Source of the DNA: Deltaproteobacteria bacterium
GTDB lineage: Bacteria > Desulfobacterota > DSM-4660 > Desulfatiglandales > Desulfatiglandaceae
DNA: 64,000 nucleotides
Assembly: GCA_021737785.1 (NCBI GenBank)
Contig: JAIPDI010000014.1
Coordinates: forward strand, 1-64,000
Direction: 5' to 3'
The notes below the pieces were generated by a model, which did no database searches, was not told the DNA's origin, and saw only the letters and a program-made list of their open reading frames with translations. The position numbers were made by a program, and so were the translations under genes. Shown piece by piece: positions 1 through 64,000 of the stretch (its first letter is position 1; every line of letters starts with the position of its first letter).

Positions 1-161
1 ATCATGCTTTTCACCTACAATGGGTTAACAACTGGTCTATTTCTATACCAAAATGTAGGGCAAAAAGCAAGCTAAAAATGAGTCTATTTACAATTATTTC
101 AATCGTTTAATTAACTTTTACTTTTTACGAGACCATCATATTTAAATTGAAGGATTTTTAA

Positions 162-1169
162 TTGGATAAAACACCTGTTACGGATGATTCAATTATCAGC
201 AGGGAGGTGACCTTCCCGAACCATGAATTGCTGCGAAGTCTATGCGGAGAACACAACGCCCACCTCCAATTGCTGGAAGAACGGACTGGGGTTTCTTTGA
301 ACCTCCGGGGAAATGTGATACGCATCAGGGGGAAAGATTGGGAAGTCGACCTTGTGGACGCGATTTTGAAACAGCTCTACGGGCTCCTGGAGTCTGATTA
401 CCCTCTCTATCCCAGTGATGTTGAATATGCGGTCAGGATTGTGAGCGGGGATCGCTCGGCCGATCTTAAAACCATATTCAAGGAGGAAATCTCCATCTCC
501 TCCAAAAAGAAAACCATCTCTCCAAAGACGATCAACCAGAAGAACTACATTGACAGTATCCGTAAGTTCGACATCGTTTTTGGAATTGGTCCGGCAGGGA
601 CAGGAAAGACTTACCTGGCCATGGCCATGGCGGTGTCCTCTCTGATCAAGAAGGAGATCAACAGGGTTGTCTTGGCACGGCCCGCCGTGGAGGCAGGGGA
701 GCACCTCGGGTTTCTTCCAGGAGACCTTTCTGAAAAGGTAAACCCTTATCTCCGGCCGCTGTACGACGCCCTTCACGACATGATGTCCTTTGAAAATGCG
801 TCGCGACTCCTGGAACAGGGAGTGATAGAGGTTGCGCCTCTCGCCTTTATGAGAGGGAGGACCCTGAACGATTCTTTCGTGATCCTGGACGAGGCCCAGA
901 ATGCCACCTCCGAGCAGATGAAGATGTTCCTGACCCGCCTTGGTTTCAGCTCAAAGGCGGTCATCACAGGGGATGTCACCCAGACAGACCTTCCTAAAGG
1001 AAAGACCTCCGGGCTCATAGAGGCGAAAGAGACTCTCAAAGGGATACGGGGAATCCAGTTTGTCTACTTTTCGAGGGAAGATGTCGTCAGGCATCGGCTG
1101 GTCCAGGAAATCATCGACGCTTATGAAAAGATGGAAAACCGCAGACAGAGTTCAAGGGAAGTCGCCTGA
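162..1169 (+). CDS. phoH: PhoH-family P-loop ATPase
   Basis: Encodes a 335-residue PhoH-like cytoplasmic ATPase. An N-terminal RNA-binding-like region (about residues 1-110) precedes a P-loop domain with Walker A GIGPAGTGKT near residue 142 and Walker B FVILDEAQN near residue 240. PhoH proteins next to ybeY are generally linked to RNA metabolism (family knowledge); the substrate here is not shown. The start is a TTG at 162, preceded by gaagga at 149-154 with 7-nt spacing; no upstream in-frame ATG fits. It opens a rightward run with the HDIG phosphodiesterase gene beginning 2 nt after its stop, so the two are probably co-transcribed. Confidence 0.93.
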   Translation: MDKTPVTDDSIISREVTFPNHELLRSLCGEHNAHLQLLEERTGVSLNLRGNVIRIRGKDWEVDLVDAILKQLYGLLESDYPLYPSDVEYAVRIVSGDRSADLKTIFKEEISISSKKKTISPKTINQKNYIDSIRKFDIVFGIGPAGTGKTYLAMAMAVSSLIKKEINRVVLARPAVEAGEHLGFLPGDLSEKVNPYLRPLYDALHDMMSFENASRLLEQGVIEVAPLAFMRGRTLNDSFVILDEAQNATSEQMKMFLTRLGFSSKAVITGDVTQTDLPKGKTSGLIEAKETLKGIRGIQFVYFSREDVVRHRLVQEIIDAYEKMENRRQSSREVA

Positions 1170-1171
1170 TT

Positions 1172-3712
1172 ATGCCAACAAAGAAAATTGACAGATCCAT
1201 ATTGACGCCCGTGAATAAGAGAAAACCGTCAAGGAAAAAGGAAACGGACGCGTCCCGTGGGACGACAAAGGGGCACGGCGCCAGGGGGGGGAGCATGTGG
1301 GTTCGATCCGAGGCCAAGCGCTGGTATATCCTGCTGAGTCTGAGCGTCATCATATCCATTCTCCTGTTTCCCAGTGTTCTGACGCCACCCAAGGCATACG
1401 AATTAGGGGATGTGGCCGGTCGCGATATCAAGGCATCCCGGGATTTTCTCGTCGAAAACCTGGAACTGACGGACAAGAACCGGCAAGAGGCATTCCGGGA
1501 GGTGCTCCCTGTCTACGATTTTGATCCCACCGGAACGGATATGGCAGCCAAGATAAACAAGGCCTTTGAGTCCGGAAGGGAATATCTGGCCAAATCCATC
1601 GAACTTTCCTACGCCTATGACAGCGGGTCCCTTGCATCGGAAAAGGCGCTCTCTGATCATCTGGAGACTACGAAAGCCTTTAAAAGCCGGTTTTTCGAGA
1701 TTCTTGATATCCCTTTTGACGAAAAGTCGATCGATATTTTAATGAAAACCGACTTCCCTTCGGAGGCGGAAAAGGCGCTTGCCACATTGACCACCAATCT
1801 CTTTCAAACCGGGATCGTCGGCGATAACCAGATGCTGGTGAAACAGAGCGCCAAAGGGATTGTCCTGCATGACATCCACGATGGGAAAGAGACCACTGTT
1901 ACGGATCTTAACCGATTCCACGACCTCAAGTCGGCCGGGGAATTTATCGAAAGCCGGGGGAAGGTTCTCACCCGGGATATCACACCGAGAGAACTGGCCC
2001 AGACAGTAATGAGACTCGCCACCAGTCTGATAAAACCCAACCTCACTTTTAATAATCGGGAAACCGCCTTGAGAAAGGAGCATGCGCGAGAGTCGGTCAA
2101 GCCCTTCTATTTCAAGGTGAAAAAGGGCGAGATGTTGATCCGGGAAGGCGAACGGATTACCCCTGAACACCTGATCAAGCTGAGCGAACAATATAAGTTA
2201 TTGAAACAGAAGGAGATGTTGGGGAGAGTGCCTGCCATGGCCATCCTCATTGCATGTCTCCTCTCGTCCATGTACATGGCGGGCCTCCTCAGCCGTCGAT
2301 CTTCCGGTCCAGAGGAAAAGGACCTGGTATTTCAAGGGACAACCCTTCTGCTCGTCTTCTTGGTGGTAATTGCATTCAATTTTGTGGCCTTTGAAATCGC
2401 CAGAGGATACAGTTTCTTTTCTCCCAAGGCCTTGCTCTTTGCCGTTCCGGTGGCCAGCGGCGCCATGCTCATATCGATCTTCCATGGCATCGGCGTAGCC
2501 GCCAGTTTTTCTCTCATTATCTCGGCCCTTGCCTGCCTGGTGATAGATGGACGGATGGAATTTTTTGTCTATTTTTTTGTAGGGTCCCTGGTTGCGGCAT
2601 ACGGCGTGAGACAATATCGGGAAAGGGGGGTCTTTATCAGGGCCGGGCTCAAGGTCGGTGTGGCCAACATAATTCTGGCCCTTTCCATCGAGGGGTTATA
2701 CGGGTCATTCTTTTCCCTTGAGGCGCTTGTTGCATTCTGTTCAGCCCTTCTTGGAGGCGTTTTGGTGGGGGTGGTGGCCACGGGGATCCTTCCGTTGATA
2801 GAAATGACTTTCAGCTACACCACGGATATTAAACTCCTCGAACTGGCGAATCTGGACCAGCCGCTGTTGCGGGAACTCATGGTCCAGGCCCCGGGTACCT
2901 ATCATCACAGCGTGATCGTGAGCAACATGGTGGAGGCATCCGCCAGGGCAGTCAATGCCAATCCCCTCCTTGCAAAGGTGGCTGCCTATTATCATGATAT
3001 CGGAAAGATAAAGAAGCCCCTCTATTTTATCGAAAATCAGGGAGGCCGGATGAACAAGCATGAAAAGCTGGCCCCTTCCATGAGCAGTCTGATTCTCATC
3101 TCCCATGTCAAGGACGGCGTCGAATTGGCAAGGCAGTATCGATTGGGAAAGGAGATCATCGATATTATCAGACAGCACCACGGCACGTCCCTGATCACCT
3201 ATTTCTACGAAAAGGCCAGGGAACAGGCCGAAAAAAAAGGCGGAAAATGTCTTCTGGTGGAAGAGGCGGATTTCCGGTATCCAGGACCCAAGCCCCAGAC
3301 CAAAGAGGCCGGGCTGGTCATGCTTGCGGACGTTGTGGAGGCGGCATCCAAGACGCTGGTGGATCCCACCCCGGCACGGATCCAGGGGATGGTCCAGAAG
3401 ATGGTCAATAAGATTTTTTCCGATGGTCAGTTGGATGAATGTGAACTGACCCTGAAGGATCTTCACGAGATCGCCAAGAGCTTCAACAAGACCCTCAGCG
3501 GAATTTTCCACCATCGCGTTGAATACCCTGAACCCGCTACAAGAATCGTGGCGGTCCGCGACCGTGAAGCCGCCGCGGAACCAAGGGAATCGGTCCCCAA
3601 AAAGGGAAAAAATGGAGATACGGATTCAGTCTCACCGGGAACTTCCCGGATTGAAAAAAAGGGAGATCAAGGCCAAGTTGGCGAAGGTCTTAAGCGACTT
3701 GGGTTGTCATGA
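1172..3712 (+). CDS. pgpH: 7TMR-HDED/HDIG membrane phosphodiesterase (PgpH-like)
   Basis: An 846-residue membrane protein with a basic N-terminus, one transmembrane segment (about 50-70), a large extracytoplasmic HDED-type domain, a cluster of hydrophobic segments (about 355-560), and a cytoplasmic HD domain. Metal-binding motifs are seen as TYHHS near residue 576 and YYHDIGK near 608. PgpH relatives hydrolyse cyclic di-AMP; that substrate is inferred here. The last 34 residues are read through the start of ybeY in another frame (101-nt overlap) and are low in complexity, so the tail may be a lineage-specific extension. It lies in the common phoH-HDIG-ybeY order. Confidence 0.92.
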   Translation: MPTKKIDRSILTPVNKRKPSRKKETDASRGTTKGHGARGGSMWVRSEAKRWYILLSLSVIISILLFPSVLTPPKAYELGDVAGRDIKASRDFLVENLELTDKNRQEAFREVLPVYDFDPTGTDMAAKINKAFESGREYLAKSIELSYAYDSGSLASEKALSDHLETTKAFKSRFFEILDIPFDEKSIDILMKTDFPSEAEKALATLTTNLFQTGIVGDNQMLVKQSAKGIVLHDIHDGKETTVTDLNRFHDLKSAGEFIESRGKVLTRDITPRELAQTVMRLATSLIKPNLTFNNRETALRKEHARESVKPFYFKVKKGEMLIREGERITPEHLIKLSEQYKLLKQKEMLGRVPAMAILIACLLSSMYMAGLLSRRSSGPEEKDLVFQGTTLLLVFLVVIAFNFVAFEIARGYSFFSPKALLFAVPVASGAMLISIFHGIGVAASFSLIISALACLVIDGRMEFFVYFFVGSLVAAYGVRQYRERGVFIRAGLKVGVANIILALSIEGLYGSFFSLEALVAFCSALLGGVLVGVVATGILPLIEMTFSYTTDIKLLELANLDQPLLRELMVQAPGTYHHSVIVSNMVEASARAVNANPLLAKVAAYYHDIGKIKKPLYFIENQGGRMNKHEKLAPSMSSLILISHVKDGVELARQYRLGKEIIDIIRQHHGTSLITYFYEKAREQAEKKGGKCLLVEEADFRYPGPKPQTKEAGLVMLADVVEAASKTLVDPTPARIQGMVQKMVNKIFSDGQLDECELTLKDLHEIAKSFNKTLSGIFHHRVEYPEPATRIVAVRDREAAAEPRESVPKKGKNGDTDSVSPGTSRIEKKGDQGQVGEGLKRLGLS

Positions 3713-4067
3713 CAAGGAACTGAGCGTCCTCTTCACCGATGACCGCCGCATATCAGAGCTCAATCTTCAATATATGGGGAGAACCGGGCCGACAAATGTC
3801 CTGGCGTTCCCCATGGCGGATCCCGGTACATCGGGCCAACCATATGATTTTATAACAGAATTGTTAGGGGACGTGGTCATATCCGTGGATACCGCGCAAA
3901 GAGAGGCGGGGGAATACGGGGAGTCTTTGGAACAGACGATCGACCGGCTGCTCATCCACGGGATTCTGCACCTTTTAGGCCATGACCACATCGGTTCCGA
4001 GGAGCAGGCGGTTCTCATGGAGAAAGAAGAGGAACGGTTGATGGCATTAGTAGGGGGAGGGAAATAA
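3612..4067 (+). CDS. ybeY: Endoribonuclease YbeY (rRNA maturation)
   Basis: A 151-residue YbeY metalloprotease-fold RNase involved in 16S rRNA maturation and ribosome quality control (family role). The zinc motif HGILHLLGHDH, residues about 116-126, supplies the three His ligands. I chose the ATG at 3612 because MEIRIQSHRELPGLKK matches the usual family start; the same frame is open back to 3519 but the added residues look unlike YbeY. The start lies inside the 3' end of the HDIG gene. The next gene, pdxJ, follows after 2 nt. Confidence 0.95.
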   Translation: MEIRIQSHRELPGLKKREIKAKLAKVLSDLGCHDKELSVLFTDDRRISELNLQYMGRTGPTNVLAFPMADPGTSGQPYDFITELLGDVVISVDTAQREAGEYGESLEQTIDRLLIHGILHLLGHDHIGSEEQAVLMEKEEERLMALVGGGK

Positions 4068-4069
4068 GA

Positions 4070-4789
4070 ATGGCACGGTTAGCGGTGAATGTGGATCATG
4101 TCGCCACGGTGCGCCAGGCCAGGGGAGGCGACGCGCCTGACCCGGTCCTTGCGGCAGGTCTGGCTGAACTGGCAGGCGCCGAGGGCATCATCTGCCATCT
4201 CAGGGAAGACCGGCGGCACATCAACGACAGGGACCTGAGACTCCTGCGGGAGACAGTGAAGACCCGGCTGAACATGGAGATGGCCGCTGTCGAGGAGATC
4301 GTGGATATCGCACTGGATGTCAAGCCGGATCTGGTCACCCTGGTCCCCGAGAAGAGGGAGGAGCTTACCACCGAAGGGGGACTTGACGTCAGGGCCCGGC
4401 CGGGTCATTACAACAATATGGTCCGACGTCTCAAGGGGGCGGGCATCCGGGTCAGCTTTTTTATTGATCCCGATCCTGAGCAGATCAAGGCGGCCCACCA
4501 GTGCGGGGCGGATATTATAGAGGTCCACACAGGTCACTATTCAGAGGCGCGATCCGAACCGGAGGCCGTGGAACAGTTTGGCCGAATTGCCCGGGCCGTT
4601 GAATCGGCCGCAACCCTGAACCTCGACATCAGCGCCGGGCACGGGCTTGATTATGTAAATGTAAAACGATTCAAGGACCTGTCCCATATCCAGGAATACA
4701 GCATCGGACACAGCATCGTGGCCATGGCGGTCCTGATCGGTTTTGAACAGGCGGTCCGGAAGATGATCGATCTGGTCAAGTATTATTAG
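4070..4789 (+). CDS. pdxJ: Pyridoxine 5'-phosphate synthase
   Basis: A 239-residue TIM-barrel enzyme that condenses 1-deoxyxylulose 5-phosphate with 3-amino-2-oxopropyl phosphate to form pyridoxine 5'-phosphate, the last ring-closing step of the DXP-dependent vitamin B6 pathway. Family landmarks are the N-terminal LAVNVDHVATVRQARGG, the HLREDRRHI loop, LVPEKREELTTEGG, EVHTGHYSEA and the C-terminal SIGHSIVA phosphate-binding segment. Length is normal. It is packed between ybeY (2-nt gap) and acpS (1-nt gap). Confidence 0.98.
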   Translation: MARLAVNVDHVATVRQARGGDAPDPVLAAGLAELAGAEGIICHLREDRRHINDRDLRLLRETVKTRLNMEMAAVEEIVDIALDVKPDLVTLVPEKREELTTEGGLDVRARPGHYNNMVRRLKGAGIRVSFFIDPDPEQIKAAHQCGADIIEVHTGHYSEARSEPEAVEQFGRIARAVESAATLNLDISAGHGLDYVNVKRFKDLSHIQEYSIGHSIVAMAVLIGFEQAVRKMIDLVKYY

Positions 4790-4790
4790 C

Positions 4791-5174
4791 ATGATTTATG
4801 GAACCGGCGTAGATCTGGTGAGCATCCGGAGGATGGAGAAGGTGCTTCTCACCTGGGGAGACAGATTTATCAAACGGGTATTTACAGACCAGGAGGCCCG
4901 AATCTGCCGCCGACGACCCGCTCCCCACGCCGCCTTCGCGCTTCGGTTCGCTGCCAAGGAGGCGTTCTCAAAGGCCTTGGGCCTGGGTATGCGAAGGGGG
5001 ATCCGCTGGCGGGATATCGAGGTGTTCAACGATCCTTCGGGAAAACCCGGCCTGAGGCTTTTCGGGGTGGCCGCGGAGACCTGCCGGGAGAAAGGGATAA
5101 CCGGCATTCACCTGAGTCTTTCAGACGATGGGGATTACGGCATTGCCATGGTGGTGATGGAAAGGGGGGCATGA
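4791..5174 (+). CDS. acpS: Holo-[acyl-carrier-protein] synthase
   Basis: A 127-residue phosphopantetheinyl transferase that moves 4'-phosphopantetheine from CoA to apo-ACP, activating fatty acid synthesis. The GTGVDLVSI start contains the metal-binding Asp, and FAAKEAFSKALG contains the conserved Glu/Lys region; both are intact. The pdxJ-acpS pairing is common in Proteobacteria. The ATG is 1 nt after the pdxJ stop, pointing to translational coupling. Confidence 0.97.
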   Translation: MIYGTGVDLVSIRRMEKVLLTWGDRFIKRVFTDQEARICRRRPAPHAAFALRFAAKEAFSKALGLGMRRGIRWRDIEVFNDPSGKPGLRLFGVAAETCREKGITGIHLSLSDDGDYGIAMVVMERGA

Positions 5175-5175
5175 G

Positions 5176-5625
5176 ATGTTAAATGCCAGCGATATTATGA
5201 CGACAGAGGTGATTACCGTCAAAAAGGAGACCTCCCTGAAAGAGTTGGCGGGGATCCTTTACAACAACCACATCAACGGGGTCCCCGTAGTCGTCGACGA
5301 CGGGTCGCTTATCGGGATCATCTGTGAAAGCGACCTGATCCGCAAAGACAGGAAACTCCACATCCCTACCGTGGTGACCCTCTTCGATGCGGTTATCTAT
5401 CTTGAAAACCCGAAGAATATCGAAAAAGAGTTCCAACGGGTCAGCGCCGCCACGGTCGCAGATCTATACACCAAGAAGCCCGTCACCGTAGATGAAAAGG
5501 CCCCTATCGATGAAATCGCCACCCTCATGACCCAGAAGAAGATCTACACCATCCCGGTCATGGATGGAAATCGCCTGGTCGGGATTATCGGCAAGGCAGA
5601 CCTGATAAGGACGATTGCGGGGTGA
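5176..5625 (+). CDS. CBS-domain pair protein
   Basis: A 149-residue cytoplasmic protein made almost entirely of two CBS motifs: residues 1-60 (ASDIMTTEVITV, then NGVPVVVDDGSLIGIICESDLI) and about 95-149 (KKPVTVDEKAPIDEIA, then YTIPVMDGNRLVGIIGKADLI). CBS pairs usually bind adenosyl nucleotides and act as sensors. There is no fused catalytic domain, so its target is unknown. Its stop overlaps the GTG start of tsaE, placing it in the same operon. Confidence 0.9.
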   Translation: MLNASDIMTTEVITVKKETSLKELAGILYNNHINGVPVVVDDGSLIGIICESDLIRKDRKLHIPTVVTLFDAVIYLENPKNIEKEFQRVSAATVADLYTKKPVTVDEKAPIDEIATLMTQKKIYTIPVMDGNRLVGIIGKADLIRTIAG

Positions 5626-6104
5626 ATGGGGATTCCGTCACCTGCCGGACATCTTCCGGTGAGGAGACCGTCTGCCTGGGCCGGCGATTGGGCGCACACC
5701 TGCAAGAGGGAGATGTGATCGCCCTTGCCGGGGACCTGGGGAGTGGAAAAACGTGGTTTACCAAGGGGCTGGCCTTGGGGCTGGGGGTTTCGCCTGACCA
5801 GGTGGTCACCAGTCCCACCTTTGCCCTCATGAACGCGTATGAGGGCAGGTGTATGCTGTTTCATATGGATGTCTATCGCCTGGAAACGGCCGCTGATTTC
5901 TTGAATGCCGGTCTTGATGAATATCTGCATGGAAACGGTGTTTCAGTGATGGAGTGGGCCGATCGCTGGCCCGAAATCCTCCCCGAAAGACATTTGAAGG
6001 TCCGGATTAAAATTCTGGACGAGCACTCCCGCGAAATTACGCTTTCCGGACACCATCCGGAGGCGGTGAGCATTCTGAGAGCGGTGAAAAAGGAGGTAAG
6101 ATAA
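5622..6104 (+). CDS. tsaE: tRNA t6A-modification ATPase TsaE
   Basis: A 160-residue P-loop ATPase of the TsaBDE complex that makes the N6-threonylcarbamoyladenosine modification of ANN-decoding tRNAs. The Walker A GDLGSGKT lies near residue 37; the SPTF motif and the FHMDVYRL segment are typical. Start is GTG at 5622, overlapping the preceding stop in a GTGA arrangement. Its partner tsaD is 1.4 kb downstream, separated by lysC; tsaB is not in the window. Confidence 0.95.
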
Positions 6105-6112
6105 GAGCGATT

Positions 6113-7336
6113 ATGGCACTCATTGTTCAGAAGTACGGCGGAACCTCGGTGGGCAGCATTGAAAAAATCCGTGCGGTCGCCGAGAGGGTGATCCGGGTCG
6201 CCGAGGAGGGCAACCAGATGGTGGTGGTCCTGTCGGCCATGGCCGGTCAAACCGACGGGCTCATCCGGCTGGCCCACGAATTGACCGAGGACCCGGATCC
6301 GAGGGAGTTGGATGTCCTCATGTCCACAGGGGAGCAGGTGAGTGTGGCCCTCTTTGCAATGGCTGTAAAATCGATGGGCCATGATGCGCGTTCCCTCCTC
6401 GGGTTCCAGGTGGCGATCCGCACCGATGATCTGTTCGGGAAGGCGCGGATCCACGATATTAAAACGGAACGGATTGCCCGGGACCTGGAAGACGGCAGGA
6501 TCATAACGGTGGCGGGGTTCCAGGGTATCGATGATCATGGAGACATTACCACGCTGGGACGAGGCGGGTCCGACACCACGGCCGTTGCCCTGGCCGCAGC
6601 CTTGAAAGCGGATGTCTGCGAGATCTATACGGATGTCGACGGCGTTTATACCACAGATCCCAACGTCTGCCCGAAGGCCAAAAAAATGGATTTCATCGCC
6701 TACGAAGAGATGCTGGAGATGGCCAGCCTGGGGGCCAAGGTCCTTGAAATCCGATCGGTTGAATTTGCAAAAAAATTCGGCGTGCCGATTCATGTGAGAT
6801 CAACATTTACCGATGAAAGGGGTACCATGGTGGTTGCGGAGACAAAGGATATGGAGAGGGTCGCGGTATCGGGGGTTGCCTACAACAAGAATGAGGCACG
6901 GGTGACCATCCGCAAGGTGCCGGATCAGCCGGGGATCGCCTCCCGGATATTTGATCCTGTTTTCAAGGCCGGCATCGTAGTGGACATGATCGTTCAGAAT
7001 ACGAGCCAGGACGGGATGACCGACCTGACGTTTACCGTTCCCAAGACCGACTTCTACAAGACCATGAAGCTGGTCAGCGAGGTGGCCGCGGGAATCGGCG
7101 CAGAACGGGTCTTGGGTGATGAAGATATTGCCAAGGTCTCCATTATCGGCGTGGGGATGCGGACGCACGCCGGGGTCGCCAAAAAGATGTTTGCGACCCT
7201 GGCCCAGGAGAATATCAATATCATGATGATCAGCACCTCCGAGATAAAGATATCCTGTGTTATTGAAGAGAAGTACACGGAATTGGCGGTGCGGGTCCTC
7301 CACAGGGCCTTTGGTCTGGACGTGGAAAACAAATAA
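6113..7336 (+). CDS. lysC: Aspartate kinase
   Basis: A 407-residue aspartokinase that phosphorylates L-aspartate at the entry to lysine, threonine and methionine synthesis. The kinase domain has [11 protein letters not shown] at the N-terminus and [14 protein letters not shown] in mid-protein. Two C-terminal ACT domains follow from about residue 265 ([18 protein letters not shown] and [20 protein letters not shown]), the usual site of lysine/threonine feedback inhibition. The ATG is 8 nt after tsaE, preceded by the purine-rich aggtaagataagagcg. Confidence 0.97.
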
Positions 7337-7460
7337 CCGGGATGAAAAGGACAGTGTCCGGATCTAATTTTGCGCAGGACAGACGCAAAAACGACTGAAG
7401 GGACCCAAATGAGCAAAGCGACTGCACGCCATATTTGTTTTTCGTTCCACGTTCGATGGT

Positions 7461-7481
7461 CGACGTTCGACGTTCGACGTT
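7461..7481. repeat. Three tandem copies of a 7-bp unit before tsaD
   Basis: Three exact head-to-tail copies of CGACGTT sit 17 bp before the tsaD ATG, with two further imperfect copies just upstream (about 7447-7460). They occupy the place where a ribosome binding site would be expected. No function is evident. Confidence 0.8.
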
Positions 7482-7497
7482 CTTGCGACTTTTTTCC

Positions 7498-8532
7498 ATG
7501 ATCATCCTAGGCATCGATACCTCCTGTGATGATACATCTGCCGGCGTGGTGATCGACGGAAAATCGGTCCTCTCCAATGTGGTCCATTCTCAGGTGGAGG
7601 TCCACCATCCCCACGGGGGTGTCGTCCCTGAACTGGCCTCCCGGGAACATACCCGGAACATCATGCCCGTGGTTGAGGAGGCCCTGTCGAAGGCCGGTAT
7701 TCAATTGGACGACCTGGACGGCGTTGCGGTAACGGTCGGGCCGGGACTGGTGGGAGCACTTCTCGTAGGTCTTTATTATGCCAAAGGACTGGCGTATGTC
7801 CTAAATATCCCACTGGCAGCAGTCAACCACCTGGAAGGACACATCCTCTCCATCTTCCTGGAAGAGACCCCTCCCCCGTTTCCCTTTGTCGCCCTGACGG
7901 TCTCGGGCGGACATACCAGTTTATATCATGTGGAGGGATTTGGCCGCTATGTGCTGATGGGCCAGACCCTGGATGATGCCGCGGGCGAGGCATTCGACAA
8001 GGTCGCCAAGATCTCCGGTCTCGGCTATCCGGGCGGGGTGGCCATAGAACGAATGGCCGGAAACGGGGTCTGCGACAGGGTTCTGTTTCCCAGGGCGTAT
8101 ATGGAAAAAGACTCCCTTGACTTCAGTTTCAGCGGCCTCAAAACAGCGGTTGCCCTGTATATGAAAAAATGGCACGAAGATGGGGAAACGCACGATCAGG
8201 GAACAACCCTTGCCGACATTGCAGCCTCGTTCCAGGAATCGGTGGTGGACGTGCTGGTTCACAAACTAATGGCAGCGAGGAGGCGGACCAACGCCCCATC
8301 GGTTGTCATGGCAGGAGGCGTCGCATGCAACCAAACGCTCAGGGAGAGGGTGTCCGAAGCCGCGGCAGAGGAAGGGGTTCGGGTCTATTTTCCGAGGCCT
8401 GAATACTGCACCGACAACGGCGCCATGATTGCAGCGGCCGGCTATCATCGGCTGCTTCGAGGGGAGACCGCCGACATGTCCGCAGATGTGAGATCCAAGT
8501 TTTCGATAGACAACCTCCCTCTCCCGGATTGA
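7498..8532 (+). CDS. tsaD: tRNA N6-adenosine threonylcarbamoyltransferase TsaD
   Basis: A 344-residue ASKHA-fold enzyme that transfers the threonylcarbamoyl group to A37 of tRNA. MIILGIDTSCDDTSAGVV opens the protein, the metal-binding HLEGH lies near residues 110-115, and GGHTSLY, FSFSGLKTAV and AGGVACN are the usual nucleotide and metal motifs. The frame is open back to 7435, but the 21 extra residues lie over the tandem repeat and do not resemble TsaD, so I use the ATG at 7498. No strong Shine-Dalgarno precedes it. Confidence 0.95.
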   Translation: MIILGIDTSCDDTSAGVVIDGKSVLSNVVHSQVEVHHPHGGVVPELASREHTRNIMPVVEEALSKAGIQLDDLDGVAVTVGPGLVGALLVGLYYAKGLAYVLNIPLAAVNHLEGHILSIFLEETPPPFPFVALTVSGGHTSLYHVEGFGRYVLMGQTLDDAAGEAFDKVAKISGLGYPGGVAIERMAGNGVCDRVLFPRAYMEKDSLDFSFSGLKTAVALYMKKWHEDGETHDQGTTLADIAASFQESVVDVLVHKLMAARRRTNAPSVVMAGGVACNQTLRERVSEAAAEEGVRVYFPRPEYCTDNGAMIAAAGYHRLLRGETADMSADVRSKFSIDNLPLPD

Positions 8533-8618
8533 AACTCAAATCCCGCGCAAGGGGGGGAATCTTTGAACCCGTGACCGCTCATTTTTTCATCTCCATGTGT
8601 AAGGAATAGATTACCACT

Positions 8619-9140
8619 TTGGAACTCAAAAGGCAGATCCGATATTATTATCTCAGATTCATCCGTCTAAGGGGAGAACCCCATGAACTGGCCCTTGGGA
8701 TGAGCTTCGGCATCTTCGCCGGCATGATGCCGATTATGCCGGTTCAGATGGCCCTGGCTGTGGCCCTGGCCCTTGTGTTTAAGGGGAGCAAAATCACCGC
8801 GGCCCTCGGCACCTGGATCAGCAACCCGCTGAACTGGTATTTTCTATACTATTACAGCCAAAAACTGGGGGCGTATGTATTGGGCATAGAGGGACAGCAG
8901 ATGGGGAGGTTTTCTTCCATCATGGCATCTGTCCGCCTGGGTGAGGACGCTATGGTGATCGCAGAGAAAATCTTGGCGGCCGGGGGACTCATGATTGGCT
9001 CCTTTCTCACAGGCGGTCTGATCATGGGAATCGTCACCGCAATCCCCTCCTACTTCATTCTCCTCTTTATCTTTAAAAAGATAAAGGCCTGGCGCGAATC
9101 GAGGAAGGGCAGGAAAAATTGGCGCGTCACAGATTATTGA
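8619..9140 (+). CDS. DUF2062 membrane protein
   Basis: A 173-residue protein with a short basic N-terminus and several hydrophobic segments. The sequence HELALGMSFGIFAGMMPIMPVQM followed by a conserved N-P (SNPLNWYFLYY) is characteristic of DUF2062. Function unknown; inner membrane location inferred. Start is TTG at 8619 after aaggaat at 8601. Its 3' end overlaps the start of rsmA by 22 nt. Confidence 0.85.
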   Translation: MELKRQIRYYYLRFIRLRGEPHELALGMSFGIFAGMMPIMPVQMALAVALALVFKGSKITAALGTWISNPLNWYFLYYYSQKLGAYVLGIEGQQMGRFSSIMASVRLGEDAMVIAEKILAAGGLMIGSFLTGGLIMGIVTAIPSYFILLFIFKKIKAWRESRKGRKNWRVTDY

Positions 9141-9976
9141 GCCGGGAGAGATCTCTTCAGCCCGACAAGCGGCTGGGCCAGCATTTTCTTATTAATGCAG
9201 TCATCCCCGACAAAATCATCTCTTCAGCAGGCTTCCGATCGTCCGACGTGGTCCTGGAAATAGGTCCCGGACAGGGGGCCCTCACCCTCCCCCTTTCCAG
9301 GGCCGTTTCCAGCATCGTGGCCGTGGAAAAGGACATCCGCCTGACGGATTTTCTTCGAAAAAGGCTCTCCGCCTCGGGCATTACCAATGTAAATCTTGTC
9401 TGTCAGGATATCTTGAGATTCGATTTTGACGCGATCCCCCTCCCGCCTTCGGAAAAGATCCAGGTGATCGGCAATCTGCCGTACAACATCTCTTCTCCCG
9501 TACTGAAGAAACTGATACATCATCGTGACCGGCTGTCACGGGCGGTGCTCATGTTTCAGCGAGAGGTTGCCGAACGGCTGACCGCCTCCCCATGCACCAA
9601 GAATTATGGGGCCATGACCCTCCTGATTCGCTACCATGCCCGGCCCACGCGTCTGCTTGAGGTGCCGAGGAATACCTTCCATCCCGTTCCAAAGGTCGAT
9701 TCAATGGTCATCGAACTCGATTTTGAGCAACCATATCCCAGTCACGGGGTCGGCGAAGACGATTTCAGGAAAACGGTAAGATGGGCCTTTGCCCACAGGA
9801 GGAAGACCCTGCTGAATTCTCTTAAGGGATATCTCCCCGGCCGGGACCCGCGTGTCCTCTTAAAACAGATAACGGGCTGCGGCATCGACCCCGCAAGACG
9901 GGCAGAGACCCTTACCATGGATGAGTTCCTGAGGCTTGCGTCGATCCTTGAGGTTGACAAGCCTGAAACGGATTGA
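9119..9976 (+). CDS. rsmA: 16S rRNA dimethyladenosine transferase RsmA (KsgA)
   Basis: A 285-residue SAM-dependent methyltransferase that dimethylates the two adjacent adenosines in helix 45 of 16S rRNA. Visible motifs are KRLGQHFL near residue 18, the SAM-binding VLEIGPGQGALT, and the catalytic IGNLPYNISSPVL. Start is assigned to TTG 9119, within the end of the DUF2062 gene; aggaaggg at about 9102-9109 is the nearest ribosome-binding sequence. No later ATG precedes the conserved N-terminus. Confidence 0.95.
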   Translation: MARHRLLSRERSLQPDKRLGQHFLINAVIPDKIISSAGFRSSDVVLEIGPGQGALTLPLSRAVSSIVAVEKDIRLTDFLRKRLSASGITNVNLVCQDILRFDFDAIPLPPSEKIQVIGNLPYNISSPVLKKLIHHRDRLSRAVLMFQREVAERLTASPCTKNYGAMTLLIRYHARPTRLLEVPRNTFHPVPKVDSMVIELDFEQPYPSHGVGEDDFRKTVRWAFAHRRKTLLNSLKGYLPGRDPRVLLKQITGCGIDPARRAETLTMDEFLRLASILEVDKPETD

Positions 9977-10035
9977 TATAAAATTTGATTTTGCTGTAAC
10001 AGGGGGCTGTATGGCGCCCTTCCCGAGGCCTGGTC

Positions 10036-10893
10036 ATGGAAGTGATAACAACCGTTCGAGAAATGCAGGAGAGATCCGATGCATTGCGCGGCGCAGGGCG
10101 GACCATCGCCCTGGTGCCGACCATGGGGTTTCTCCATGAGGGCCACCTGGAATTAATGCGGGCAGGGAAGTACCACGCGGATGAACTGATCATCAGCATC
10201 TTTGTCAACCCGACCCAGTTCGGGCCGGCCGAGGACCTCGACAAATATCCGAGGGATACGGAGGGCGACCTTCAAAAGGCCCGTGACTCTGGAGTCGACA
10301 TCGTCTTCATGCCATCGGTTGAAGAGATATATCCGGATCATTTCCAGACCCGGGTCCAGGTCGAAAATCTCCCACAGCACCTCTGCGGCCTTTCCAGACC
10401 CGGCCATTTTGACGGGGTTGCCACGGTCGTTGCCAAGCTGTTCAATATCACCAAACCCCATCTGGCGGTTTTCGGGCAGAAGGACTATCAGCAGCTGGCA
10501 ATCATCAGTCGGATGGTCATGGACCTCAATATGGACATCCGGATCCTGGGTGTTCCCACAGTGCGCGAACCGGATGGTTTGGCCATGAGTTCCAGAAACA
10601 CCTATCTAAGCCAGGAAGAACGGGCGTCTGCCCTCTGCCTGAAAGAATCAATCGATCTGGCCCGGGATTTATTCCAAGGCGGCGAGAACAGGGCGAAGGC
10701 CGTTGCTGATGCGGTCAGGTCTCTCATCCTGGGCCATCCCTTTACCGATATCGATTATGTTGCCCTCTGCGATCCGGTCACCCTGGACGATGTGGATGTC
10801 CTCCAAGAAGAAGTCCTCCTGGCCCTGGCCGTTAGGGTGGGTAAGACCCGGCTTATCGATAACTGCCTGCTTCGAAAGGCTTCAAACCGATAA
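10036..10893 (+). CDS. panC: Pantothenate synthetase
   Basis: A 285-residue cytoplasmic ligase joining pantoate and beta-alanine with ATP to make pantothenate, the CoA precursor. It shows the nucleotidyltransferase HIGH-type segment PTMGFLHEGHLELM, the SIFVNPTQF substrate loop, VFGQKDYQQL, and MSSRNTYL, which replaces KMSKS. Length is normal. panB and panD are not in the window. Confidence 0.97.
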   Translation: MEVITTVREMQERSDALRGAGRTIALVPTMGFLHEGHLELMRAGKYHADELIISIFVNPTQFGPAEDLDKYPRDTEGDLQKARDSGVDIVFMPSVEEIYPDHFQTRVQVENLPQHLCGLSRPGHFDGVATVVAKLFNITKPHLAVFGQKDYQQLAIISRMVMDLNMDIRILGVPTVREPDGLAMSSRNTYLSQEERASALCLKESIDLARDLFQGGENRAKAVADAVRSLILGHPFTDIDYVALCDPVTLDDVDVLQEEVLLALAVRVGKTRLIDNCLLRKASNR

Positions 10894-11002
10894 GCGGCAT
10901 TCGAAAAAAAGACCTGTCTATGGCTTCGGGTGACCGGCGCTTAACACGCACCCTATTCAGCATGGACCCTCGGCCGAACAGGGACGCATCAACACCCAAC
11001 GT

Positions 11003-11018
11003 TGTATGTATACATACA
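11003..11018. promoter_or_regulatory. Perfect 16-bp palindrome before metK
   Basis: TGTATGTA followed by its exact reverse complement TACATACA, ending 2 nt before the metK Shine-Dalgarno aaaggaga. Its position suits an operator over the 5' leader or a small hairpin near the RBS. No regulator is identified, and nothing resembling a SAM riboswitch was seen in the 141-nt leader. Confidence 0.45.
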
Positions 11019-11034
11019 TGAAAGGAGATACCAA

Positions 11035-12198
11035 ATGAAACCATCCAACTTTTTATTCACCTCCGAGTCGGTCACCGAAGGCCATCCCGATAAGGTTGCC
11101 GACCGGATCTCCGACAGCATTCTGGATGCCATCTTGGAACAAGACCTCAAGGCGAGGGTGGCGTGTGAGACCCTGGTGACCACCGGCATGGCCATGATCT
11201 CAGGCGAGATCACCACATCCGCTTACGTGGATATGCCGGAGGTCGTGAGAAATACCATCAGGGACATCGGTTACAGAAATTCCTCCATGGGGTTTGACTG
11301 GGAAACATGCGCGGTGCTCTCCACCATTGACAAGCAGTCCCCGGATATTGCCATGGGAGTGAACGGGACAGGTCTTTTCAAGGAGCAGGGGGCGGGCGAT
11401 CAGGGTCTCATGTTCGGGTACGCATGCACTGAAACCAAGACACTGATGCCGATGCCGATCTACCTTGCCCATGGTCTGACCAGGAGACTGGCCCACGTGC
11501 GAAAATCCGGCCAACTTCCCTGGCTGAGGCCGGACGGCAAATCCCAGGTCACTGTTGAATATAAAGAGGGAAGTCCTTCCAGAATTCATTCGGTGGTTAT
11601 CGCGGCCCAGCATAACCCTGATGTGGATTACGATACCCTTCGCGAGGCCATCATTGAACAGGTCATCCAGGAGGTGATCCCTCCTGAGATGCTGGATAAA
11701 CAGACCGAATATTTTATCAACACAACGGGCCGGTTTGTGGTAGGAGGTCCCATGGGAGATTGCGGCCTCACCGGACGGAAGATTATTATGGACACCTATG
11801 GCGGATTCGGGTATCACGGCGGCGGGGCTTTTTCCGGAAAAGATCCCTCCAAGGTGGACCGGAGCGCCTCCTATATGTGCCGGTATATCGCGAAGAATAT
11901 TGTGGCCGCAGGATTGGCGGAAAGGTGCGAAATCCAGGTGGCATACACCATTGGACGGGCCCAACCCGTTTCGGTGATGGTCGGCGCCTACAGTACGGGC
12001 GTCCTTCCCAGCAGTGAGTTGACGGAGATCGTCAAAAAGGAGTTTGACCTGAGGCCGGCGGCGATTATCGAACGGCTCGACCTTCTCAGACCGATCTATG
12101 CCAAGACCTGCAACTACGGTCACTTCGGCCGGGAGAAATCCGAATTTACCTGGGAAAAAACAGACGCGATCGAGGCCCTCAAGAAAGCGGTAAAATAG
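11035..12198 (+). CDS. metK: S-adenosylmethionine synthetase
   Basis: A 387-residue enzyme forming SAM from methionine and ATP. Diagnostic motifs are [11 protein letters not shown] near the N-terminus, [12 protein letters not shown] in the middle and [17 protein letters not shown] in the C-terminal half. I chose ATG 11035 ([20 protein letters not shown]), with aaaggaga 7 nt upstream; the frame is open to a TTG at 11002, but those residues lie over the palindrome. With ahcY downstream it forms an activated-methyl-cycle pair. Confidence 0.97.
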
Positions 12199-12250
12199 AT
12201 CGTCGGCCGGCTCGCAAGGATTGTAAGGGCCGAAATACGGACAGACACCC

Positions 12251-12394
12251 GCAATTCTCATTATACGCTGGGCTTGGAGTCAAGATCCTGTGTGGGTGGC
12301 ATCTTGCCACGAGTTTTCGCGGCTTGTCTCAGATCCCGTCTTTAGCGGGGGAACCCGCTCCCACAAGGTGATTTTTCCATAATGAGACTTATTG
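12251..12394 (-). repeat. MITE/REP-like element, copy 1
   Basis: A roughly 144-bp palindrome-rich element between metK and ahcY, in inverse orientation to a second copy at 18966-19112. The ends are imperfect inverted repeats (gcaattctcattat on the left, ataatgagacttattg on the right). The core contains a REP-like palindrome around gtgggagcgg, the shared segment cgctaaagacgggatctg, and a shared ggcaagatgccac. It has no coding capacity; origin as a non-autonomous transposable element is inferred. Confidence 0.75.
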
Positions 12395-12407
12395 AACAGA
12401 CCCATAA

Positions 12408-13757
<1,350 letters not shown>

Positions 13758-14063
13758 GAGAAGTGCCTAAAGTAATCTAAAGCGGATACCAGCAACCCCA
13801 ATATCTCACACCCCAGTACCATTTTCCGAAGCTACGGGGTAAACAAAGACGCACACAAAGGATTTTTTTGTAAAGAAACGGAGAAAGCCCTTTCTTTGTG
13901 TTCTTTGTGGCTCCGTGTGAGTCAATGAACTGAGGTAGGGATGTTCTTGGGTTTTTATGACAGAACACCGGGAGAAGGTCAACTCAGAAAAGCCAAACGA
14001 AAAAGCCCCCTGTTTTCACAGGGGGCTTTTCTATTGCAATAGGATTATCCTTCAGGAATACGC
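13758..14063. other. Intergenic region after ahcY with repeats and a terminator
   Basis: No gene is seen in this 306-bp gap. It holds a short dispersed motif (agtgcctaaag, about 13763-13773, related to copies near 16970 and 41310), a palindromic A/T-rich segment at 13853-13912 with cacaaagga and tcctttgtgt-like arms, and the terminator at 14001-14030. Confidence 0.6.
14001..14030 (-). terminator. Rho-independent terminator of the HdrD-like gene
   Basis: A perfect 10-bp inverted repeat (AAAAGCCCCC / GGGGGCTTTT) with a 10-nt loop. Read on the minus strand the stem is followed by T-rich sequence, so it terminates leftward transcription from the selenoprotein gene ending at 14064; it may also act on readthrough from ahcY. 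Confidence 0.88.
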
Positions 14064-15362
14064 CTACATTTCTTCGTCCAGATCGATCTCGTCCCTTTCG
14101 TACTGGGCGTCTCTCAGCTCATTGGCCTTCTGGATCTCTTCCTCGGTCCACGGTTCGATGATCAGGGAATCCGCCACCAGTTCCCAAAGATACTTGGTCT
14201 CGATTCCAAGACCATATTCTTTGGTAAGCGCCTTCATAATCTGGTCCCGGCAGTTGTGACAGGGGGCGATGACCATCTTGGCCCCGGTGTCCATGATCTG
14301 TTTGGCCTTGACCCGGCCGTAGTATATCCTCTCAGCATCATAGGGCATAGCCCAGGCCCCACCCCCGGCCCCGCAGCAGAAATTGTTCATCCGGTTGGGG
14401 TGCATCTCCACGTAATTTTCACAACACTGCTGGGTGACCCACCTCGGTTCTTCGAAAAAGGCCTCTCCAAAGGCCTTCATGCTTTTTCGACCGTAGTTGC
14501 AGGGATCGTGTACCGTGGTCAGCTCCTCATGGATGGATTTATCGACCTTGATCCTTCCGGTCTCGATGTATTCTTTCAGCAGCTCATGCACTGAAACCAC
14601 TCTGTATTTCTCAAAAACCTCTGGGAACCACGTTTGCAGACTAAGCCTAGTCGCATAGTAGGCGTGGCCTCACTCGGGCAGGAGTAGCGTCTTGCACTCC
14701 AATTCCTCCAGATGTTTGACAATCCTGCCGGTGATTTCCCTCATGGACTCATCATCGCCGGAAAAAAGGCCCCAGTTGACCCCTTCCCAATTCGTCGAGG
14801 TGGTGGTCCAGCTCTCCCTGGCGGCGTAGAAGATGCGCCACCAGAACTTCATGTCATCGGGTTCCCCAAAAGGTTCTTTGGAATTGACGGTCACCAGTAT
14901 ATTGGCACCCTTCTGATCCACCGGGGCATAGAAACCGGGGAATCCTTCGTCCTCAGACATCTCCTTGGACAAATCGGCCAGCAGAAAGAGGAAATCGTCT
15001 TTGGGAATCCCGAGATTGTTCCCCCTCTCCAGGCACATGACCACGCCCTTGTGGATCGGTCCGGGGACCTTGTCCCGCTCTCTGAGGGTCCTTGCGCGGC
15101 GCATCATCTTCAGGATCTCCACGCCCTGGGGACAGGCATATTCGCAGCGGCCGCACAGGGTGCAGATCCACGGGAACCGTGAATCGATCAGCTCCTGGTC
15201 GAGACCCAGCGCCGCCATGCGAACAGCCTTCCTCGGGTCCATGCCGTCCACGCCGGTTACGGGACAGCCTCCCGCGCAGGTGCCGCAGGCGAAGCAGACG
15301 TCGGCCCATTCCGGGGCAACCCGCAGCTTGCTCTCTTTACGATTGATGGTTAGCGGTTCCAT
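14064..15362 (-). CDS. HdrD-like Fe-S/CCG-domain oxidoreductase with selenocysteine (in-frame TGA)
   Basis: Read through one TGA, this is a 432-residue protein. Two 4Fe-4S motifs lie at Cys23/26/29/33 and Cys67/70/73/77, followed by a C-terminal CCG domain: Cys288, Cys329-Cys330, and Cys368/Cys371. The TGA is codon 231, in LLPE-U-GHAY; HdrD/DsrK-type relatives have Cys at this position (ECGHA), so it is read as selenocysteine. The 23 codons between the TGA and the next possible start (GTG 14600) are open and family-like, and a SECIS-like hairpin lies at 14635-14655. Start ATG 15362 follows ggaggag. No membrane segment is seen. Role inferred: electron transfer partner of the divergent acyl-CoA dehydrogenase. 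The gene would be miscalled as two ORFs (14670-15362 and 14064-14600). Confidence 0.9.
14635..14655 (-). promoter_or_regulatory. Candidate bacterial SECIS hairpin (HdrD-like gene)
   Basis: On the minus strand TGC-GACTA-[GGCT]-TAGTC-T-GCA folds as an 8-bp stem with one bulged U and a GG-containing loop. The loop begins after 22 nt from the TGA, within the usual spacing for bacterial SECIS elements. Confidence 0.75.
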
Positions 15363-15727
15363 TCATTAACCTCCTCCGTTTATCTTCGAATCCATAGGTA
15401 AGTTTCGATCCCCGTCTTTGTAAGCCGTTATTAAATAAATGTCAATGAGTAAAATCAAAAAAAGGCCATCCCCATTCTTCCTCCGACTTTCCGTTCCCTT
15501 TACGGCCCCACCTTCTTTTTCGCACCCTCTCACCTTCTCACCCTCTCATGCCCTTCCCCTCCGCCCTCCCCACTGAACGGTCTGCCATATAGTTAAAATG
15601 TAGCTACAATGTGAATAAAGTTGTTGCCATTCAGGGTCTCATGCGATATATATTATGGCTTTAGCGTTTTCAGTTGGTATCCTGTTGAGATGAATGTCAT
15701 TTTCATAAATTGAAGGAGGTTACACCG
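15363..15727. promoter_or_regulatory. Divergent intergenic region between the HdrD-like and acyl-CoA dehydrogenase genes
   Basis: A 365-bp gap that must carry both divergent promoters. Visible are a pyrimidine-rich stretch (15476-15580), the 10-bp palindrome TGTAGCTACA at 15599-15608 in an A/T-rich setting, and the aggaggt ribosome binding site (15714-15720) of the dehydrogenase. No ORF and no clear -35/-10 pair could be fixed. Confidence 0.5.
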
Positions 15728-16891
15728 ATGGAATTTGGCTTGAGTGAAGAGCTGCAGATGCTCCGCGATATGGCGCGCGATTTTGCCGCTGAAAAGATCG
15801 CGCCCCACGCGGATGAATGGGATGAGGCCCACTATTACCCCTATGAGGAAGTGATCAAACCGATGGGCGAGCTGGGATTTTTCGGCACCGTCATCCCGGA
15901 GCAATACGGCGGAAATGAAATGGGCTGGCTGGCGGCCATGATCCTCACCGAAGAGATGGCCAAGGCATCCAGCTCCGTAAGGGTGCAGATCAATATGCAG
16001 GCCCTTGGCTGCGCCTTTACCATTTTCAGGTACGGAACGGACGAACTGAAAGAAAGATATATTCCCAAGCTGGTGACCGCTGAATACGTGGGCGGATTCG
16101 GCATCACCGAACCCAATGCCGGTTCGGATGTCATGGCCCTGAAGTCCACGGCCCAGGACAAGGGGGATCACTGGCTTTTGAACGGCTCCAAGACCTGGAT
16201 ATCCAACGCCAGCGCAGCGGACGTCATTATCTACTATGCCTACACGGACAGGGAGGCCAGGGGAAAGGGGCTTTCCGCCTTTGTGGTGGAGCCCAAGAAT
16301 TTCAACGGGGTGACGACCACCGACTTGGACAAGCTGGGCACCCGGTCCACGCCCACCGGGGAGATCTATCTCGAAGACACAAAGGTGCCCAAGGAAAATA
16401 TCCTGGGAAAGCCCGGGGACGGGTCCAAAATCGTCTTCGGTTCCCTGAACCAGTCACGGCTTTCGGCCGCGGCCGGGGGCGTCGGTCTTGCCCAGGCGTG
16501 CCTCGACACGGTGACCGCCTACTGCCAGGAGAGGGAACAGTTCGGGCAATCCATCGGCAAGTTCCAGATGAACCAGGACATGATCGCCCAGGTGGCCTCC
16601 GAAATCGAGGCGGCGCGGCTGATGGTGTACAAGGCGGCATGGCAAAAGGATCAGGGCAATCTGGGAAACACCCTGGAGGTGGCCCATGCCAAGTATCTGG
16701 CGGGTGAGATCGCGGCCAAGGCCACCCAGATGGCCATGCGTATCATGGGCGCCTACGGCTATTCCACGGAATACCCGGTGGCCAGATTCTACCGGGACGC
16801 GCCCCCTTACTACATGGTGGAGGGTTCCGCCAATATCTGCAAGTGGATTATCGCCCTGGACCAGTTGGGCATCCGAAAGGCCAACCGGTAG
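15728..16891 (+). CDS. Acyl-CoA dehydrogenase, probably glutaryl-CoA type
   Basis: A 387-residue FAD-dependent acyl-CoA dehydrogenase. Motifs seen are GGFGITEPNAGSD, the KTWISNASAADV segment at the flavin, EREQFGQSIGKFQMNQ, and a C-terminal YYMVEGSANICKW whose Glu365 sits at the usual catalytic-base position. The neighbouring glutaconyl-CoA decarboxylase gene suggests glutaryl-CoA as substrate, oxidised to glutaconyl-CoA without decarboxylation as in some sulfate reducers; this is an inference from context. Start ATG 15728 has aggaggt 7 nt upstream; an in-frame TTG at 15710 is less likely. Confidence 0.9.
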   Translation: MEFGLSEELQMLRDMARDFAAEKIAPHADEWDEAHYYPYEEVIKPMGELGFFGTVIPEQYGGNEMGWLAAMILTEEMAKASSSVRVQINMQALGCAFTIFRYGTDELKERYIPKLVTAEYVGGFGITEPNAGSDVMALKSTAQDKGDHWLLNGSKTWISNASAADVIIYYAYTDREARGKGLSAFVVEPKNFNGVTTTDLDKLGTRSTPTGEIYLEDTKVPKENILGKPGDGSKIVFGSLNQSRLSAAAGGVGLAQACLDTVTAYCQEREQFGQSIGKFQMNQDMIAQVASEIEAARLMVYKAAWQKDQGNLGNTLEVAHAKYLAGEIAAKATQMAMRIMGAYGYSTEYPVARFYRDAPPYYMVEGSANICKWIIALDQLGIRKANR

Positions 16892-17000
16892 GGAAATAGA
16901 GATTCAGGGATTGAGGAATTGAGGAATTCCGGAATTGGCCATTGCACTATAAGAACTTTAGTCACTTCGCTCACTTTAGGCACTTCCCGGATTTACCCGG
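16892..17000. repeat. Short dispersed repeats between acyl-CoA dehydrogenase and gcdA
   Basis: Direct reiterations of gattcaggg/ttgaggaa units (about 16901-16937) are followed by tttagtcacttcgctcac and tttaggcacttcccgg (about 16959-16991). The same two motifs recur elsewhere in the window: the first at 44119-44176 and 51309-51360, the second near 41300-41335. Confidence 0.6.
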
Positions 17001-17015
17001 GTATTGGAGGAATAG

Positions 17016-18749
17016 ATGAGACCCTATTTTGAAAAGATGACACCTTTGGGGAAACCCCTTACAGATAAACAGAAGACCGATTCCGAGGAAAATGTCCTTG
17101 AAATCAAAAAGGTGGAAGAGGCGGTAGGCGAGGCCGTGGAGGCGGTGAAAAACGCCGGAATTCCGGCCGAAATCATAAAGAAACGCGGCCAGCTGACCGT
17201 GTGGGAGCGGATCGAATATCTCATCGATCCCGGGACCTGGTGCCCGCTCCATACCCTGTATAACCCGCAGTTTAACGAGGAGGGCACCACCGGCGTTATT
17301 GACGGACTGGCCAAGATCAACGGCAAATGGGCCGTGGTCATCGGTTTTGACAACAAGGTGATGGCAGGGGCCTGGATCAGCGGACAGGCCGACAATCAAC
17401 TGCGGGTGACGGACATGGCCAAACGGCTTCATGTCCCCCTGGTGTGGATCGTCAACTGCAGCGGCGTTAAACTGCCGGAGCAGCAGGAGGTTTATGCAAA
17501 CCGGCGGGGAAACGGCACCACCTTCTTCCGTCATGCCGAACTGGAAAAGGTGGGGGTGCCGGTACTGGCCGGCATCTATGGCACCAACCCGGCCGGCGGC
17601 GGGTATCAGGGGATCAGCCCCACCATTCTTCTGGCGCATAAGGATGCCAATATCGCCGTGGGCGGCGGCGGGATCGTGAGCGGGATGAGTCCCAAGGGAT
17701 CTTTTGATGAAGACGGGGCCGAGCAGTTGATCGAGGCGACACGCCATTTCAAAGAGGTGCCGCCGGGCAGCGTTCCCATCCACTACAATGAGACCGGCTT
17801 CTTCAAAGAGGTCTATGATACGGAAGAAGGGGTCCTGGATGCCCTGAAAAAATACATGGACATGGTCCCGGCCTACCACCCCGACTTCTTCCGGGTGGCC
17901 GAGCCCAAGGCGCCCAAATTCTCAGGGGAGGATATCAATCATATCGTCGCCTTCAACCAGAAGCGGAGCTACAACTTCGATGAGATGCTTGCCCGTCTCT
18001 TTGACAACAGCGAGCACATGGAGTTCAGGCCCGGCTACGGTCCCGAGGTCTATACCGGCCTGGCCAAGATCAATGGGTTCCTTATGGGATTTATCGGGAA
18101 CCGTCAGGGATTCTTAGGGGCCAAATATCCTGAATACGCCCCCTATCCGGGTGTCGGCGGCAAGCTGTACCGCCAGGGTCTCATCAAGATGAATGAATTC
18201 GTCACCCTCTGCGGCCGGGACCGGGTCCCGATCGTATGGTTTCAGGATACTTCGGGCATCGATGTGGGGGATATTGCGGAGAAGGCGGAACTCCTGGGTT
18301 TGGGCCAGTCCCTCATATACTCCATCGAGCAGACAGATGTGCCCCAGATATGTATCATTTTGAGGAAGGGGACCGCGGCGGCCCACTATATTATGGGAGG
18401 CCCCACGGCCAATAATCATAACGCCTTTACATTAGGAACCCCCACCACGGAGATCTACGTCATGCACGGCGAGACCGCGGCCGCGGCCTCATTCGCCAGG
18501 CGGCTGGTCAAGGAAAAGGATGCGGGACGGCCTCTCGGGCCGGTCATCGACAAGATGAACGCCCTGGCAAAGGAGTATTACGACAACTCACGGCCCATCT
18601 ACTGCGCCAAGAGGGGGTATGTGGACGAGATCGTGTCTTTTCCGCGAATAAGGGACTACCTGGTGGTTTTTGCAGGCTGCGCCTATCAGAATCCGACATC
18701 CATCTGCCCCCATCACCACATGATGCTCCCGAGGATTATCAAGGGATAA
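17016..18749 (+). CDS. gcdA: Glutaconyl-CoA decarboxylase alpha subunit (carboxyltransferase)
   Basis: A 577-residue carboxyltransferase with two crotonase-type halves, very like the GcdA subunit of the sodium-pumping glutaconyl-CoA decarboxylase in length and sequence (CSGVKLPEQQEVYANRRG, YGTNPAGGGYQGISPT, AVGGGGIVSGMSPKG). GcdA moves the carboxyl group from glutaconyl-CoA to biotin, leaving crotonyl-CoA. The membrane and biotin-carrier subunits are not in the window, so they must be encoded elsewhere or the enzyme works with other partners. Start ATG 17016 follows ggagg with good spacing. Confidence 0.93.
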   Translation: MRPYFEKMTPLGKPLTDKQKTDSEENVLEIKKVEEAVGEAVEAVKNAGIPAEIIKKRGQLTVWERIEYLIDPGTWCPLHTLYNPQFNEEGTTGVIDGLAKINGKWAVVIGFDNKVMAGAWISGQADNQLRVTDMAKRLHVPLVWIVNCSGVKLPEQQEVYANRRGNGTTFFRHAELEKVGVPVLAGIYGTNPAGGGYQGISPTILLAHKDANIAVGGGGIVSGMSPKGSFDEDGAEQLIEATRHFKEVPPGSVPIHYNETGFFKEVYDTEEGVLDALKKYMDMVPAYHPDFFRVAEPKAPKFSGEDINHIVAFNQKRSYNFDEMLARLFDNSEHMEFRPGYGPEVYTGLAKINGFLMGFIGNRQGFLGAKYPEYAPYPGVGGKLYRQGLIKMNEFVTLCGRDRVPIVWFQDTSGIDVGDIAEKAELLGLGQSLIYSIEQTDVPQICIILRKGTAAAHYIMGGPTANNHNAFTLGTPTTEIYVMHGETAAAASFARRLVKEKDAGRPLGPVIDKMNALAKEYYDNSRPIYCAKRGYVDEIVSFPRIRDYLVVFAGCAYQNPTSICPHHHMMLPRIIKG

Positions 18750-18775
18750 TGGGGAGTTAGCCGTAACTATCAGAT

Positions 18776-18810
18776 GGGGCCTTCAGGCAGGGAAATCGGC
18801 CTGGGGCCCC
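18776..18810 (+). terminator. GC-rich hairpin after gcdA, possible terminator
   Basis: GGGGCC and CAGGC pair with GCCTG and GGCCCC, giving an 11-bp stem with small bulges 26 nt after the gcdA stop. No U-run follows, so this is a weak intrinsic terminator at best; it could instead stabilise the mRNA 3' end. Confidence 0.45.
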
Positions 18811-18965
18811 TCCCTTCACTCAGGGTGGCCTGTCCATCTATTCCCGGGCTTTTTCCAACTTCTTCCTTCTCCCCATGATCTTATCGCGGGTGATCTCGGC
18901 CCCTCCCGTCAAGTTTCCTGGAATCTTCTCTCAATCAGGCAAAGCGCATTGAAACATGCTCGACG

Positions 18966-19112
18966 GCAATTCTTATTTTGGAAAATTTCCCTTGTGGGAG
19001 CGGCTTTCCCCGCTAAAGACGGGATCTGCGACCAGTCCCGCCTACGGGCGGGATGGCAAGATGCCACTCACACAGCATTTCGACTCCAGGTCCACTTCAT
19101 AATGAGTATTGC
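18966..19112 (+). repeat. MITE/REP-like element, copy 2
   Basis: A roughly 147-bp element inverse to the copy at 12251-12394. Imperfect terminal inverted repeats (gcaattcttatttt / ataatgagtattgc) match at about 11 of 14 positions. The core shares cttgtgggagcgg, cgctaaagacgggatctg and ggcaagatgccac with copy 1. It ends 20 bp before a TTGACA box upstream of arsR. Confidence 0.75.
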
Positions 19113-19131
19113 TGCAGGCTGGAATTTTCTG

Positions 19132-19160
19132 TTGACACAGTCGGGATTATTACATAAACA
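19132..19160 (+). promoter_or_regulatory. Possible sigma-70-like promoter of the arsR module
   Basis: A consensus TTGACA at 19132-19137 is followed after 17 bp by TAAACA (19155-19160) in A/T-rich sequence that includes tacataaacatacattta. The -10 match is weak. An ArsR operator might overlap here, but no clean inverted repeat was found. Confidence 0.35.
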
Positions 19161-19198
19161 TACATTTATATCGTGCTTTATCGTGTGAGGAATCCGAG

Positions 19199-19504
19199 GT
19201 GGAACCTGAGCAACTTCAGCAAGTGGCCTTTTTGGCCAAAAGTCTTTCGGACGTAAATCGTCTCCGGATACTCCATTGTATCAGCGGCGAACAGAAGTCG
19301 GTCTCGGCCATTGTGGAAGAACTGGGCCTGTCCCAGCCGCTGGTATCACACCATCTGAAGGAACTCAAACACTCCCTCCTGGTCACTGTTGAGCGGCAGG
19401 GTCCGTTTATTTATTACGAGCTGGCGGATCAACGAATCTTACAAATCGTCGAGATGTTGATTCAGGTGGCAAACGATCTGATATCCGGCCGAAAGATGTT
19501 TTGA
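19199..19504 (+). CDS. ArsR-family winged-helix regulator
   Basis: A 101-residue ArsR/SmtB-type repressor. The winged helix-turn-helix runs from about residue 15 to 85 (LSDVNRLRILHCI, then VEELGLSQPLVSHHLKELKHSLLVTVERQG). The usual metal-site motif ELCVCDL is absent and the only Cys is in ILHCIS, so a metal sensor of the classic type is unlikely. The inducer is unknown. Start is GTG 19199 (weak RBS gaggaatccgag). It heads a module with the unknown protein (24 nt downstream) and the DsrE-like selenoprotein. Confidence 0.9.
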   Translation: MEPEQLQQVAFLAKSLSDVNRLRILHCISGEQKSVSAIVEELGLSQPLVSHHLKELKHSLLVTVERQGPFIYYELADQRILQIVEMLIQVANDLISGRKMF

Positions 19505-19528
19505 ACAAACGGAGGTGAACCAAACGAC

Positions 19529-20020
19529 ATGGTGGAAATCCGAAAAATACTGGCTGATATGGCTCCGGAAGAGGCCCTTTCAGAAATCAGCGCCATCCTG
19601 CAGGAACTATTTTCCAGTCTGGATGATGAAACAAAAATGGATTTTTTGTCCAAACTTTTTGGGGCGCCCGGCACGGATAAGGTTTCCAGCATGGTTCACT
19701 TGTGACTGGCTGAATGCATGGGCGAAGGTGTCGACCCGACGGAGATGTGTCAAAGCCTGGTGGATAAGGTGGCCCGGTCCACACAACTCACCGCCATCGC
19801 AGAGCCGGAGCTGCTGGTCCTTTTCGAGGACTGGCTGGAAGAGCTGGAGGCCGAGGCTATCCTGGCCGTCAATGACGGTCATGCCCGGGATACCACGGAA
19901 CTGGCCCGTAGACTGAAGGTCTCTTCTAAGGGGGCCAATTTCCTGCTTTCAAAACTCAGTAGAGAGGGAAAGATAGATGTGCTGCATGCACGATCGGACA
20001 CAGGTGGCAAATCCATATGA
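19529..20020 (+). CDS. Unknown protein with in-frame TGA, candidate selenoprotein
   Basis: ATG 19529 has a strong ggaggtga 10 nt upstream. The frame runs 58 codons to a TGA at 19703-19705 and continues open in the same frame to the TGA at 20018-20020, giving 163 residues if the first TGA is selenocysteine (MVHL-U-LAEC, a U-x3-C arrangement at 59-63). The N-terminal half is helical and acidic; the C-terminal part (TTELARRLKVSSKGANFLLSK) resembles a winged-helix segment. I do not recognise the family. A SECIS-like hairpin lies at 19720-19737. The alternative is two short genes, the second starting at ATG 19718, but that start has no visible ribosome binding site. Confidence 0.55.
19720..19737 (+). 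promoter_or_regulatory. Candidate bacterial SECIS hairpin (unknown protein)
   Basis: GGG-CGA-[AGGTG]-TCG-A-CCC forms two 3-bp stems separated by a single bulged A, with GGU in the loop. The loop starts after 20 nt from the TGA at 19703. The 3-bp / bulge / 3-bp shape recalls the E. coli fdhF element, with the bulge on the opposite side. Confidence 0.5.
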
Positions 20021-20168
20021 AAGGCCTAAACCCCATGTCTCTCCTGTGTCCTCTGTGGGAGACCCGACTTCTCACGAGATCTTCAATGTCAGGGAGCGGC
20101 GGGCGCGATTCCGGCAGAATAGCATGCCATCCTGATGAAACGTCATATAAAGAGGAGGAACAAATAGT

Positions 20169-20480
20169 ATGAAAGTCCTGTTTATCATCACGACCGACGA
20201 TGGAGAAACCATCTACAATGCCATGCGGCTGGCCAATGTGGGCGTTGAAAAGGGCGACGAGGTGAGTGTGTTCATGCTGGGCAAAGGGGTAACCTACGAG
20301 AAGAGCGGGAGTGAGGAATTCAATGTCATGGGTCAGATGGAGAAATTCGAAGGCGATTTCTATGTCTGAGGGGTCTGCATGAAATCCCACGGTCTTGTGG
20401 GATCCGCCAGTTGCCCCATCGGTTGGATGGATGATCTTTATGAGCTCTCAATGGAGGCCGATAAGGTACTCACCTTTTAA
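20169..20480 (+). CDS. DsrE-family selenoprotein (in-frame TGA)
   Basis: Reading through TGA 20367-20369 gives a complete 103-residue DsrE-like protein. The N-terminal half (MKVLFIITTDDGETIYNAMR) is the Rossmann-like DsrE start. The C-terminal half after the TGA (GVCMKSHGLVGSASCP, then MDDLYELSMEADKVLTF) matches the conserved end of the family, where the motif is normally CxxC-K-S-R-G. Here it is Sec67-x-x-Cys70. The conserved Cys in this position carries persulfide or thiol-redox chemistry in DsrE/TusD relatives, so Sec is likely catalytic. Start ATG 20169 has gaggagg upstream. Ordinary gene calling would stop at 66 residues. Confidence 0.93.
20384..20403 (+). promoter_or_regulatory. Bacterial SECIS hairpin in dsrE-like gene
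   Basis: ATCCCAC-[GGTCTT]-GTGGGAT is a perfect 7-bp stem with a six-base loop containing GGUC, as in well-studied formate dehydrogenase elements. The loop begins after 21 nt from the TGA. Confidence 0.85.
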
Positions 20481-20848
20481 CTCTGGGCTTCCAGATTTCA
20501 GACCTGCCGGTTTCAGGAAAAACACAAACAACAGCCCCCACCGAAACCTTGACTCTGGATCCCGCTGAGCGGGACCCCGGCCTTGGTTGCGGCCGTTAGC
20601 CCTTGTTAAAGAGCTTCTTCACAGACAGGAAAAAGGCCTGAAGGTCAATGTGGGCACGGGCCGCATGAGGCGAAAAGTATATCCCGGAAAGAAGTCTTAC
20701 TCTACCCAGATCATGACTCCGCTTACCAAATGAATTGACCGTTGGCCTTACCTTCTCGCTGACATAAGCAAAGCACTGAAACCCTGAACCTGTAACCCGG
20801 CCATTATTGGGTTGCGGGCATAGCTCGTTTTGGGTAAGATATGTGGTT
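20481..20848. other. 368-bp intergenic region before the AMP-ligase gene
   Basis: No convincing gene. A short hairpin-forming palindrome (atcccgctgagcgggacc, about 20558-20575) is present, similar in style to other repeats here. A minus-strand reading frame (20596-20994) crosses it but runs antisense into the ligase gene and has no recognisable content. Confidence 0.5.
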
Positions 20849-22351
20849 ATGAAACGTGAAGGATCAATAGAGAGTTCAAGACCTTTCCCCGGCAATCTCA
20901 GCATGTTGCTCGATGTATGCAGGGAACAAAACCCCGAAAGAGACGGGATCGGTACGCCTGAGAAGATGCTGACCTTTGCCGAATACCACGACAAGGTCTG
21001 TCGCCTGGCCTGTGGACTGAGAAGGTTCGGGGTGCAACGAAAGGACCGGGTGATCCTTTCTTCCCTTGCCCCGTTGGGCTATGCCCTCGTGTCTCTGGCG
21101 GTCTTCCGGCTTGGCGCGGTCCTCGTCCCGGTGAACCCGCGAATGGGGCCGTATGAACTGGCCCACATCCTCTCTGAGACGCGACCCCGGCTTGTGGTGT
21201 GCAATGCCGTCATGATTCCGACCATCCTGAAGGCCTGCGAACTTGTCAGGGAAGCCCCCTCCCCTTCCCTCATTACACTTGATGAAAAGGTCCCCTCTAC
21301 CCCGGTTGTGGAAGAGATTGCCCTTTCCGAGCCCCTGTGCCGTTGCGAAAAAATGGCAGCGGACGAGACTGCCATGATTGTATTCACCGCCGCCATGGAG
21401 GGATATCCATTAGGGGCGCAACTGACCCACGGGTCTCTTTATTACGACAGTATTGCCTTTGCCCGACAATCCTTCCGGGAAAGCGGCGCCGACTCAGAGA
21501 TCCTGTTCTCCCTCCTCCCCCTGTTTCATTCTTATGGGTTCACCAACGGCTTTCTGGTCCCCCTGGTCGGCGCTGTCACCTGTCTCTTATTGGGGACTTC
21601 CATTCGGGGAAGGACGGTGGTGGACCTCATGGCCCGCTACAGACCCACCCAGATCATCTCGGTGCCCGCCATATTTCACGGATTGCTGAAGCCCTTATCC
21701 GAGAAACCCGGGTTCCTGGCCGGGATTCGAAATCTGACCAGCGGCGGCATAGGGATTTCGAAAAAACTCCTGGATCTGTACGAAGAGAAACTCGGATTGA
21801 TCATCAGCGAGGGCTATGGTCTGACAGAGGCCTCCCCGGTGGTGACCTGGAACGGCCTCGACAGGCCGCCCAAGTTCGGAACCGTGGGTCCTCCCCTCTC
21901 CTGCTGTCAGGTGAAGATCGTGTCCGATGGCGGGGAGGAAGTCCCCCCGGGAGATGAGGGGGAAGTTTTGGTGAAGGGCTCAAATCTCTTTTCCGGATAT
22001 CTCGGCCGGCCGGAGCATACCCAAAAGTCCTTTGTGGACGGCTGGTTCAAAACCGGCGACCTTGGGCGTCTCGATGACGAAAGTTATCTGACCATAACCG
22101 GCCTCAAAAAGGATATGATCAATGTCTTCGGGTTGAAGGCATATCCGAGGGAGATCGAAAGACTCCTTGGAAACCATCCGGATATTGCGTCCGCCCGCAT
22201 CCGGGGGGAATGGCATCATCGGTATGGCGAGATCGTAGCCGGCGACATCCATTTGAAACCTGGACGGACCATGTCCGAGAGGTCTTTCTTCGACTGGTGC
22301 CGGCACCATATATCTCCATACAAGATCCCCCGCACCATCCGGATTCATTAG
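20849..22351 (+). CDS. Acyl-AMP ligase-like protein with degenerate core motif and no C-terminal lysine motif
   Basis: A 500-residue member of the ANL (acyl/aryl-CoA ligase) superfamily. Recognisable parts are GYGLTEASPV (A5), FKTGDLGRLDDESYLTITGLKKDMI (A7/A8) and the hinge region. Two features are unusual: the phosphate loop, normally TSGTTGxPKG, reads TAAMEGYPLGAQ at about residues 175-190, and the protein ends at YKIPRTIRIH, before the A10 motif that carries the catalytic lysine. The downstream 60 bp encode no A10 in any frame. It may have lost adenylation activity or have a different role. Start ATG 20849 (MKREGS); the frame opens at 20807. Confidence 0.8.
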   Translation: MKREGSIESSRPFPGNLSMLLDVCREQNPERDGIGTPEKMLTFAEYHDKVCRLACGLRRFGVQRKDRVILSSLAPLGYALVSLAVFRLGAVLVPVNPRMGPYELAHILSETRPRLVVCNAVMIPTILKACELVREAPSPSLITLDEKVPSTPVVEEIALSEPLCRCEKMAADETAMIVFTAAMEGYPLGAQLTHGSLYYDSIAFARQSFRESGADSEILFSLLPLFHSYGFTNGFLVPLVGAVTCLLLGTSIRGRTVVDLMARYRPTQIISVPAIFHGLLKPLSEKPGFLAGIRNLTSGGIGISKKLLDLYEEKLGLIISEGYGLTEASPVVTWNGLDRPPKFGTVGPPLSCCQVKIVSDGGEEVPPGDEGEVLVKGSNLFSGYLGRPEHTQKSFVDGWFKTGDLGRLDDESYLTITGLKKDMINVFGLKAYPREIERLLGNHPDIASARIRGEWHHRYGEIVAGDIHLKPGRTMSERSFFDWCRHHISPYKIPRTIRIH

Positions 22352-22501
22352 CACGTGCCCCAGTGGCTGCAGAGCTGAGGCCGACGGCGCTTAGGACCTG
22401 TGCAGCTAGACCTCACCATTGCGAACACTCGGATAATATGGGGAGCGGGGGTCTTTTTTTTCCCCACGGCCTGACCTCACAGGTCGGGATCAAAACCATG
22501 A

Positions 22502-24289
22502 ATGGCCGACGTTGAATTTCAGCGCGCAACAGATGAAAACACCATGAAAATCAAAAGCCTTCGACAACGCATTGGGCTCCTTCTCCTCCTGCCGGTGGGC
22601 CTGCTCCTGTTCCTTATCGGGTTTTTCGGGTTTATGTACATGAAAGAAACCCTTTTAGACCAGTGGAGAGACGCCTCCATCGCCAAACTTGAGCGGGCGG
22701 CCCATCAGATCGATATGAGGCTGGATCGGGTCATCAACTGGATTCAGATGTTCCATGAGGCATCTGAAAGCCGTGGCGGGCCGATGATTGAGGATTGGGT
22801 TCTCACCCAGCTCAGGGACATGAAAGGCGTGGCCCAGGTTGAATTGACATGGAATGAGGCGGGCAATGCCTTGCAGACCATGCCCATGCACGGGGGCAGA
22901 CGGGCCATGGGTGGGTCCGGAGTGATGGGTTCTCAAGGGGCCAGGGGTCTGGAGGTGACGTCTCCCCGCTACGATGCCGCTATCGGGGAGGACACGGTGG
23001 ATCTCATATCCGGCATCAAGGACGAGTCCGGAAACGATCTGGGCAGACTGACGATTTCCCTGAACTTTGATTATCTCCTTGCGGGAATCAAAGGCCTGGC
23101 CTGGTGGCAGACCGATCAGGCATGCCTCATAGAAAACTCCGGCAGATACATCGCTCACACCGAGGCCCTGATGGAAGGACGAATGGAGCTTGGGGGAACC
23201 CAGGACCCCTTTGAGACGGCCTTGCTCAGGGAAATTCAGAAAAACCCTTATGGTACGTTTCTGGGGCGCGGACACCCGCCGGATCGGGTGGCCGGGTATT
23301 ACAATCTCCAGAATGCGCCCTGGATCATTGTCCTGTTTGCCCCGGGCAAGGAGGTCCTGTCGCCCATCGTCCGGCTCCGCGCCTATTTTTTTGTGGGAGT
23401 GCTCTGTACCGTATGCGTCATCCTGTTACTGATCCACTGGGTGGTGGGAAGGATGGTCCATTCGTTTGCCGAGATCTCCGATGCCTCCACAAGGGTGGCC
23501 AGGGGGGATTATGGACAACCCATCCCCGTACACAGCGCAGACGAGATTGGACAATTGACCCGAAGCTTCAACACCATGGTGGAAGGCTTGAAAGAAAGGG
23601 ATTTTGTTGCCAACACATTCGGGCGGTACGTGGATCAGGAGATCGCCCAAAAGCTGATGAAAATCCCGGCCGCGTCAAGGCTGGGCGGCGACAAACGGGA
23701 AGTGGCCATCCTTATGTCGGATATCCGGGGATTTACACCCATGGCCGAAGCCATGAGGCCCGATAGCATCATCCATTTTCTGAACCGGTATTTTTCTCGG
23801 TTGATTCAGGTCATTCAGAAACACAATGGAATCATTGTGGATTTCTTCGGGGACAGCATCCTGGTCTTTTTTGATCCCCTGGAAGGGCCTGTTGAACCGG
23901 TGATCCGCAAGAGTGTGACATGTGCATTTGACATGCAGGATGCCATGAGAAGGTTTAATACGGAGATGAAACAGGAAGGATTCCCCGAAGTTCTCACGGG
24001 TATTGGGATTAATGCGGGAGAAGTGGTGGTGGGCAACGTGGGCTCGGAAACCCGGGCCAAGTACGGGATCGTGGGCTCGGCCGTGAATATGACCCAGAGG
24101 ATCCAATCAAAGGCCGAAGGAGGAGAAGTGGTGGTTTCTGAATCGGTCTACCAGCGTATTTCCGGAGAGATGGACATAAAGACCTCTCGATCGTTTACCG
24201 TGCCCCTGAAAGGGATAAAGGCCCACACCCGGCTTTATGCGGTGGACAATAAAGCGCCTGTAAAGGAGGGCATGACCGACACCTGCTGA
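22502..24289 (+). CDS. Membrane class III adenylate/guanylate cyclase with HAMP domain
   Basis: A 595-residue signalling protein: a transmembrane segment (about 25-45), an extracytoplasmic Cache-like sensor region, a second transmembrane segment (about 290-310), a HAMP linker (ISDASTRVARGDYGQPI), and a C-terminal class III cyclase catalytic domain from about 395. Metal-binding aspartates are visible in ILMSDIRGFTPMAE and VDFFGDSILVFFD, and VGSAVNMTQRIQ is the usual late motif. The product (cAMP or cGMP) cannot be fixed. The start may instead be ATG 22544 (MKIKSLRQR). Confidence 0.88.
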   Translation: MADVEFQRATDENTMKIKSLRQRIGLLLLLPVGLLLFLIGFFGFMYMKETLLDQWRDASIAKLERAAHQIDMRLDRVINWIQMFHEASESRGGPMIEDWVLTQLRDMKGVAQVELTWNEAGNALQTMPMHGGRRAMGGSGVMGSQGARGLEVTSPRYDAAIGEDTVDLISGIKDESGNDLGRLTISLNFDYLLAGIKGLAWWQTDQACLIENSGRYIAHTEALMEGRMELGGTQDPFETALLREIQKNPYGTFLGRGHPPDRVAGYYNLQNAPWIIVLFAPGKEVLSPIVRLRAYFFVGVLCTVCVILLLIHWVVGRMVHSFAEISDASTRVARGDYGQPIPVHSADEIGQLTRSFNTMVEGLKERDFVANTFGRYVDQEIAQKLMKIPAASRLGGDKREVAILMSDIRGFTPMAEAMRPDSIIHFLNRYFSRLIQVIQKHNGIIVDFFGDSILVFFDPLEGPVEPVIRKSVTCAFDMQDAMRRFNTEMKQEGFPEVLTGIGINAGEVVVGNVGSETRAKYGIVGSAVNMTQRIQSKAEGGEVVVSESVYQRISGEMDIKTSRSFTVPLKGIKAHTRLYAVDNKAPVKEGMTDTC

Positions 24290-24390
24290 AACCCGCATCG
24301 CCCCGATGCGGCAAAAGGTTCCGCTCTATTGATTGACCTGATCGGTGATATAGCGTATAATTTATTATTGCCCATGAGAGGGAATGCATC

Positions 24391-24687
24391 ATGCGATTGT
24401 TCATTTGTATGGCTTTCTGTGCGTGCATGACGGCATGCGCACCGCCCATAGACGTGAAGATCCCCGAGGACCACCCGGCCAATCCGCAGGCGAGTCTCTC
24501 CCCTCCAGGACCGGCAGCGGATTATATCTATCATCTTCCCTCTCCCCCTCCCTTGATCCAATCGACTGATACCACGGACCGGATGCCTACGGGAAAAAAA
24601 GACCCCTCAGACAGCTCCGAAGGCCCATCTCATCCCCACGAAGAGGACATGAAGCAGAAAAAGCGCGGAGCACCCCATGAACATTAG
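24391..24687 (+). CDS. Small proline-rich lipoprotein
   Basis: A 98-residue protein with a short signal peptide and lipobox (MTAC, Cys at about 16), followed by a proline-, serine- and charge-rich tail with no domain. It overlaps the following TolC-like gene by 11 nt, so it is likely the first gene of that operon. No function can be assigned; the location suggests a small envelope accessory protein for the metal-handling genes downstream. Confidence 0.6.
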   Translation: MRLFICMAFCACMTACAPPIDVKIPEDHPANPQASLSPPGPAADYIYHLPSPPPLIQSTDTTDRMPTGKKDPSDSSEGPSHPHEEDMKQKKRGAPHEH

Positions 24688-26104
24688 GACGTCAATCCTC
24701 ATAGGCATAGTGTCCGCGGCCATGGTGTTTTTATTCAGCGGGTGCGCCACCACTGATCCGAAAAAACCCTTTGCCGGATTAAAAGAGGAGATCAAGGCCC
24801 GCACCGGTACGGAAATCGAGTGGCAACGGTCCCTCGAGGCCAGGAGGCATGCGTCTCAACGAATCCGGTCCATGTTAAGAGATGACCTCACCCTGGAAGA
24901 GGCCATCGCCATCGGTCTGGCGAACAACCGCCGCATACAGGGCCTCTACCAGGAGCTTGGCGTGGCCCAGGCAGGGGTGGTGCAATCACAACTGCTGGAC
25001 AATCCCCATGTGGGCTTTGCGTATCTGGGGAGTTCTTCCAACCTCTACAAGCTGGAGCTGGAGGCCGTCACCAACATCCTCAGCCTGTTTCTCATCCCCC
25101 TTCGGCAGGCGCTTGCCGAGGCCCAACTGGCGCGCGCCCATCACCGGATTGCAGGCCTGGTCCTGGCGCACCTCTTTGACATCCGAAGGGCTTATGTGAT
25201 GGTACAGGCCCATCAGCAGGCCTACCGTCTCCTCGAGCGCGTCCTCTTGTCCTCAGAGGCGGCACATGAAATGGCAGAACGGTTGCGGGATGCCGGCAAC
25301 ATGACACGTCTGGAACTCCTCTCCCGAAGATCCCTGGCGGAAGAGGACCGGCTTGCCTTGTCCTCGGCCTCCCTTGCTGTTTTCGAAAGCCGTGAGCGAT
25401 TGAATCGCCTGATGGGTCTCTGGGGAGAAGACATTGCCTGGACAGTGAAGGCGGATCTGCCCGCGGTCCCGATGGATTATCCGGACCTTCAAGAAGTGGA
25501 AAAGCGGGCCGTGGAGGCCAGCCTGGATATGGCCCTTGCAAAGAGCCGATTGACGGCCGGCGCACGGGAGCTGGGAATCACCAATGTGACCTCCATCCTT
25601 CCTGAATTTGAGATGGGGGCTGCGTTTGAACGGGAAGAAGACGGCATGTGGTTCGGAGGACCGGCCTTTGCCCTCCAATTGCCGATCTTTGACCCGGGCC
25701 ATGCCAAACGGAGCAAGGCCCGGGCCATTGTGGAGCGACACTGGGAGGAATTTACCGCATTATCCGTGGAGGTGCGCTCGCAGGCCCGCGAGGCCTTCCG
25801 CCGGCTGGAAGTGGCCCGGGAACAGGCCCTTTATTATGAAAAATCCTTCTTGCCCCTTAGACAAGCCATTACCCAACAGGCCCAACGCCGCTACAACGGC
25901 ATGTTTCTGGGGGTGTTTGACCTCCTCATGATCAAGCGGATGGAGATCCGGGCATCATTGGGCTATATTGACGCACTGAAAACCTACTGGATGGCCCAAA
26001 GTGACATGGAGGAGCTATTGGCCGGGAAGCTCCCTCCGCATTCGACGGACATGAGGATGATCCTCCCTGTGTCAGGCGGATCCATGGGCCAAGGGGGTCA
26101 CTAA
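24677..26104 (+). CDS. TolC-family outer membrane lipoprotein
   Basis: A 475-residue outer membrane efflux-type protein. The signal peptide ends at a lipobox (LFSGC, Cys near 23). The rest shows the repeated helical pattern of the OEP/TolC fold, with LTLEEAIAIGLANNRRIQ starting the first repeat and LPIFDPGHAKRSKA in the second half. Its stop overlaps the ATG of the multicopper oxidase gene (TAATG), so the two are coupled. No inner-membrane pump gene is adjacent on this strand. A copper-export link is inferred from context. Confidence 0.88.
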   Translation: MNIRTSILIGIVSAAMVFLFSGCATTDPKKPFAGLKEEIKARTGTEIEWQRSLEARRHASQRIRSMLRDDLTLEEAIAIGLANNRRIQGLYQELGVAQAGVVQSQLLDNPHVGFAYLGSSSNLYKLELEAVTNILSLFLIPLRQALAEAQLARAHHRIAGLVLAHLFDIRRAYVMVQAHQQAYRLLERVLLSSEAAHEMAERLRDAGNMTRLELLSRRSLAEEDRLALSSASLAVFESRERLNRLMGLWGEDIAWTVKADLPAVPMDYPDLQEVEKRAVEASLDMALAKSRLTAGARELGITNVTSILPEFEMGAAFEREEDGMWFGGPAFALQLPIFDPGHAKRSKARAIVERHWEEFTALSVEVRSQAREAFRRLEVAREQALYYEKSFLPLRQAITQQAQRRYNGMFLGVFDLLMIKRMEIRASLGYIDALKTYWMAQSDMEELLAGKLPPHSTDMRMILPVSGGSMGQGGH

Positions 26105-27573
26105 TGCAGAATCGAAAGCCCGGACGCGCAAACACATTGACATGCTGTTCCCTGTGGATGGGGACGGGTCTCATGGTAGTCTGGCTGTGCCTTTTTGCAT
26201 CTCTTGCGGAAGCTGAAGAAAACGCCGGGAAGGTTCCCGATCTCCCCTGGAAGGCCGCGGAAACCGCAGAATATGCACCGGGCATTCCCGGACGGGATTA
26301 TCGATCCGTCTTTGTTCCCAACGGATCTGCGCTCCCTTTCAAGGTCGTGGATGGATACAAGGTCTTCCACCTGGTGGCCGAACCTGTTATCCATGAGGTG
26401 GCTCAAGGACTGACGATCCACGCGTGGGGGTTCAACGGCACGACGCCGGGCCCCGTGATCGAGCTGGTGGAAGGAGACCGGGTTCGCATCTATGTCTCCA
26501 ATCGGCTCCCTGCCAAGACCGCCGTACACTGGCACGGCGTAATCCTCCCATGCGGCCAGGACGGCGTGTTCGGCCTGACCCAGCCCGGGATAATGCCGGG
26601 GGAGACATTCCTCTACTCCTTTGTCTTTCCCCACGCAGGAACGTTCATGTACCATTCTCACCTGGATGCCATGACCCAGGAGGGCCTGGGTCTCACCGGC
26701 ATGATTGTGGTCCATCCTCGACATCCGGACCGCCCGCCCCCGGACAGGGATTTTGTGCTTATGCTCCATGAATGGGCCGTCGAAGGCGGGACAAGCCGTC
26801 CGGATCCCCAGGTCATGACCGATTTTAACATCATCACCTTCAACGGAAAGGTCTTTCCCGACACCTACCCCCTGGTGGCCCAATTGGGAGACCGGGTGCG
26901 TATCCGCTTGGGGAATCTCTCGGCCATGGATCACCATCCCATCCATCTCCACGGTTACGCGTTTAGGGTGGTGGAAACCGACGGGGGGCAGGTGCCCTTA
27001 TCGGCACAACGCCCTGAAACCACGGTCCTGGTTCCGGTAGGGAGCGTACGGGTGGTGGAATTTACGGCCGATAACCCCGGGGACTGGATCATGCACTGCC
27101 ACATGACCCATCACACCATGAATCAGATGGGCCACGAATTTCCCAATATGATCGGCGTTGATTCCCGTGGGGTGGATGAAAAAATCCAGGAACTCCTCCC
27201 CGGCTATATGACCATGGGCAAGACCGGAATGATGGCCCTCCAATCCATGAACATGCCTGTCCCTGAAAACGCCATCCCCATGCTCGGGTATAAAGGGCAG
27301 TTCGGGCAGGGGGTCATGGGGGGGATGGCAACCGTTTTAAAGGTCCGGAAACACGCCCCAGGATATGAAGATCCCGGACATTACCGCTTCCCCGAGGGAA
27401 CCAGTGCCCGAAAGGCCACACCCCGGGAACTGGAGCGGGACCACATCACCATCCCGGAAGCCCCGTCCACCCCTGAAGCGACGCAACATTCTCACGGATC
27501 GTCACCCCACCCCATTCCTGATGGCGGCCCAGATTCCCATATGGCCCCAGGTTCGCCCCATAATGGGCATTAA
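26104..27573 (+). CDS. Periplasmic multicopper oxidase (CopA/CueO-like)
   Basis: A 489-residue three-cupredoxin-domain oxidase with an N-terminal signal sequence. All four copper-binding segments are seen: HWHG (His142/144), MYHSHL, HPIHLHG, and HCHMTHHTMNQMGHE with the type 1 Cys. Met- and His-rich stretches near the C-terminus (about residues 355-400 and the terminal HNGH) are typical of copper-detoxifying oxidases. Likely role: oxidising Cu(I) or organic substrates in the periplasm. It is translationally coupled to the TolC-like gene. Confidence 0.92.
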   Translation: MQNRKPGRANTLTCCSLWMGTGLMVVWLCLFASLAEAEENAGKVPDLPWKAAETAEYAPGIPGRDYRSVFVPNGSALPFKVVDGYKVFHLVAEPVIHEVAQGLTIHAWGFNGTTPGPVIELVEGDRVRIYVSNRLPAKTAVHWHGVILPCGQDGVFGLTQPGIMPGETFLYSFVFPHAGTFMYHSHLDAMTQEGLGLTGMIVVHPRHPDRPPPDRDFVLMLHEWAVEGGTSRPDPQVMTDFNIITFNGKVFPDTYPLVAQLGDRVRIRLGNLSAMDHHPIHLHGYAFRVVETDGGQVPLSAQRPETTVLVPVGSVRVVEFTADNPGDWIMHCHMTHHTMNQMGHEFPNMIGVDSRGVDEKIQELLPGYMTMGKTGMMALQSMNMPVPENAIPMLGYKGQFGQGVMGGMATVLKVRKHAPGYEDPGHYRFPEGTSARKATPRELERDHITIPEAPSTPEATQHSHGSSPHPIPDGGPDSHMAPGSPHNGH

Positions 27574-27576
27574 TGC

Positions 27577-27762
27577 GTGTTGACGGTGACGCGGTCCACT
27601 TCGGCGCCGGATCTTTTCAACCCGCAGGCGGATTTGATCACCGTACAGGGTATGGGCCCGAGAACGGCGCAAGGCGTGACCGACTATTTTCGAGACCCTC
27701 GCCATTCGACTTTCCTTCAAAAGCCCTTTGACAACGGTATGGAAGTTTTTGCACCGCATTGA
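27577..27762 (+). pseudogene. Possible remnant of NAD-dependent DNA ligase (HhH region)
   Basis: A 61-codon frame (first codon TTG) whose central part, VQGMGPRTAQGVTDYFRDPR then FLQKPFDNGM, resembles the last helix-hairpin-helix and linker of LigA (family pattern VEGVGPxxAxSIxxFFxxP, then LxAAGV). Nothing ligase-like precedes it; the multicopper oxidase gene ends 4 nt before it. It stops after the linker without a BRCT domain. It is best read as a gene fragment, with modest confidence. Confidence 0.4.
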
Positions 27763-27775
27763 GATGGCCAAAATT

Positions 27776-30700
27776 TCAGGATTCCAGGGACCCGCTGTCC
27801 GGATCCCCCGGCCTCTTCACGTTCAGCAGGTTGTGCACATCCTCAAGGATCACGTAGCCGCAGGGGACCAGGAGGAGGGTGATCCCGGTGGCAAAAAGGA
27901 CCCCGAATCCGAGGCTCACCGCCATCGGAATCAGGAACTGGGCCTGAAGGCTCTTTTCCAGAATCATGGGCATCAGTCCTGCAAAGGTGGTCAGCGAGGT
28001 GAGGATAATGGCCCTAAAGCGGAGTGCCCCGGCCCGGGTCACCGCATCCCGGGCGCCGGTCCCTCCCTCCCGTATCCGGTTGGTGGCGTGTATCAGGACA
28101 AGGGAGTCGTTGACCACCACCCCGGCCAGTCCCACCATTCCAAACAGGCTCAACAAACTGAGATTAAGCCCCATGATGAGATGCCCCGCAATGGCCCCCA
28201 CAATGCCGAAGGGGATGGCCGCCATGACGATAAAGGGTTGTGAAAAGGATCTGAAGGGAATCGCCAGGAGGGCGTAGATGCCGAAGAGGGCCACGGCAAA
28301 CCCCTGGATCACATCGGACAGGGATTCCGCCTGTTCCTTACCCTCCCCTTCAATCGTATACCTGAGTCCCGGATATTTATTTTTGAGGTCCGGGAGGACC
28401 CGGGCCTCCACGTCGCCTCTCACCTCGTTGGCATTGGCAACGGACTCATCCACATCCGCGGTCACCTTGACCACGCGGAGACGCTGGGCCCTCTGGATGG
28501 AGGCATAGCCGTGCTTCATGGCCACCTCGGCCACCTGGCTGAAAGGCACCTCCTTGCCGCCGGCGGTCCGGATGCGCATCTCCTTCACATGGCCCAGGGA
28601 CTTGCGTTCCTCTTCAGGATACCGCACCAGGACCTTTACCTCATCCTGGTCGCGCTGAAGCCTCAGGGCCTCGGCCCCGTAAAAGGCGTGCCGGACCTGC
28701 TGGGCAAGGTCATTGAGGGTCAGGCCCAGACTGCGGGCCGCAGGCTTGAGTTTCAACTGCATCTCCTCCTTGCCCGGGAGGAAGCTGTCGCTGATATCAA
28801 ATATGCCCGGATAGTTGGCCAGTTCCGCCTTGAGATCCTCGGCAGCGGCCAGGAGAAGATCATGATCGTCCAGCGACAAATGGACTTCCACCGGATTGCC
28901 GGCGCTGAAGAGCTCGCTGCTGAAGGTGATCGATTCGGCCTCGGGGATGGCTCCCACCCGCTCCCGCCACAGCTTGACCAGTTTCATGGCGCTCACATCC
29001 CGTTTTTCACCTTCCAACAACTGAACAAAGATCTGGGCCAGGTTCCCCCCAAACTCGGGAGACCCGGCGCTGGGTCCGTGTCCCCCGGTGTGAAGGCCCA
29101 CGATGGAAACACTGTATTCAAACAGCGGGGGCGCCCCCTCGGGACGCTTCTTGTCCATTTCGGCCAGGGCCTCCTTCGCAGCCTGTTCCAGGCGATCGAC
29201 CACCGCGACGGTCTGGGAGACCGGGGTCCCTGCGGGCATGGTCAGGGTACTGACCAGCACGTCGCTTTCCACCTTGGGGAAAAAGGTGAACTTGATCCAG
29301 CCGCCCTGCCACACACCTAAGGACAGGAGGAGAACGCTGATCCCTATGGCAACGGTGGCATACCGCCATCGCACGCAGAGCTCCACCAGCCTCGCATAAG
29401 GTTTTTGAATGACCCACTTGAGGCCCCTGGACACCAGCTTTTCTTTTTTGGGGTTCCGGCGTCGTCTTACCGACCGCTCCCTGCTCCGGTTGAGATGGGC
29501 CGGCAGGATCAACAGGGATTCCACCAGAGACCCCATGAGGACCAGGATGACCACGATGGGGAGGTTTTGCATCACCTTTCCCATGCTGCCCGTCCCCATG
29601 AGGAGGGGCCAGAATGCCACCACGGTGGTCAACACCGAAAAAATCACCGGCCGCCCCACCTCCACCGCCCCGTTCACCGCGCTCTGGAGCGGACCTTCCC
29701 CCTCTTCATGCCTGCGAAAGATATTCTCCCCCACGATGATGGCGTCATCCACCACGATGCCGAGCACCATGATAAAGGCGAACAGGGAAATCATGTTGAT
29801 GGAGATGTTGAACTGCGGGAGGAGCCACAATCCTGACAGGAACGAAATGGGAATACCCAGGGTCACCCAAAAGGCGAGTCGAAGATCTAAAAACATCCCC
29901 AGGAGGATGCTCACCAGGATCAGACCGAAGGCCATATTCTTCAGCAAGAGTTCGATACGGCTCTTGAGCATGATGGACATGTCCTGATAGATGCCGATAT
30001 CGATCCCCGCCGGGAGGGTGGGCTTGAGGGCTTCAGCATATTGTTTGACGGTGGCTGCCACATCGAGGGCATTCTGGTCCGCCACCCGGTAGACCTGGAT
30101 AACCGCGGACGGCTTGCCCTGAAACCTGGCAAAGAGATCCACATCCTGAAATCCGTCTTTAAGGTCCGCGATCTGTCCCAATGTCACCTTGGTCCCGTCG
30201 GCCTGGGTGAGAACCGGAATATCCCGGTATTCCGCCGCATAGTAGCGACGCCCTTTGGTCCGAATGAGGATCTCCCCCGCGCCGGTCTTGATCCTGCCTG
30301 CCGGAAGATCCAGGCTTCCTCTCCTGACTGCCTCCGCCACCTTGCCCAGCGTGAGGCCATACCTCCTCAGGGTCTTTTCGGAAATCTCGATATGGATTTC
30401 GCCGGTTCTCACGCCGAACAGATCCGCCTGCGTAATCCCGGGGAGATCGGTAATCTCGTTCTTGATCTCCTCTGCAAGGTTCTTAATGGTCGACTCCGAG
30501 GCATCTCCGTAAACCGCAAGGCTGATCACCTGGGTCCGGCGCGTCAGCTCCCTTACAATGGGCTTTTCCGCCTCGTTGGGAAAGGTGGTGATGCTGTCCA
30601 CCTCCGCCTTGACCTCGTCCAGGAGTTTCTTGAGGTCCCAGCCTTCCATGACCTCGATGGTCACCGTACCAGACCCTTCCCTTGCCGTGGAATCGATCCG

Positions 30701-30937
30701 CTTGATCCCGGCCAGGCCGGCCACCCGTTCTTCGATGCGACGGATAATGGCCTCTTCCACCTCGGCCGGAGAGGCCCCCAGATACTCGGTCGTCACCACA
30801 ATGCGATCCAGGGTGAACTCGGGGAAGACCTCGATCTTCATGGTCAGGCCCGTGACCGCCCCGGCCAACACGAAGAAGATCATGAGGAGATTGGCGGCCA
30901 CATGATTTCCGGCGAACCAGCCAAGTATCCCTTTCAT
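27776..30937 (-). CDS. RND efflux permease (AcrB/HAE1-like)
   Basis: A 1053-residue inner membrane pump with the RND layout: TM1 at residues about 10-30, a large periplasmic loop, a TM2-TM6 block (about 330-540), a second large loop, and a C-terminal TM block. VFPEFTLDRIVVTTEYLGASPAEVEE and GIVVDDAIIVGENIFRR (with the paired Asp of proton relay in TM4) are family signatures. It is the last gene of the leftward tetR-OMF-adaptor-pump operon and starts inside the end of the adaptor gene (4-nt overlap). Confidence 0.95.
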   Translation of the reverse strand: MKGILGWFAGNHVAANLLMIFFVLAGAVTGLTMKIEVFPEFTLDRIVVTTEYLGASPAEVEEAIIRRIEERVAGLAGIKRIDSTAREGSGTVTIEVMEGWDLKKLLDEVKAEVDSITTFPNEAEKPIVRELTRRTQVISLAVYGDASESTIKNLAEEIKNEITDLPGITQADLFGVRTGEIHIEISEKTLRRYGLTLGKVAEAVRRGSLDLPAGRIKTGAGEILIRTKGRRYYAAEYRDIPVLTQADGTKVTLGQIADLKDGFQDVDLFARFQGKPSAVIQVYRVADQNALDVAATVKQYAEALKPTLPAGIDIGIYQDMSIMLKSRIELLLKNMAFGLILVSILLGMFLDLRLAFWVTLGIPISFLSGLWLLPQFNISINMISLFAFIMVLGIVVDDAIIVGENIFRRHEEGEGPLQSAVNGAVEVGRPVIFSVLTTVVAFWPLLMGTGSMGKVMQNLPIVVILVLMGSLVESLLILPAHLNRSRERSVRRRRNPKKEKLVSRGLKWVIQKPYARLVELCVRWRYATVAIGISVLLLSLGVWQGGWIKFTFFPKVESDVLVSTLTMPAGTPVSQTVAVVDRLEQAAKEALAEMDKKRPEGAPPLFEYSVSIVGLHTGGHGPSAGSPEFGGNLAQIFVQLLEGEKRDVSAMKLVKLWRERVGAIPEAESITFSSELFSAGNPVEVHLSLDDHDLLLAAAEDLKAELANYPGIFDISDSFLPGKEEMQLKLKPAARSLGLTLNDLAQQVRHAFYGAEALRLQRDQDEVKVLVRYPEEERKSLGHVKEMRIRTAGGKEVPFSQVAEVAMKHGYASIQRAQRLRVVKVTADVDESVANANEVRGDVEARVLPDLKNKYPGLRYTIEGEGKEQAESLSDVIQGFAVALFGIYALLAIPFRSFSQPFIVMAAIPFGIVGAIAGHLIMGLNLSLLSLFGMVGLAGVVVNDSLVLIHATNRIREGGTGARDAVTRAGALRFRAIILTSLTTFAGLMPMILEKSLQAQFLIPMAVSLGFGVLFATGITLLLVPCGYVILEDVHNLLNVKRPGDPDSGSLES

Positions 30938-32124
30938 GACGGCTCTGTCTCCTTCATTGGGATGGATCGCACCTCCATGCCGTCGGTGACCATTTTGAGA
31001 TGGGAAACCACCACCTGGTCTCCGGTGCGGAGTCCGGAGCTGATCTGGACATGGTCGCCATCGATCCTGGCGACTTCCACCTTGCGATAGTGGAGTCGTC
31101 CATCCGGATCCACCACCCAGACCACCTGCCCCTCTCGAAGGGCGCTGCGGGGAATAATGGTCAGATCGGGGATCTCATGTCCCAGGATCTCAACACTGAC
31201 AAACAGGCCCATGGCCAGAGGCGGTCTGGCGGCATAGGGCCGGTCGACCCGTACCACCACCCGGACCATTCGGGTTTGTTCATCCAGTTTCCCCTCGGCC
31301 CTGACCACCCTCCCCTCCCAGGAACCCTCTTTTCCAGCGATCCGGGCCCGGATCATTGCACGGGCCCCGGGGCCCTGACCCTGGGTAAAGCCTGGAACGT
31401 GAAACCACCTGAGGCTCTCATTGTCCAGGGGCACTGCGATCTCTGCGGCATCCGTTGAAAAGATCGTGGCCAATCTTTCTCCGGGTCTCACATACTGACC
31501 CAGATCTACGTTCTCGGTTTCCACCCTTCCGTCAAAGGGCGCCTGGATCTGTGTCCGCTCCAGGTTGAGCATGGCCTTCCTCAGATCGGCCTTATCCGCC
31601 GCCAGTTTTGCCCTGGCCGCGGCCAGCTGCGGTTGTTTGAGCACCAGTGCCGGCGGTTCCCTCCCCTCCTCGGAATCATCCATATACAACTGGAACCACT
31701 CCTCCCTGGCCGCCTCCGACTCCTCCTCTGCCATACGGAGGAGACTTTCCGCGTTCATTACCTTGGATCGGGCAAGGGTGACGGCCAGGCGGTAGTCTTC
31801 GGGTTCAATCCGTAACAGGACCTCCCCTTTTTTGAACTGACCGCCGTTAATAAGCGAGGGGGCGATATCGATGACCTTGCCGTCCACCTGCGGCACCAGA
31901 TCGATCTCCTGCAGCGGCCTGACCGTCCCTTCCCCCTTGACGACGACATTCCGGGAAGCGGTTCTGACCTCCATGGTCCGGACCACCACCAACGGGGCGG
32001 CCGCCTTCTGTTTCTGGATCTGGGGCTTGCTTTCCGTGAGCTTGATCATCCCCAGGGCACCCAATGCGATGACGCCCACGGCCAGAACAGCCTGCATAAT
32101 TCTTTTTTTTGTCTTGCTCATCAT
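30934..32124 (-). CDS. RND membrane fusion protein (HlyD/AcrA family)
   Basis: A 396-residue periplasmic adaptor: an N-terminal membrane anchor (about 8-27), a lipoyl-like half motif (EGTVRPLQEIDLVPQVDGKV), a coiled-coil hairpin (about 110-190), a second lipoyl half (IQAPFDGRVETENVDLGQYV), and beta-barrel and membrane-proximal domains (VVVSHLKMVTDGMEV). It links the pump to the outer membrane channel. A 156-bp gap containing A/T-rich reiterations separates it from the outer membrane gene. Confidence 0.94.
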   Translation of the reverse strand: MMSKTKKRIMQAVLAVGVIALGALGMIKLTESKPQIQKQKAAAPLVVVRTMEVRTASRNVVVKGEGTVRPLQEIDLVPQVDGKVIDIAPSLINGGQFKKGEVLLRIEPEDYRLAVTLARSKVMNAESLLRMAEEESEAAREEWFQLYMDDSEEGREPPALVLKQPQLAAARAKLAADKADLRKAMLNLERTQIQAPFDGRVETENVDLGQYVRPGERLATIFSTDAAEIAVPLDNESLRWFHVPGFTQGQGPGARAMIRARIAGKEGSWEGRVVRAEGKLDEQTRMVRVVVRVDRPYAARPPLAMGLFVSVEILGHEIPDLTIIPRSALREGQVVWVVDPDGRLHYRKVEVARIDGDHVQISSGLRTGDQVVVSHLKMVTDGMEVRSIPMKETEPS

Positions 32125-32212
32125 ACGGCTTTCTAATCAATGTATTTGGGTTAATTGTGTTAATTGAGCTCGTTGGGGTTTGTTGAGTGACCGGGCATCC
32201 GGTATTGGTATC

Positions 32213-32279
32213 CGGCATCCAGTTTCAAATCTCAAATCTCAATCTCAAATTTCAAATTTTAAATCTCAAATCTCATCAC
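32213..32279. repeat. A/T-rich reiterated 7-14 bp units
   Basis: Imperfect direct repeats of caaatct / caaatttc fill this stretch between the outer membrane factor and adaptor genes. It is a low-complexity intergenic repeat with no evident function. Confidence 0.75.
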
Positions 32280-32280
32280 C

Positions 32281-33753
32281 CTACCAGATCGTGTACGACC
32301 CAGGCCCGTCGGTCTCTTTTCCCTGGACAGGGGGGAGTTCCCCCCACCCCCCTCCCAGGACACGATGAAGGGTCACACGATTGCTGAGGATGGCAAAATC
32401 CGCCAGGACCAGATCATCTTCCGCTTTAAACCGGGTCTGCTGGGCGTTGAGCACGGTCAGATAGTCCACCAGCCCCCGGATATACCGGGCCTCGGCCACC
32501 CGCTGGGTCGCCCGGGCCTCCACCAGGAATCGCATGACCTCCTCCCGTCGCTCCACCTGCTCTTTCCGGGTAAGCAAGGCGTTTTCCACCTCGGAAAACG
32601 CCCTTAGAATGGTCTTTTCATATTCGGCAACCCCTTGGGCATACCGGGCCTCGGCGGCCCGCTGCCCGGCCTTCAGCCTTCCCGCATCAAACAAGGGCTG
32701 AACCAGCATTCCGGCCAGGCTCCAGGCCGTGTCCGGCTGAAACATGCTGCCCAGGGCGCTGGAGGCATAGCCGTAACTTCCTGTGAGCGTAATGCTGGGA
32801 AACCGGCTGGCCTTGCTGACCCCCACCAGGGCATTAAGGGATTTCAGTCGGGCCTCGGCCGACCGGATGTCCGGCCTGCGCATCAGGAGTTCGCTGGGGA
32901 GGCCAGGGGGCACCGGCGCCAGCTTTCGGTAGTAATCATCGGGCTGGGCTCTCGGGGGCCGCGTCCGGGGATATCTTCCCAGCAGCACGGCCAGGGACTG
33001 CTGGGTAGCCCCCAATTCCTGCATCAGGAGCGGTAGGTTGGCCTGGGCCTGGGCCAGGGTGCGGCGGGCCTGTCTCAAATCGAGGATCGAGGTGAGGCCC
33101 CGCTTGTACCGCCTCTCCACAAAGGTGACGCTCTCTTGGTAATTCTTGAGGCTCTCCTCGGTAATCTGGATCCTTCGCTCCAGGGATTCGATCTTCAGAT
33201 AGAGGGTGGCGGCCTCGGCCACGACGCTCTGGGCCAGGGTGTGTCGCGATTCCTCGCCTTGCAGGAGACTTGCCTGGGATGCCTCCTGGGCCCTGGCGAA
33301 CTTCCCCCAGAGGTCCAACTCAAAAGAGGCCGGCACGGAGAGATTGTAGCTGTCCGTGGTTCCGCCGATGGATATTCCGGGCCCCACCCGGGCCGAGGAT
33401 TGATGCTGTCGCTGTGCCTGGGCCTGAACCCCGAGGGCGGGGAATCGATCCGCCCGTGTCTGAATGACCTGATATTTCAGCTCCAGTATCCTGGCCGATG
33501 CCTGCCGGAGGTCCAGGTTGTGGTTCAGGGCTTCCTCGACGATCCGGTTCAGGACAGGATCGTGGAAGACCTCCCACCAGCGATCTTCAGATGCCGAGGC
33601 ATCCCCCTGTTCAGGGGCATATTGAAACGATTGGGGTTCCCTCACCCGGGGGTCCGGTCGCTCGAAATCAGGGCCCATCTTGATGCATCCGGCAGATGCC
33701 AGACAGATGGAAGCCGTCATGAGGAGAAGACCGGAAAACCGCCGGGTCATCAC
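32281..33753 (-). CDS. RND outer membrane factor lipoprotein (NodT-like)
   Basis: A 490-residue outer membrane channel protein. Signal peptide with lipobox (ASAGC, Cys near 22), then the conserved IKMGPDFERPDP start and two OEP repeats (LNRIVEEALNHNLDLRQASARI; RPDIRSAEARLKSLNALVGVSKASRFPSITLTG). It differs in sequence from the TolC-like protein at 24677. Its ATG overlaps the stop of the tetR gene by 4 nt, making regulator and channel translationally coupled. Confidence 0.95.
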   Translation of the reverse strand: MMTRRFSGLLLMTASICLASAGCIKMGPDFERPDPRVREPQSFQYAPEQGDASASEDRWWEVFHDPVLNRIVEEALNHNLDLRQASARILELKYQVIQTRADRFPALGVQAQAQRQHQSSARVGPGISIGGTTDSYNLSVPASFELDLWGKFARAQEASQASLLQGEESRHTLAQSVVAEAATLYLKIESLERRIQITEESLKNYQESVTFVERRYKRGLTSILDLRQARRTLAQAQANLPLLMQELGATQQSLAVLLGRYPRTRPPRAQPDDYYRKLAPVPPGLPSELLMRRPDIRSAEARLKSLNALVGVSKASRFPSITLTGSYGYASSALGSMFQPDTAWSLAGMLVQPLFDAGRLKAGQRAAEARYAQGVAEYEKTILRAFSEVENALLTRKEQVERREEVMRFLVEARATQRVAEARYIRGLVDYLTVLNAQQTRFKAEDDLVLADFAILSNRVTLHRVLGGGWGELPPVQGKETDGPGSYTIW

Positions 33754-34400
33754 GCCCCCCCCTGATCGCTCATATCGAGTCCTGTAAGGCAGAATCGAAC
33801 GATATGTTCCACCAGTCTTTCCTTGAAGGTGTCGTCATATTCCTCTCCTGTGACCCGCATGACCGGGAGTCTGGCAAAATTGAAATAGATCACCATGGCG
33901 AAGATGCTCACGATGTCAAGCATCACGGACTCCCTGTCCGCATTCTCGGGCAGATAGGGCCCCAACAACACAACCAGTTCTCCAAAAAAAGGGGTGATCA
34001 CCTCATCTACCAGCATATCGGTGGCAAGGCCCGGTTTGGCCATTTCGCGGATCATGAGCTGGGAATGACGCAATCGCTCCTCATCGGTCAGAGGCCCTTT
34101 GAGAAAGGCCTCGGCCAGGGCATGGACAATGCCGGCGAGGGACCTCCCATGCTGGGCCGAGAGGACCTCCTTAAAGCATGCCTGGACCCGTCTGGCCCTG
34201 GGCATCCAGCGGGTCTTGAACACCTCTACATACAGGTTCTGCTTATTGCCGAAATGATAATTAACAGCCGCCAGATTGCAGTGTGCGGCCTGGGTGATCT
34301 CCCTGACCGTAACGGCGTGAAACCCCTTTTCCGCGAACAGGGCCTCTGCCTCATCCAATATCCGGTCTTTTGAATCCGTGCAGTTGTCAATGCCGTCCAT
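33750..34400 (-). CDS. TetR-family regulator of the RND operon
   Basis: A 216-residue one-component repressor. The N-terminal helix-turn-helix (about 10-57) reads DRILDEAEALFAEKGFHAVTVREITQAAHCNLAAVNYHFGNKQNLY. The C-terminal ligand domain resembles CerR/DUF1956 regulators. It is the first gene of the efflux operon; a perfect 22-bp palindrome at 34426-34447 lies 26 bp before its start, suggesting autorepression of the whole operon. Confidence 0.93.
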   Translation of the reverse strand: MDGIDNCTDSKDRILDEAEALFAEKGFHAVTVREITQAAHCNLAAVNYHFGNKQNLYVEVFKTRWMPRARRVQACFKEVLSAQHGRSLAGIVHALAEAFLKGPLTDEERLRHSQLMIREMAKPGLATDMLVDEVITPFFGELVVLLGPYLPENADRESVMLDIVSIFAMVIYFNFARLPVMRVTGEEYDDTFKERLVEHIVRFCLTGLDMSDQGGA

Positions 34401-34425
34401 AGGCTCGGTAGTCTCTTTCCTTTAT

Positions 34426-34447
34426 TTGATACAAACGTTTGTATCAA
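34426..34447. promoter_or_regulatory. Perfect 22-bp palindromic operator before tetR
   Basis: The half-site TTGATACAAAC is followed directly by its exact reverse complement, with no spacer. Size, perfection and position 26 bp upstream of the tetR start fit a TetR-family operator. A partial half-site (caaacgattgttt) continues just downstream. Confidence 0.85.
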
Positions 34448-34908
34448 ACGATTGTTTTAATGTCAACCCCCTAAAAGCGGATAACCGCAACCAAACGGTT
34501 GTGTGCTGTCCCGTCATTCCGGCATGCCCTTAGCCGGAATCCAGTCCTCCGTATTCTGGATTCCGGCTGGAATCGTGCCGGAATGACGGAAGACTAAGCG
34601 TGCAAAGGAAGGATGGCCATATTTTCTTGTTTTTCATGACCGAAGACCATGTACTAAATATACCGGCCCGGCAGAGACTCTCAGTTTACTGACAAAACCG
34701 GTTCCGAGCGGGTTTAAAAATGGAGGTCGCAGGCCGACCTTCTTACGCTCTCACGTTCTCACCTTCTTCTTACCGTTGGGGTTCGGATTCTCAGGGATGA
34801 ATTCTCAAAATGCGCCCGGAAGAATATCATTTATTCATTCGAATTCAGGTGGACAACGCTCATCATCGGGTATACAAGGGCGGGAACACGGAACACAGGA
34901 CGTGCTTT
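34448..34908. other. 461-bp intergenic region with a palindromic repeat
   Basis: Holds one copy of a dispersed repeat (34473-34657), then about 250 bp with no recognised signal. The frame of the metallo-hydrolase is open back to 34810, but the family-like start is at 34909. Confidence 0.6.
34473..34657 (+). repeat. Dispersed palindromic repeat B, copy 1
   Basis: Begins gcggataaccgcaaccaaac, contains gtcattccggcatgccctta and a nested palindrome (ttctggattccggctggaat), and ends near gaagaccatgtact. The two ends are matched, in inverse orientation, by 37348-37486. The nested inner palindrome (about 34541-34590) is present only in this copy. Confidence 0.8.
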
Positions 34909-35841
34909 ATGGACATCGACATCCTCACGGCAGAGTCGTTGGGCGTCAGGGGTCTGGGGTGTTATGTAATGGCCGCGGGACGCCGTATCTTGATTGATCC
35001 GGGCTTCGCCCTGGGATACATGCGGCATAAACGGCTCCCCCATCCCATGCAGGTGGCGGTAGCGGAACAGGTCCGGCGACGCGTGATCGACCTGTGGGAG
35101 CGGGCCACGGATATCGTCCTGAGCCATTTTCACGGGGATCATGTCCCCCTTGTGGATGCCAACCCGTATCAGCTCAAGGCCGGAGACCTGGTGGGGCTGA
35201 ATCAGAATGTCCGCATCTGGCGAAAACGTCTGGCCCACCTCTCCCCCCGTGAGGCGGCACGGGAGGCATCGTTGAAGGCGGTCCTGGGTCTCGACTTTTT
35301 AGATGCAGAAAGCATCCAATGCGGTCCCCTAAGCTTTTCCACCGCGGTGCCCCACGGTGACCCGGAGACGACGGATGAATCCGTGATAATGACCCTGGTC
35401 GAGGAAGAACAATGGTTTGTCCATGCGCCCGATATCCAACTCCTTCATGATCAGACCGTCTCCCGAATCCTCGACTGGCAACCGGACATCGTCCTTGCCG
35501 GGGGCCCGCCCCTTTATCTCTCCACACTCACGAAAGAACAGTTCGACAGGGCCTGGGAAAACGCCTTAAGGCTGGCCCGGGGTGTGGACGTCCTGATCCT
35601 CGATCACCACCTCTTGAGATCCATGGAAGGGATGGCCTGGCTGGACCGGCTATCCATATCCGCCGGGAGAAAGGTCCTGTGCGCAGCCGATTTTATGGGC
35701 AGAGAGAGAAGCCTGATGGAGGCAAGACGGGAATCCCTTTACCTCAGATTCCCTGTGGCCGAAGACTGGCACGAGGCATATGCCAGGGGTGAAGCGACCA
35801 CTGAAGCGTTTGGCTCAGACCGTCAGGCGTTGGGGTCCTGA
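34909..35841 (+). CDS. Metallo-beta-lactamase-fold hydrolase (UPF0282-like)
   Basis: A 310-residue protein with the metal motif SHFHGDHVPL near residue 68, and a later HHLLRSMEGM segment. The N-terminus MDIDILTAESLGVRGLGC followed by IDPGFALG resembles the UPF0282 family best known from archaea. I place the start at ATG 34909, with acagga 8 nt upstream, rather than at 34810. Substrate unknown. It converges with and overlaps the DUF2889 gene by 19 nt. Confidence 0.82.
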   Translation: MDIDILTAESLGVRGLGCYVMAAGRRILIDPGFALGYMRHKRLPHPMQVAVAEQVRRRVIDLWERATDIVLSHFHGDHVPLVDANPYQLKAGDLVGLNQNVRIWRKRLAHLSPREAAREASLKAVLGLDFLDAESIQCGPLSFSTAVPHGDPETTDESVIMTLVEEEQWFVHAPDIQLLHDQTVSRILDWQPDIVLAGGPPLYLSTLTKEQFDRAWENALRLARGVDVLILDHHLLRSMEGMAWLDRLSISAGRKVLCAADFMGRERSLMEARRESLYLRFPVAEDWHEAYARGEATTEAFGSDRQALGS

Positions 35842-36416
35842 TCCGCTTCACCGGAATGGTCCGCCAGGACCTCCTTGATTTCCTGCATGATGGGGCCGTC
35901 CTCCCCCCAGAGCATGCAGCTGTTGATGAGGCTGGAGAGTCCCAGAAATTCCTCCAGGGAACGGGGGATGGGATGACGGTCTCTGGAATAATGGGTCCAG
36001 TACCCGTGAAGCGCGGCGGTCCCCATCACCACAATGAGGTGCGTCATGTGGTTGCAGCCCCGGACGCCGCCGATGAGATGGCTCACCTTTTCGCTATAGC
36101 CTGAAACGATCTGCAGACCGACAATCTTTTCCACGCTGTCCAGGGTGCGGGGACAGAGTTCATGGGGCGTCTGGGGCATCTCGGCTTCGGCGTCCAGGAT
36201 GGTCACGGGCCAGCCGCCGATCAGCATGCGAACGCACATCCGGTGAACCGCACCGGGCTCCCGCGGTTTTCCATTCCAGTGATACCCCTGAATCAGGCGA
36301 TCGTCCTTCAGCCAGCCTTCGACGATCAGCTGTCCGTTATCCAGAGGGTATGTGCGCAACTCCAGTCTTCGTTCATGGACCGGTGCTTCTCTGATGAGGT
36401 CTTTGAGCATACTCAT
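35823..36416 (-). CDS. DUF2889 protein
   Basis: A 197-residue cytoplasmic protein matching DUF2889 in length and pattern (HERRLELRTYPLDNGQLIVEGWLKD; the central GVRGCNHMTHLIVVMGTAALHGYW). The CxHMTH segment could bind a metal, but the family's function is not known to me. In aromatic-degrading bacteria DUF2889 genes often lie among catabolic genes; no such neighbours are seen here. Confidence 0.85.
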   Translation of the reverse strand: MSMLKDLIREAPVHERRLELRTYPLDNGQLIVEGWLKDDRLIQGYHWNGKPREPGAVHRMCVRMLIGGWPVTILDAEAEMPQTPHELCPRTLDSVEKIVGLQIVSGYSEKVSHLIGGVRGCNHMTHLIVVMGTAALHGYWTHYSRDRHPIPRSLEEFLGLSSLINSCMLWGEDGPIMQEIKEVLADHSGEADQDPNA

Positions 36417-36582
36417 GGCGCGTTCTCCTTAAAAATGGGCAGATCCGAATCTCTTCGGAAAACATGCAAGATGATCGTTCCAACCGGAATTTGAAGATCC
36501 CTTTAACTTGTATCCAAAAGAGGGGATCCGGGCACAAGATGTCCGCGGGCCGGACACATTATGACGCAGAAAAGGTGGCGGG

Positions 36583-36957
36583 TCACCTGAGATAGGAAAA
36601 GAGCGCGATCCCGAGGACAAACAGGACCAGCCCCATCAGCCGGACCGTCTCAGATCTTGCCTTGAAAAACCACCAATCCATCAGGGCCTTGCTCTGGTCA
36701 GGGGGCGCCATGTAGAAATAGACCCCTTTGGAGATCCCTAACAGGCCCAGGATAAAGGCGAACCAGAAAATCTCCGTGTACCAGAAGGCCCCGGCAATCA
36801 GGGCTATGCCGAGGGCAAACGGAAGGACAGAGAGACGCTTGACCTTTTCGGTCAAAAATATCCTCTTGAAAAAATCCCTGGCCTTTTGAGTAAAAACTAC
36901 CACAAAGGTGCCCGAGGCAATCCACAGAAGCGCAATGATATAAAGGAGTACCTTCAT
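36583..36957 (-). CDS. Small integral membrane protein
   Basis: A 124-residue protein with an N-terminal hydrophobic segment (about 3-22), a pair of segments at about 44-82 (LPFALGIALIAGAFW; FWFAFILGLLGISKG) and a C-terminal one (LMGLVLFVLGIALFSYL). Start ATG 36957 is preceded by ggaggga on the minus strand. Family unknown. Confidence 0.75.
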   Translation of the reverse strand: MKVLLYIIALLWIASGTFVVVFTQKARDFFKRIFLTEKVKRLSVLPFALGIALIAGAFWYTEIFWFAFILGLLGISKGVYFYMAPPDQSKALMDWWFFKARSETVRLMGLVLFVLGIALFSYLR

Positions 36958-37137
36958 TTTTCCCTCCGGACTGTGAGATTAAGATCCTGGTTGGGGGGTC
37001 TCTTGCCGTGCCAAAAGGCGAACACCCTACTATCTTACATACTCGGCCGCAATTTAAAAGAAAAATCTGAGAATGTGCTTCAAAATATCCCCGTCCTTAC
37101 CTCTTTTCACAAGCTTCAGATTCCCGGAGAAGTTTGA

Positions 37138-37347
37138 CTAAAATTGATGCATTCGTAAAAAACGTCACCCTGTTGAATCCCGCCGAATGGCGGGACGGGG
37201 TCCACGGGTTTCATAAGTGCTTGAGATTACCGATTTCCGGCTCCCGGTCGAAGATCCCGTACTTGTGCGGGGATCGGAGTCCGGGACAAGCTTCTCCGGA
37301 ATGACTGAAAAGGGGTATTTTCGAGTTTTTGCGGGACCATCAAAATC
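37138..37347 (-). repeat. Dispersed palindromic repeat C, copy 1
   Basis: About 210 bp whose reverse complement closely matches 56331-56519. Shared blocks include gatcttcgaccgggagccgg, cgtcccgccattcggcggga and acgaatgcatcaatttt. Several internal palindromes (e.g. cccgccattcggcggg). It abuts repeat B copy 2. Confidence 0.85.
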
Positions 37348-37486
37348 AGTGCCTGGTCTTCTGTCACAAAAAACAAGAAAAATATGGCCGTTCTTCCACT
37401 CACGCTTGGCCTTTGTCATTCCGGCTGAGGGCATGCCGGAATGACGGGACAGCACACAGCCGTTTTGGTTGCGGTTATCCGCTTTA
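37348..37486 (-). repeat. Dispersed palindromic repeat B, copy 2
   Basis: Reverse complement of the ends of 34473-34657. Shared blocks include gcggataaccgcaaccaaa, gctgtcccgtcattccggcatgcc (split by single changes) and ggccatattt..cttgtttt. With copy 1 it forms an inverted pair flanking three genes (metallo-hydrolase, DUF2889, membrane protein). Confidence 0.8.
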
Positions 37487-37668
37487 GTTTAAAATATATC
37501 TTATTATTTCCAAATACATTTCAATGGGATTATAGCTATCCTATTAAATGACAATTTGAAAGATACCTTGAAAAGCCTTGACAAATTCAGGCCCTGTATG
37601 GTATCCGGTCCTCCTGTGAGATGATAATTTCTCGACGCTCTCTTTCGTCAGTCCTATGGGGTGCCAAC

Positions 37669-38352
37669 ATGCGTAGAGACCAGGAACGGTTTGAACCTGA
37701 AGAAGGTTTTCAGAAAGATTTCCCGGACGATCATTCCGGAGTATCGCCGGAGAATAGGGACAACCGGGACAATGATCATGACATCATAGAACTTGTGGAT
37801 GTGGTGAGGAAGGGAGACCTCCCCCCGGATACCGATACGGATGATCTTTCCCTCCTGTTTGACCTGGAAAACCGGCCTGGAAAAGGAGAAGATTTTTTGG
37901 GCAGAGAAGATGAAGCCCTGGATGGATTTTCCCTCCCCCTCGATGAAACGGACGAGAAGGCATTTGAATCGCATGCGAGTGAACCGGTTGCCTTTCACGA
38001 CCCCTTTGAATCGCCTGATTTTGATTTTGAAGCAGCTGAAAGTTTTGATGAATCCACAGAAGAAGAGGTAACTGCCATCTCTGAGGAGGACCTGGAGGAG
38101 ATACCCGAGGAAGGCCTGGACCTGCCGATGGGAAGGCTGGTGGGGGAAATGGAAGACGAAACTTCCGGGCCCGAGCCCAGGGATGAAGGATCATTCCCTG
38201 TGTCCAAGGAAAGGCTTGAGTCCCTCATCATCGAGACGGTCACAGAGGTTGTCGAGCGGGTGGTGAGGGAAACCGTGGCCGAGGTCGCGGAAAGGGTGAT
38301 TAAGGAAGCCATTGAAAGCCTCAGGCAGAGCCTTGAGTCAAAACCGGAATAG
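37669..38352 (+). CDS. Acidic protein with amphipathic C-terminal helix
   Basis: A 227-residue, strongly acidic protein (243 residues if it starts at 37621). Most of it is low-complexity Asp/Glu/Phe/Pro sequence and probably disordered. The last 45 residues (SLIIETVTEVVERVVRETVAEV and on) form a regular amphipathic Val/Glu/Arg helix suited to oligomerisation, loosely like the C-terminal end of polar-organising PopZ-type proteins. I do not recognise the family. It lies just before valS on the same strand. Confidence 0.7.
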   Translation: MRRDQERFEPEEGFQKDFPDDHSGVSPENRDNRDNDHDIIELVDVVRKGDLPPDTDTDDLSLLFDLENRPGKGEDFLGREDEALDGFSLPLDETDEKAFESHASEPVAFHDPFESPDFDFEAAESFDESTEEEVTAISEEDLEEIPEEGLDLPMGRLVGEMEDETSGPEPRDEGSFPVSKERLESLIIETVTEVVERVVRETVAEVAERVIKEAIESLRQSLESKPE

Positions 38353-38499
38353 CCGCTGCTGTGATTCCGACAATGTCGTTTTAAGCCCCATAATAATCAA
38401 ATATTCCCCTTACCCCATTATTCCGCCATTAAAAAGTGCCCACATCCCGATTGGGGCTAAGCCCCTGAATTCTATTATTGCGTGAGGAGTCTCTGATAG

Positions 38500-41151
38500 A
38501 TGAAGAAGGAACAGATTGCCAAGAGTTACGAACCGGAAGCGGTTGAACGGAAGTGGTATGCATACTGGGAAACCAACGGCCTTTTCAAGGGAGAGGCCGT
38601 TTCTGAAAAGCCGCCCTATTGTATTGTGATCCCGCCCCCGAATGTCACGGGGACCCTCCACATGGGCCACGCCCTGAACAACACCCTGCAGGATATTCTC
38701 TGTCGTTTCAAGAAGATGAAAGGGCATAACGTATTGTGGCAACCCGGCACCGATCACGCGGGGATCGCCACCCAAAACGTTGTGGAGAGAGATCTGGCGG
38801 CCCGAGGCACGGACCGGCATGCGGTGGGAAGGGAAAAGTTCATTGATCTGGTCTGGGAGTGGCGGGAAAAATACGGCGGGCTGATCATCAACCAATTGAA
38901 GCGATTGGGCTGCTGCTGCGACTGGAGCAGAGAGCGATTCACCATGGATGAAGGGCTCTCCAGGGCGGTTCGGGAGGTGTTCGTACGCCTCTACGAAGAA
39001 GGACTGATCTACCGCGGGGACTACATCATCAACTGGTGTCCCCGATGCCATACGGCCCTGGCCGATCTCGAGGTGGAACATCAGGACACGGAAAGCCGCC
39101 TCTACTATGTTCGCTATCCGTTTCAAAACGGAAAGGGTCATCTCACCGTGGCCACGACCCGCCCCGAGACCCTGTTGGGCGACACCGCCGTGGCCGTCAA
39201 CCCCGATGACGACCGATACAGGGATCTGGCCGACGCCCATGTCCTCCTGCCGATCCTGAACAAGCCGATCCCAGTTATCTTTGACCGATATGTGGACGCG
39301 ACATTCGGAACCGGGGCATTGAAGATTACGCCTGCCCATGATCCCAATGACTTTGAAATCGGAAATGCCCACCAGCTTGACCGGATCAAGGTGATCGACG
39401 AAAACGGCGTCATGAATGCGCTGGCAGGCCCCTACCAGGGAATGGACCGGTTTGAATGCCGCGAACGGATCGTGGAGGATCTCGAAGAAAACGGGCTTTT
39501 AGAAAAGATCGAACCCTACCAGAATGCCATCGGACACTGCTATCGCTGTAAAACCATGATCGAACCCCTCCTTTCAAAACAGTGGTTTGTGAGGACCGCT
39601 TCCCTCGGCAAGGCCGCCAGCGATGCGGTCCGGGCCGGAAAGACCCGGATATTTCCCGCCAACTGGGAGGGGGTCTATTTTGAATGGATGGACAACATCA
39701 GGGACTGGTGCGTTTCGAGACAGATCTGGTGGGGGCACCGTATCCCGGCGTGGTACTGCCGGGCCTGCGGCGCGGTGCAGGTGGCCAAAGAGGCCCCGAT
39801 GGGCTGCAATTCATGCGACAGCGATGACCTGATTCAGGAAACGGACGTCCTCGATACCTGGTTCAGCTCGGCCCTCTGGCCGTTCTCCACCCTGGGCTGG
39901 CCCGACGCCACCCCCGAACTCAAGACCTTTTATCCCACCTCCGCCCTGGTGACCGGGTTCGACATCCTCTTCTTCTGGGTGGCCCGAATGATGATGATGG
40001 GGATCCATTTCATGGCAGATGTTCCTTTCAAGGATGTGTATATCCATGCCCTGGTCAGGGATGCGGAAGGAAAGAAGATGAGCAAGTCCAAGGGGAATGT
40101 GATCGATCCCCTTGCGGTCATGGACCAGTTCGGCACCGATGCCTTCCGCTTTACACTGGCGGCCCTGGCAGCTCAGGGGAGGGACATCAAACTATCGGAA
40201 GAGCGGATCCTCGGGTATCGTCACTTTGTCAATAAGATATGGAATGCCGCCCGATTCGCCCTGATGACCCTGGACCAGGGGAAGATGCCGAGCGCCGATC
40301 CGACGGCCTATACACTTGCCGACCGCTGGATCCTGACCCGGGTCGGGGAGGTCAGCGACAAGGTCGGCGGGTTTATCGAGGCATATCAGTTCAACGAGGC
40401 GGCCGGGCTTTCTTATCAGTTTGTCTGGCATGAGTTCTGCGACTGGTATCTGGAGATGGCCAAAGAGGCCCTCTATGGAGAGGACGGGCCGGTCAAGGAG
40501 ACGGCAAGGGCCGTGGTCCTGAAGACGCTCATGGCCGCCTTGAAGCTCCTCCATCCTTTCATGCCGTTTGTAACGGAAGAGATATGGCAACGGCTTCCCG
40601 GGACCGACGGGAGCATCATGACGGCCCGATTTCCAGATTCCGCCGAGTTCCCGAGAGATGAGGCCGCTCTGAATGAGATGGATCTTCTCATGGGGGTTAT
40701 CGCGGGGATACGCAATATCCGTGGAGAGATGAATATCCCTCCCTCGAAAAATGTCCATATCGTCATTGACACCGGGAATAAGAGCGATGAAGACATCCTG
40801 GTCGGAAATTTATCCCATATCCAATCCCTGGCCAAGGTCGATGAGGCGGTCATCGGCGCCGGGCTTCCCAAACCGGACAAATCGGCCACAGCGGTATTCG
40901 AACAGACCTCGGTTCATGTGATTTTAAAGGGCCTGATCGACTTCAAAGAAGAGGAACGGCGGGTGAAAAAGGAGATCAGCAAGACACAAAAGGAGATGGA
41001 GGTCTCTCAAAAGAAATTATCCAATAAAGGATTCTTGGAAAAAGCGCCGGAGGAGATCGTGGTCGAGGTAAAGGCCAAGGCAGAGGGTCTTGCCTCCAGG
41101 CTTTCCAAACTGAAAGAGAACCTCTCATTTCTGGAGACCCTCGATGCGTGA
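38500..41151 (+). CDS. valS: Valyl-tRNA synthetase
   Basis: An 883-residue class I synthetase charging tRNA-Val. It has PPPNVTGTLHMGHALN (HIGH motif, near 45-60), the CP1 editing insertion with TTRPETLLGDTAVAVNPDD, the KKMSKSKGNVIDP motif near residue 525, an anticodon-binding domain, and a C-terminal coiled-coil arm (EERRVKKEISKTQKEMEVSQKKL). Length is normal. Start ATG 38500, preceded by gaggagtctctgatag. Confidence 0.98.
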   Translation: MKKEQIAKSYEPEAVERKWYAYWETNGLFKGEAVSEKPPYCIVIPPPNVTGTLHMGHALNNTLQDILCRFKKMKGHNVLWQPGTDHAGIATQNVVERDLAARGTDRHAVGREKFIDLVWEWREKYGGLIINQLKRLGCCCDWSRERFTMDEGLSRAVREVFVRLYEEGLIYRGDYIINWCPRCHTALADLEVEHQDTESRLYYVRYPFQNGKGHLTVATTRPETLLGDTAVAVNPDDDRYRDLADAHVLLPILNKPIPVIFDRYVDATFGTGALKITPAHDPNDFEIGNAHQLDRIKVIDENGVMNALAGPYQGMDRFECRERIVEDLEENGLLEKIEPYQNAIGHCYRCKTMIEPLLSKQWFVRTASLGKAASDAVRAGKTRIFPANWEGVYFEWMDNIRDWCVSRQIWWGHRIPAWYCRACGAVQVAKEAPMGCNSCDSDDLIQETDVLDTWFSSALWPFSTLGWPDATPELKTFYPTSALVTGFDILFFWVARMMMMGIHFMADVPFKDVYIHALVRDAEGKKMSKSKGNVIDPLAVMDQFGTDAFRFTLAALAAQGRDIKLSEERILGYRHFVNKIWNAARFALMTLDQGKMPSADPTAYTLADRWILTRVGEVSDKVGGFIEAYQFNEAAGLSYQFVWHEFCDWYLEMAKEALYGEDGPVKETARAVVLKTLMAALKLLHPFMPFVTEEIWQRLPGTDGSIMTARFPDSAEFPRDEAALNEMDLLMGVIAGIRNIRGEMNIPPSKNVHIVIDTGNKSDEDILVGNLSHIQSLAKVDEAVIGAGLPKPDKSATAVFEQTSVHVILKGLIDFKEEERRVKKEISKTQKEMEVSQKKLSNKGFLEKAPEEIVVEVKAKAEGLASRLSKLKENLSFLETLDA

Positions 41152-41338
41152 TCCGGGACCGATGGCATGCCGCAAGCGGGTGCATATGATTTCCGCAGCC
41201 GTCCCCGCCCACCCGCCCACGGCCGCTGATTTCAGCATCGAGATCAGCGCGGGAACCCATACGGTTGAAGTCTGAAGCCTCGTGATCCCAAACTTTATAC
41301 ACTTTAGCTCACTTTAGACACTTTTAGGCATTTCCCCT

Positions 41339-42100
41339 ATGAACGTTCCTGCCATTGATATGAAACGGGTCTGGTTCTCCTATGATAAGACCCCGATCCT
41401 GAAAGATGTCTCCCTGACATTGAAACAGGGCGATTTTCTGGCAATCCTCGGACCCAACGGCGGAGGGAAGACCACCCTCCTTAAACTCTTGCTGGGGCTC
41501 TTGAGACCTGACAGCGGGGAGATCAAGGTTCTCGGAGAATCGCCGCCCGATGCCAAATACCGGGTCGGATACGTCCCCCAGAACACCGATTTCAACACCA
41601 CCTTTCCCATATCGGTCATGGACGTGGCCATGATGGGGAGGCTGTCCCGATCACGCATCGGGAGGCGGTATTCCCGTGATGACCGGTCCAAGGTGGAAGC
41701 CGCACTTAAACATACCGGGATATGGGATTACCGGCATGCACTGATCGGCAGTCTCTCCGGCGGGCAGAGGCAGAGGGTATTTATCGCCAGGGCCCTGGCC
41801 ACGGATCCGGAAATCCTTTTCCTGGATGAACCGACGGCCAGCGTGGACCCGGATTTTGAGACGGACCTCTTCGAGTTCCTGAGAGAACTGAACCGAAAAG
41901 TCACCATTGTAACCATTACCCACGATGTCGGGGTGATATCCAGGCATATAAAATCGGTGGCCTGTGTCAACAGGACCCTGATGTTTCACGAAGAAGGAAA
42001 AATTACCCCGGAGATGCTCGATATGGCCTATCACTGCCCCGTGGACCTGATCGCCCATGGCGTCCCCCATCGGGTACTCCCCATCCATACCGAGGAATAA
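41339..42100 (+). CDS. Metal ABC transporter ATP-binding protein (ZnuC/MntB-like)
   Basis: A 253-residue ATPase with Walker A GPNGGGKTT near residue 39, signature LSGGQRQRVFIARAL, and Walker B ILFLDEPTASVD. It resembles ATPases of zinc/manganese importers (ABC-3 family), supported by the type of permease encoded next. The solute-binding gene is not adjacent; the metal is undecided. It follows dispersed repeats (tttagctcactttag) at about 41300-41335. Confidence 0.93.
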   Translation: MNVPAIDMKRVWFSYDKTPILKDVSLTLKQGDFLAILGPNGGGKTTLLKLLLGLLRPDSGEIKVLGESPPDAKYRVGYVPQNTDFNTTFPISVMDVAMMGRLSRSRIGRRYSRDDRSKVEAALKHTGIWDYRHALIGSLSGGQRQRVFIARALATDPEILFLDEPTASVDPDFETDLFEFLRELNRKVTIVTITHDVGVISRHIKSVACVNRTLMFHEEGKITPEMLDMAYHCPVDLIAHGVPHRVLPIHTEE

Positions 42101-42104
42101 GGCG

Positions 42105-42926
42105 ATGTGGGAGGCCCTCCAGCTCGATTTCATGCGAAATGCCCTGTTCGCGGGCCTCCTTGTCAGCGTATCGTGCGGCATTATCGGCAGCCTGGTGGTG
42201 GTCAACCGGATCGTCTTCATCTCCGGAGGGATTGCTCATGCCGCTTTCGGCGGGATCGGGCTGGCCTTTTTCCTCGGGTTTACCCCATTCTGGGGGGCCG
42301 CCCTCTTTGCCGTGGGGGTCTCCATGATCATGGGCGTGGTCAGTTTCAAGGCCCGGCACCGGTCGGACACCGTCATCGGGGTCCTCTGGGCCGTGGGGAT
42401 GGCCATAGGGGTCATCCTCATCGACCTGACGCCGGGGTATCACGTGGACCTGATGAGTTACCTCTTTGGAAGCATCCTCACTGTACCGGCATCCGACATC
42501 TGGATGATGATCCTCCTGAATGCGGCCATCCTCTTCATGGTCATTGTTTTTTATAAAGAGTTCATCGCCATGTCCTATGACGAAGAATTCGCCTTTGTGG
42601 TGGGCATTCCTGTCCGGCCGCTCTATTTTGCCCTCCTCGGCATGACCGCCTTTTCAGTGGTCATGACCATCCAGGTGGTCGGCCTGATCCTGGTGATCGC
42701 CCTCTTGACCATCCCCCCCTACATTGCGGAGAACTTTACCAGGTCGTTGGGCGAAATGATGGTGATTTCGTCAATCCTCGGCATCATTTTCACATTGGGC
42801 GGATTGTCCCTCTCCTATGCCTTTGATCTGACGTCCGGGGCGACCATCATCCTGGTTGCCGGTGTCGGATTTTTTGTGTTTCAACTGATCGGTATGCTGA
42901 AAAAGAAGGGAGGTGCCTCCCCATGA
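42105..42926 (+). CDS. Metal ABC transporter permease (ABC-3 family, ZnuB-like)
   Basis: A 273-residue inner membrane protein with about eight hydrophobic segments and the family motifs GGIAHAAFGGIGLAF and VGLILVIALLTIPPYIAENFT. I use ATG 42105 (MWEALQLDFMRNALFAG), 4 nt after the ATPase stop; the upstream open frame overlaps the ATPase. With the ATPase it forms a zinc- or manganese-type importer. Confidence 0.94.
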   Translation: MWEALQLDFMRNALFAGLLVSVSCGIIGSLVVVNRIVFISGGIAHAAFGGIGLAFFLGFTPFWGAALFAVGVSMIMGVVSFKARHRSDTVIGVLWAVGMAIGVILIDLTPGYHVDLMSYLFGSILTVPASDIWMMILLNAAILFMVIVFYKEFIAMSYDEEFAFVVGIPVRPLYFALLGMTAFSVVMTIQVVGLILVIALLTIPPYIAENFTRSLGEMMVISSILGIIFTLGGLSLSYAFDLTSGATIILVAGVGFFVFQLIGMLKKKGGASP

Positions 42927-43333
42927 GTTTCAACATCTTTTCTCCGGTAAAAAAGGTCAAGAAAAGAGAAAAGGATAAGGACGGCTTCGACAGGCTCATC
43001 GACGTCATAGAGAGATTCGCCCCAAGGGACCACCAGTCCAGGAGGGAGGTCTTTTATTATAATTACAGGATCATGGACGGGTATAAGGGGCCTCTTCTGG
43101 CCCTCCTTGAGACGGCATCGCAGATCGACCAATATCGAATGGATCCCGATGCCCACAGCCGCCGGCTCTTTCTGGGGCTGAAGGCCTTTTATGACATTAG
43201 GGACAAACTGTCCATGGAAGATGCCGTGAAAGACATCGGCCTTGTCCGGAGATTCCGCGACCTTCTCATCTATTTTTATGGAAGAAAGGACCTTTCAGGC
43301 GAAGACATTCGAGAGTTGCTGAAGGACATGTAG
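42923..43333 (+). CDS. Unknown 136-residue protein linked to the metal transporter
   Basis: Starts 4 nt before the permease stop (ATGA overlap) with ggaggtg upstream, so it is in the transporter operon. Basic N-terminus (KKVKKREKDKDG), then a mostly helical, charged body (YYNYRIMDGYKGPLLALLETASQIDQYRMDPDAH) with no Cys. No signal peptide or membrane segment, so cytoplasmic. Family not recognised; a role in metal uptake is only suggested by position. Confidence 0.72.
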   Translation: MSFNIFSPVKKVKKREKDKDGFDRLIDVIERFAPRDHQSRREVFYYNYRIMDGYKGPLLALLETASQIDQYRMDPDAHSRRLFLGLKAFYDIRDKLSMEDAVKDIGLVRRFRDLLIYFYGRKDLSGEDIRELLKDM

Positions 43334-43356
43334 GGTCCCCGCCTGCCCGAGCAGAG

Positions 43357-44118
43357 ATGAGAATCATCGACATATTGAGCCCCAACAGCCGGGTATATAA
43401 GCGCCTTCTGAGACTCAAGACCGCGCGGGGCATCAAGAAATACGGCATGGCCCTTGTCGCGGGTCCGAGACAGGTCCATGAGGTGGCGCGGGACTTCCCG
43501 GATCGATGCGAGGCATGGATCTTTTCAGAGAAACAGCGCTCGCCGGTGACGGCCCCTGTCGACCCTATCCCCGGGTATCGCCTGGCAGATGAGCTTTTTC
43601 GTCAGATAGACCTCTTCGACACGGGCCGGCCGCTGCTGGTGGTCCGGTTCTCTCCATTTGCCTTGCTCATGGAAGAGGTCTGGCCCCCCGGCTGCACACT
43701 CTGCATCCCATTTCAGGACCCTGCCAATGTGGGAGCGGCGATCCGGGCGGCCGCGGCATTCGGCGTGTCGCGGGTGGTCATTCTGAAGGAGGCCGCCCAT
43801 CCGTTCCACCCCAAGGCAATCCGGGCCGCAGGGGGCAATGTCTTCAGGGTGCCGATGGTGGAAGGGCCGCGACTCAGTGAGCTGGCCCCCCGGGGGGTGC
43901 CCGTCATTACCCTCTCCCCAAAGGGAGAGGATGTGTCGGCATATTGTTTTCCCCCACGCTTCTGCCTGGTCCCGGGGCTTGAAGGTCCCGGGATCCCTGG
44001 CGGTCTGAGCAGTGCGCAGGCCCTTGCCATCCCGATGAAAAACAGGGTGGAATCCCTCAACGCCGCCATGGCGACAGGGATCGTTCTGTACCTGTGGCAG
44101 AGGGGGCGGGCGGATTGA
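43357..44118 (+). CDS. SpoU/TrmH-family RNA 2'-O-methyltransferase
   Basis: A 253-residue protein with an N-terminal RNA-binding-like part (SPNSRVYKRLLRLKTARGIKKYGMALVAG) and a C-terminal SPOUT knot: motif 1 CIPFQDPANVGAAIRAAAAFGV, motif 2 LVPGLEGPGIP, motif 3 IPMKNRVESLNAAMATGIVLY. These bind SAM and methylate ribose 2'-OH in rRNA or tRNA. The exact target is unknown. Motif 2 lacks the usual E-x-x-G spacing in part but keeps the knot residues. Confidence 0.9.
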   Translation: MRIIDILSPNSRVYKRLLRLKTARGIKKYGMALVAGPRQVHEVARDFPDRCEAWIFSEKQRSPVTAPVDPIPGYRLADELFRQIDLFDTGRPLLVVRFSPFALLMEEVWPPGCTLCIPFQDPANVGAAIRAAAAFGVSRVVILKEAAHPFHPKAIRAAGGNVFRVPMVEGPRLSELAPRGVPVITLSPKGEDVSAYCFPPRFCLVPGLEGPGIPGGLSSAQALAIPMKNRVESLNAAMATGIVLYLWQRGRAD

Positions 44119-44176
44119 GAAAATCAGGGATTCAGGAATTGAGGGATTCAGGGATTCAGGAATTGAGGGATTGAAC
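44119..44176. repeat. Tandem repeat of gggattcaggaattga units
   Basis: About 3.5 imperfect copies of a 16-24 bp unit made of ggattcag and ggaattgag. Similar short arrays occur at 16901-16937 and 51309-51360. Purely intergenic. Confidence 0.8.
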
Positions 44177-44196
44177 AAAATGGGAGACAATAGATA

Positions 44197-44586
44197 ATGA
44201 ACACCCCAAGAGAGATCCATGCGCTGATCGTGGAGAAAGATGAGAAGGTAGCAGAGGCGGTACAAGAGATATTGAAGCACAGGCACTACAGGATCACCCT
44301 GTTATCCAAAAGCACGGACGCCATCCGGCTTCTGAAGGAGAGGGACGTCTCGCTGGTGGTTGCGGGCGAGGCTGCGGACAGCGATTCCCCATTTCACATC
44401 ATGAAGGAAATCGTGATGGCTTCCCCCATGACCTCTGTGATCCTCATTACCGATCTTCCAAAACAAGAGGTGGATGACACGGCCGAGGGGTATGGGATAC
44501 TGGGACATACAGACAGATCCGTCAGGTCGGAAGAGATGATCCCCCTGCTGGCGTCTTTTGAGAAGATCCTCGGCGCTTTCCGATAG
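44197..44586 (+). CDS. Degenerate (pseudo-)receiver domain protein
   Basis: A 129-residue stand-alone CheY-like fold: beta-1 HALIVEKDEKVAEAV supplies the acidic pair, but where the phospho-accepting Asp normally ends beta-3 (xLVILDxxMP) the sequence is SLVVAGEAAD, and the usual Lys of beta-5 is missing (ILGHTDRSV). It is therefore probably not phosphorylated in the standard way. No kinase or output gene is adjacent. Confidence 0.75.
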   Translation: MNTPREIHALIVEKDEKVAEAVQEILKHRHYRITLLSKSTDAIRLLKERDVSLVVAGEAADSDSPFHIMKEIVMASPMTSVILITDLPKQEVDDTAEGYGILGHTDRSVRSEEMIPLLASFEKILGAFR

Positions 44587-44652
44587 AATAGATTGTCCAC
44601 GCCAGCCGGGAGGTCTGAATCGGGCGAAAATTAAAACCCTTATAGGTAGGGA

Positions 44653-45576
44653 CTAAAACCGAAATGTGAACGCCAGCCCAGCCGGCCCTTTCTTGGAGGT
44701 AAGAAGGCGAAGATCAAAGCCGTCCAAAAGGCCTTTCCTGAAATCATCCCTTACCTTCCTGTTCCATTTGTGGGTAACATTTACCGCGCTGTAGATATTC
44801 CCTGCATACCAGCCTGCTTCAAAAAAGGCCAGGATCCCCCCCAATACGTCATGATCCTGATGAAAAGATTCTATCGTGGCCCAGATAAACAGCCCGTTCA
44901 AGAGGAATGCGACCATGGCATCTTTGTACCGGGATACATATACATGACCCAGCCCCGGGAGGACGCCTGCCATTACGCCGGCAACTACCGGATCTTTTTG
45001 AGGGAGCAATTCCCCCTTGAGGCTCTCGACGGAAAGCCGGGCCGCGTTAGGATAAAGGGGGTCTCCCATCCCCACCTTCCGGAAGTCTTCGGATGCCTCC
45101 TGCCACCGGTTTTCCTGCATTCGGATCCATCCCAGACGGTAATGGGCTGCATTTTCCAACTGAGAAGGGGGGTCGACATTCAATACTTCTCCGAAAAAAC
45201 CCGCGGCCCGATCGAACATCCCCTCCTGGTAATAGGATTCCCCGGTCAAGAAGAGGGCCTTTCCGGCAAAGGGGCTATCGGGCGCGTCTCTGAAGGTGCG
45301 GGAGAAGACCTCCCGGGCCTCCCTGTATTGGCCGTCCTTGAGATAGCAGACACCGATCAGATGCTGCGCCAGGGAAACGCGACGTTCCTGGGGAAAAAAA
45401 TAGATGAACCGATCAAATTCCACGATCGCCCGTTGGTATTGGCCCTTTTCCATATGTTCCCTGGCAAAGGCGAACTGCTCGTCACTGTCGATCGTCAGTT
45501 GCTCGGAAAAGGCCGGAGAAAGGCATAACAGAAGGATGCTCAATCCCCCGAGGAGGCAAACTACGCTTTTAGTCAT
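44653..45576 (-). CDS. TPR-repeat envelope protein with C-terminal membrane region
   Basis: A 307-residue protein: N-terminal signal sequence (SVVCLLGGLSILLLCLSPAFS), tetratricopeptide-type repeats (about 25-190; FAREHMEKGQYQRAIVEFDRFI, LIGVCYLKDGQYREAREVFSR), and a C-terminal hydrophobic region (VMAGVLPGLGHVYVSRYKDAMVAFLLNGLFI). Start ATG 45576 overlaps the end of the YidD-like gene by 8 nt with GAGG upstream; the frame is open to 45612. Likely works in the envelope with the YidD-like protein. Confidence 0.82.
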   Translation of the reverse strand: MTKSVVCLLGGLSILLLCLSPAFSEQLTIDSDEQFAFAREHMEKGQYQRAIVEFDRFIYFFPQERRVSLAQHLIGVCYLKDGQYREAREVFSRTFRDAPDSPFAGKALFLTGESYYQEGMFDRAAGFFGEVLNVDPPSQLENAAHYRLGWIRMQENRWQEASEDFRKVGMGDPLYPNAARLSVESLKGELLPQKDPVVAGVMAGVLPGLGHVYVSRYKDAMVAFLLNGLFIWATIESFHQDHDVLGGILAFFEAGWYAGNIYSAVNVTHKWNRKVRDDFRKGLLDGFDLRLLTSKKGPAGLAFTFRF

Positions 45577-46006
45577 GGACCTCATCATCGCTGCCATACC
45601 ACCAAAAATCATTGTCTGTGACCGGATCGAAGATCTTTAACTCCCCGTCACGTCTTACGAGGGGAGAATGACGACCCTCATCCGCCTCGTGGATGAGACG
45701 GTCCACCATCATCACCCATCCCACAAAAAAACCGTGTTTCCTGAAGGCCTGGGCACTATAGGAAGAGCACGTGGGTTCACTGGGACAACGCTGGCCATCC
45801 ACCGCGGAGATATGGGACCACACAGATGAGGCAAACCAGGCCCCGATGCTGAATTTGGATTCAGCTTTCTCATCCGGACCTGATGATTCAATCCGGTCCG
45901 GCCCGGAGATCGGGGTATCGCTGCACAGGGCCGGCCCGAGACCCACACCGCCGCTCAACAGCACAATAAACAAAATGCTTCTGAATGCCAAGGAAAACAC
46001 AGCCAA
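45569..46006 (-). CDS. YidD-like protein with signal peptide and N-terminal extension
   Basis: A 145-residue protein. The C-terminal half carries the YidD pattern (CPSEPTCSSYSAQAFRKHGFFVGWVMMVDRL, then DPVTDNDFW). Ordinary YidD is about 70-90 residues and lies near yidC and rnpA; here there is an extra 65-residue front with a signal-peptide-like segment (RSILFIVLLSGGVGLGPALC) and none of those neighbours. This suggests an exported paralogue with a different partner, probably the TPR protein encoded next. Confidence 0.82.
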   Translation of the reverse strand: MAVFSLAFRSILFIVLLSGGVGLGPALCSDTPISGPDRIESSGPDEKAESKFSIGAWFASSVWSHISAVDGQRCPSEPTCSSYSAQAFRKHGFFVGWVMMVDRLIHEADEGRHSPLVRRDGELKIFDPVTDNDFWWYGSDDEVHD

Positions 46007-46160
46007 ATTGAATGATGCCCTTATTTTACCGGTTACTGGATACCGGATGTTAAATTACGGTCCGACACCTGATCTCTTTTCTCTTTCACCGCTCACACCC
46101 TAACGAAGCCCAGTCCATAAGTCAAGCGGTTCGCGATTCATGATAAAAGGTCATTATTCC

Positions 46161-46196
46161 TTGACCTCAGTCGCTTTTCCCTATATCCTTATAGGG
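46161..46196 (+). promoter_or_regulatory. Possible hflK promoter overlapped by an inverted repeat
   Basis: TTGACC at 46161-46166 and TATCCT at 46184-46189 are 17 bp apart. CCCTATA / TATAGGG (46179-46196, 4-nt loop) overlaps the -10 box, as an operator would. Promoter assignment is by consensus only. Confidence 0.4.
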
Positions 46197-46270
46197 TATA
46201 TTTATTGTTCTTTCCCTTGGAATCCTCTTACGGGGAAAGGGCGCCACCGAAAATGACAAGGAGAAATTCT

Positions 46271-47329
46271 ATGGCCTGGGACTGGGATAAACTGCAGGAG
46301 CAGAGAAAAAAGCCGTCAGGAGGCGGAGGCCCCCCCGGCACTCCTCCGAGCATCGAGGACGTATTTGAAAAAATCAAAGGGGCCAGAAAGAAACTCCCCG
46401 GCGGCACATGGATTATTGTTGTTGCCATCATTCTGATCTTTCTCGGATCGAGTAGTTTCTATACGGTAGCCGTGGATGAGGTCGGGATTATACAGAGGTT
46501 CGGCAAGTACACCCGGACCACGCAGCCGGGTCTCAATTTCAAGCTGCCGCGGGGGATTGAAAAAGTCACCAAGGTTAAGGTCAAGTATGTATTCAAGGAG
46601 GAATTCGGGTTCCGGACCCTCGAACCCGGCGTTCGGACGCGGTATACCTCCGACGCCTCCTATGAAAACGAGGCCCTTATGTTGACGGGCGACCTGAACG
46701 TGGCCGTGGTCCCCTGGATCGTTCAATATCGCATCAAAGATCCCTTCAATTATCTCTTTAAAGTCAGAAACATCCGGTCCACATTCAGGGACCTGACCGA
46801 GGCCAGCATGCGCCTGGTGGTCGGCGACAGCAGCATCAACGAGGTCATCAGCAAACGTGAAGAGCTGGCCATTAAGGCCAAGGAACTGTTGCAGAGATAC
46901 CTGGACGAGGCCGAAACCGGCATCCAGCTGGTCACCGTGGAGATGAAGCGCACCAATGTCCCTGAACCGGTTCAGCCGTCGTTTAATGAGGTGAACCAGG
47001 CGGTTCAGGAAAAAGAGAGACTGATCTATCAGGCCAAAGAGGCATATAACAAGGTGATTCCCGCTGCCAAAGGAAATGCGGAAAAGACCATCAAGGCGGC
47101 CGAAGGATATGCCCTCGACCGGGTGAACCGCGCCCAGGGGGATGCGGCCCGGTTCCTGGACCTGTATGAGGCCTATGCCCAGGCGGAAGACGTCACCCGC
47201 CGGCGTCTCTATCTGGAGGCCATGGAGAACATCCTGCCAAGACTGGGGAGCAAATATGTTGTGGATGCGGATCAAAAGAATTTTCTCCCCCTGCTCAACC
47301 TCGGGAAATCGGAAGGAGGCACCAAATGA
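46271..47329 (+). CDS. hflK: HflK membrane protease regulator
   Basis: A 352-residue SPFH/band 7 protein: Gly/Pro-rich N-terminus (KPSGGGGPPGTPP), one transmembrane segment (TWIIVVAIILIFLGSSSFYTV, about 41-61), the SPFH domain (VDEVGIIQRFGKYTRTTQPGLNFKLP), and a coiled-coil C-terminal part. HflK and HflC form the large cage around FtsH. I use ATG 46271 (MAWDWDK) because aaggag lies 7 nt upstream; ATG 46253 is possible. Overlaps hflC by 4 nt. Confidence 0.95.
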   Translation: MAWDWDKLQEQRKKPSGGGGPPGTPPSIEDVFEKIKGARKKLPGGTWIIVVAIILIFLGSSSFYTVAVDEVGIIQRFGKYTRTTQPGLNFKLPRGIEKVTKVKVKYVFKEEFGFRTLEPGVRTRYTSDASYENEALMLTGDLNVAVVPWIVQYRIKDPFNYLFKVRNIRSTFRDLTEASMRLVVGDSSINEVISKREELAIKAKELLQRYLDEAETGIQLVTVEMKRTNVPEPVQPSFNEVNQAVQEKERLIYQAKEAYNKVIPAAKGNAEKTIKAAEGYALDRVNRAQGDAARFLDLYEAYAQAEDVTRRRLYLEAMENILPRLGSKYVVDADQKNFLPLLNLGKSEGGTK

Positions 47330-48276
47330 AATTAAAACTCTTGATCATCCCGATTATTATTATTCTGATCGCCGTCTTCTCGTCGGCATATGTCATCGAT
47401 GAGACCGAACAGGTCATCATTACCCAGTTCGGCAAGGTGATCGGCGAGCCGAAAACAGATCCCGGTCTCAATTTCAAGATCCCGGTTATCCAGAATGCCA
47501 ACTTCTTTCCCAAGAACCTCCTTGCATGGGATGGCGACGAGGGCCAGGTCCCCACCTTGGACAAGACCTTCCTCTATGTGGACGCCTTTGCGCGCTGGAA
47601 GATCGTCGATCCGTTGAAATTCTTTCAGACCGTCAACAATATGACCGGCGCCCTGGCCCGCCTGGATGACATCATCGACCCGGCCGTCCGAAATTTCGTC
47701 ACCTCCTATTCCCTCATTGAAACCGTCCGGAACAGCAACCGGGTATTGGATAAGCTGGATGTGGAGGTTGAAGATGCCATGCAAGAGGAACTCCTGGCAA
47801 AGGTCACCACCGGGAGACAAGAGATTACCCGGGGGATTATGGCCCAGGCCCAGCCCAAGCTCGTGGATTTCGGGATTGAATTGGTGGACGTGCAGATTAA
47901 AAGGCTCAATTACGTGGAGCAGGTGCGCAAATCGGTGTATTCGAGGATGATCGCCGAAAGAAACCAGATGGCCCAGAAGTTCCGGTCAGAGGGCGAGGGT
48001 GAGGCCCGGAGCATAGAGGGAAACCGGGATAAGGAGCTGAAACGGATCACATCCGAGGCATACCGGATCGCCCAGGAAAAGATGGGCAAGGCCGATGCCG
48101 AGGCCACCACCATCTATGCCCAGGCATACGACAAGAGTCCGGAATTCTATTCATTTGTGAAATCCCTCGGCGTCTACGAAAAGACCATGGATAAAGATAC
48201 CTCTCTTATTCTGTCAACCGACTCGGACTTTTTGAGGTTTTTCAAGAGCTACAGGGATGAGGGGGTAGTCAGGTAA
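47326..48276 (+). CDS. hflC: HflC membrane protease regulator
   Basis: A 316-residue SPFH protein, partner of HflK. N-terminal membrane anchor (LLIIPIIIILIAVFSSAYVI), SPFH domain (ETEQVIITQFGKVIGEPKTDPGLNFKIP), then long helices (EGEARSIEGNRDKELKRITSEAYRIAQEKM) and a C-terminal LSTDSDFLRFFKSY typical of HflC. The ATGA overlap with hflK indicates coupled translation. Confidence 0.96.
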   Translation: MKLKLLIIPIIIILIAVFSSAYVIDETEQVIITQFGKVIGEPKTDPGLNFKIPVIQNANFFPKNLLAWDGDEGQVPTLDKTFLYVDAFARWKIVDPLKFFQTVNNMTGALARLDDIIDPAVRNFVTSYSLIETVRNSNRVLDKLDVEVEDAMQEELLAKVTTGRQEITRGIMAQAQPKLVDFGIELVDVQIKRLNYVEQVRKSVYSRMIAERNQMAQKFRSEGEGEARSIEGNRDKELKRITSEAYRIAQEKMGKADAEATTIYAQAYDKSPEFYSFVKSLGVYEKTMDKDTSLILSTDSDFLRFFKSYRDEGVVR

Positions 48277-48333
48277 GCTGATTTTTGTTTCAGACGTTTT
48301 CATGACGTTCTCTAATCATTCAGGAGACCGATA

Positions 48334-48816
48334 ATGGTAAGGACCGAGATATCCCTCTTTCTCAAGAATGCCCCCGGCGAACTTGGTAAGTTGACCGCCA
48401 TGCTGGCGGAGGCCGGGATCAACATCGATGCATTGACCATCCAGGATGCCTCCGAGTATGTGCAGGCCCTGTTCAAGGCGAGGGGAAAATCGCTCAAGCG
48501 GGTGGCGCCGGCAGCGAGCTATGGCTCCATGCAGAAGGACTCTGCTGACCATGCGCTCATCCGGCTCCTGGTGGGCAACACGGACAAGGCGGTCGACCTC
48601 CTGTCCAAGGGCGAATACGTCTTCGACCTAATGCCGGTCATCGCCCTGGAGATCGACAACCAGCCCGGCAGTCTGGCTGAAATGGCCAAAAAATTCGGCG
48701 AGGAAGGGATCAATATCAATTATGTGTATGGGTCCGCGCTTCCCGGCGATCACCGGGCACTCTTCATATTCTGCCCTGAAGATATCGATCTGGCCGCGCG
48801 GATCTTCAAGGATTAG
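48334..48816 (+). CDS. Tandem ACT-domain protein
   Basis: A 160-residue protein made of two ACT domains: residues about 3-70 (ISLFLKNAPGELGKLTAMLAEAGINIDALTI) and 90-150 (IALEIDNQPGSLAEMAKKFGEEGININYVYG). ACT pairs bind amino acids and regulate enzymes or transport; the ligand is unknown. No catalytic domain. Converges with recJ, overlapping by 11 nt. Confidence 0.85.
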   Translation: MVRTEISLFLKNAPGELGKLTAMLAEAGINIDALTIQDASEYVQALFKARGKSLKRVAPAASYGSMQKDSADHALIRLLVGNTDKAVDLLSKGEYVFDLMPVIALEIDNQPGSLAEMAKKFGEEGININYVYGSALPGDHRALFIFCPEDIDLAARIFKD

Positions 48817-50533
48817 CCCTGGTGGCACGCCTCAGGTCAACGATCTTGAGCTGGATCGTCTCCGACCCCTGCCATCGGTTTAACTCCGGCGTGAAAAGGA
48901 CGTCCACGCGCTCCCCCAGAAGGGTATGATAGCGGCCCAGTCCGAAACCGATGCTCTCGTGAATGGTGTCTCCCTGCCGCAGCCGGACCTTGAGATGGCG
49001 CTCCCCCACCACCCGTGCGCCCAGGACATCGAGGGATCGGGCCAGGAAGACCGGCTCGGGGTTCTGCTCTCCGAACGGGGAAAGGGTGGCGATATCGTGA
49101 ATCGTCTGCCGGCTTATGTCTTTCAAAAATAGAGAGGCATCCACAGGGATCACCGGGACCATGTCCTGCTCCGACAGTTCGCCCCCGGCAATCTCTTCCA
49201 AATCTCTTTTCAGGTCCTCGAGGTTTCCTTCATTCAGTCTGAATCCGGCCGCATGGGCATGTCCTCCGAATCTGTCAAACAGCGGAGACAGGCGATTCAA
49301 GGCCCTGTAGAGATTAAATCCGTCGATACTCCTGCCGGACCCGGACGCGACGCCGTCCCTCGTACCCACCACCAGTGAGGGACGATGATATCGATCCACC
49401 AGCCTCGAGGCCACAATCCCCAAAACACCCTGATGCCAGTTCTCCCCCCACAAAAGAAGGGTTCTGCGATCAACGATCAGGGGGTCGCGCCGAATCATCT
49501 CCTCGATCCGATCGAGGATGCTCTGTTCAAGGCCCTGTCGCCGCATATTGGCGACATTCAGCATCCGGGCCTGGATTCCGGCGGCTTCATCTTCGCCCAC
49601 CGTCAATATGGCGAGCCCGGCGTCGGAATCCCCCATTCTTCCGGGGGCATTAAGACGCGGTCCCAGCCTGAACGCCAGATCATCAGCAGTGACCGCGGAA
49701 CGGTTCACGCCTGTCGCATCCATCATGGCCCTTATTCCGGGCCATCTGGAATCACCCATGCGCCGCAGACCGCATGCGACCAGCATCCTGTTCTGCCCGG
49801 TCAGGGGAACCCGATCCGCGGTCGTCCCCAGGGCCACCAGATCAAGATATTCCCTCAGATCGGGCTCGGTCCGTCCGTTAAACCATCCCCTTCTCCTCAA
49901 GGCACCCCTTACGGCAACAGCCAGGAAAAAGGCCAGCCCCACCCCTGCAAGGTGCTTGAACGGGAAGGCGCAGTCCGGCTGGTGCGGGTCGATGACCGGA
50001 CAGTCGGGGCGGGACGTTGGGGGCGCCTGATGGTGATCCGTTACCACCACCTTGAGGTGCAGTTGCTTTGCCAGGGCGATCTCCTTTTCACCGGAGATAC
50101 CGCAGTCGACGGTGATGATCAGTCCTGTCCCGCGACTGTGGAGGGTTCGAATGGCCCCGCCATGAAGTCCGTACCCCTCCTCCAACCGGTTAGGCACATA
50201 AGAATCCGCAGGGACGCCGAGATCAGAAAAAAAGTTGCGCAGGAGGGCCGTTGCCGTGAGCCCGTCCGCATCGTAATCGCCATAGATGGTGATCTTATCC
50301 CGGTTTTTAATGGCCGCCAGAATAGCTTCCACGCCTTTTTCCATCCCCTTCATGAGCATGGGATCCGCCATCTGGGAAAGGCCCGGGGACAGAAACGATG
50401 CGGCTGAAGCCTTCTCCGTGATGCCCCGGTTGATGAGGAGCTGGGCCTGGAGGGCGGTCAGGCCGGCCTCATGGGCAAGTTGATTGGCAGCAGGGGAAGC
50501 GGGAATCAGTTTCCAGACTTTATGGGGAAGCAC
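48806..50533 (-). CDS. recJ: Single-stranded-DNA exonuclease RecJ
   Basis: A 5'-3' ssDNA exonuclease of the DHH family used in recombination and mismatch repair. Motifs seen: YGDYDADGLTATALL, VDCGIS, VVTDHHQAPP, and the DHHA1 part GGHAHAAGFRL near the C-terminus. About 575 residues from a GTG at 50533, close to E. coli RecJ. The frame is open to a TTG at 50590, inside kdsB; neither start has a strong RBS, so the 5' end is uncertain. Confidence 0.94.
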   Translation of the reverse strand: MLPHKVWKLIPASPAANQLAHEAGLTALQAQLLINRGITEKASAASFLSPGLSQMADPMLMKGMEKGVEAILAAIKNRDKITIYGDYDADGLTATALLRNFFSDLGVPADSYVPNRLEEGYGLHGGAIRTLHSRGTGLIITVDCGISGEKEIALAKQLHLKVVVTDHHQAPPTSRPDCPVIDPHQPDCAFPFKHLAGVGLAFFLAVAVRGALRRRGWFNGRTEPDLREYLDLVALGTTADRVPLTGQNRMLVACGLRRMGDSRWPGIRAMMDATGVNRSAVTADDLAFRLGPRLNAPGRMGDSDAGLAILTVGEDEAAGIQARMLNVANMRRQGLEQSILDRIEEMIRRDPLIVDRRTLLLWGENWHQGVLGIVASRLVDRYHRPSLVVGTRDGVASGSGRSIDGFNLYRALNRLSPLFDRFGGHAHAAGFRLNEGNLEDLKRDLEEIAGGELSEQDMVPVIPVDASLFLKDISRQTIHDIATLSPFGEQNPEPVFLARSLDVLGARVVGERHLKVRLRQGDTIHESIGFGLGRYHTLLGERVDVLFTPELNRWQGSETIQLKIVDLRRATRANP

Positions 50534-50567
50534 GATTACGGACTCACTTGAGGTCTTGTAAAATTGT

Positions 50568-51308
50568 TCATCCGCCGAGGAGGGCCTCAATGGCCTTCAC
50601 GTCTTCGGGGATATCCACTTCCACGGAGTCGACCAGGGTCTCAGGGACTTTGATTCTGTAGCCGTGCTCCAATGCCCGCAATTGCTCCAGCTTCTCCAGG
50701 GATTCAAGAACCCCCGGGTCGAGGGAAGTAAATCGGATCAAGAACGCCATTCGGAAGCAGTAAACGCCGAGGTGCTTGAAATGAACACCGGCAGGGACGC
50801 CGTCGCGACAATACGGGATGGGGCAGCGGGAAAAATATATGGCAAATCCGTCTCTGTCGGTGACCACCTTGACATGATTGGGATTCTGAATCTCCCGGGT
50901 GTGCGTTATTCGATATTTCAACGTACTCATCGGCAGGGTCGTATCTTCTATCAGGGGCCTGACCAGGTCGGTAACCACCGACGGCTGAAAAGAGGGTTGA
51001 TCCCCCTGGATGTTCACCACCAGATCCCCTTCTTCAAGCCCCACCTTCAGGGCGGCTTCGGCAATGCGGTCCGTCCCGGAACAATGGGTGGGAGAGGTCA
51101 TCAGGGCATTCCCCCCGAATTGACGGACGCAGTCCGCGATCCGCTCGTCATCGGTTGCCACATAGACCGCCGAAAGTTCCGGGCACGATCGTGCCCGTTC
51201 GTAGGTATGCTGGATCATCGGTTTGCCCGCGATCAAGGCCAGGGGTTTGCCGGGGAAACGGGATGACGCATATCTTGCGGGTATAAAAGCGGTTATTTTC
51301 ATCGACAC
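50568..51308 (-). CDS. kdsB: CMP-KDO synthetase
   Basis: A 246-residue nucleotidyltransferase that activates 3-deoxy-D-manno-octulosonate with CTP for lipopolysaccharide inner-core synthesis. The N-terminal ITAFIPARYASSRFPGKPLALIAGKPMIQHTYERA contains the CTP-binding loop; VVNIQGDQPSFQPSVV and YRIKVPETLVDSVEVDIPEDV are also typical. Shows that the host makes LPS and so is Gram-negative. Confidence 0.97.
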   Translation of the reverse strand: MSMKITAFIPARYASSRFPGKPLALIAGKPMIQHTYERARSCPELSAVYVATDDERIADCVRQFGGNALMTSPTHCSGTDRIAEAALKVGLEEGDLVVNIQGDQPSFQPSVVTDLVRPLIEDTTLPMSTLKYRITHTREIQNPNHVKVVTDRDGFAIYFSRCPIPYCRDGVPAGVHFKHLGVYCFRMAFLIRFTSLDPGVLESLEKLEQLRALEHGYRIKVPETLVDSVEVDIPEDVKAIEALLGG

Positions 51309-51386
51309 CTATTGAGGACTCAGAAATTCCGAATTCAGGAATTCAGGAATTGGCAAACTGTTTTCATTTATAATTCCCCAAATCCC
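51309..51386. repeat. Short reiterated gaattcagg units
   Basis: Several imperfect copies of aattcagga/aattgg in the gap between kdsB and queD, related to the arrays at 16901-16937 and 44119-44176. Confidence 0.6.
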
Positions 51387-51758
51387 TCAATCCCTCCAGT
51401 AAGTCGCACAGGCCGTATCCGACTCCCAGGCCGTGACCCTGCTGATCTTGACATGCTCGGAATTCAGGTCCCGGGAAAGGGATTCAAAAATGTGGCGGGC
51501 GATATTTTCCGAGGACGGCTCCATCGTCTTGAAGGGTTCCAGATCATTTAAAAATTTGTGGTCCAGAGCATCAAGGATATTCTTGGTCCCCTGTTTTATC
51601 TCCCTGAAGTCTATCAACAGACCGTCGTCGCCCAATTTGCTGCCGGCAACGGTTACCTCGATCTTCCAGTTATGCCCGTGGAGGTTCTCACATCCGCCTT
51701 CAATCCCCTGTAACTGGTGTGCGGCGGCAAACTGGTCGGTTATCTTGAGTTCGTACAT
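51387..51758 (-). CDS. queD: 6-carboxytetrahydropterin synthase (QueD)
   Basis: A 123-residue tunnelling-fold enzyme making 6-carboxy-tetrahydropterin for queuosine/7-deazaguanine synthesis. Zinc His residues are visible in AAHQLQG and LHGHNW, with the catalytic Cys in GGCENLHGHNW; the late C-terminal ACTAYW-type end is also present (TACATYW). Start ATG 51758 (MYELKITDQFAAAHQL) has aaaggg upstream. A PTPS-like paralogue cannot be excluded, since the remaining queuosine genes are not in the window. Confidence 0.9.
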   Translation of the reverse strand: MYELKITDQFAAAHQLQGIEGGCENLHGHNWKIEVTVAGSKLGDDGLLIDFREIKQGTKNILDALDHKFLNDLEPFKTMEPSSENIARHIFESLSRDLNSEHVKISRVTAWESDTACATYWRD

Positions 51759-51768
51759 TGGGTACCCT

Positions 51769-52116
51769 TTACTCAACCTTCTCTGTGTCTGCGTCGTCAT
51801 CGGACGGTTTCTCTTCCATCACAGGACCTGTCTCCTGTGCGACAAATTCACCATCATCCCCCACAATCCTGCCGCACTCAGTGCACTTTCCGTCTATGAT
51901 GATTCCCGTACAGGTTCCGTCAGGACACAACACCCTGTCTTCAAAATCAGGCTCGCCGTCCTCGTCCATAACCTCTTCGTGCTGTGAAACCCGTTGCAGA
52001 TCTTCCTTTAAAGGCGTCCCGCATGCCATGCAATAATTGGCGGTCTCAAAGACGGTTTCCCCGCATCTCGGGCAGGGAACACCCGGGATCTCCTTCTCAC
52101 AATGTGGGCATTTCAT
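51769..52116 (-). CDS. Zinc-ribbon protein
   Basis: A 115-residue protein with several Cys pairs: CPHC near residue 3, CPRC near 16, CMAC near 29, then LCPDGTC and KCTEC near 75-90. These form zinc-ribbon knuckles. The C-terminal 30 residues are very acidic. Start ATG 52116 has aggaga 10 nt upstream. It ends 10 nt before queD on the same strand, so the two may be co-transcribed. Function unknown. Confidence 0.8.
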   Translation of the reverse strand: MKCPHCEKEIPGVPCPRCGETVFETANYCMACGTPLKEDLQRVSQHEEVMDEDGEPDFEDRVLCPDGTCTGIIIDGKCTECGRIVGDDGEFVAQETGPVMEEKPSDDDADTEKVE

Positions 52117-52392
52117 TCTTATTGTCTCCTTTCTTGAAACGGGTACCCCACCAATCGTGGGAAATAGACCTGTCACGCAGGGGAAACCACGCCTCTTCCC
52201 AGCGCCCCCCCAAGCAAGTCACCAACTATAGAAAAATTAGAAGTAGGTGTCAAACATTAAGGGGAGGGCAGGCGACAGCGGACGGTTTCTTTTTGCTTGA
52301 AACCTAAGGTGTATGTGGGTATAGTTCTTCGGAAAAAACCTACCTGCCCCCATTTTATGTGGAAGCGAGACATTGATTGAAAGGAGCGAGAC

Positions 52393-53199
52393 ATGTCGGA
52401 AACTGTAGACCACATCACTGTTTTCCTGACGACGTACGGAATGCAGGTGATCGGCGCCATCATTATTCTGATACTTGGGCGCATTGCTGCGGGAATCGGA
52501 CGAAAACTCATCCACAGGGTACTGACCAGATCCAAAACCGACAGCGCGGTCATCTCATTTGTCGAGAACCTGACCTATTTTCTTATACTGACCTTTGCAG
52601 TCCTGGCGGCACTGGCCAAATTCGGGATTCAGACCGCTTCGTTCGTGGCTGTTATCGGCGCGGCCGGCTTTGCAGTGGGCTTCGCCCTGCAGGGCTCCCT
52701 CGGCAATTTTGCAGCAGGCGTATTGATCCTTGTCCTGCGTCCCTTTAAAACCGGAGACTATATCGACGGCGCGGGGGTCGCCGGAACCGTCAAGGATATC
52801 GAACTCTTCAACACCATCCTGGCCACTGTGGACAATGTCAAGATCATGGTGCCCAACGGAAAACTCTTCGGAAATGTGATTAAGAACTTTTCGGCCTACG
52901 ATACGCGTCGCATCGATCTCGTTGTGGGAATCGGCTACAGCTCCTCCATCGGGAAGGCCGTTGAGGTCTTGCAGGAGCTGATCAAAAAAGAGACAAGGAT
53001 CCTGTCTGATCCGCCGGCCCAGATTGCTGTAAACGAGCTGGCGGATTCCAGCGTCAATCTGGTGGTCCGACCTTGGGTCAAGAAGGAAGACTACTGGGGC
53101 GTCCGGTGGGACCTGACCCGCGCCATCAAAGAGTCCTTTGACGAACATGGCATTGAGATTCCGTTCCCCCAGCATGCGGTTCATATGGCTTCCGAGTAA
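52393..53199 (+). CDS. mscS: Small-conductance mechanosensitive channel (MscS)
   Basis: A 268-residue inner membrane channel relieving osmotic shock. Three hydrophobic segments (about 14-35, 55-75, 85-110) precede the pore helix AAGFAVGFALQGSLGNFAAGVLILV, whose Gly/Ala pattern is the MscS signature, and the cytoplasmic vestibule domain (PFKTGDYIDGAGVAGTVKDIELFNT, VPNGKLFGNVIKN). Length is close to E. coli MscS. Start ATG 52393. Confidence 0.95.
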   Translation: MSETVDHITVFLTTYGMQVIGAIIILILGRIAAGIGRKLIHRVLTRSKTDSAVISFVENLTYFLILTFAVLAALAKFGIQTASFVAVIGAAGFAVGFALQGSLGNFAAGVLILVLRPFKTGDYIDGAGVAGTVKDIELFNTILATVDNVKIMVPNGKLFGNVIKNFSAYDTRRIDLVVGIGYSSSIGKAVEVLQELIKKETRILSDPPAQIAVNELADSSVNLVVRPWVKKEDYWGVRWDLTRAIKESFDEHGIEIPFPQHAVHMASE

Positions 53200-53309
53200 A
53201 CTGCTTCGGCGGGTATCAGACGGGCGACGCCATCCCGTGTTCAGGAGGCAGTCATCTCCTGTCGGGCTGCAACCCTGAGGGAAGGCCGTCACAGATGGAG
53301 GACAAGACA

Positions 53310-54191
53310 ATGAATATCGGTTGGATCGGCACAGGCGTCATGGGGACCTCCATGGCCGGGCATCTTCAGAAGGCGGGTCATACCCTTTCGGTCTTCAGCC
53401 GGACGCGGCAAAAGGCGGAAGTGCTCATTGAAAAAGGGGCTCAGTGGGTTGATTCGCCGGCAGAGGCGGCCGCGAATGCGGACATCGTCTTCACCATCGT
53501 CGGTTTCCCCGAGGATGTCCGGGAGGTCTATCTGGGCGAGAAGGGGATCCTCAGCCGGGACCCCGCATGCCGCATCGTGGTGGACATGACCAGCAGTCAG
53601 CCCAGCCTGGCCGCGACCATCTTCGACGCGGCCGAGAAAAAGGGGATCGAAGCCCTGGACGCCCCGGTTTCAGGGGGCGATATCGGCGCGAGAGATGCAA
53701 AACTGGCCATCATGGTCGGCGGCAAAAAGGAGACCTTTCTAAAGGTGCTCCCCCTGTTTCAGCTCATGGGACCCACCATCTCCTACATGGGAGGGCCGGG
53801 GAGCGGACAGCACACCAAGGCGTGCAACCAGATTCTCGTCGCCGGAAATATGATAGGGGCCTGTGAGGCCCTCCTCTATGCCTCCAGGCAGGGGCTTGAC
53901 ATGCAGCAGGTCATCGACATCGTGGAAAAGGGCGCGGCCGGGTCATGGTCCATCAGCAACCTGGGGCCGCGCATTGTTCGAGGCGATTACGGACCCGGAT
54001 TTTTTGTGGAGCACTTTATCAAGGATATGGCCATCGCCCTGGAAGAATCCGCGGCTGTCGGCCTTGCGCTTCCGGGACTGGCACTGGTTCAACAACTCTA
54101 CATCGCAGTCAAGGCCCAGGGACACGGTCGCTCGGGGACCCAGGCGCTCTTTCTTGGCCTGCAGGCCATGAGCAGAGAAATGCGCGACTGA
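53310..54191 (+). CDS. Beta-hydroxyacid dehydrogenase (3-hydroxyisobutyrate/tartronate-semialdehyde family)
   Basis: A 293-residue NAD(P)-dependent oxidoreductase. The Rossmann motif MNIGWIGTGVMGTSMAGHL opens the protein; DAPVSGGDIGARDAKLAIMVGG is the substrate loop, and the catalytic Lys is in GQHTKACNQ. The exact substrate (3-hydroxyisobutyrate, 2-hydroxy-3-oxopropionate or a related acid) is not determined. Start ATG 53310 has ggagg 8 nt upstream, preferred over ATG 53295, which contains that RBS. Lies 97 bp before aacS. Confidence 0.9.
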   Translation: MNIGWIGTGVMGTSMAGHLQKAGHTLSVFSRTRQKAEVLIEKGAQWVDSPAEAAANADIVFTIVGFPEDVREVYLGEKGILSRDPACRIVVDMTSSQPSLAATIFDAAEKKGIEALDAPVSGGDIGARDAKLAIMVGGKKETFLKVLPLFQLMGPTISYMGGPGSGQHTKACNQILVAGNMIGACEALLYASRQGLDMQQVIDIVEKGAAGSWSISNLGPRIVRGDYGPGFFVEHFIKDMAIALEESAAVGLALPGLALVQQLYIAVKAQGHGRSGTQALFLGLQAMSREMRD

Positions 54192-54288
54192 GACAAAGCA
54201 ATTTCAGGTGTGGCGTGTGAAGTTCGAAATCAATTTACCTTTACACCCGGCACTCGTTGTTATTTAACAGAAAGAGGAGGAAGGGATT

Positions 54289-56247
54289 ATGGCCAAACTG
54301 TTGTGGCAGCCGTCAAAGGAGAGGATCCGAAGTACCAACATGTATCGGTTCATGATGTTCGTCAATGAAAGGTACCAAAAGGATTTTGCCGAATATGCCC
54401 CGCTCTACCAGTGGTCCATCGACAACATCCCCGATTTCTGGGCGTCCATGTGGGAATTCGCCGGCATCAAGGCGTCCAGGCCCTATACCCGGGTGGTGAA
54501 CGATGTCACAAAGATGCCCGGGGCCAGATGGTTTCAGGGGGCGGAACTCAATTTCGCGGAAAACCTCCTCCGTTATCGCGACGATCGTGTGGCGCTTATC
54601 TTTAAAGGCGAAGACCAGGCCCCCATCCGGATGACCTATAAAGAACTCTATGATGAGGTGGCACGGGTTGCGGCACCTCTGAAGGAGGCCGGGGTCCAGC
54701 CGGGAGATCGCGTGGCAGGCTTCATGCCCAATATGCCCCAGACCGTCATCGCCATGCTTGCTGCCACCAGCCTGGGGGCCACATGGTCTTCCTGTTCCCC
54801 CGATTTCGGTATCAAGGGCGTGCTGGACCGCTTCGGTCAGATCAAACCGAAGGTCCTCTTCACGGCCAACGGATATTCATTTAAAGGAAAGAAATTCGAT
54901 TCCCTCGGACGGGTTTCCGATATTCTGAAGGAGATCCCCTCCATTGAAAAGGTGATCGTCGTCCCCTATACAGAAGAGGATCCCGACATCGGCCGGCTGG
55001 ACAGGGCCGTGGCCTACAACGCGTTCAAATCCAAGGGCGACACACCCCCGGAGATCGAATTCAGGCAGCTCCCTGCCGATCATCCCCTGTATATCATGTT
55101 CACCTCCGGCACCACAGGACTTCCCAAGTGCATGGTCCAGAGCGCAGGGGGCATCCTGTTGCATCACATGAAGGAACTCATGCTCCACACCGACCTGAAG
55201 CGGGATGACACCATCTTCTACTTCACCACCTGCGGATGGATGATGTGGAACTGGCTCACCAGTTCTCTGAGCGTCGGCGCCACCCTGGTCCTTTTTGACG
55301 GCAATCCCTTCCATCCGGATCCGGGGGCCCTCTGGAAAATGGCGCAGGATGAAAAAGTCACCATCTTCGGGACCAGCGCCGGCTATATTGCCGCCATCCA
55401 GAACGAAGGCGTGACCCCCGGCAAAACATACGACCTCTCCCCTCTGAAGGCCGTCCTCTCAACAGGCTCCCCCCTCTCGGTGGAAGGATTTGAATACATC
55501 TACAGCGAGGTGAAACAGGACCTCCAACTGGCCTCCATCTCCGGGGGATCCGACATCAACGGCTGCTTTGCCGCAGGCAATCCCATGGGTCCGGTCTATG
55601 CGGGCGAACTCCAGTGCAGGTGCCTGGCCATGAAGGTGGAGGCATTTGACGAAAACGGGCAACCGGTCATCAATCAGCAGGGGGAACTGGTCTGTACGGC
55701 CCCGTCCCCATCCATGCCCATCTATTTCTGGGATGACCCGGACGGCAAAAAATATCATGCCGCCTATTTTGACGTATACCCCAATATCTGGAGACACGGG
55801 GATTTCATAGAGATCAATGATCGGGGGGGGGTGGTCATCTATGGCCGTTCGGATGCCACGTTGAATCCCGGCGGTGTCCGAATCGGGACCGCGGAAATCT
55901 ACCGGCAGGTGGAAGGGATGGATGAAATCGACGACAGCCTTGTGGTGGGTCAGGAGTGGAAGGGCGATGTCCGGGTGATCCTCTTTGTCAAGATGGCTGA
56001 AGGCCATGCATTGACGGACGAACTCAAGAACAGGATCCGGACCACCCTGAGACAAAACGCCTCGCCCAGGCACGTGCCTGCCAAGATCATTGAAACCCCG
56101 GCTGTCCCCTATACCCTGAACATGAAAAAGGTGGAACTGGCGGTCAAGAAGGTCATCGAAGGTAAGCCCGTCCTGAACAAGGACGCCCTGAGCAACCCCG
56201 AGGCCCTGGACTTTTACGGGGACCTGAAAGCACTTCAGGAGGATTAG
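54289..56247 (+). CDS. aacS: Acetoacetyl-CoA synthetase
   Basis: A 652-residue acyl-CoA synthetase of the ANL superfamily. LWQPSKERIRSTNMYRFM is the typical AacS start; the core motif is intact (MFTSGTTGLPKCMVQ), followed by TTCGWMMWNW, the GGSDINGCFAAGNPMGPVYAGE segment and the C-terminal lysine region (PAVPYTLNMKKVELAVKK). It activates acetoacetate (or a related 3-oxoacid) to the CoA ester. Intact motifs contrast with the degenerate ligase at 20849. Start ATG 54289 after agaggaggaag. Confidence 0.93.
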   Translation: MAKLLWQPSKERIRSTNMYRFMMFVNERYQKDFAEYAPLYQWSIDNIPDFWASMWEFAGIKASRPYTRVVNDVTKMPGARWFQGAELNFAENLLRYRDDRVALIFKGEDQAPIRMTYKELYDEVARVAAPLKEAGVQPGDRVAGFMPNMPQTVIAMLAATSLGATWSSCSPDFGIKGVLDRFGQIKPKVLFTANGYSFKGKKFDSLGRVSDILKEIPSIEKVIVVPYTEEDPDIGRLDRAVAYNAFKSKGDTPPEIEFRQLPADHPLYIMFTSGTTGLPKCMVQSAGGILLHHMKELMLHTDLKRDDTIFYFTTCGWMMWNWLTSSLSVGATLVLFDGNPFHPDPGALWKMAQDEKVTIFGTSAGYIAAIQNEGVTPGKTYDLSPLKAVLSTGSPLSVEGFEYIYSEVKQDLQLASISGGSDINGCFAAGNPMGPVYAGELQCRCLAMKVEAFDENGQPVINQQGELVCTAPSPSMPIYFWDDPDGKKYHAAYFDVYPNIWRHGDFIEINDRGGVVIYGRSDATLNPGGVRIGTAEIYRQVEGMDEIDDSLVVGQEWKGDVRVILFVKMAEGHALTDELKNRIRTTLRQNASPRHVPAKIIETPAVPYTLNMKKVELAVKKVIEGKPVLNKDALSNPEALDFYGDLKALQED

Positions 56248-56594
56248 CCTGCTGCCGGCATGTGCGAACGGATACCGCAATTCGGCCTTCCCGTATGTCG
56301 AAGAGGTTCTGTTCATGTAAATTTTGTTCCATCAATTTTGATGGTCTCTTTCCGTCATTCCGGCGAAGCTTGTCCCGGGCTCCGATTCCCGCAAGTACGG
56401 GATCTTCGACCGGGAGCCGGAATCCAGTGTTCTCAAGCGCTTATGAAAACTCTGGACCCCGTCCCGCCATTCGGCGGGATTCAACGGGGTGACGACTTTT
56501 TACGAATGCATCAATTTTCAATTTTCAATTCTTGAATATTCAATTGCGCCTGAACGGGGTTTTCGTTTAGGCACAAAGTAGATAAAGGAACGCC
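56248..56594. other. 347-bp intergenic region holding repeat C
   Basis: Contains repeat C copy 2 (56331-56519) and short A/T-rich flanks (tttcaattttcaattcttg). No gene; reading frames here (56260-56535, 56262-56492) translate the repeat. Confidence 0.7.
56331..56519 (+). repeat. Dispersed palindromic repeat C, copy 2
   Basis: About 190 bp matching the reverse complement of 37138-37347 nearly throughout. It starts near attttgatggtc, has the nested palindrome cccgccattcggcggg, and ends acgaatgcatcaatttt. It has no coding potential of its own. Confidence 0.85.
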
Positions 56595-57683
56595 TTGCAA
56601 GACTTCAACGGGAAAAAGGTGGTCTTTTTCGGATGCCCCCTGGACAGCGACGAGAGAGATGAATCTGTCCGGGAAAAGCTTTCCTGCATGGCCCCCGGGC
56701 AGGCAGGAGATGACCCCTACCCCTTTGTCATGGATTTCATCCGCAATGAGGTGGATCCGCGGCTCTGGGAGGAAATCGGGTCGTTGGACGTCCCCGAATG
56801 GCTCCGGCCCGTTCCCCCCCCAACGGAAAAGGGGAAACTGACGGCCGAAAATTTCATCGCCTTCATTGACAATAACGGATGCCGTACCTTTGCGGAGATG
56901 CTGGCGGAACATGTGGTGGCCGAGGTATATCCCCATACGCCATGCATGCTGGCCGTCGACCACTCCCTGACCGGGGGCGTTTTAAAACAACTGATGGGGC
57001 AATACCGGCCGGAAGACACCAGCCTGGTCATCCTGGACAGCCACACGGACGCGCTCCCTGCGGCCCTCGTGTCCGGCGCCATCCAGTACGACATGGAGAC
57101 CAATCCCCAGTCGGTGTACGACCCGTCCGACCCCTTCCTGAAAAACCGCCCCGGGTCATACAATGCCTCGTCGTTTATCCGGCATGTATTGGAATCCGGT
57201 CTGATCACCCCGTCCAATCTCTACATTATCGGCATCAGCGATTACCCGCCCAAACGCTCCTTCCGAATCAAGGATGCGCGGATCAAAAAATATGTCGGGC
57301 TCTATTCAGGATTGAAACGGCAGGGGGTGACGCTCATTACCAAAAAGGACCTCATCAGCAGTCCTTCCAAGGTTCGCGATATCCTGGGACGGATTAAGAC
57401 CCCCCATCTCTATGTCTCGATCGACATGGATGTCGGGGCCGGAAACGCCCTTGACGGGGTCCGTTTCAGAAATTGGCAGGGATTGAATGAACAGCAGATC
57501 TACGGCATGGCGAGGCTTCTTCGGGACATCCTTTCAAAGGGAACAGACCTCATCGGCATGGATCTGACCGAATTCAACCCGCGAAGGGCAGGTCCGGGCC
57601 CTTTCTCCGACATTGACCGCACCTACAGAATCGCCGCCAACCTGATCAGGAGATTGTGCTTTGGTCTGGATGAAAAGCACTAA
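56595..57683 (+). CDS. Arginase/agmatinase-fold metallohydrolase
   Basis: A 362-residue ureohydrolase-fold protein. Metal-ligand motifs are intact: DHS (VDHSLTGG) near residue 121, D-x-H-x-D (LDSHTD) near 147, and D-x-D in VSIDMDVGAG near 277. The loop after the last motif reads VGAGNALDGVR instead of the arginase DPxxAPGTG, and the protein is longer than usual at the N-terminus, so substrate is open. Start is TTG 56595, after ataaagga; an upstream ATG in frame was not found. Confidence 0.82.
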   Translation: MQDFNGKKVVFFGCPLDSDERDESVREKLSCMAPGQAGDDPYPFVMDFIRNEVDPRLWEEIGSLDVPEWLRPVPPPTEKGKLTAENFIAFIDNNGCRTFAEMLAEHVVAEVYPHTPCMLAVDHSLTGGVLKQLMGQYRPEDTSLVILDSHTDALPAALVSGAIQYDMETNPQSVYDPSDPFLKNRPGSYNASSFIRHVLESGLITPSNLYIIGISDYPPKRSFRIKDARIKKYVGLYSGLKRQGVTLITKKDLISSPSKVRDILGRIKTPHLYVSIDMDVGAGNALDGVRFRNWQGLNEQQIYGMARLLRDILSKGTDLIGMDLTEFNPRRAGPGPFSDIDRTYRIAANLIRRLCFGLDEKH

Positions 57684-57863
57684 AGCCGTCTGTGCGGGCC
57701 GGCGGGACGCTTTTATAAAATTCGGTAGCTTATGCCCTTGCCCGACTGAAAATCAGATGCCCGGCCAACATATTGCTTTCAGTCCGGAATCATGTCAACT
57801 AAATAATCAACGAGCCAGCCGGACTGCACCTCGGCCTCAGCAATGTGGATCTCGGGCAGGGCG

Positions 57864-59567
57864 TTATACCATGCTCACGATCAGGGCCCCCCAGACGGTA
57901 AGCAGGACGTTCCCAATGGCATAGGGAACCGTATATCCGATGACCGCAACCGCGCTTTTGGAATCCTCTTTAACCGAATTCAGGGCTGCGGTACAGGTAC
58001 CGGCCCCGGTCATCGCCCCCAAGAGAAGGACGGGGTTGAGCTTGAGCACGTAGAGTCCAAAGATCCAGGTCAGGACATGGGGAATGCAGGTCAAACACAC
58101 CCCGGCGATAAAGATGGTAATGCCCGCCTGTTTAAGGGCCGCAAGGGCCTCGGGACCGGCCGAGATTCCGACGCAGGCAATAAAAAGATTCAGCCCGAGG
58201 TCGGTAAAGATCCACTGGGCCGGGGTGGGGATCTGCCCCCAGGTGGGTCTGACCGACCGGAGCCACCCGAAGAAGATCCCTGAAACCAAAACGCCCCCGC
58301 CGACGCCGAGGGTGATGGGGACGCCCCCGACATTGATGGCCAGCAGGCCGACCAGGGTCCCGACGATGATGCCCATTCCCACCGTGACCAGATCGGTAAT
58401 CTGGGTCCGGCGTTCAGGAAAGCCGACAGCCGCCGCCAGGGTCTCCACATCCTTGCGCGCGCCGATCACGGTGAGGATATCCCCCCTGTGCACCTTGAGC
58501 TTCGGGGCGAGGGGAAGTTCATGGCCCTGACGGGTCACGCTGCGGATAAAGCAGCCGTGCCCCAGACCCGTGAAGATCTCGCTGATGGATTTTCCGTCCA
58601 GGGCCTTATTGGTCACGCAGATGCCGAGGATCTCTCCGACCATTTCCTGAACCACCTTGTCGTCGACCTCCGGGCCGATGATCTCCCAGGCGTTGAAGAC
58701 CCGTGACCGGAACCCGGTGAGAACGACAATATCTCCTTTATCCAACCTGAGGTCCCGGTTAAACTCATCGATAACCTGGTCCCCTTTCTTGATCCGGTCA
58801 ACCGCTATCCTTTTCGGGAACAGGGCTTCGACCTCCTGGACCGTTTTTCCGATGGCCTCCTTTTTGTCAACCCGGTAGGCCCTGGGAACCACCAGGTTTG
58901 ACCAGTGAAAGGCCTCCACCGATTCGGTCTGATCCAGGGAACCGAGTTCGGCCTCCGCCCTCTTTGCCGCTTCGGGGAGGTTGATGCGCCAGAGGCCGGA
59001 AAGGACTTTCAGGAGGATGATCAGGCCCGCGGTCCCGAAGACATAGGTGACGGCATAGGCAACCGCGATATCGGACTTGAGATCCAGGACCTCGCTGACC
59101 CTCCCGGCAGTCAGCTTCTGGATGGCCCCGCTGGCGGTCCCGATGACCGAAGACTGGGTCAGTGCCCCGGCCAAAAGCCCCCCGCTGTAGCCGCTGTTGA
59201 GGCCGAAGAGCCTGGCCAGGACGATTGCCGCGATCAGGGCCGCGACGCAGAAGAAAACGGAAATGGTCACATATTTCACTCCCCCGCGCTTCAGCCCCCC
59301 GATGAAATCGGGGCCGACTTTGTAACCGATGGCAAAGATAAAAAGCCCGAAGGAGATGGTCTTGATCAGGCCCAGATCAAGATGGGTATTGCGAAGGATC
59401 AAGGCCCCCAAAACAATCGCCACGATCAGGACGCTGGTGGTGGAACCGAGCGAAAAGGTCCCGAATTTGACCTTCCCGAGGGCATAGCCGGCCGCGAGGG
59501 ATGCAAAGAGAAGGATCGACGGATTTTCACGGCAGAGCTGGAACACATCATGAATCAGGGTCTGCAT
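57864..59567 (-). CDS. aspT: Aspartate:alanine antiporter (AspT/YidE family)
   Basis: A 567-residue inner membrane carrier: an N-terminal hydrophobic half, a central cytoplasmic part with two TrkA-C (RCK_C) domains (VQEVEALFPKRIAVDRIKKG; LDGKSISEIFTGLGHGCF), and a C-terminal hydrophobic half ending GAMTGAGTCTAALNSVKEDSKSAVAVIGYTVPYAIGNVLLT, which is typical of AspT. Its gene lies 18 nt after aspD on the same strand. Together the pair generates proton motive force by exchanging aspartate for alanine (known for AspT systems). Confidence 0.93.
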   Translation of the reverse strand: MQTLIHDVFQLCRENPSILLFASLAAGYALGKVKFGTFSLGSTTSVLIVAIVLGALILRNTHLDLGLIKTISFGLFIFAIGYKVGPDFIGGLKRGGVKYVTISVFFCVAALIAAIVLARLFGLNSGYSGGLLAGALTQSSVIGTASGAIQKLTAGRVSEVLDLKSDIAVAYAVTYVFGTAGLIILLKVLSGLWRINLPEAAKRAEAELGSLDQTESVEAFHWSNLVVPRAYRVDKKEAIGKTVQEVEALFPKRIAVDRIKKGDQVIDEFNRDLRLDKGDIVVLTGFRSRVFNAWEIIGPEVDDKVVQEMVGEILGICVTNKALDGKSISEIFTGLGHGCFIRSVTRQGHELPLAPKLKVHRGDILTVIGARKDVETLAAAVGFPERRTQITDLVTVGMGIIVGTLVGLLAINVGGVPITLGVGGGVLVSGIFFGWLRSVRPTWGQIPTPAQWIFTDLGLNLFIACVGISAGPEALAALKQAGITIFIAGVCLTCIPHVLTWIFGLYVLKLNPVLLLGAMTGAGTCTAALNSVKEDSKSAVAVIGYTVPYAIGNVLLTVWGALIVSMV

Positions 59568-59585
59568 GACACCACCTCCGTGAGG

Positions 59586-61178
59586 CTATTGATCAGATTC
59601 CCATTCCTTCCGGTAATCTTCCAGGAGTTCGCTGATCCCCTTTCCGATCTTGTCGTACTCGTCCTTGAAAAGGTTGGCCAGGGAGACCCGGATGGACATC
59701 TCCGGGGCGTCGAAACCGCCGCCGTCCATGAGAACGATCTCTTTCTCTTGAGCCAGTCTCCAGACAAAGTCGATCGGCTCATGGGAGGTCTCAAGCCACT
59801 TGGCAAATGCTTCCCCGTGGCGTTCCCTGGCCAGTTTGGGGATATCGATGGTGGTGTAGTAGCGCGCATAGCAGGGGAGTTCCGGGGCCGGGGCGCCCAG
59901 CCCTGCGTAAAGGGTCTCGAACCGTTCCCGGACCAGGTCCTGGGCCTCCTTACGGTATAGATGGCTGTCGGAATCGAGGAGTTCCTGGAAGGAAAAGAGC
60001 GCCATCATAACCTGCTGGGGGGTGGAGAGACCGGCGGTATGGTTGAGGGCCACCGCCCGGCTGTCGGCCACCAGCCGGTCGATCAGCTTCAGGCTGTCCG
60101 GGTCGGTGATGATCGGCGCGTAGCGCTGGTGGAGGGCCTTGCGCTTCTGCTCGGGGAGCGCGGCGATCATCGGGTCCATGACATTGTCCCGGTAGATCCC
60201 GATCACGCCCACCCGCCATCCGGTGGCGCCGAAATACTTGGAGTATGAGTAGACCAGAATGGTGTTCCTGGGGGCGATGGCGACCAGCGACTTGAACCCG
60301 TTGACAAAGGTGCCGTAGACATCGTCCGTGAGGATGATCAGGTCCTTTCTCCTGGAGTTGACCAGTTCTGCGATCTTGTTTAACGATGCGCTGTCGACGC
60401 TCACCGATGCAGGATTGGAGGGATTGACCAGAAAAAAGGCCTTGATATGGGGGTCTGTGAGTTTTTCCAGCTCCGCGTCCGGGTATTGCCAGTTGTTCTC
60501 CTCGTCCTGCTTGACCTCGATGACAACCAGTTCGTAGTCGTTGAGGATGGGGATCTCCAGGTAGGGGGTGAAGATGGGGGTGCCGAGCGCGATTTTATCC
60601 CCGGGGCTGATCAGACCATTTTCTTTGAGCGTGTTGAAAATATAGGTCATGGCCGCGGTCCCCCCTTCAACCGCAAAGAGGTCCATGGTCCCTTCAGGGG
60701 GCGTGTTGTCGCACATGGTGACGTCGAGATAGGCCCGGATGATCTTTTCGATGTTTTCGAGGATACGGTCCGGCGTAGGATAATGGTCGCCCAGGATGCC
60801 GTCCACCATCTCGCCCATAAAGGCGTCTCCGTCCAGTCCGATCTTCTCTGTGGCATATTGGTAGCTGTCCGCCAAAAACTGGGCCCCCCGCTGCTCGGCG
60901 TGGAAGCGGCAGAACTCCTGGAAGCGTTCCCCCATCCCCTTTGAGTCAGGGGCCCCGGCCAGCCCGGGCCGGCTCAGGACCCGGCGCCCTTCCTCGATGG
61001 CAAAAGCACCCAGGAGGAAGAAGGCCTCACGGGGCTCGGTCGCCACCCAGTTGGGGTTGCCCCGCCCGGCATTGAGCATCATCTTCTCCCGGTTGCCCTT
61101 TGCCATGGCAATCAGCTTGTTTTTGAGCTCAAAGGGACTCAGTGCCTCGTAACCTTTTTCGATTTCCGATATGCCCAT
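59586..61178 (-). CDS. aspD: Aspartate 4-decarboxylase (bifunctional with aminotransferase)
   Basis: A 530-residue PLP enzyme of the aminotransferase class I fold that converts aspartate to alanine and CO2, with residual aminotransferase activity. Visible: FELKNKLIAMAKG start, FFLVNPSNPASVSVD, DDVYGTF, and the PLP lysine in YSYSKYFGATGWRVGVIG. Length matches the AspD family, longer than ordinary aspartate aminotransferases. I use ATG 61178 (MGISEIEKGYEALS), with aggaggg 9 nt upstream; the frame is open to 61211. Confidence 0.95.
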   Translation of the reverse strand: MGISEIEKGYEALSPFELKNKLIAMAKGNREKMMLNAGRGNPNWVATEPREAFFLLGAFAIEEGRRVLSRPGLAGAPDSKGMGERFQEFCRFHAEQRGAQFLADSYQYATEKIGLDGDAFMGEMVDGILGDHYPTPDRILENIEKIIRAYLDVTMCDNTPPEGTMDLFAVEGGTAAMTYIFNTLKENGLISPGDKIALGTPIFTPYLEIPILNDYELVVIEVKQDEENNWQYPDAELEKLTDPHIKAFFLVNPSNPASVSVDSASLNKIAELVNSRRKDLIILTDDVYGTFVNGFKSLVAIAPRNTILVYSYSKYFGATGWRVGVIGIYRDNVMDPMIAALPEQKRKALHQRYAPIITDPDSLKLIDRLVADSRAVALNHTAGLSTPQQVMMALFSFQELLDSDSHLYRKEAQDLVRERFETLYAGLGAPAPELPCYARYYTTIDIPKLARERHGEAFAKWLETSHEPIDFVWRLAQEKEIVLMDGGGFDAPEMSIRVSLANLFKDEYDKIGKGISELLEDYRKEWESDQ

Positions 61179-61570
61179 GTCAATTGCCCTCCTGTGTTGG
61201 AATAATTCCACAGATACCCTTTATCGCATTTGGCGGGTAGCGTTGAACCCGTGACCGACTCCAATGTCAGTATTTGAGGTGGGACTTGAGCATATCCGCT
61301 GAGAAGTCCGTGGGCCGGCATCAACAGTAACCGGGCCTTGAAGGTGTCAAGCTCGCCCCCGAGAACGGCCGCGAGTTTCTCCAGGTCTTCCCCGCCGCCC
61401 ACATCTCTTTCTGTTGTGGGTCGATCCATTTCTGCTTGCCTACCAGGATAGAAATATACTAACAACATGTAATTTTAACTAACATATAGAATCAATGAAT
61501 ATCAATCAATAAAAATTAGAAGAGGGTTAGGGTTCACTCAAAAACAGGCTCGCAGATGGGAGGAGTGATC
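61179..61570. other. 392-bp region between aspD and the porin gene
   Basis: Divergent promoter region. A minus-strand reading frame (61139-61468) crosses it; the part after an internal ATG near 61430 (RPTTERDVGGGEDLEKLAAVLGG) has coding-like composition but no RBS and overlaps aspD, so it is not called as a gene. The last 120 bp are A/T-rich and may hold the porin promoter. Confidence 0.5.
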
Positions 61571-63019
61571 ATGAGGATTCAAGAACGACGGATATTGGTT
61601 TTGGGTATGGCGTTTATCCTCATATGTGTGAAGGGCTTCTGGGGCGTGGCCCTGGCCGGGGATGATGACGCAGTGAACAGACTGGAGCGCATTATCGAGG
61701 CGCAACAGCAACAGATCGAGGCACAGGCCAAGGCCTTGGCTGCCCTGCAGGCCCGCATGGATCAATTGACCAGAGAGAGTTCGGCCACCCGGGAGATCCT
61801 GAATAAGGGAAAAGAAGTGGTGGAGGCAACCAGAGAGGAGGCCGAGGGTGCGAAACGGGAAGCGGACATGGCCCTTCGCAAAGTGGAGGCCATCGACCCG
61901 GGCCGTGAAGAGGATCGGATGCTGGATCAGAAATTCATGCACTTCGAGGTCCCGAAAACCGAGACGGTGGTGACGGTTTCGGGTTTTGCCAAGGGCTCTG
62001 TCATCCACGACTTCGATGGCATCGCGAGCCCGACCGAATTTATCACCTCAGCCATCGTTGTGGACGGCAAACCGTCAGACGTGCCCGGCAGCCGGACAAC
62101 CTTCACAGCCAATGACTCCCGCTTTGTAATAGGGTCCGCCACGCCCACGGGGATCGGGAGGTTGTCCACCTTTATCTCCGCGGACTTTTTCGGCAACACG
62201 GATTCAACGTCGCCCAAACTGAGACTGCGCCAGGCCTTCGGCCAGTTGGATGACTTTTTCCTCGGGGGGTCGCTACGTGTCGGGCAGTCCTGGTCCACAT
62301 GGGACGATGTCCCGGGTTTACCCGAGACCCTCGACTTCCAGGGTCCTAACGGATCTCAGCAGACCCGGAAGCCTTTGGTGCGATGGGCACGCGACTTCGA
62401 CAACCGGCTCGCTTTCTGGGCGGCGATCGAAAATCCTGACAGCAGCATCGAAAATGGAAACAGCGGGACCCGGTGGCCGGACGGCGTTCTCGCCCTCAAT
62501 TACCTTGGTGCCTGGGGCCACCTCAAACCGGCGATCCTCTTCCGTGATGTCTGCGGGGAGGCATCCGGCAGCGGGATGAGGAGTGAATTCGGCTGGGGAG
62601 CATCTCTGTCGAGCAGGATCAACCTTCCGATTTTAGGAAAAAAGGATAACCTCAAATTTCAACTGGTCTACGGCAGGGGAATCGGGAGCTATATGAATGA
62701 GGATGGTGTCAATGACGGCGTCCTTGAAGGCGCTGAACTGAAGCTGCTCCCGGTGTTCTCCGGGTTTGGCGCCGTCCAGCACTGGTGGATGGAGGGTCTT
62801 CGCTCCAATGCGGTATTCGGGTGGGTGGACGTGGGCAACCAGGACGCTGAGTCCGGCAGCGCGCTGAGCCGGTCACTCTACCTGGCGGGAAACCTGATCT
62901 GGAGTCCGGTCAAGCAGATGGACATTGGCGGTGAATTCCTTTGGGGTCAGCGGAAGAACAGGGGCGGCGCGAGAGGCGCCGCCACACGGATACAGTTCAG
63001 CGCCAAATACAAATTCTAA
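61571..63019 (+). CDS. DcaP-like trimeric outer membrane porin
   Basis: A 482-residue outer membrane channel: signal peptide (VLGMAFILICVKGFWGVALAG), an N-terminal coiled coil (AVNRLERIIEAQQQQIEAQAKALAALQARM), and a beta-barrel that begins VPKTETVVTVSGFAKGSVIHD and ends with Phe (QFSAKYKF), needed for barrel assembly. DcaP proteins take up dicarboxylates and related acids, which would suit aspartate supply to the neighbouring aspD-aspT pair (inference). Start ATG 61571 has gggagg 8 nt upstream. Confidence 0.88.
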   Translation: MRIQERRILVLGMAFILICVKGFWGVALAGDDDAVNRLERIIEAQQQQIEAQAKALAALQARMDQLTRESSATREILNKGKEVVEATREEAEGAKREADMALRKVEAIDPGREEDRMLDQKFMHFEVPKTETVVTVSGFAKGSVIHDFDGIASPTEFITSAIVVDGKPSDVPGSRTTFTANDSRFVIGSATPTGIGRLSTFISADFFGNTDSTSPKLRLRQAFGQLDDFFLGGSLRVGQSWSTWDDVPGLPETLDFQGPNGSQQTRKPLVRWARDFDNRLAFWAAIENPDSSIENGNSGTRWPDGVLALNYLGAWGHLKPAILFRDVCGEASGSGMRSEFGWGASLSSRINLPILGKKDNLKFQLVYGRGIGSYMNEDGVNDGVLEGAELKLLPVFSGFGAVQHWWMEGLRSNAVFGWVDVGNQDAESGSALSRSLYLAGNLIWSPVKQMDIGGEFLWGQRKNRGGARGAATRIQFSAKYKF

Positions 63020-63235
63020 ACCCACGCAAAACTGCGGCAGCGGCAGCGAGGCACTCTTTTGAAATTGAGTAACTCACGCATCAAGCGAATAATTGACGGT
63101 TCTTGCGATGGACTCTCCCCTCTCCACTGAAAATCCAATGTTGGCCAAACTCATCTCCAGCTTTTTGGCAAGTGCCGTATGAGATATACCCAATTTCAAT
63201 TAAACTTTTAAAGAAGATGTCCCCTTACACTGCGC

Positions 63236-63556
63236 TCACGCCTCAACCGCCGGAATAAAGTCACCCACATCATTGCTGTACACCCGTTTTCCCACGATCC
63301 CTTTTCGTTCCAGGTCCAGAATGCCGGCCCGCAGGGTGGCGATTCTGTCGTGATAGGTGTTAAGCCCGATGGAGAGAAGGGCGTCGAAGGGATCGTTCCG
63401 GCTCAGGGCTGCCTTGATGGCGGTGTATTTTGCGCGGCCCTGATGAAGAATGTCCAGAATGACCAGGCAGAGCTTGTCGGACAGACCCTCAAGAGGGAGT
63501 TTTCGAGCATGGCGGCGAACCTTTTTGCGCTGGTCCTGAAAAGCGAAGTCCTCCAT
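63236..63556 (-). CDS. Small unknown cytoplasmic protein
   Basis: A 106-residue, mostly helical protein (LSDKLCLVILDILHQGRAKYTAIKAALSRND; TYHDRIATLRAGILDLERKGIVGKRVY). The layout of helices and a basic N-terminus could suit a nucleic acid-binding or regulatory protein, but no family is recognised. ATG 63556 has a modest RBS. It lies between the porin and the decarboxylase genes. Confidence 0.6.
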   Translation of the reverse strand: MEDFAFQDQRKKVRRHARKLPLEGLSDKLCLVILDILHQGRAKYTAIKAALSRNDPFDALLSIGLNTYHDRIATLRAGILDLERKGIVGKRVYSNDVGDFIPAVEA

Positions 63557-63627
63557 GCGCCTTTACCCCTCTCCATGAAATACTGAGAGATGATCAACGT
63601 CCGAAGTTCATGGTGATCGAGCAACTT

Positions 63628-64000
63628 TCATGGCTCAACTATTGAAGCGCCGATCATTTCCCCCATATGAACATACACCGATCCTTTATCAAGGGGGATG
63701 GAAAACTCCACACGATCCGGCTCGAACAAAAGGATGATGGCGGAACCACCGTAAGCAAAATGGCCCAATTCATCTCCTTTCTCAACAACATCACCTGCCT
63801 GTCGGATGAATTCAATCGAACTGATCGTAAACATCCCCACGCTGACCATCCCCACCAAGCCAAAGTCATCCGTGTCAAATATAAAGTAGCCACGGCGATG
63901 TTCAAAGAAATAATCAACCCAGCCGCCGGTCATTCCATAATACAGCCCCGCAAGCTGGGCTTCAGAGATGATATCGCCTGTCACCGGAGAGTGGAAGCGG
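63628..64000 (-). CDS. psd: Phosphatidylserine decarboxylase, C-terminal part (cut by window edge)
   Basis: The 3' 124 codons of a gene running in from beyond the window (frame open to 64000). The segment FAYGGSAIILLFEPDRVEF corresponds to the F-x-x-G-G-S-T self-cleavage region that creates the pyruvoyl group in Psd; here the usual Thr after Ser is Ala. It would make phosphatidylethanolamine at the inner membrane. The proenzyme's first part is outside the window, so completeness cannot be judged. Confidence 0.8.
   Translation of the reverse strand, partial: RFHSPVTGDIISEAQLAGLYYGMTGGWVDYFFEHRRGYFIFDTDDFGLVGMVSVGMFTISSIEFIRQAGDVVEKGDELGHFAYGGSAIILLFEPDRVEFSIPLDKGSVYVHMGEMIGASIVEP

What the first reader, a model, noticed from the sequence alone, without database searches (positions are those of the whole stretch)
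19529..20020. Unknown protein with an in-frame TGA and SECIS-like hairpin between arsR and the DsrE selenoprotein
A gene with a strong RBS meets a TGA after 58 codons, and the same frame continues open for 104 more codons. The hairpin at 19720-19737 has a GGU-containing loop starting 20 nt after the TGA, the same spacing as the two clearer selenoproteins nearby. The U-x3-C pair would be a possible redox site. I do not recognise the family, so it may be an undescribed selenoprotein.
Basis: partly seen in the sequence, partly recalled or inferred. Interest (0 to 1): 0.8.

Follow-up and report, generated by a model that had tools for sequence, protein, structure and literature searches.

The report
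TsoA selenoprotein beside a DsrE selenoprotein
The interrupted gene is a genuine selenocysteine-containing protein, but it belongs to a family already catalogued as TsoA; the less expected part is that here, and in about twenty related loci, its usual large partner protein is missing and a DsrE-type sulfur-handling protein, usually itself a selenoprotein, sits beside it.

Summary
TGA 19703-19705 is codon 59 of a 163-residue protein. Of 113 non-redundant family members 112 carry TGA at exactly this codon, none TAA, TAG or Cys. Codons between the TGA and the downstream ATG evolve as coding DNA (pN 0.000, pS 0.36). The hairpin shows extreme synonymous constraint and compensatory pair changes and fits the published bacterial SECIS model. 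The genome has SelB and tRNA-Sec. 'Undescribed' is wrong: the protein matches NCBIfam NF045695, 'LULAXC motif selenoprotein TsoA' (214.5 bits, cut-off 170); the upstream 'arsR' is TsoR. What may be new: this genome lacks recognisable TsoB and TsoC, and a Sec-containing DsrE protein follows TsoA. Across 113 TsoA loci, TsoB (60) and DsrE (22) never occur together and have swapped repeatedly. The C-terminal half of TsoA also resembles Met-rich small proteins beside metal regulators. Function is inferred only: a selenol/thiol protein handling sulfane sulfur, or soft metal(loid)s, with an exchangeable sulfur-carrier partner. The founding paper (Haft & Tolstoy 2025) was not held, so priority on the DsrE variant is unverified.

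The parts
19199..19504 (+). tsoR: ArsR/SmtB-type regulator, 24 nt upstream of tsoA
   Evidence: NF045707 TsoR 155.9 bits, cut-off 115; found directly upstream of tsoA in nearly every homologous locus that reaches that far
19511..19515 (+). GGAGG ribosome-binding site of tsoA
   Evidence: sequence
19529..20020 (+). tsoA: 163-residue selenoprotein, Sec at residue 59
   Evidence: NF045695 TsoA 214.5 bits over all 144 model positions, cut-off 170; conservation of TGA and flanks
19703..19705 (+). Sec-UGA codon 59 (LULAEC motif)
   Evidence: TGA in 112/113 non-redundant homologues
19719..19738 (+). bacterial SECIS hairpin, apical loop AGGUG at 19726-19730
   Evidence: synonymous-codon freeze and compensatory pairs; fold -8.3 kcal/mol for UGA plus hairpin
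19715..19717 (+). Cys63 codon (U-x3-C)
   Evidence: Cys in 113/113
19748..19750 (+). Cys74 codon (MC motif)
   Evidence: Cys in 108/113
19829..20017 (+). C-terminal winged-helix-like domain of TsoA (about residues 101-163)
   Evidence: weak Pfam HTH_24 match; predicted model aligned to winged helices, best Z 7.7 over 64-65 residues, rmsd 3.2-3.8
20169..20480 (+). dsrE-like selenoprotein (TGA 20367-20369, motif UGVC), the partner gene of this variant
   Evidence: PF02635 DsrE 2.6e-10; TGA at the same position in most linked homologues and Cys in two distant ones

Best explanation
19529-20020 is tsoA, a selenoprotein gene of the known TsoA family; UGA 19703 is read as selenocysteine by SelB and tRNA-Sec through the SECIS hairpin 19719-19738. 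It forms a compact tsoR-tsoA-dsrE(Sec) cassette, a variant of the 'three-selenoprotein operon' in which the rhodanese/DsbD selenoprotein TsoB and TsoC are absent. Shown: the UGA is translated and constrained (by comparative evidence), the SECIS is under selection, family membership, and the mutually exclusive partner genes. Inferred: Sec59 and Cys63, one helical turn apart, with Cys74 on the next helix, form a selenol/thiol site on a helical protein with a C-terminal winged-helix domain. That site exchanges sulfane sulfur or electrons with a sulfur-carrier partner (TsoB rhodanese domain or DsrE), under control of TsoR.
For: Family: NF045695 and NF045707 above cut-off. TGA at codon 59: 79/80 loci, 112/113 non-redundant, including divergent members. 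Codons 60-63: pS 0.36, pN 0.000; pN/pS 0.27 before and 0.21 after the TGA. SECIS: Gly65 GGC 84/84 (background 0.34), Glu66 GAA 106/106 (0.54), Gly67 GGT 107/113 (0.14), Val68 GTC 102/109 (0.31), Pro70 CCA 65/113 (0.07); pairs 19722-19735, 19723-19733 and 19724-19732 exceed all 2000 shuffles. Machinery: SelB 397 bits, over cut-off; tRNA-Sec with anticodon TCA. Partner swap: TsoB at 60 loci, DsrE at 22, both at 0, with 13 changes on the tree; whole genomes: none of 14 with TsoA-linked DsrE has TsoB over cut-off, against 21 of the other 30. Some loci carry instead an SQR-like flavoprotein. Rhodanese, DsrE and SQR are sulfane-sulfur enzymes by established knowledge.
Against: No Cys homologue at residue 59, so no Cys/Sec pair. 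No peptide or Se-labelling data. The sulfur chemistry rests on neighbours alone; TsoR has no conserved Cys, unlike the cysteine-based persulfide sensors of its superfamily. Relatives of the C-terminal half without this Sec are Met-rich and in one case sit in a heavy-metal cluster, which points to metal binding instead. Structure model confidence is moderate (pLDDT 76, pTM 0.40).
Confidence: 0.6

Rival explanations
1. TsoA is a soft metal(loid)-binding selenoprotein: Sec59, Cys63 and Cys74 ligate As(III), Hg(II), Cu(I) or similar, and TsoA acts as chaperone, scavenger or co-sensor with the ArsR-type TsoR; DsrE or TsoB re-reduce it or act on the metal(loid).
For: Relatives of the C-terminal half with no TsoA-type Sec have Met-rich, Cys-containing N-terminal parts such as MGMGMMSEMMQNMM and MPEMC. 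Two lie directly behind an ArsR-type regulator, one of which matches the TsoR model at 80 bits, below its cut-off. One lies between cadR and a GDCCVxC (seleno)protein beside a heavy-metal P-type ATPase on Thauera plasmid pTX1. TsoR is itself in the ArsR/SmtB metalloregulator class.
Against: In other places the same relatives sit beside XdhC or a DGC-domain gene, so the metal context is not uniform; no metal efflux gene appeared among the neighbour clusters of TsoA that I identified; the partners TsoB, DsrE and SQR-like are sulfur enzymes.
Confidence: 0.3
2. Two separate genes: a 58-residue protein ending at a true stop, then a second ORF from the ATG at 19718.
For: An ATG lies 12 nt after the TGA and an open frame of 100 codons follows; Met64 is common in the family.
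Against: Stop is TGA in 112/113 and never TAA/TAG; residue 64 is Leu, Thr, Phe, Val or Ala in 22/113; codons 60-63 show amino-acid conservation with free synonymous change; the NCBIfam model spans the TGA without a break.
Confidence: 0.01
3. The TGA is a sequencing error or a decayed pseudogene, or UGA is read as another residue throughout a recoded genome.
For: One homologue (L026) has AGA at this codon.
Against: Same codon in independent genomes of many families; purifying selection on both sides; neighbouring genes in this window use TGA as stop, e.g. tsoR; the SECIS is conserved even in L026.
Confidence: 0.01

Closest known systems
TsoA, LULAXC motif selenoprotein (NCBIfam NF045695; Haft & Tolstoy 2025, cited in PMC13188914)
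   Same: Full-length match above cut-off, LULAxC motif, Sec position, TsoR upstream
   Different: Nothing in the protein itself; gene neighbours differ
Tso three-selenoprotein operon (TsoR, TsoA, TsoB, TsoC)
   Same: tsoR-tsoA pair in the same order and spacing
   Different: No TsoB over cut-off and no TsoC in this genome; a DsrE selenoprotein takes the place behind tsoA
DsrE-like selenoprotein (PF02635, UxxC; PMC13188914 table 1)
   Same: Gene 20169-20480 has the DsrE domain and UGVC motif
   Different: Here linked to tsoA; I do not know whether that linkage has been published
Met-rich proteins carrying a TsoA-like C-terminal domain (e.g. WP_034928677.1, Thauera plasmid pTX1)
   Same: C-terminal domain matches NF045695 at 53-64 bits, below cut-off
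   Different: No Sec at the TsoA position; the N-terminal part is short and Met-rich instead of the LULAxC helix

Membership tests
TsoA (NF045695) | Score over the curated cut-off (170 bits) along the whole model | tested here: met
   214.5 bits, model positions 1-144 of 144
TsoA (NF045695) | LULAxC motif with an in-frame UGA at U | tested here: met
   LULAEC with TGA at codon 59
TsoA (NF045695) | Selenocysteine actually present in the protein | not testable with these tools
   needs mass spectrometry or 75Se labelling
[quoted passage not shown] upper stem of 4-16 bp; loop 16-37 nt after UGA; MFE at or below -7.5 (model in PMC13188914) | tested here: met
   Loop AGGUG, six pairs with one bulge, 20 nt, -8.3 kcal/mol for UGA plus hairpin, -7.1 for the hairpin alone; conservation and covariation
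Bacterial selenoprotein gene | Host has SelB and tRNA-Sec | tested here: met
Bacterial selenoprotein gene | Host has SelA and SelD | not tested
   searches kept for other questions
Bacterial selenoprotein gene | Cys-containing homologues aligned at the UGA (a usual supporting criterion, not a requirement) | tested here: not met
   No Cys form of TsoA among 113; relatives without TGA lack the segment
Tso three-selenoprotein operon | TsoR upstream of TsoA | tested here: met
   NF045707 155.9 bits, cut-off 115
Tso three-selenoprotein operon | TsoB and TsoC selenoproteins present | tested here: not met
   Best TsoB-like is a DsbD without the rhodanese part, 555 of 805 bits; TsoC no match although the model rings in 25 of 44 relatives. 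The genome is rated 100% complete, yet in 96 contigs
Winged-helix DNA-binding proteins | Winged-helix fold of the C-terminal domain | tested here: inconclusive
   Z up to 7.7 over 64-65 residues; Pfam HTH matches below cut-off

The most novel reading that the evidence does not exclude
TsoR-TsoA is a two-gene core whose sulfur-handling partner is exchangeable: TsoB in most loci, a DsrE protein (mostly Sec-containing) in others, sometimes an SQR-like flavoprotein. TsoA itself shares its C-terminal half with a Met-rich, metal-associated protein family, the LULAxC selenol/thiol helix standing where those proteins have a Met-rich segment. No paper I could read describes either point.
Probability: 0.45. 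Interest if true: 0.6.

Novelty: new member of a known kind. Interest (0 to 1): 0.42.

Why it matters
It turns what looks like a truncated 58-residue protein into a member of a selenoprotein family with no known function, and gives testable constraints on that function. The never-together pattern of TsoB and DsrE suggests that TsoA's task is coupled to sulfur carriers, and the Met-rich relatives offer a form with no Sec at the TsoA position for comparison. The SECIS signal is unusually clear by comparison: synonymous sites are nearly frozen over several codons in a row.

Tried and rejected
Rfam search of 15000-25000: no match; Rfam may hold no usable model for this kind of element. Single-sequence folding energy does not distinguish the hairpin (z = 0.26). 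Foldseek against PDB: nothing at E <= 0.001; the lists are filled by the C-terminal winged-helix-like part, so the N-terminal helical part is untested. Viral contigs: no relative. Plasmids: only the C-terminal relative in Thauera. Full text of Haft & Tolstoy 2025 was not held under PMC id, DOI or PubMed id, so what they say about DsrE neighbours is unknown. Two-gene and sequencing-error readings rejected (see rivals).

Full report
Observation. The reading frame from ATG 19529 meets TGA at 19703-19705 after 58 codons and continues for 104 codons to TGA 20018. GGAGG lies 13 nt before the ATG. The upstream gene ends 24 nt before it. The hairpin has the pairs 19720-19737, 19721-19736, 19722-19735, 19723-19733, 19724-19732 and 19725-19731 with A19734 bulged, can be extended by 19719-19738 in most relatives, and has the loop AGGUG.

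Is the UGA translated? A scan of genome contigs gave 80 homologous loci, 79 with TGA at this codon. A profile search of 395 genomes of the same phylum gave further members. After removing near copies, 112 of 113 carry TGA and one AGA; none has TAA, TAG or Cys. Pairwise identities go down to 18%. A true stop would drift among the three stop codons. The one AGA (L026) keeps the whole hairpin, and its MAG holds a second, TGA-bearing copy (L038). The scan probes included ECMGEGVD, which could favour close relatives, but the profile search did not depend on it.

The two-gene reading fails. Codons 60-63, which a second gene starting at ATG 19718 would leave untranslated, show pS 0.36 and pN 0.000 in 416 pairs of relatives; before the TGA pN/pS is 0.27 and after it 0.21. 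Residue 64 is not Met in 22 of 113.

SECIS. Codons 65-70 are strongly constrained at synonymous sites: GGC 84/84, GAA 106/106, GGT 107/113, GTC 102/109, CCA 65/113, against backgrounds of 0.34, 0.54, 0.14, 0.31 and 0.07 in the same genes. Where Gly65 becomes Asp (GGC to GAC), codon 69 changes from GAC to GAT and the pair G-C becomes A-U (26 sequences, with 3 A-C mismatches and 2 G-U). Pairs 19723-19733 and 19724-19732 also show double changes. The shuffles do not remove shared ancestry, so the counts are not independent events. The element meets the published bacterial SECIS model; its energy is -8.3 kcal/mol with the UGA included and -7.1 for the hairpin alone. SelB and tRNA-Sec are in the genome.

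What family? NCBIfam gives NF045695, LULAXC motif selenoprotein TsoA, 214.5 bits against a cut-off of 170, and the upstream gene is NF045707 TsoR. A 2026 review lists TsoA, TsoB (rhodanese/DsbD fusion), TsoC, TsoX and TsoY as predicted selenoproteins and describes the three-selenoprotein operon, citing Haft & Tolstoy 2025 (PMC13188914). So the selenoprotein is real but not undescribed.

What differs here. This genome has no TsoB over cut-off (the best match is an ordinary DsbD without the rhodanese part) and no TsoC, while the TsoC model rings in 25 of 44 relatives. Behind tsoA stands a DsrE-domain gene with an in-frame TGA in a UGVC motif, 20169-20480. In the nearest relative (L082) a tsoC gene lies between tsoA and dsrE. 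Over 113 loci, TsoB is linked in 60, DsrE in 22 (one of them, L157, labelled by hand, 2 kb upstream) and both in none; the two states change at least 13 times on the tree, though branches are weakly resolved. In whole genomes, none of 14 with linked DsrE has TsoB over cut-off, against 21 of the other 30 (hypergeometric 7e-6, ignoring shared ancestry). Flanks of some loci are short, so linkage counts are lower bounds. The linked DsrE proteins have TGA at the same position in most loci and Cys in two distant ones (L153, L149), the Cys/Sec pair that TsoA itself lacks. Some loci have an SQR-like flavoprotein instead.

Relatives without a TsoA-type Sec. Short proteins share only the C-terminal half; most have Met-rich N-terminal parts with one or two Cys. 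Two stand directly behind an ArsR-type gene, one of which matches TsoR at 80 bits, below cut-off; one stands between cadR and a GDCCVxC (seleno)protein in a heavy-metal cluster on a Thauera plasmid. They match NF045695 at 53-64 bits, below cut-off.

Structure. AlphaFold with 71 sequences gives an all-helical N-terminal part and a C-terminal winged-helix-like domain, pLDDT 76, pTM 0.40. By the predicted helices, Sec59 and Cys63 are one turn apart on helix 51-65, and Cys74 is near the start of helix 70-88; the domain arrangement is not reliable. The best structural matches cover only the C-terminal domain at Z 7.7, a level reached by unrelated proteins.

Mechanism. Shown by comparative evidence: translation through UGA, SECIS, family, neighbours. 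Inferred: TsoA carries a selenol/thiol site that exchanges sulfane sulfur or electrons with a sulfur-carrier partner. The rival is a soft metal(loid) site, favoured by the Met-rich relatives and the ArsR-type regulator. The data do not separate these cleanly; I put about 0.6 and 0.3 on them.

Noticed in passing
window 14064-15362 (-): A second selenoprotein: Fe-S oxidoreductase with in-frame TGA in a UGH motif at residue 231; related to HmcF/TmcB/DsrK below their cut-offs. PMC13188914 lists a Fe-S oxidoreductase-like selenoprotein with UGH.
   Followed up: partly
L026 2620: The single TsoA with AGA instead of TGA, in a Desulfocapsaceae MAG that also has a TGA copy (L038); hairpin intact. Recent Sec-to-Arg change or assembly error.
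   Followed up: partly
L161 5908-6306 (NZ_CP023440.1): Met-rich hypothetical protein with a TsoA-like C-terminal domain between cadR and a GDCCVxC (seleno)protein in a heavy-metal cluster of a conjugative Thauera plasmid.
   Followed up: partly
L143 668-1465, L144 690-1439: ArsR-type regulator directly followed by a Met-rich protein with a TsoA-like C-terminal domain; an XdhC or a DGC-domain gene follows.
   Followed up: partly
L153, L149: DsrE homologues near divergent tsoA genes with Cys in place of the Sec found in most other linked DsrE proteins: Cys/Sec pairs that support DsrE as a selenoprotein.
   Followed up: partly
L056 2309-3547 and about nine similar loci: SQR-like FAD oxidoreductase near tsoA, mostly in loci that have neither TsoB nor DsrE.
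   Followed up: partly
L157 (G249): A divergent tsoA with a TAG inside the matched stretch near its C-terminal end; probably just a shorter C-terminus.
   Followed up: no
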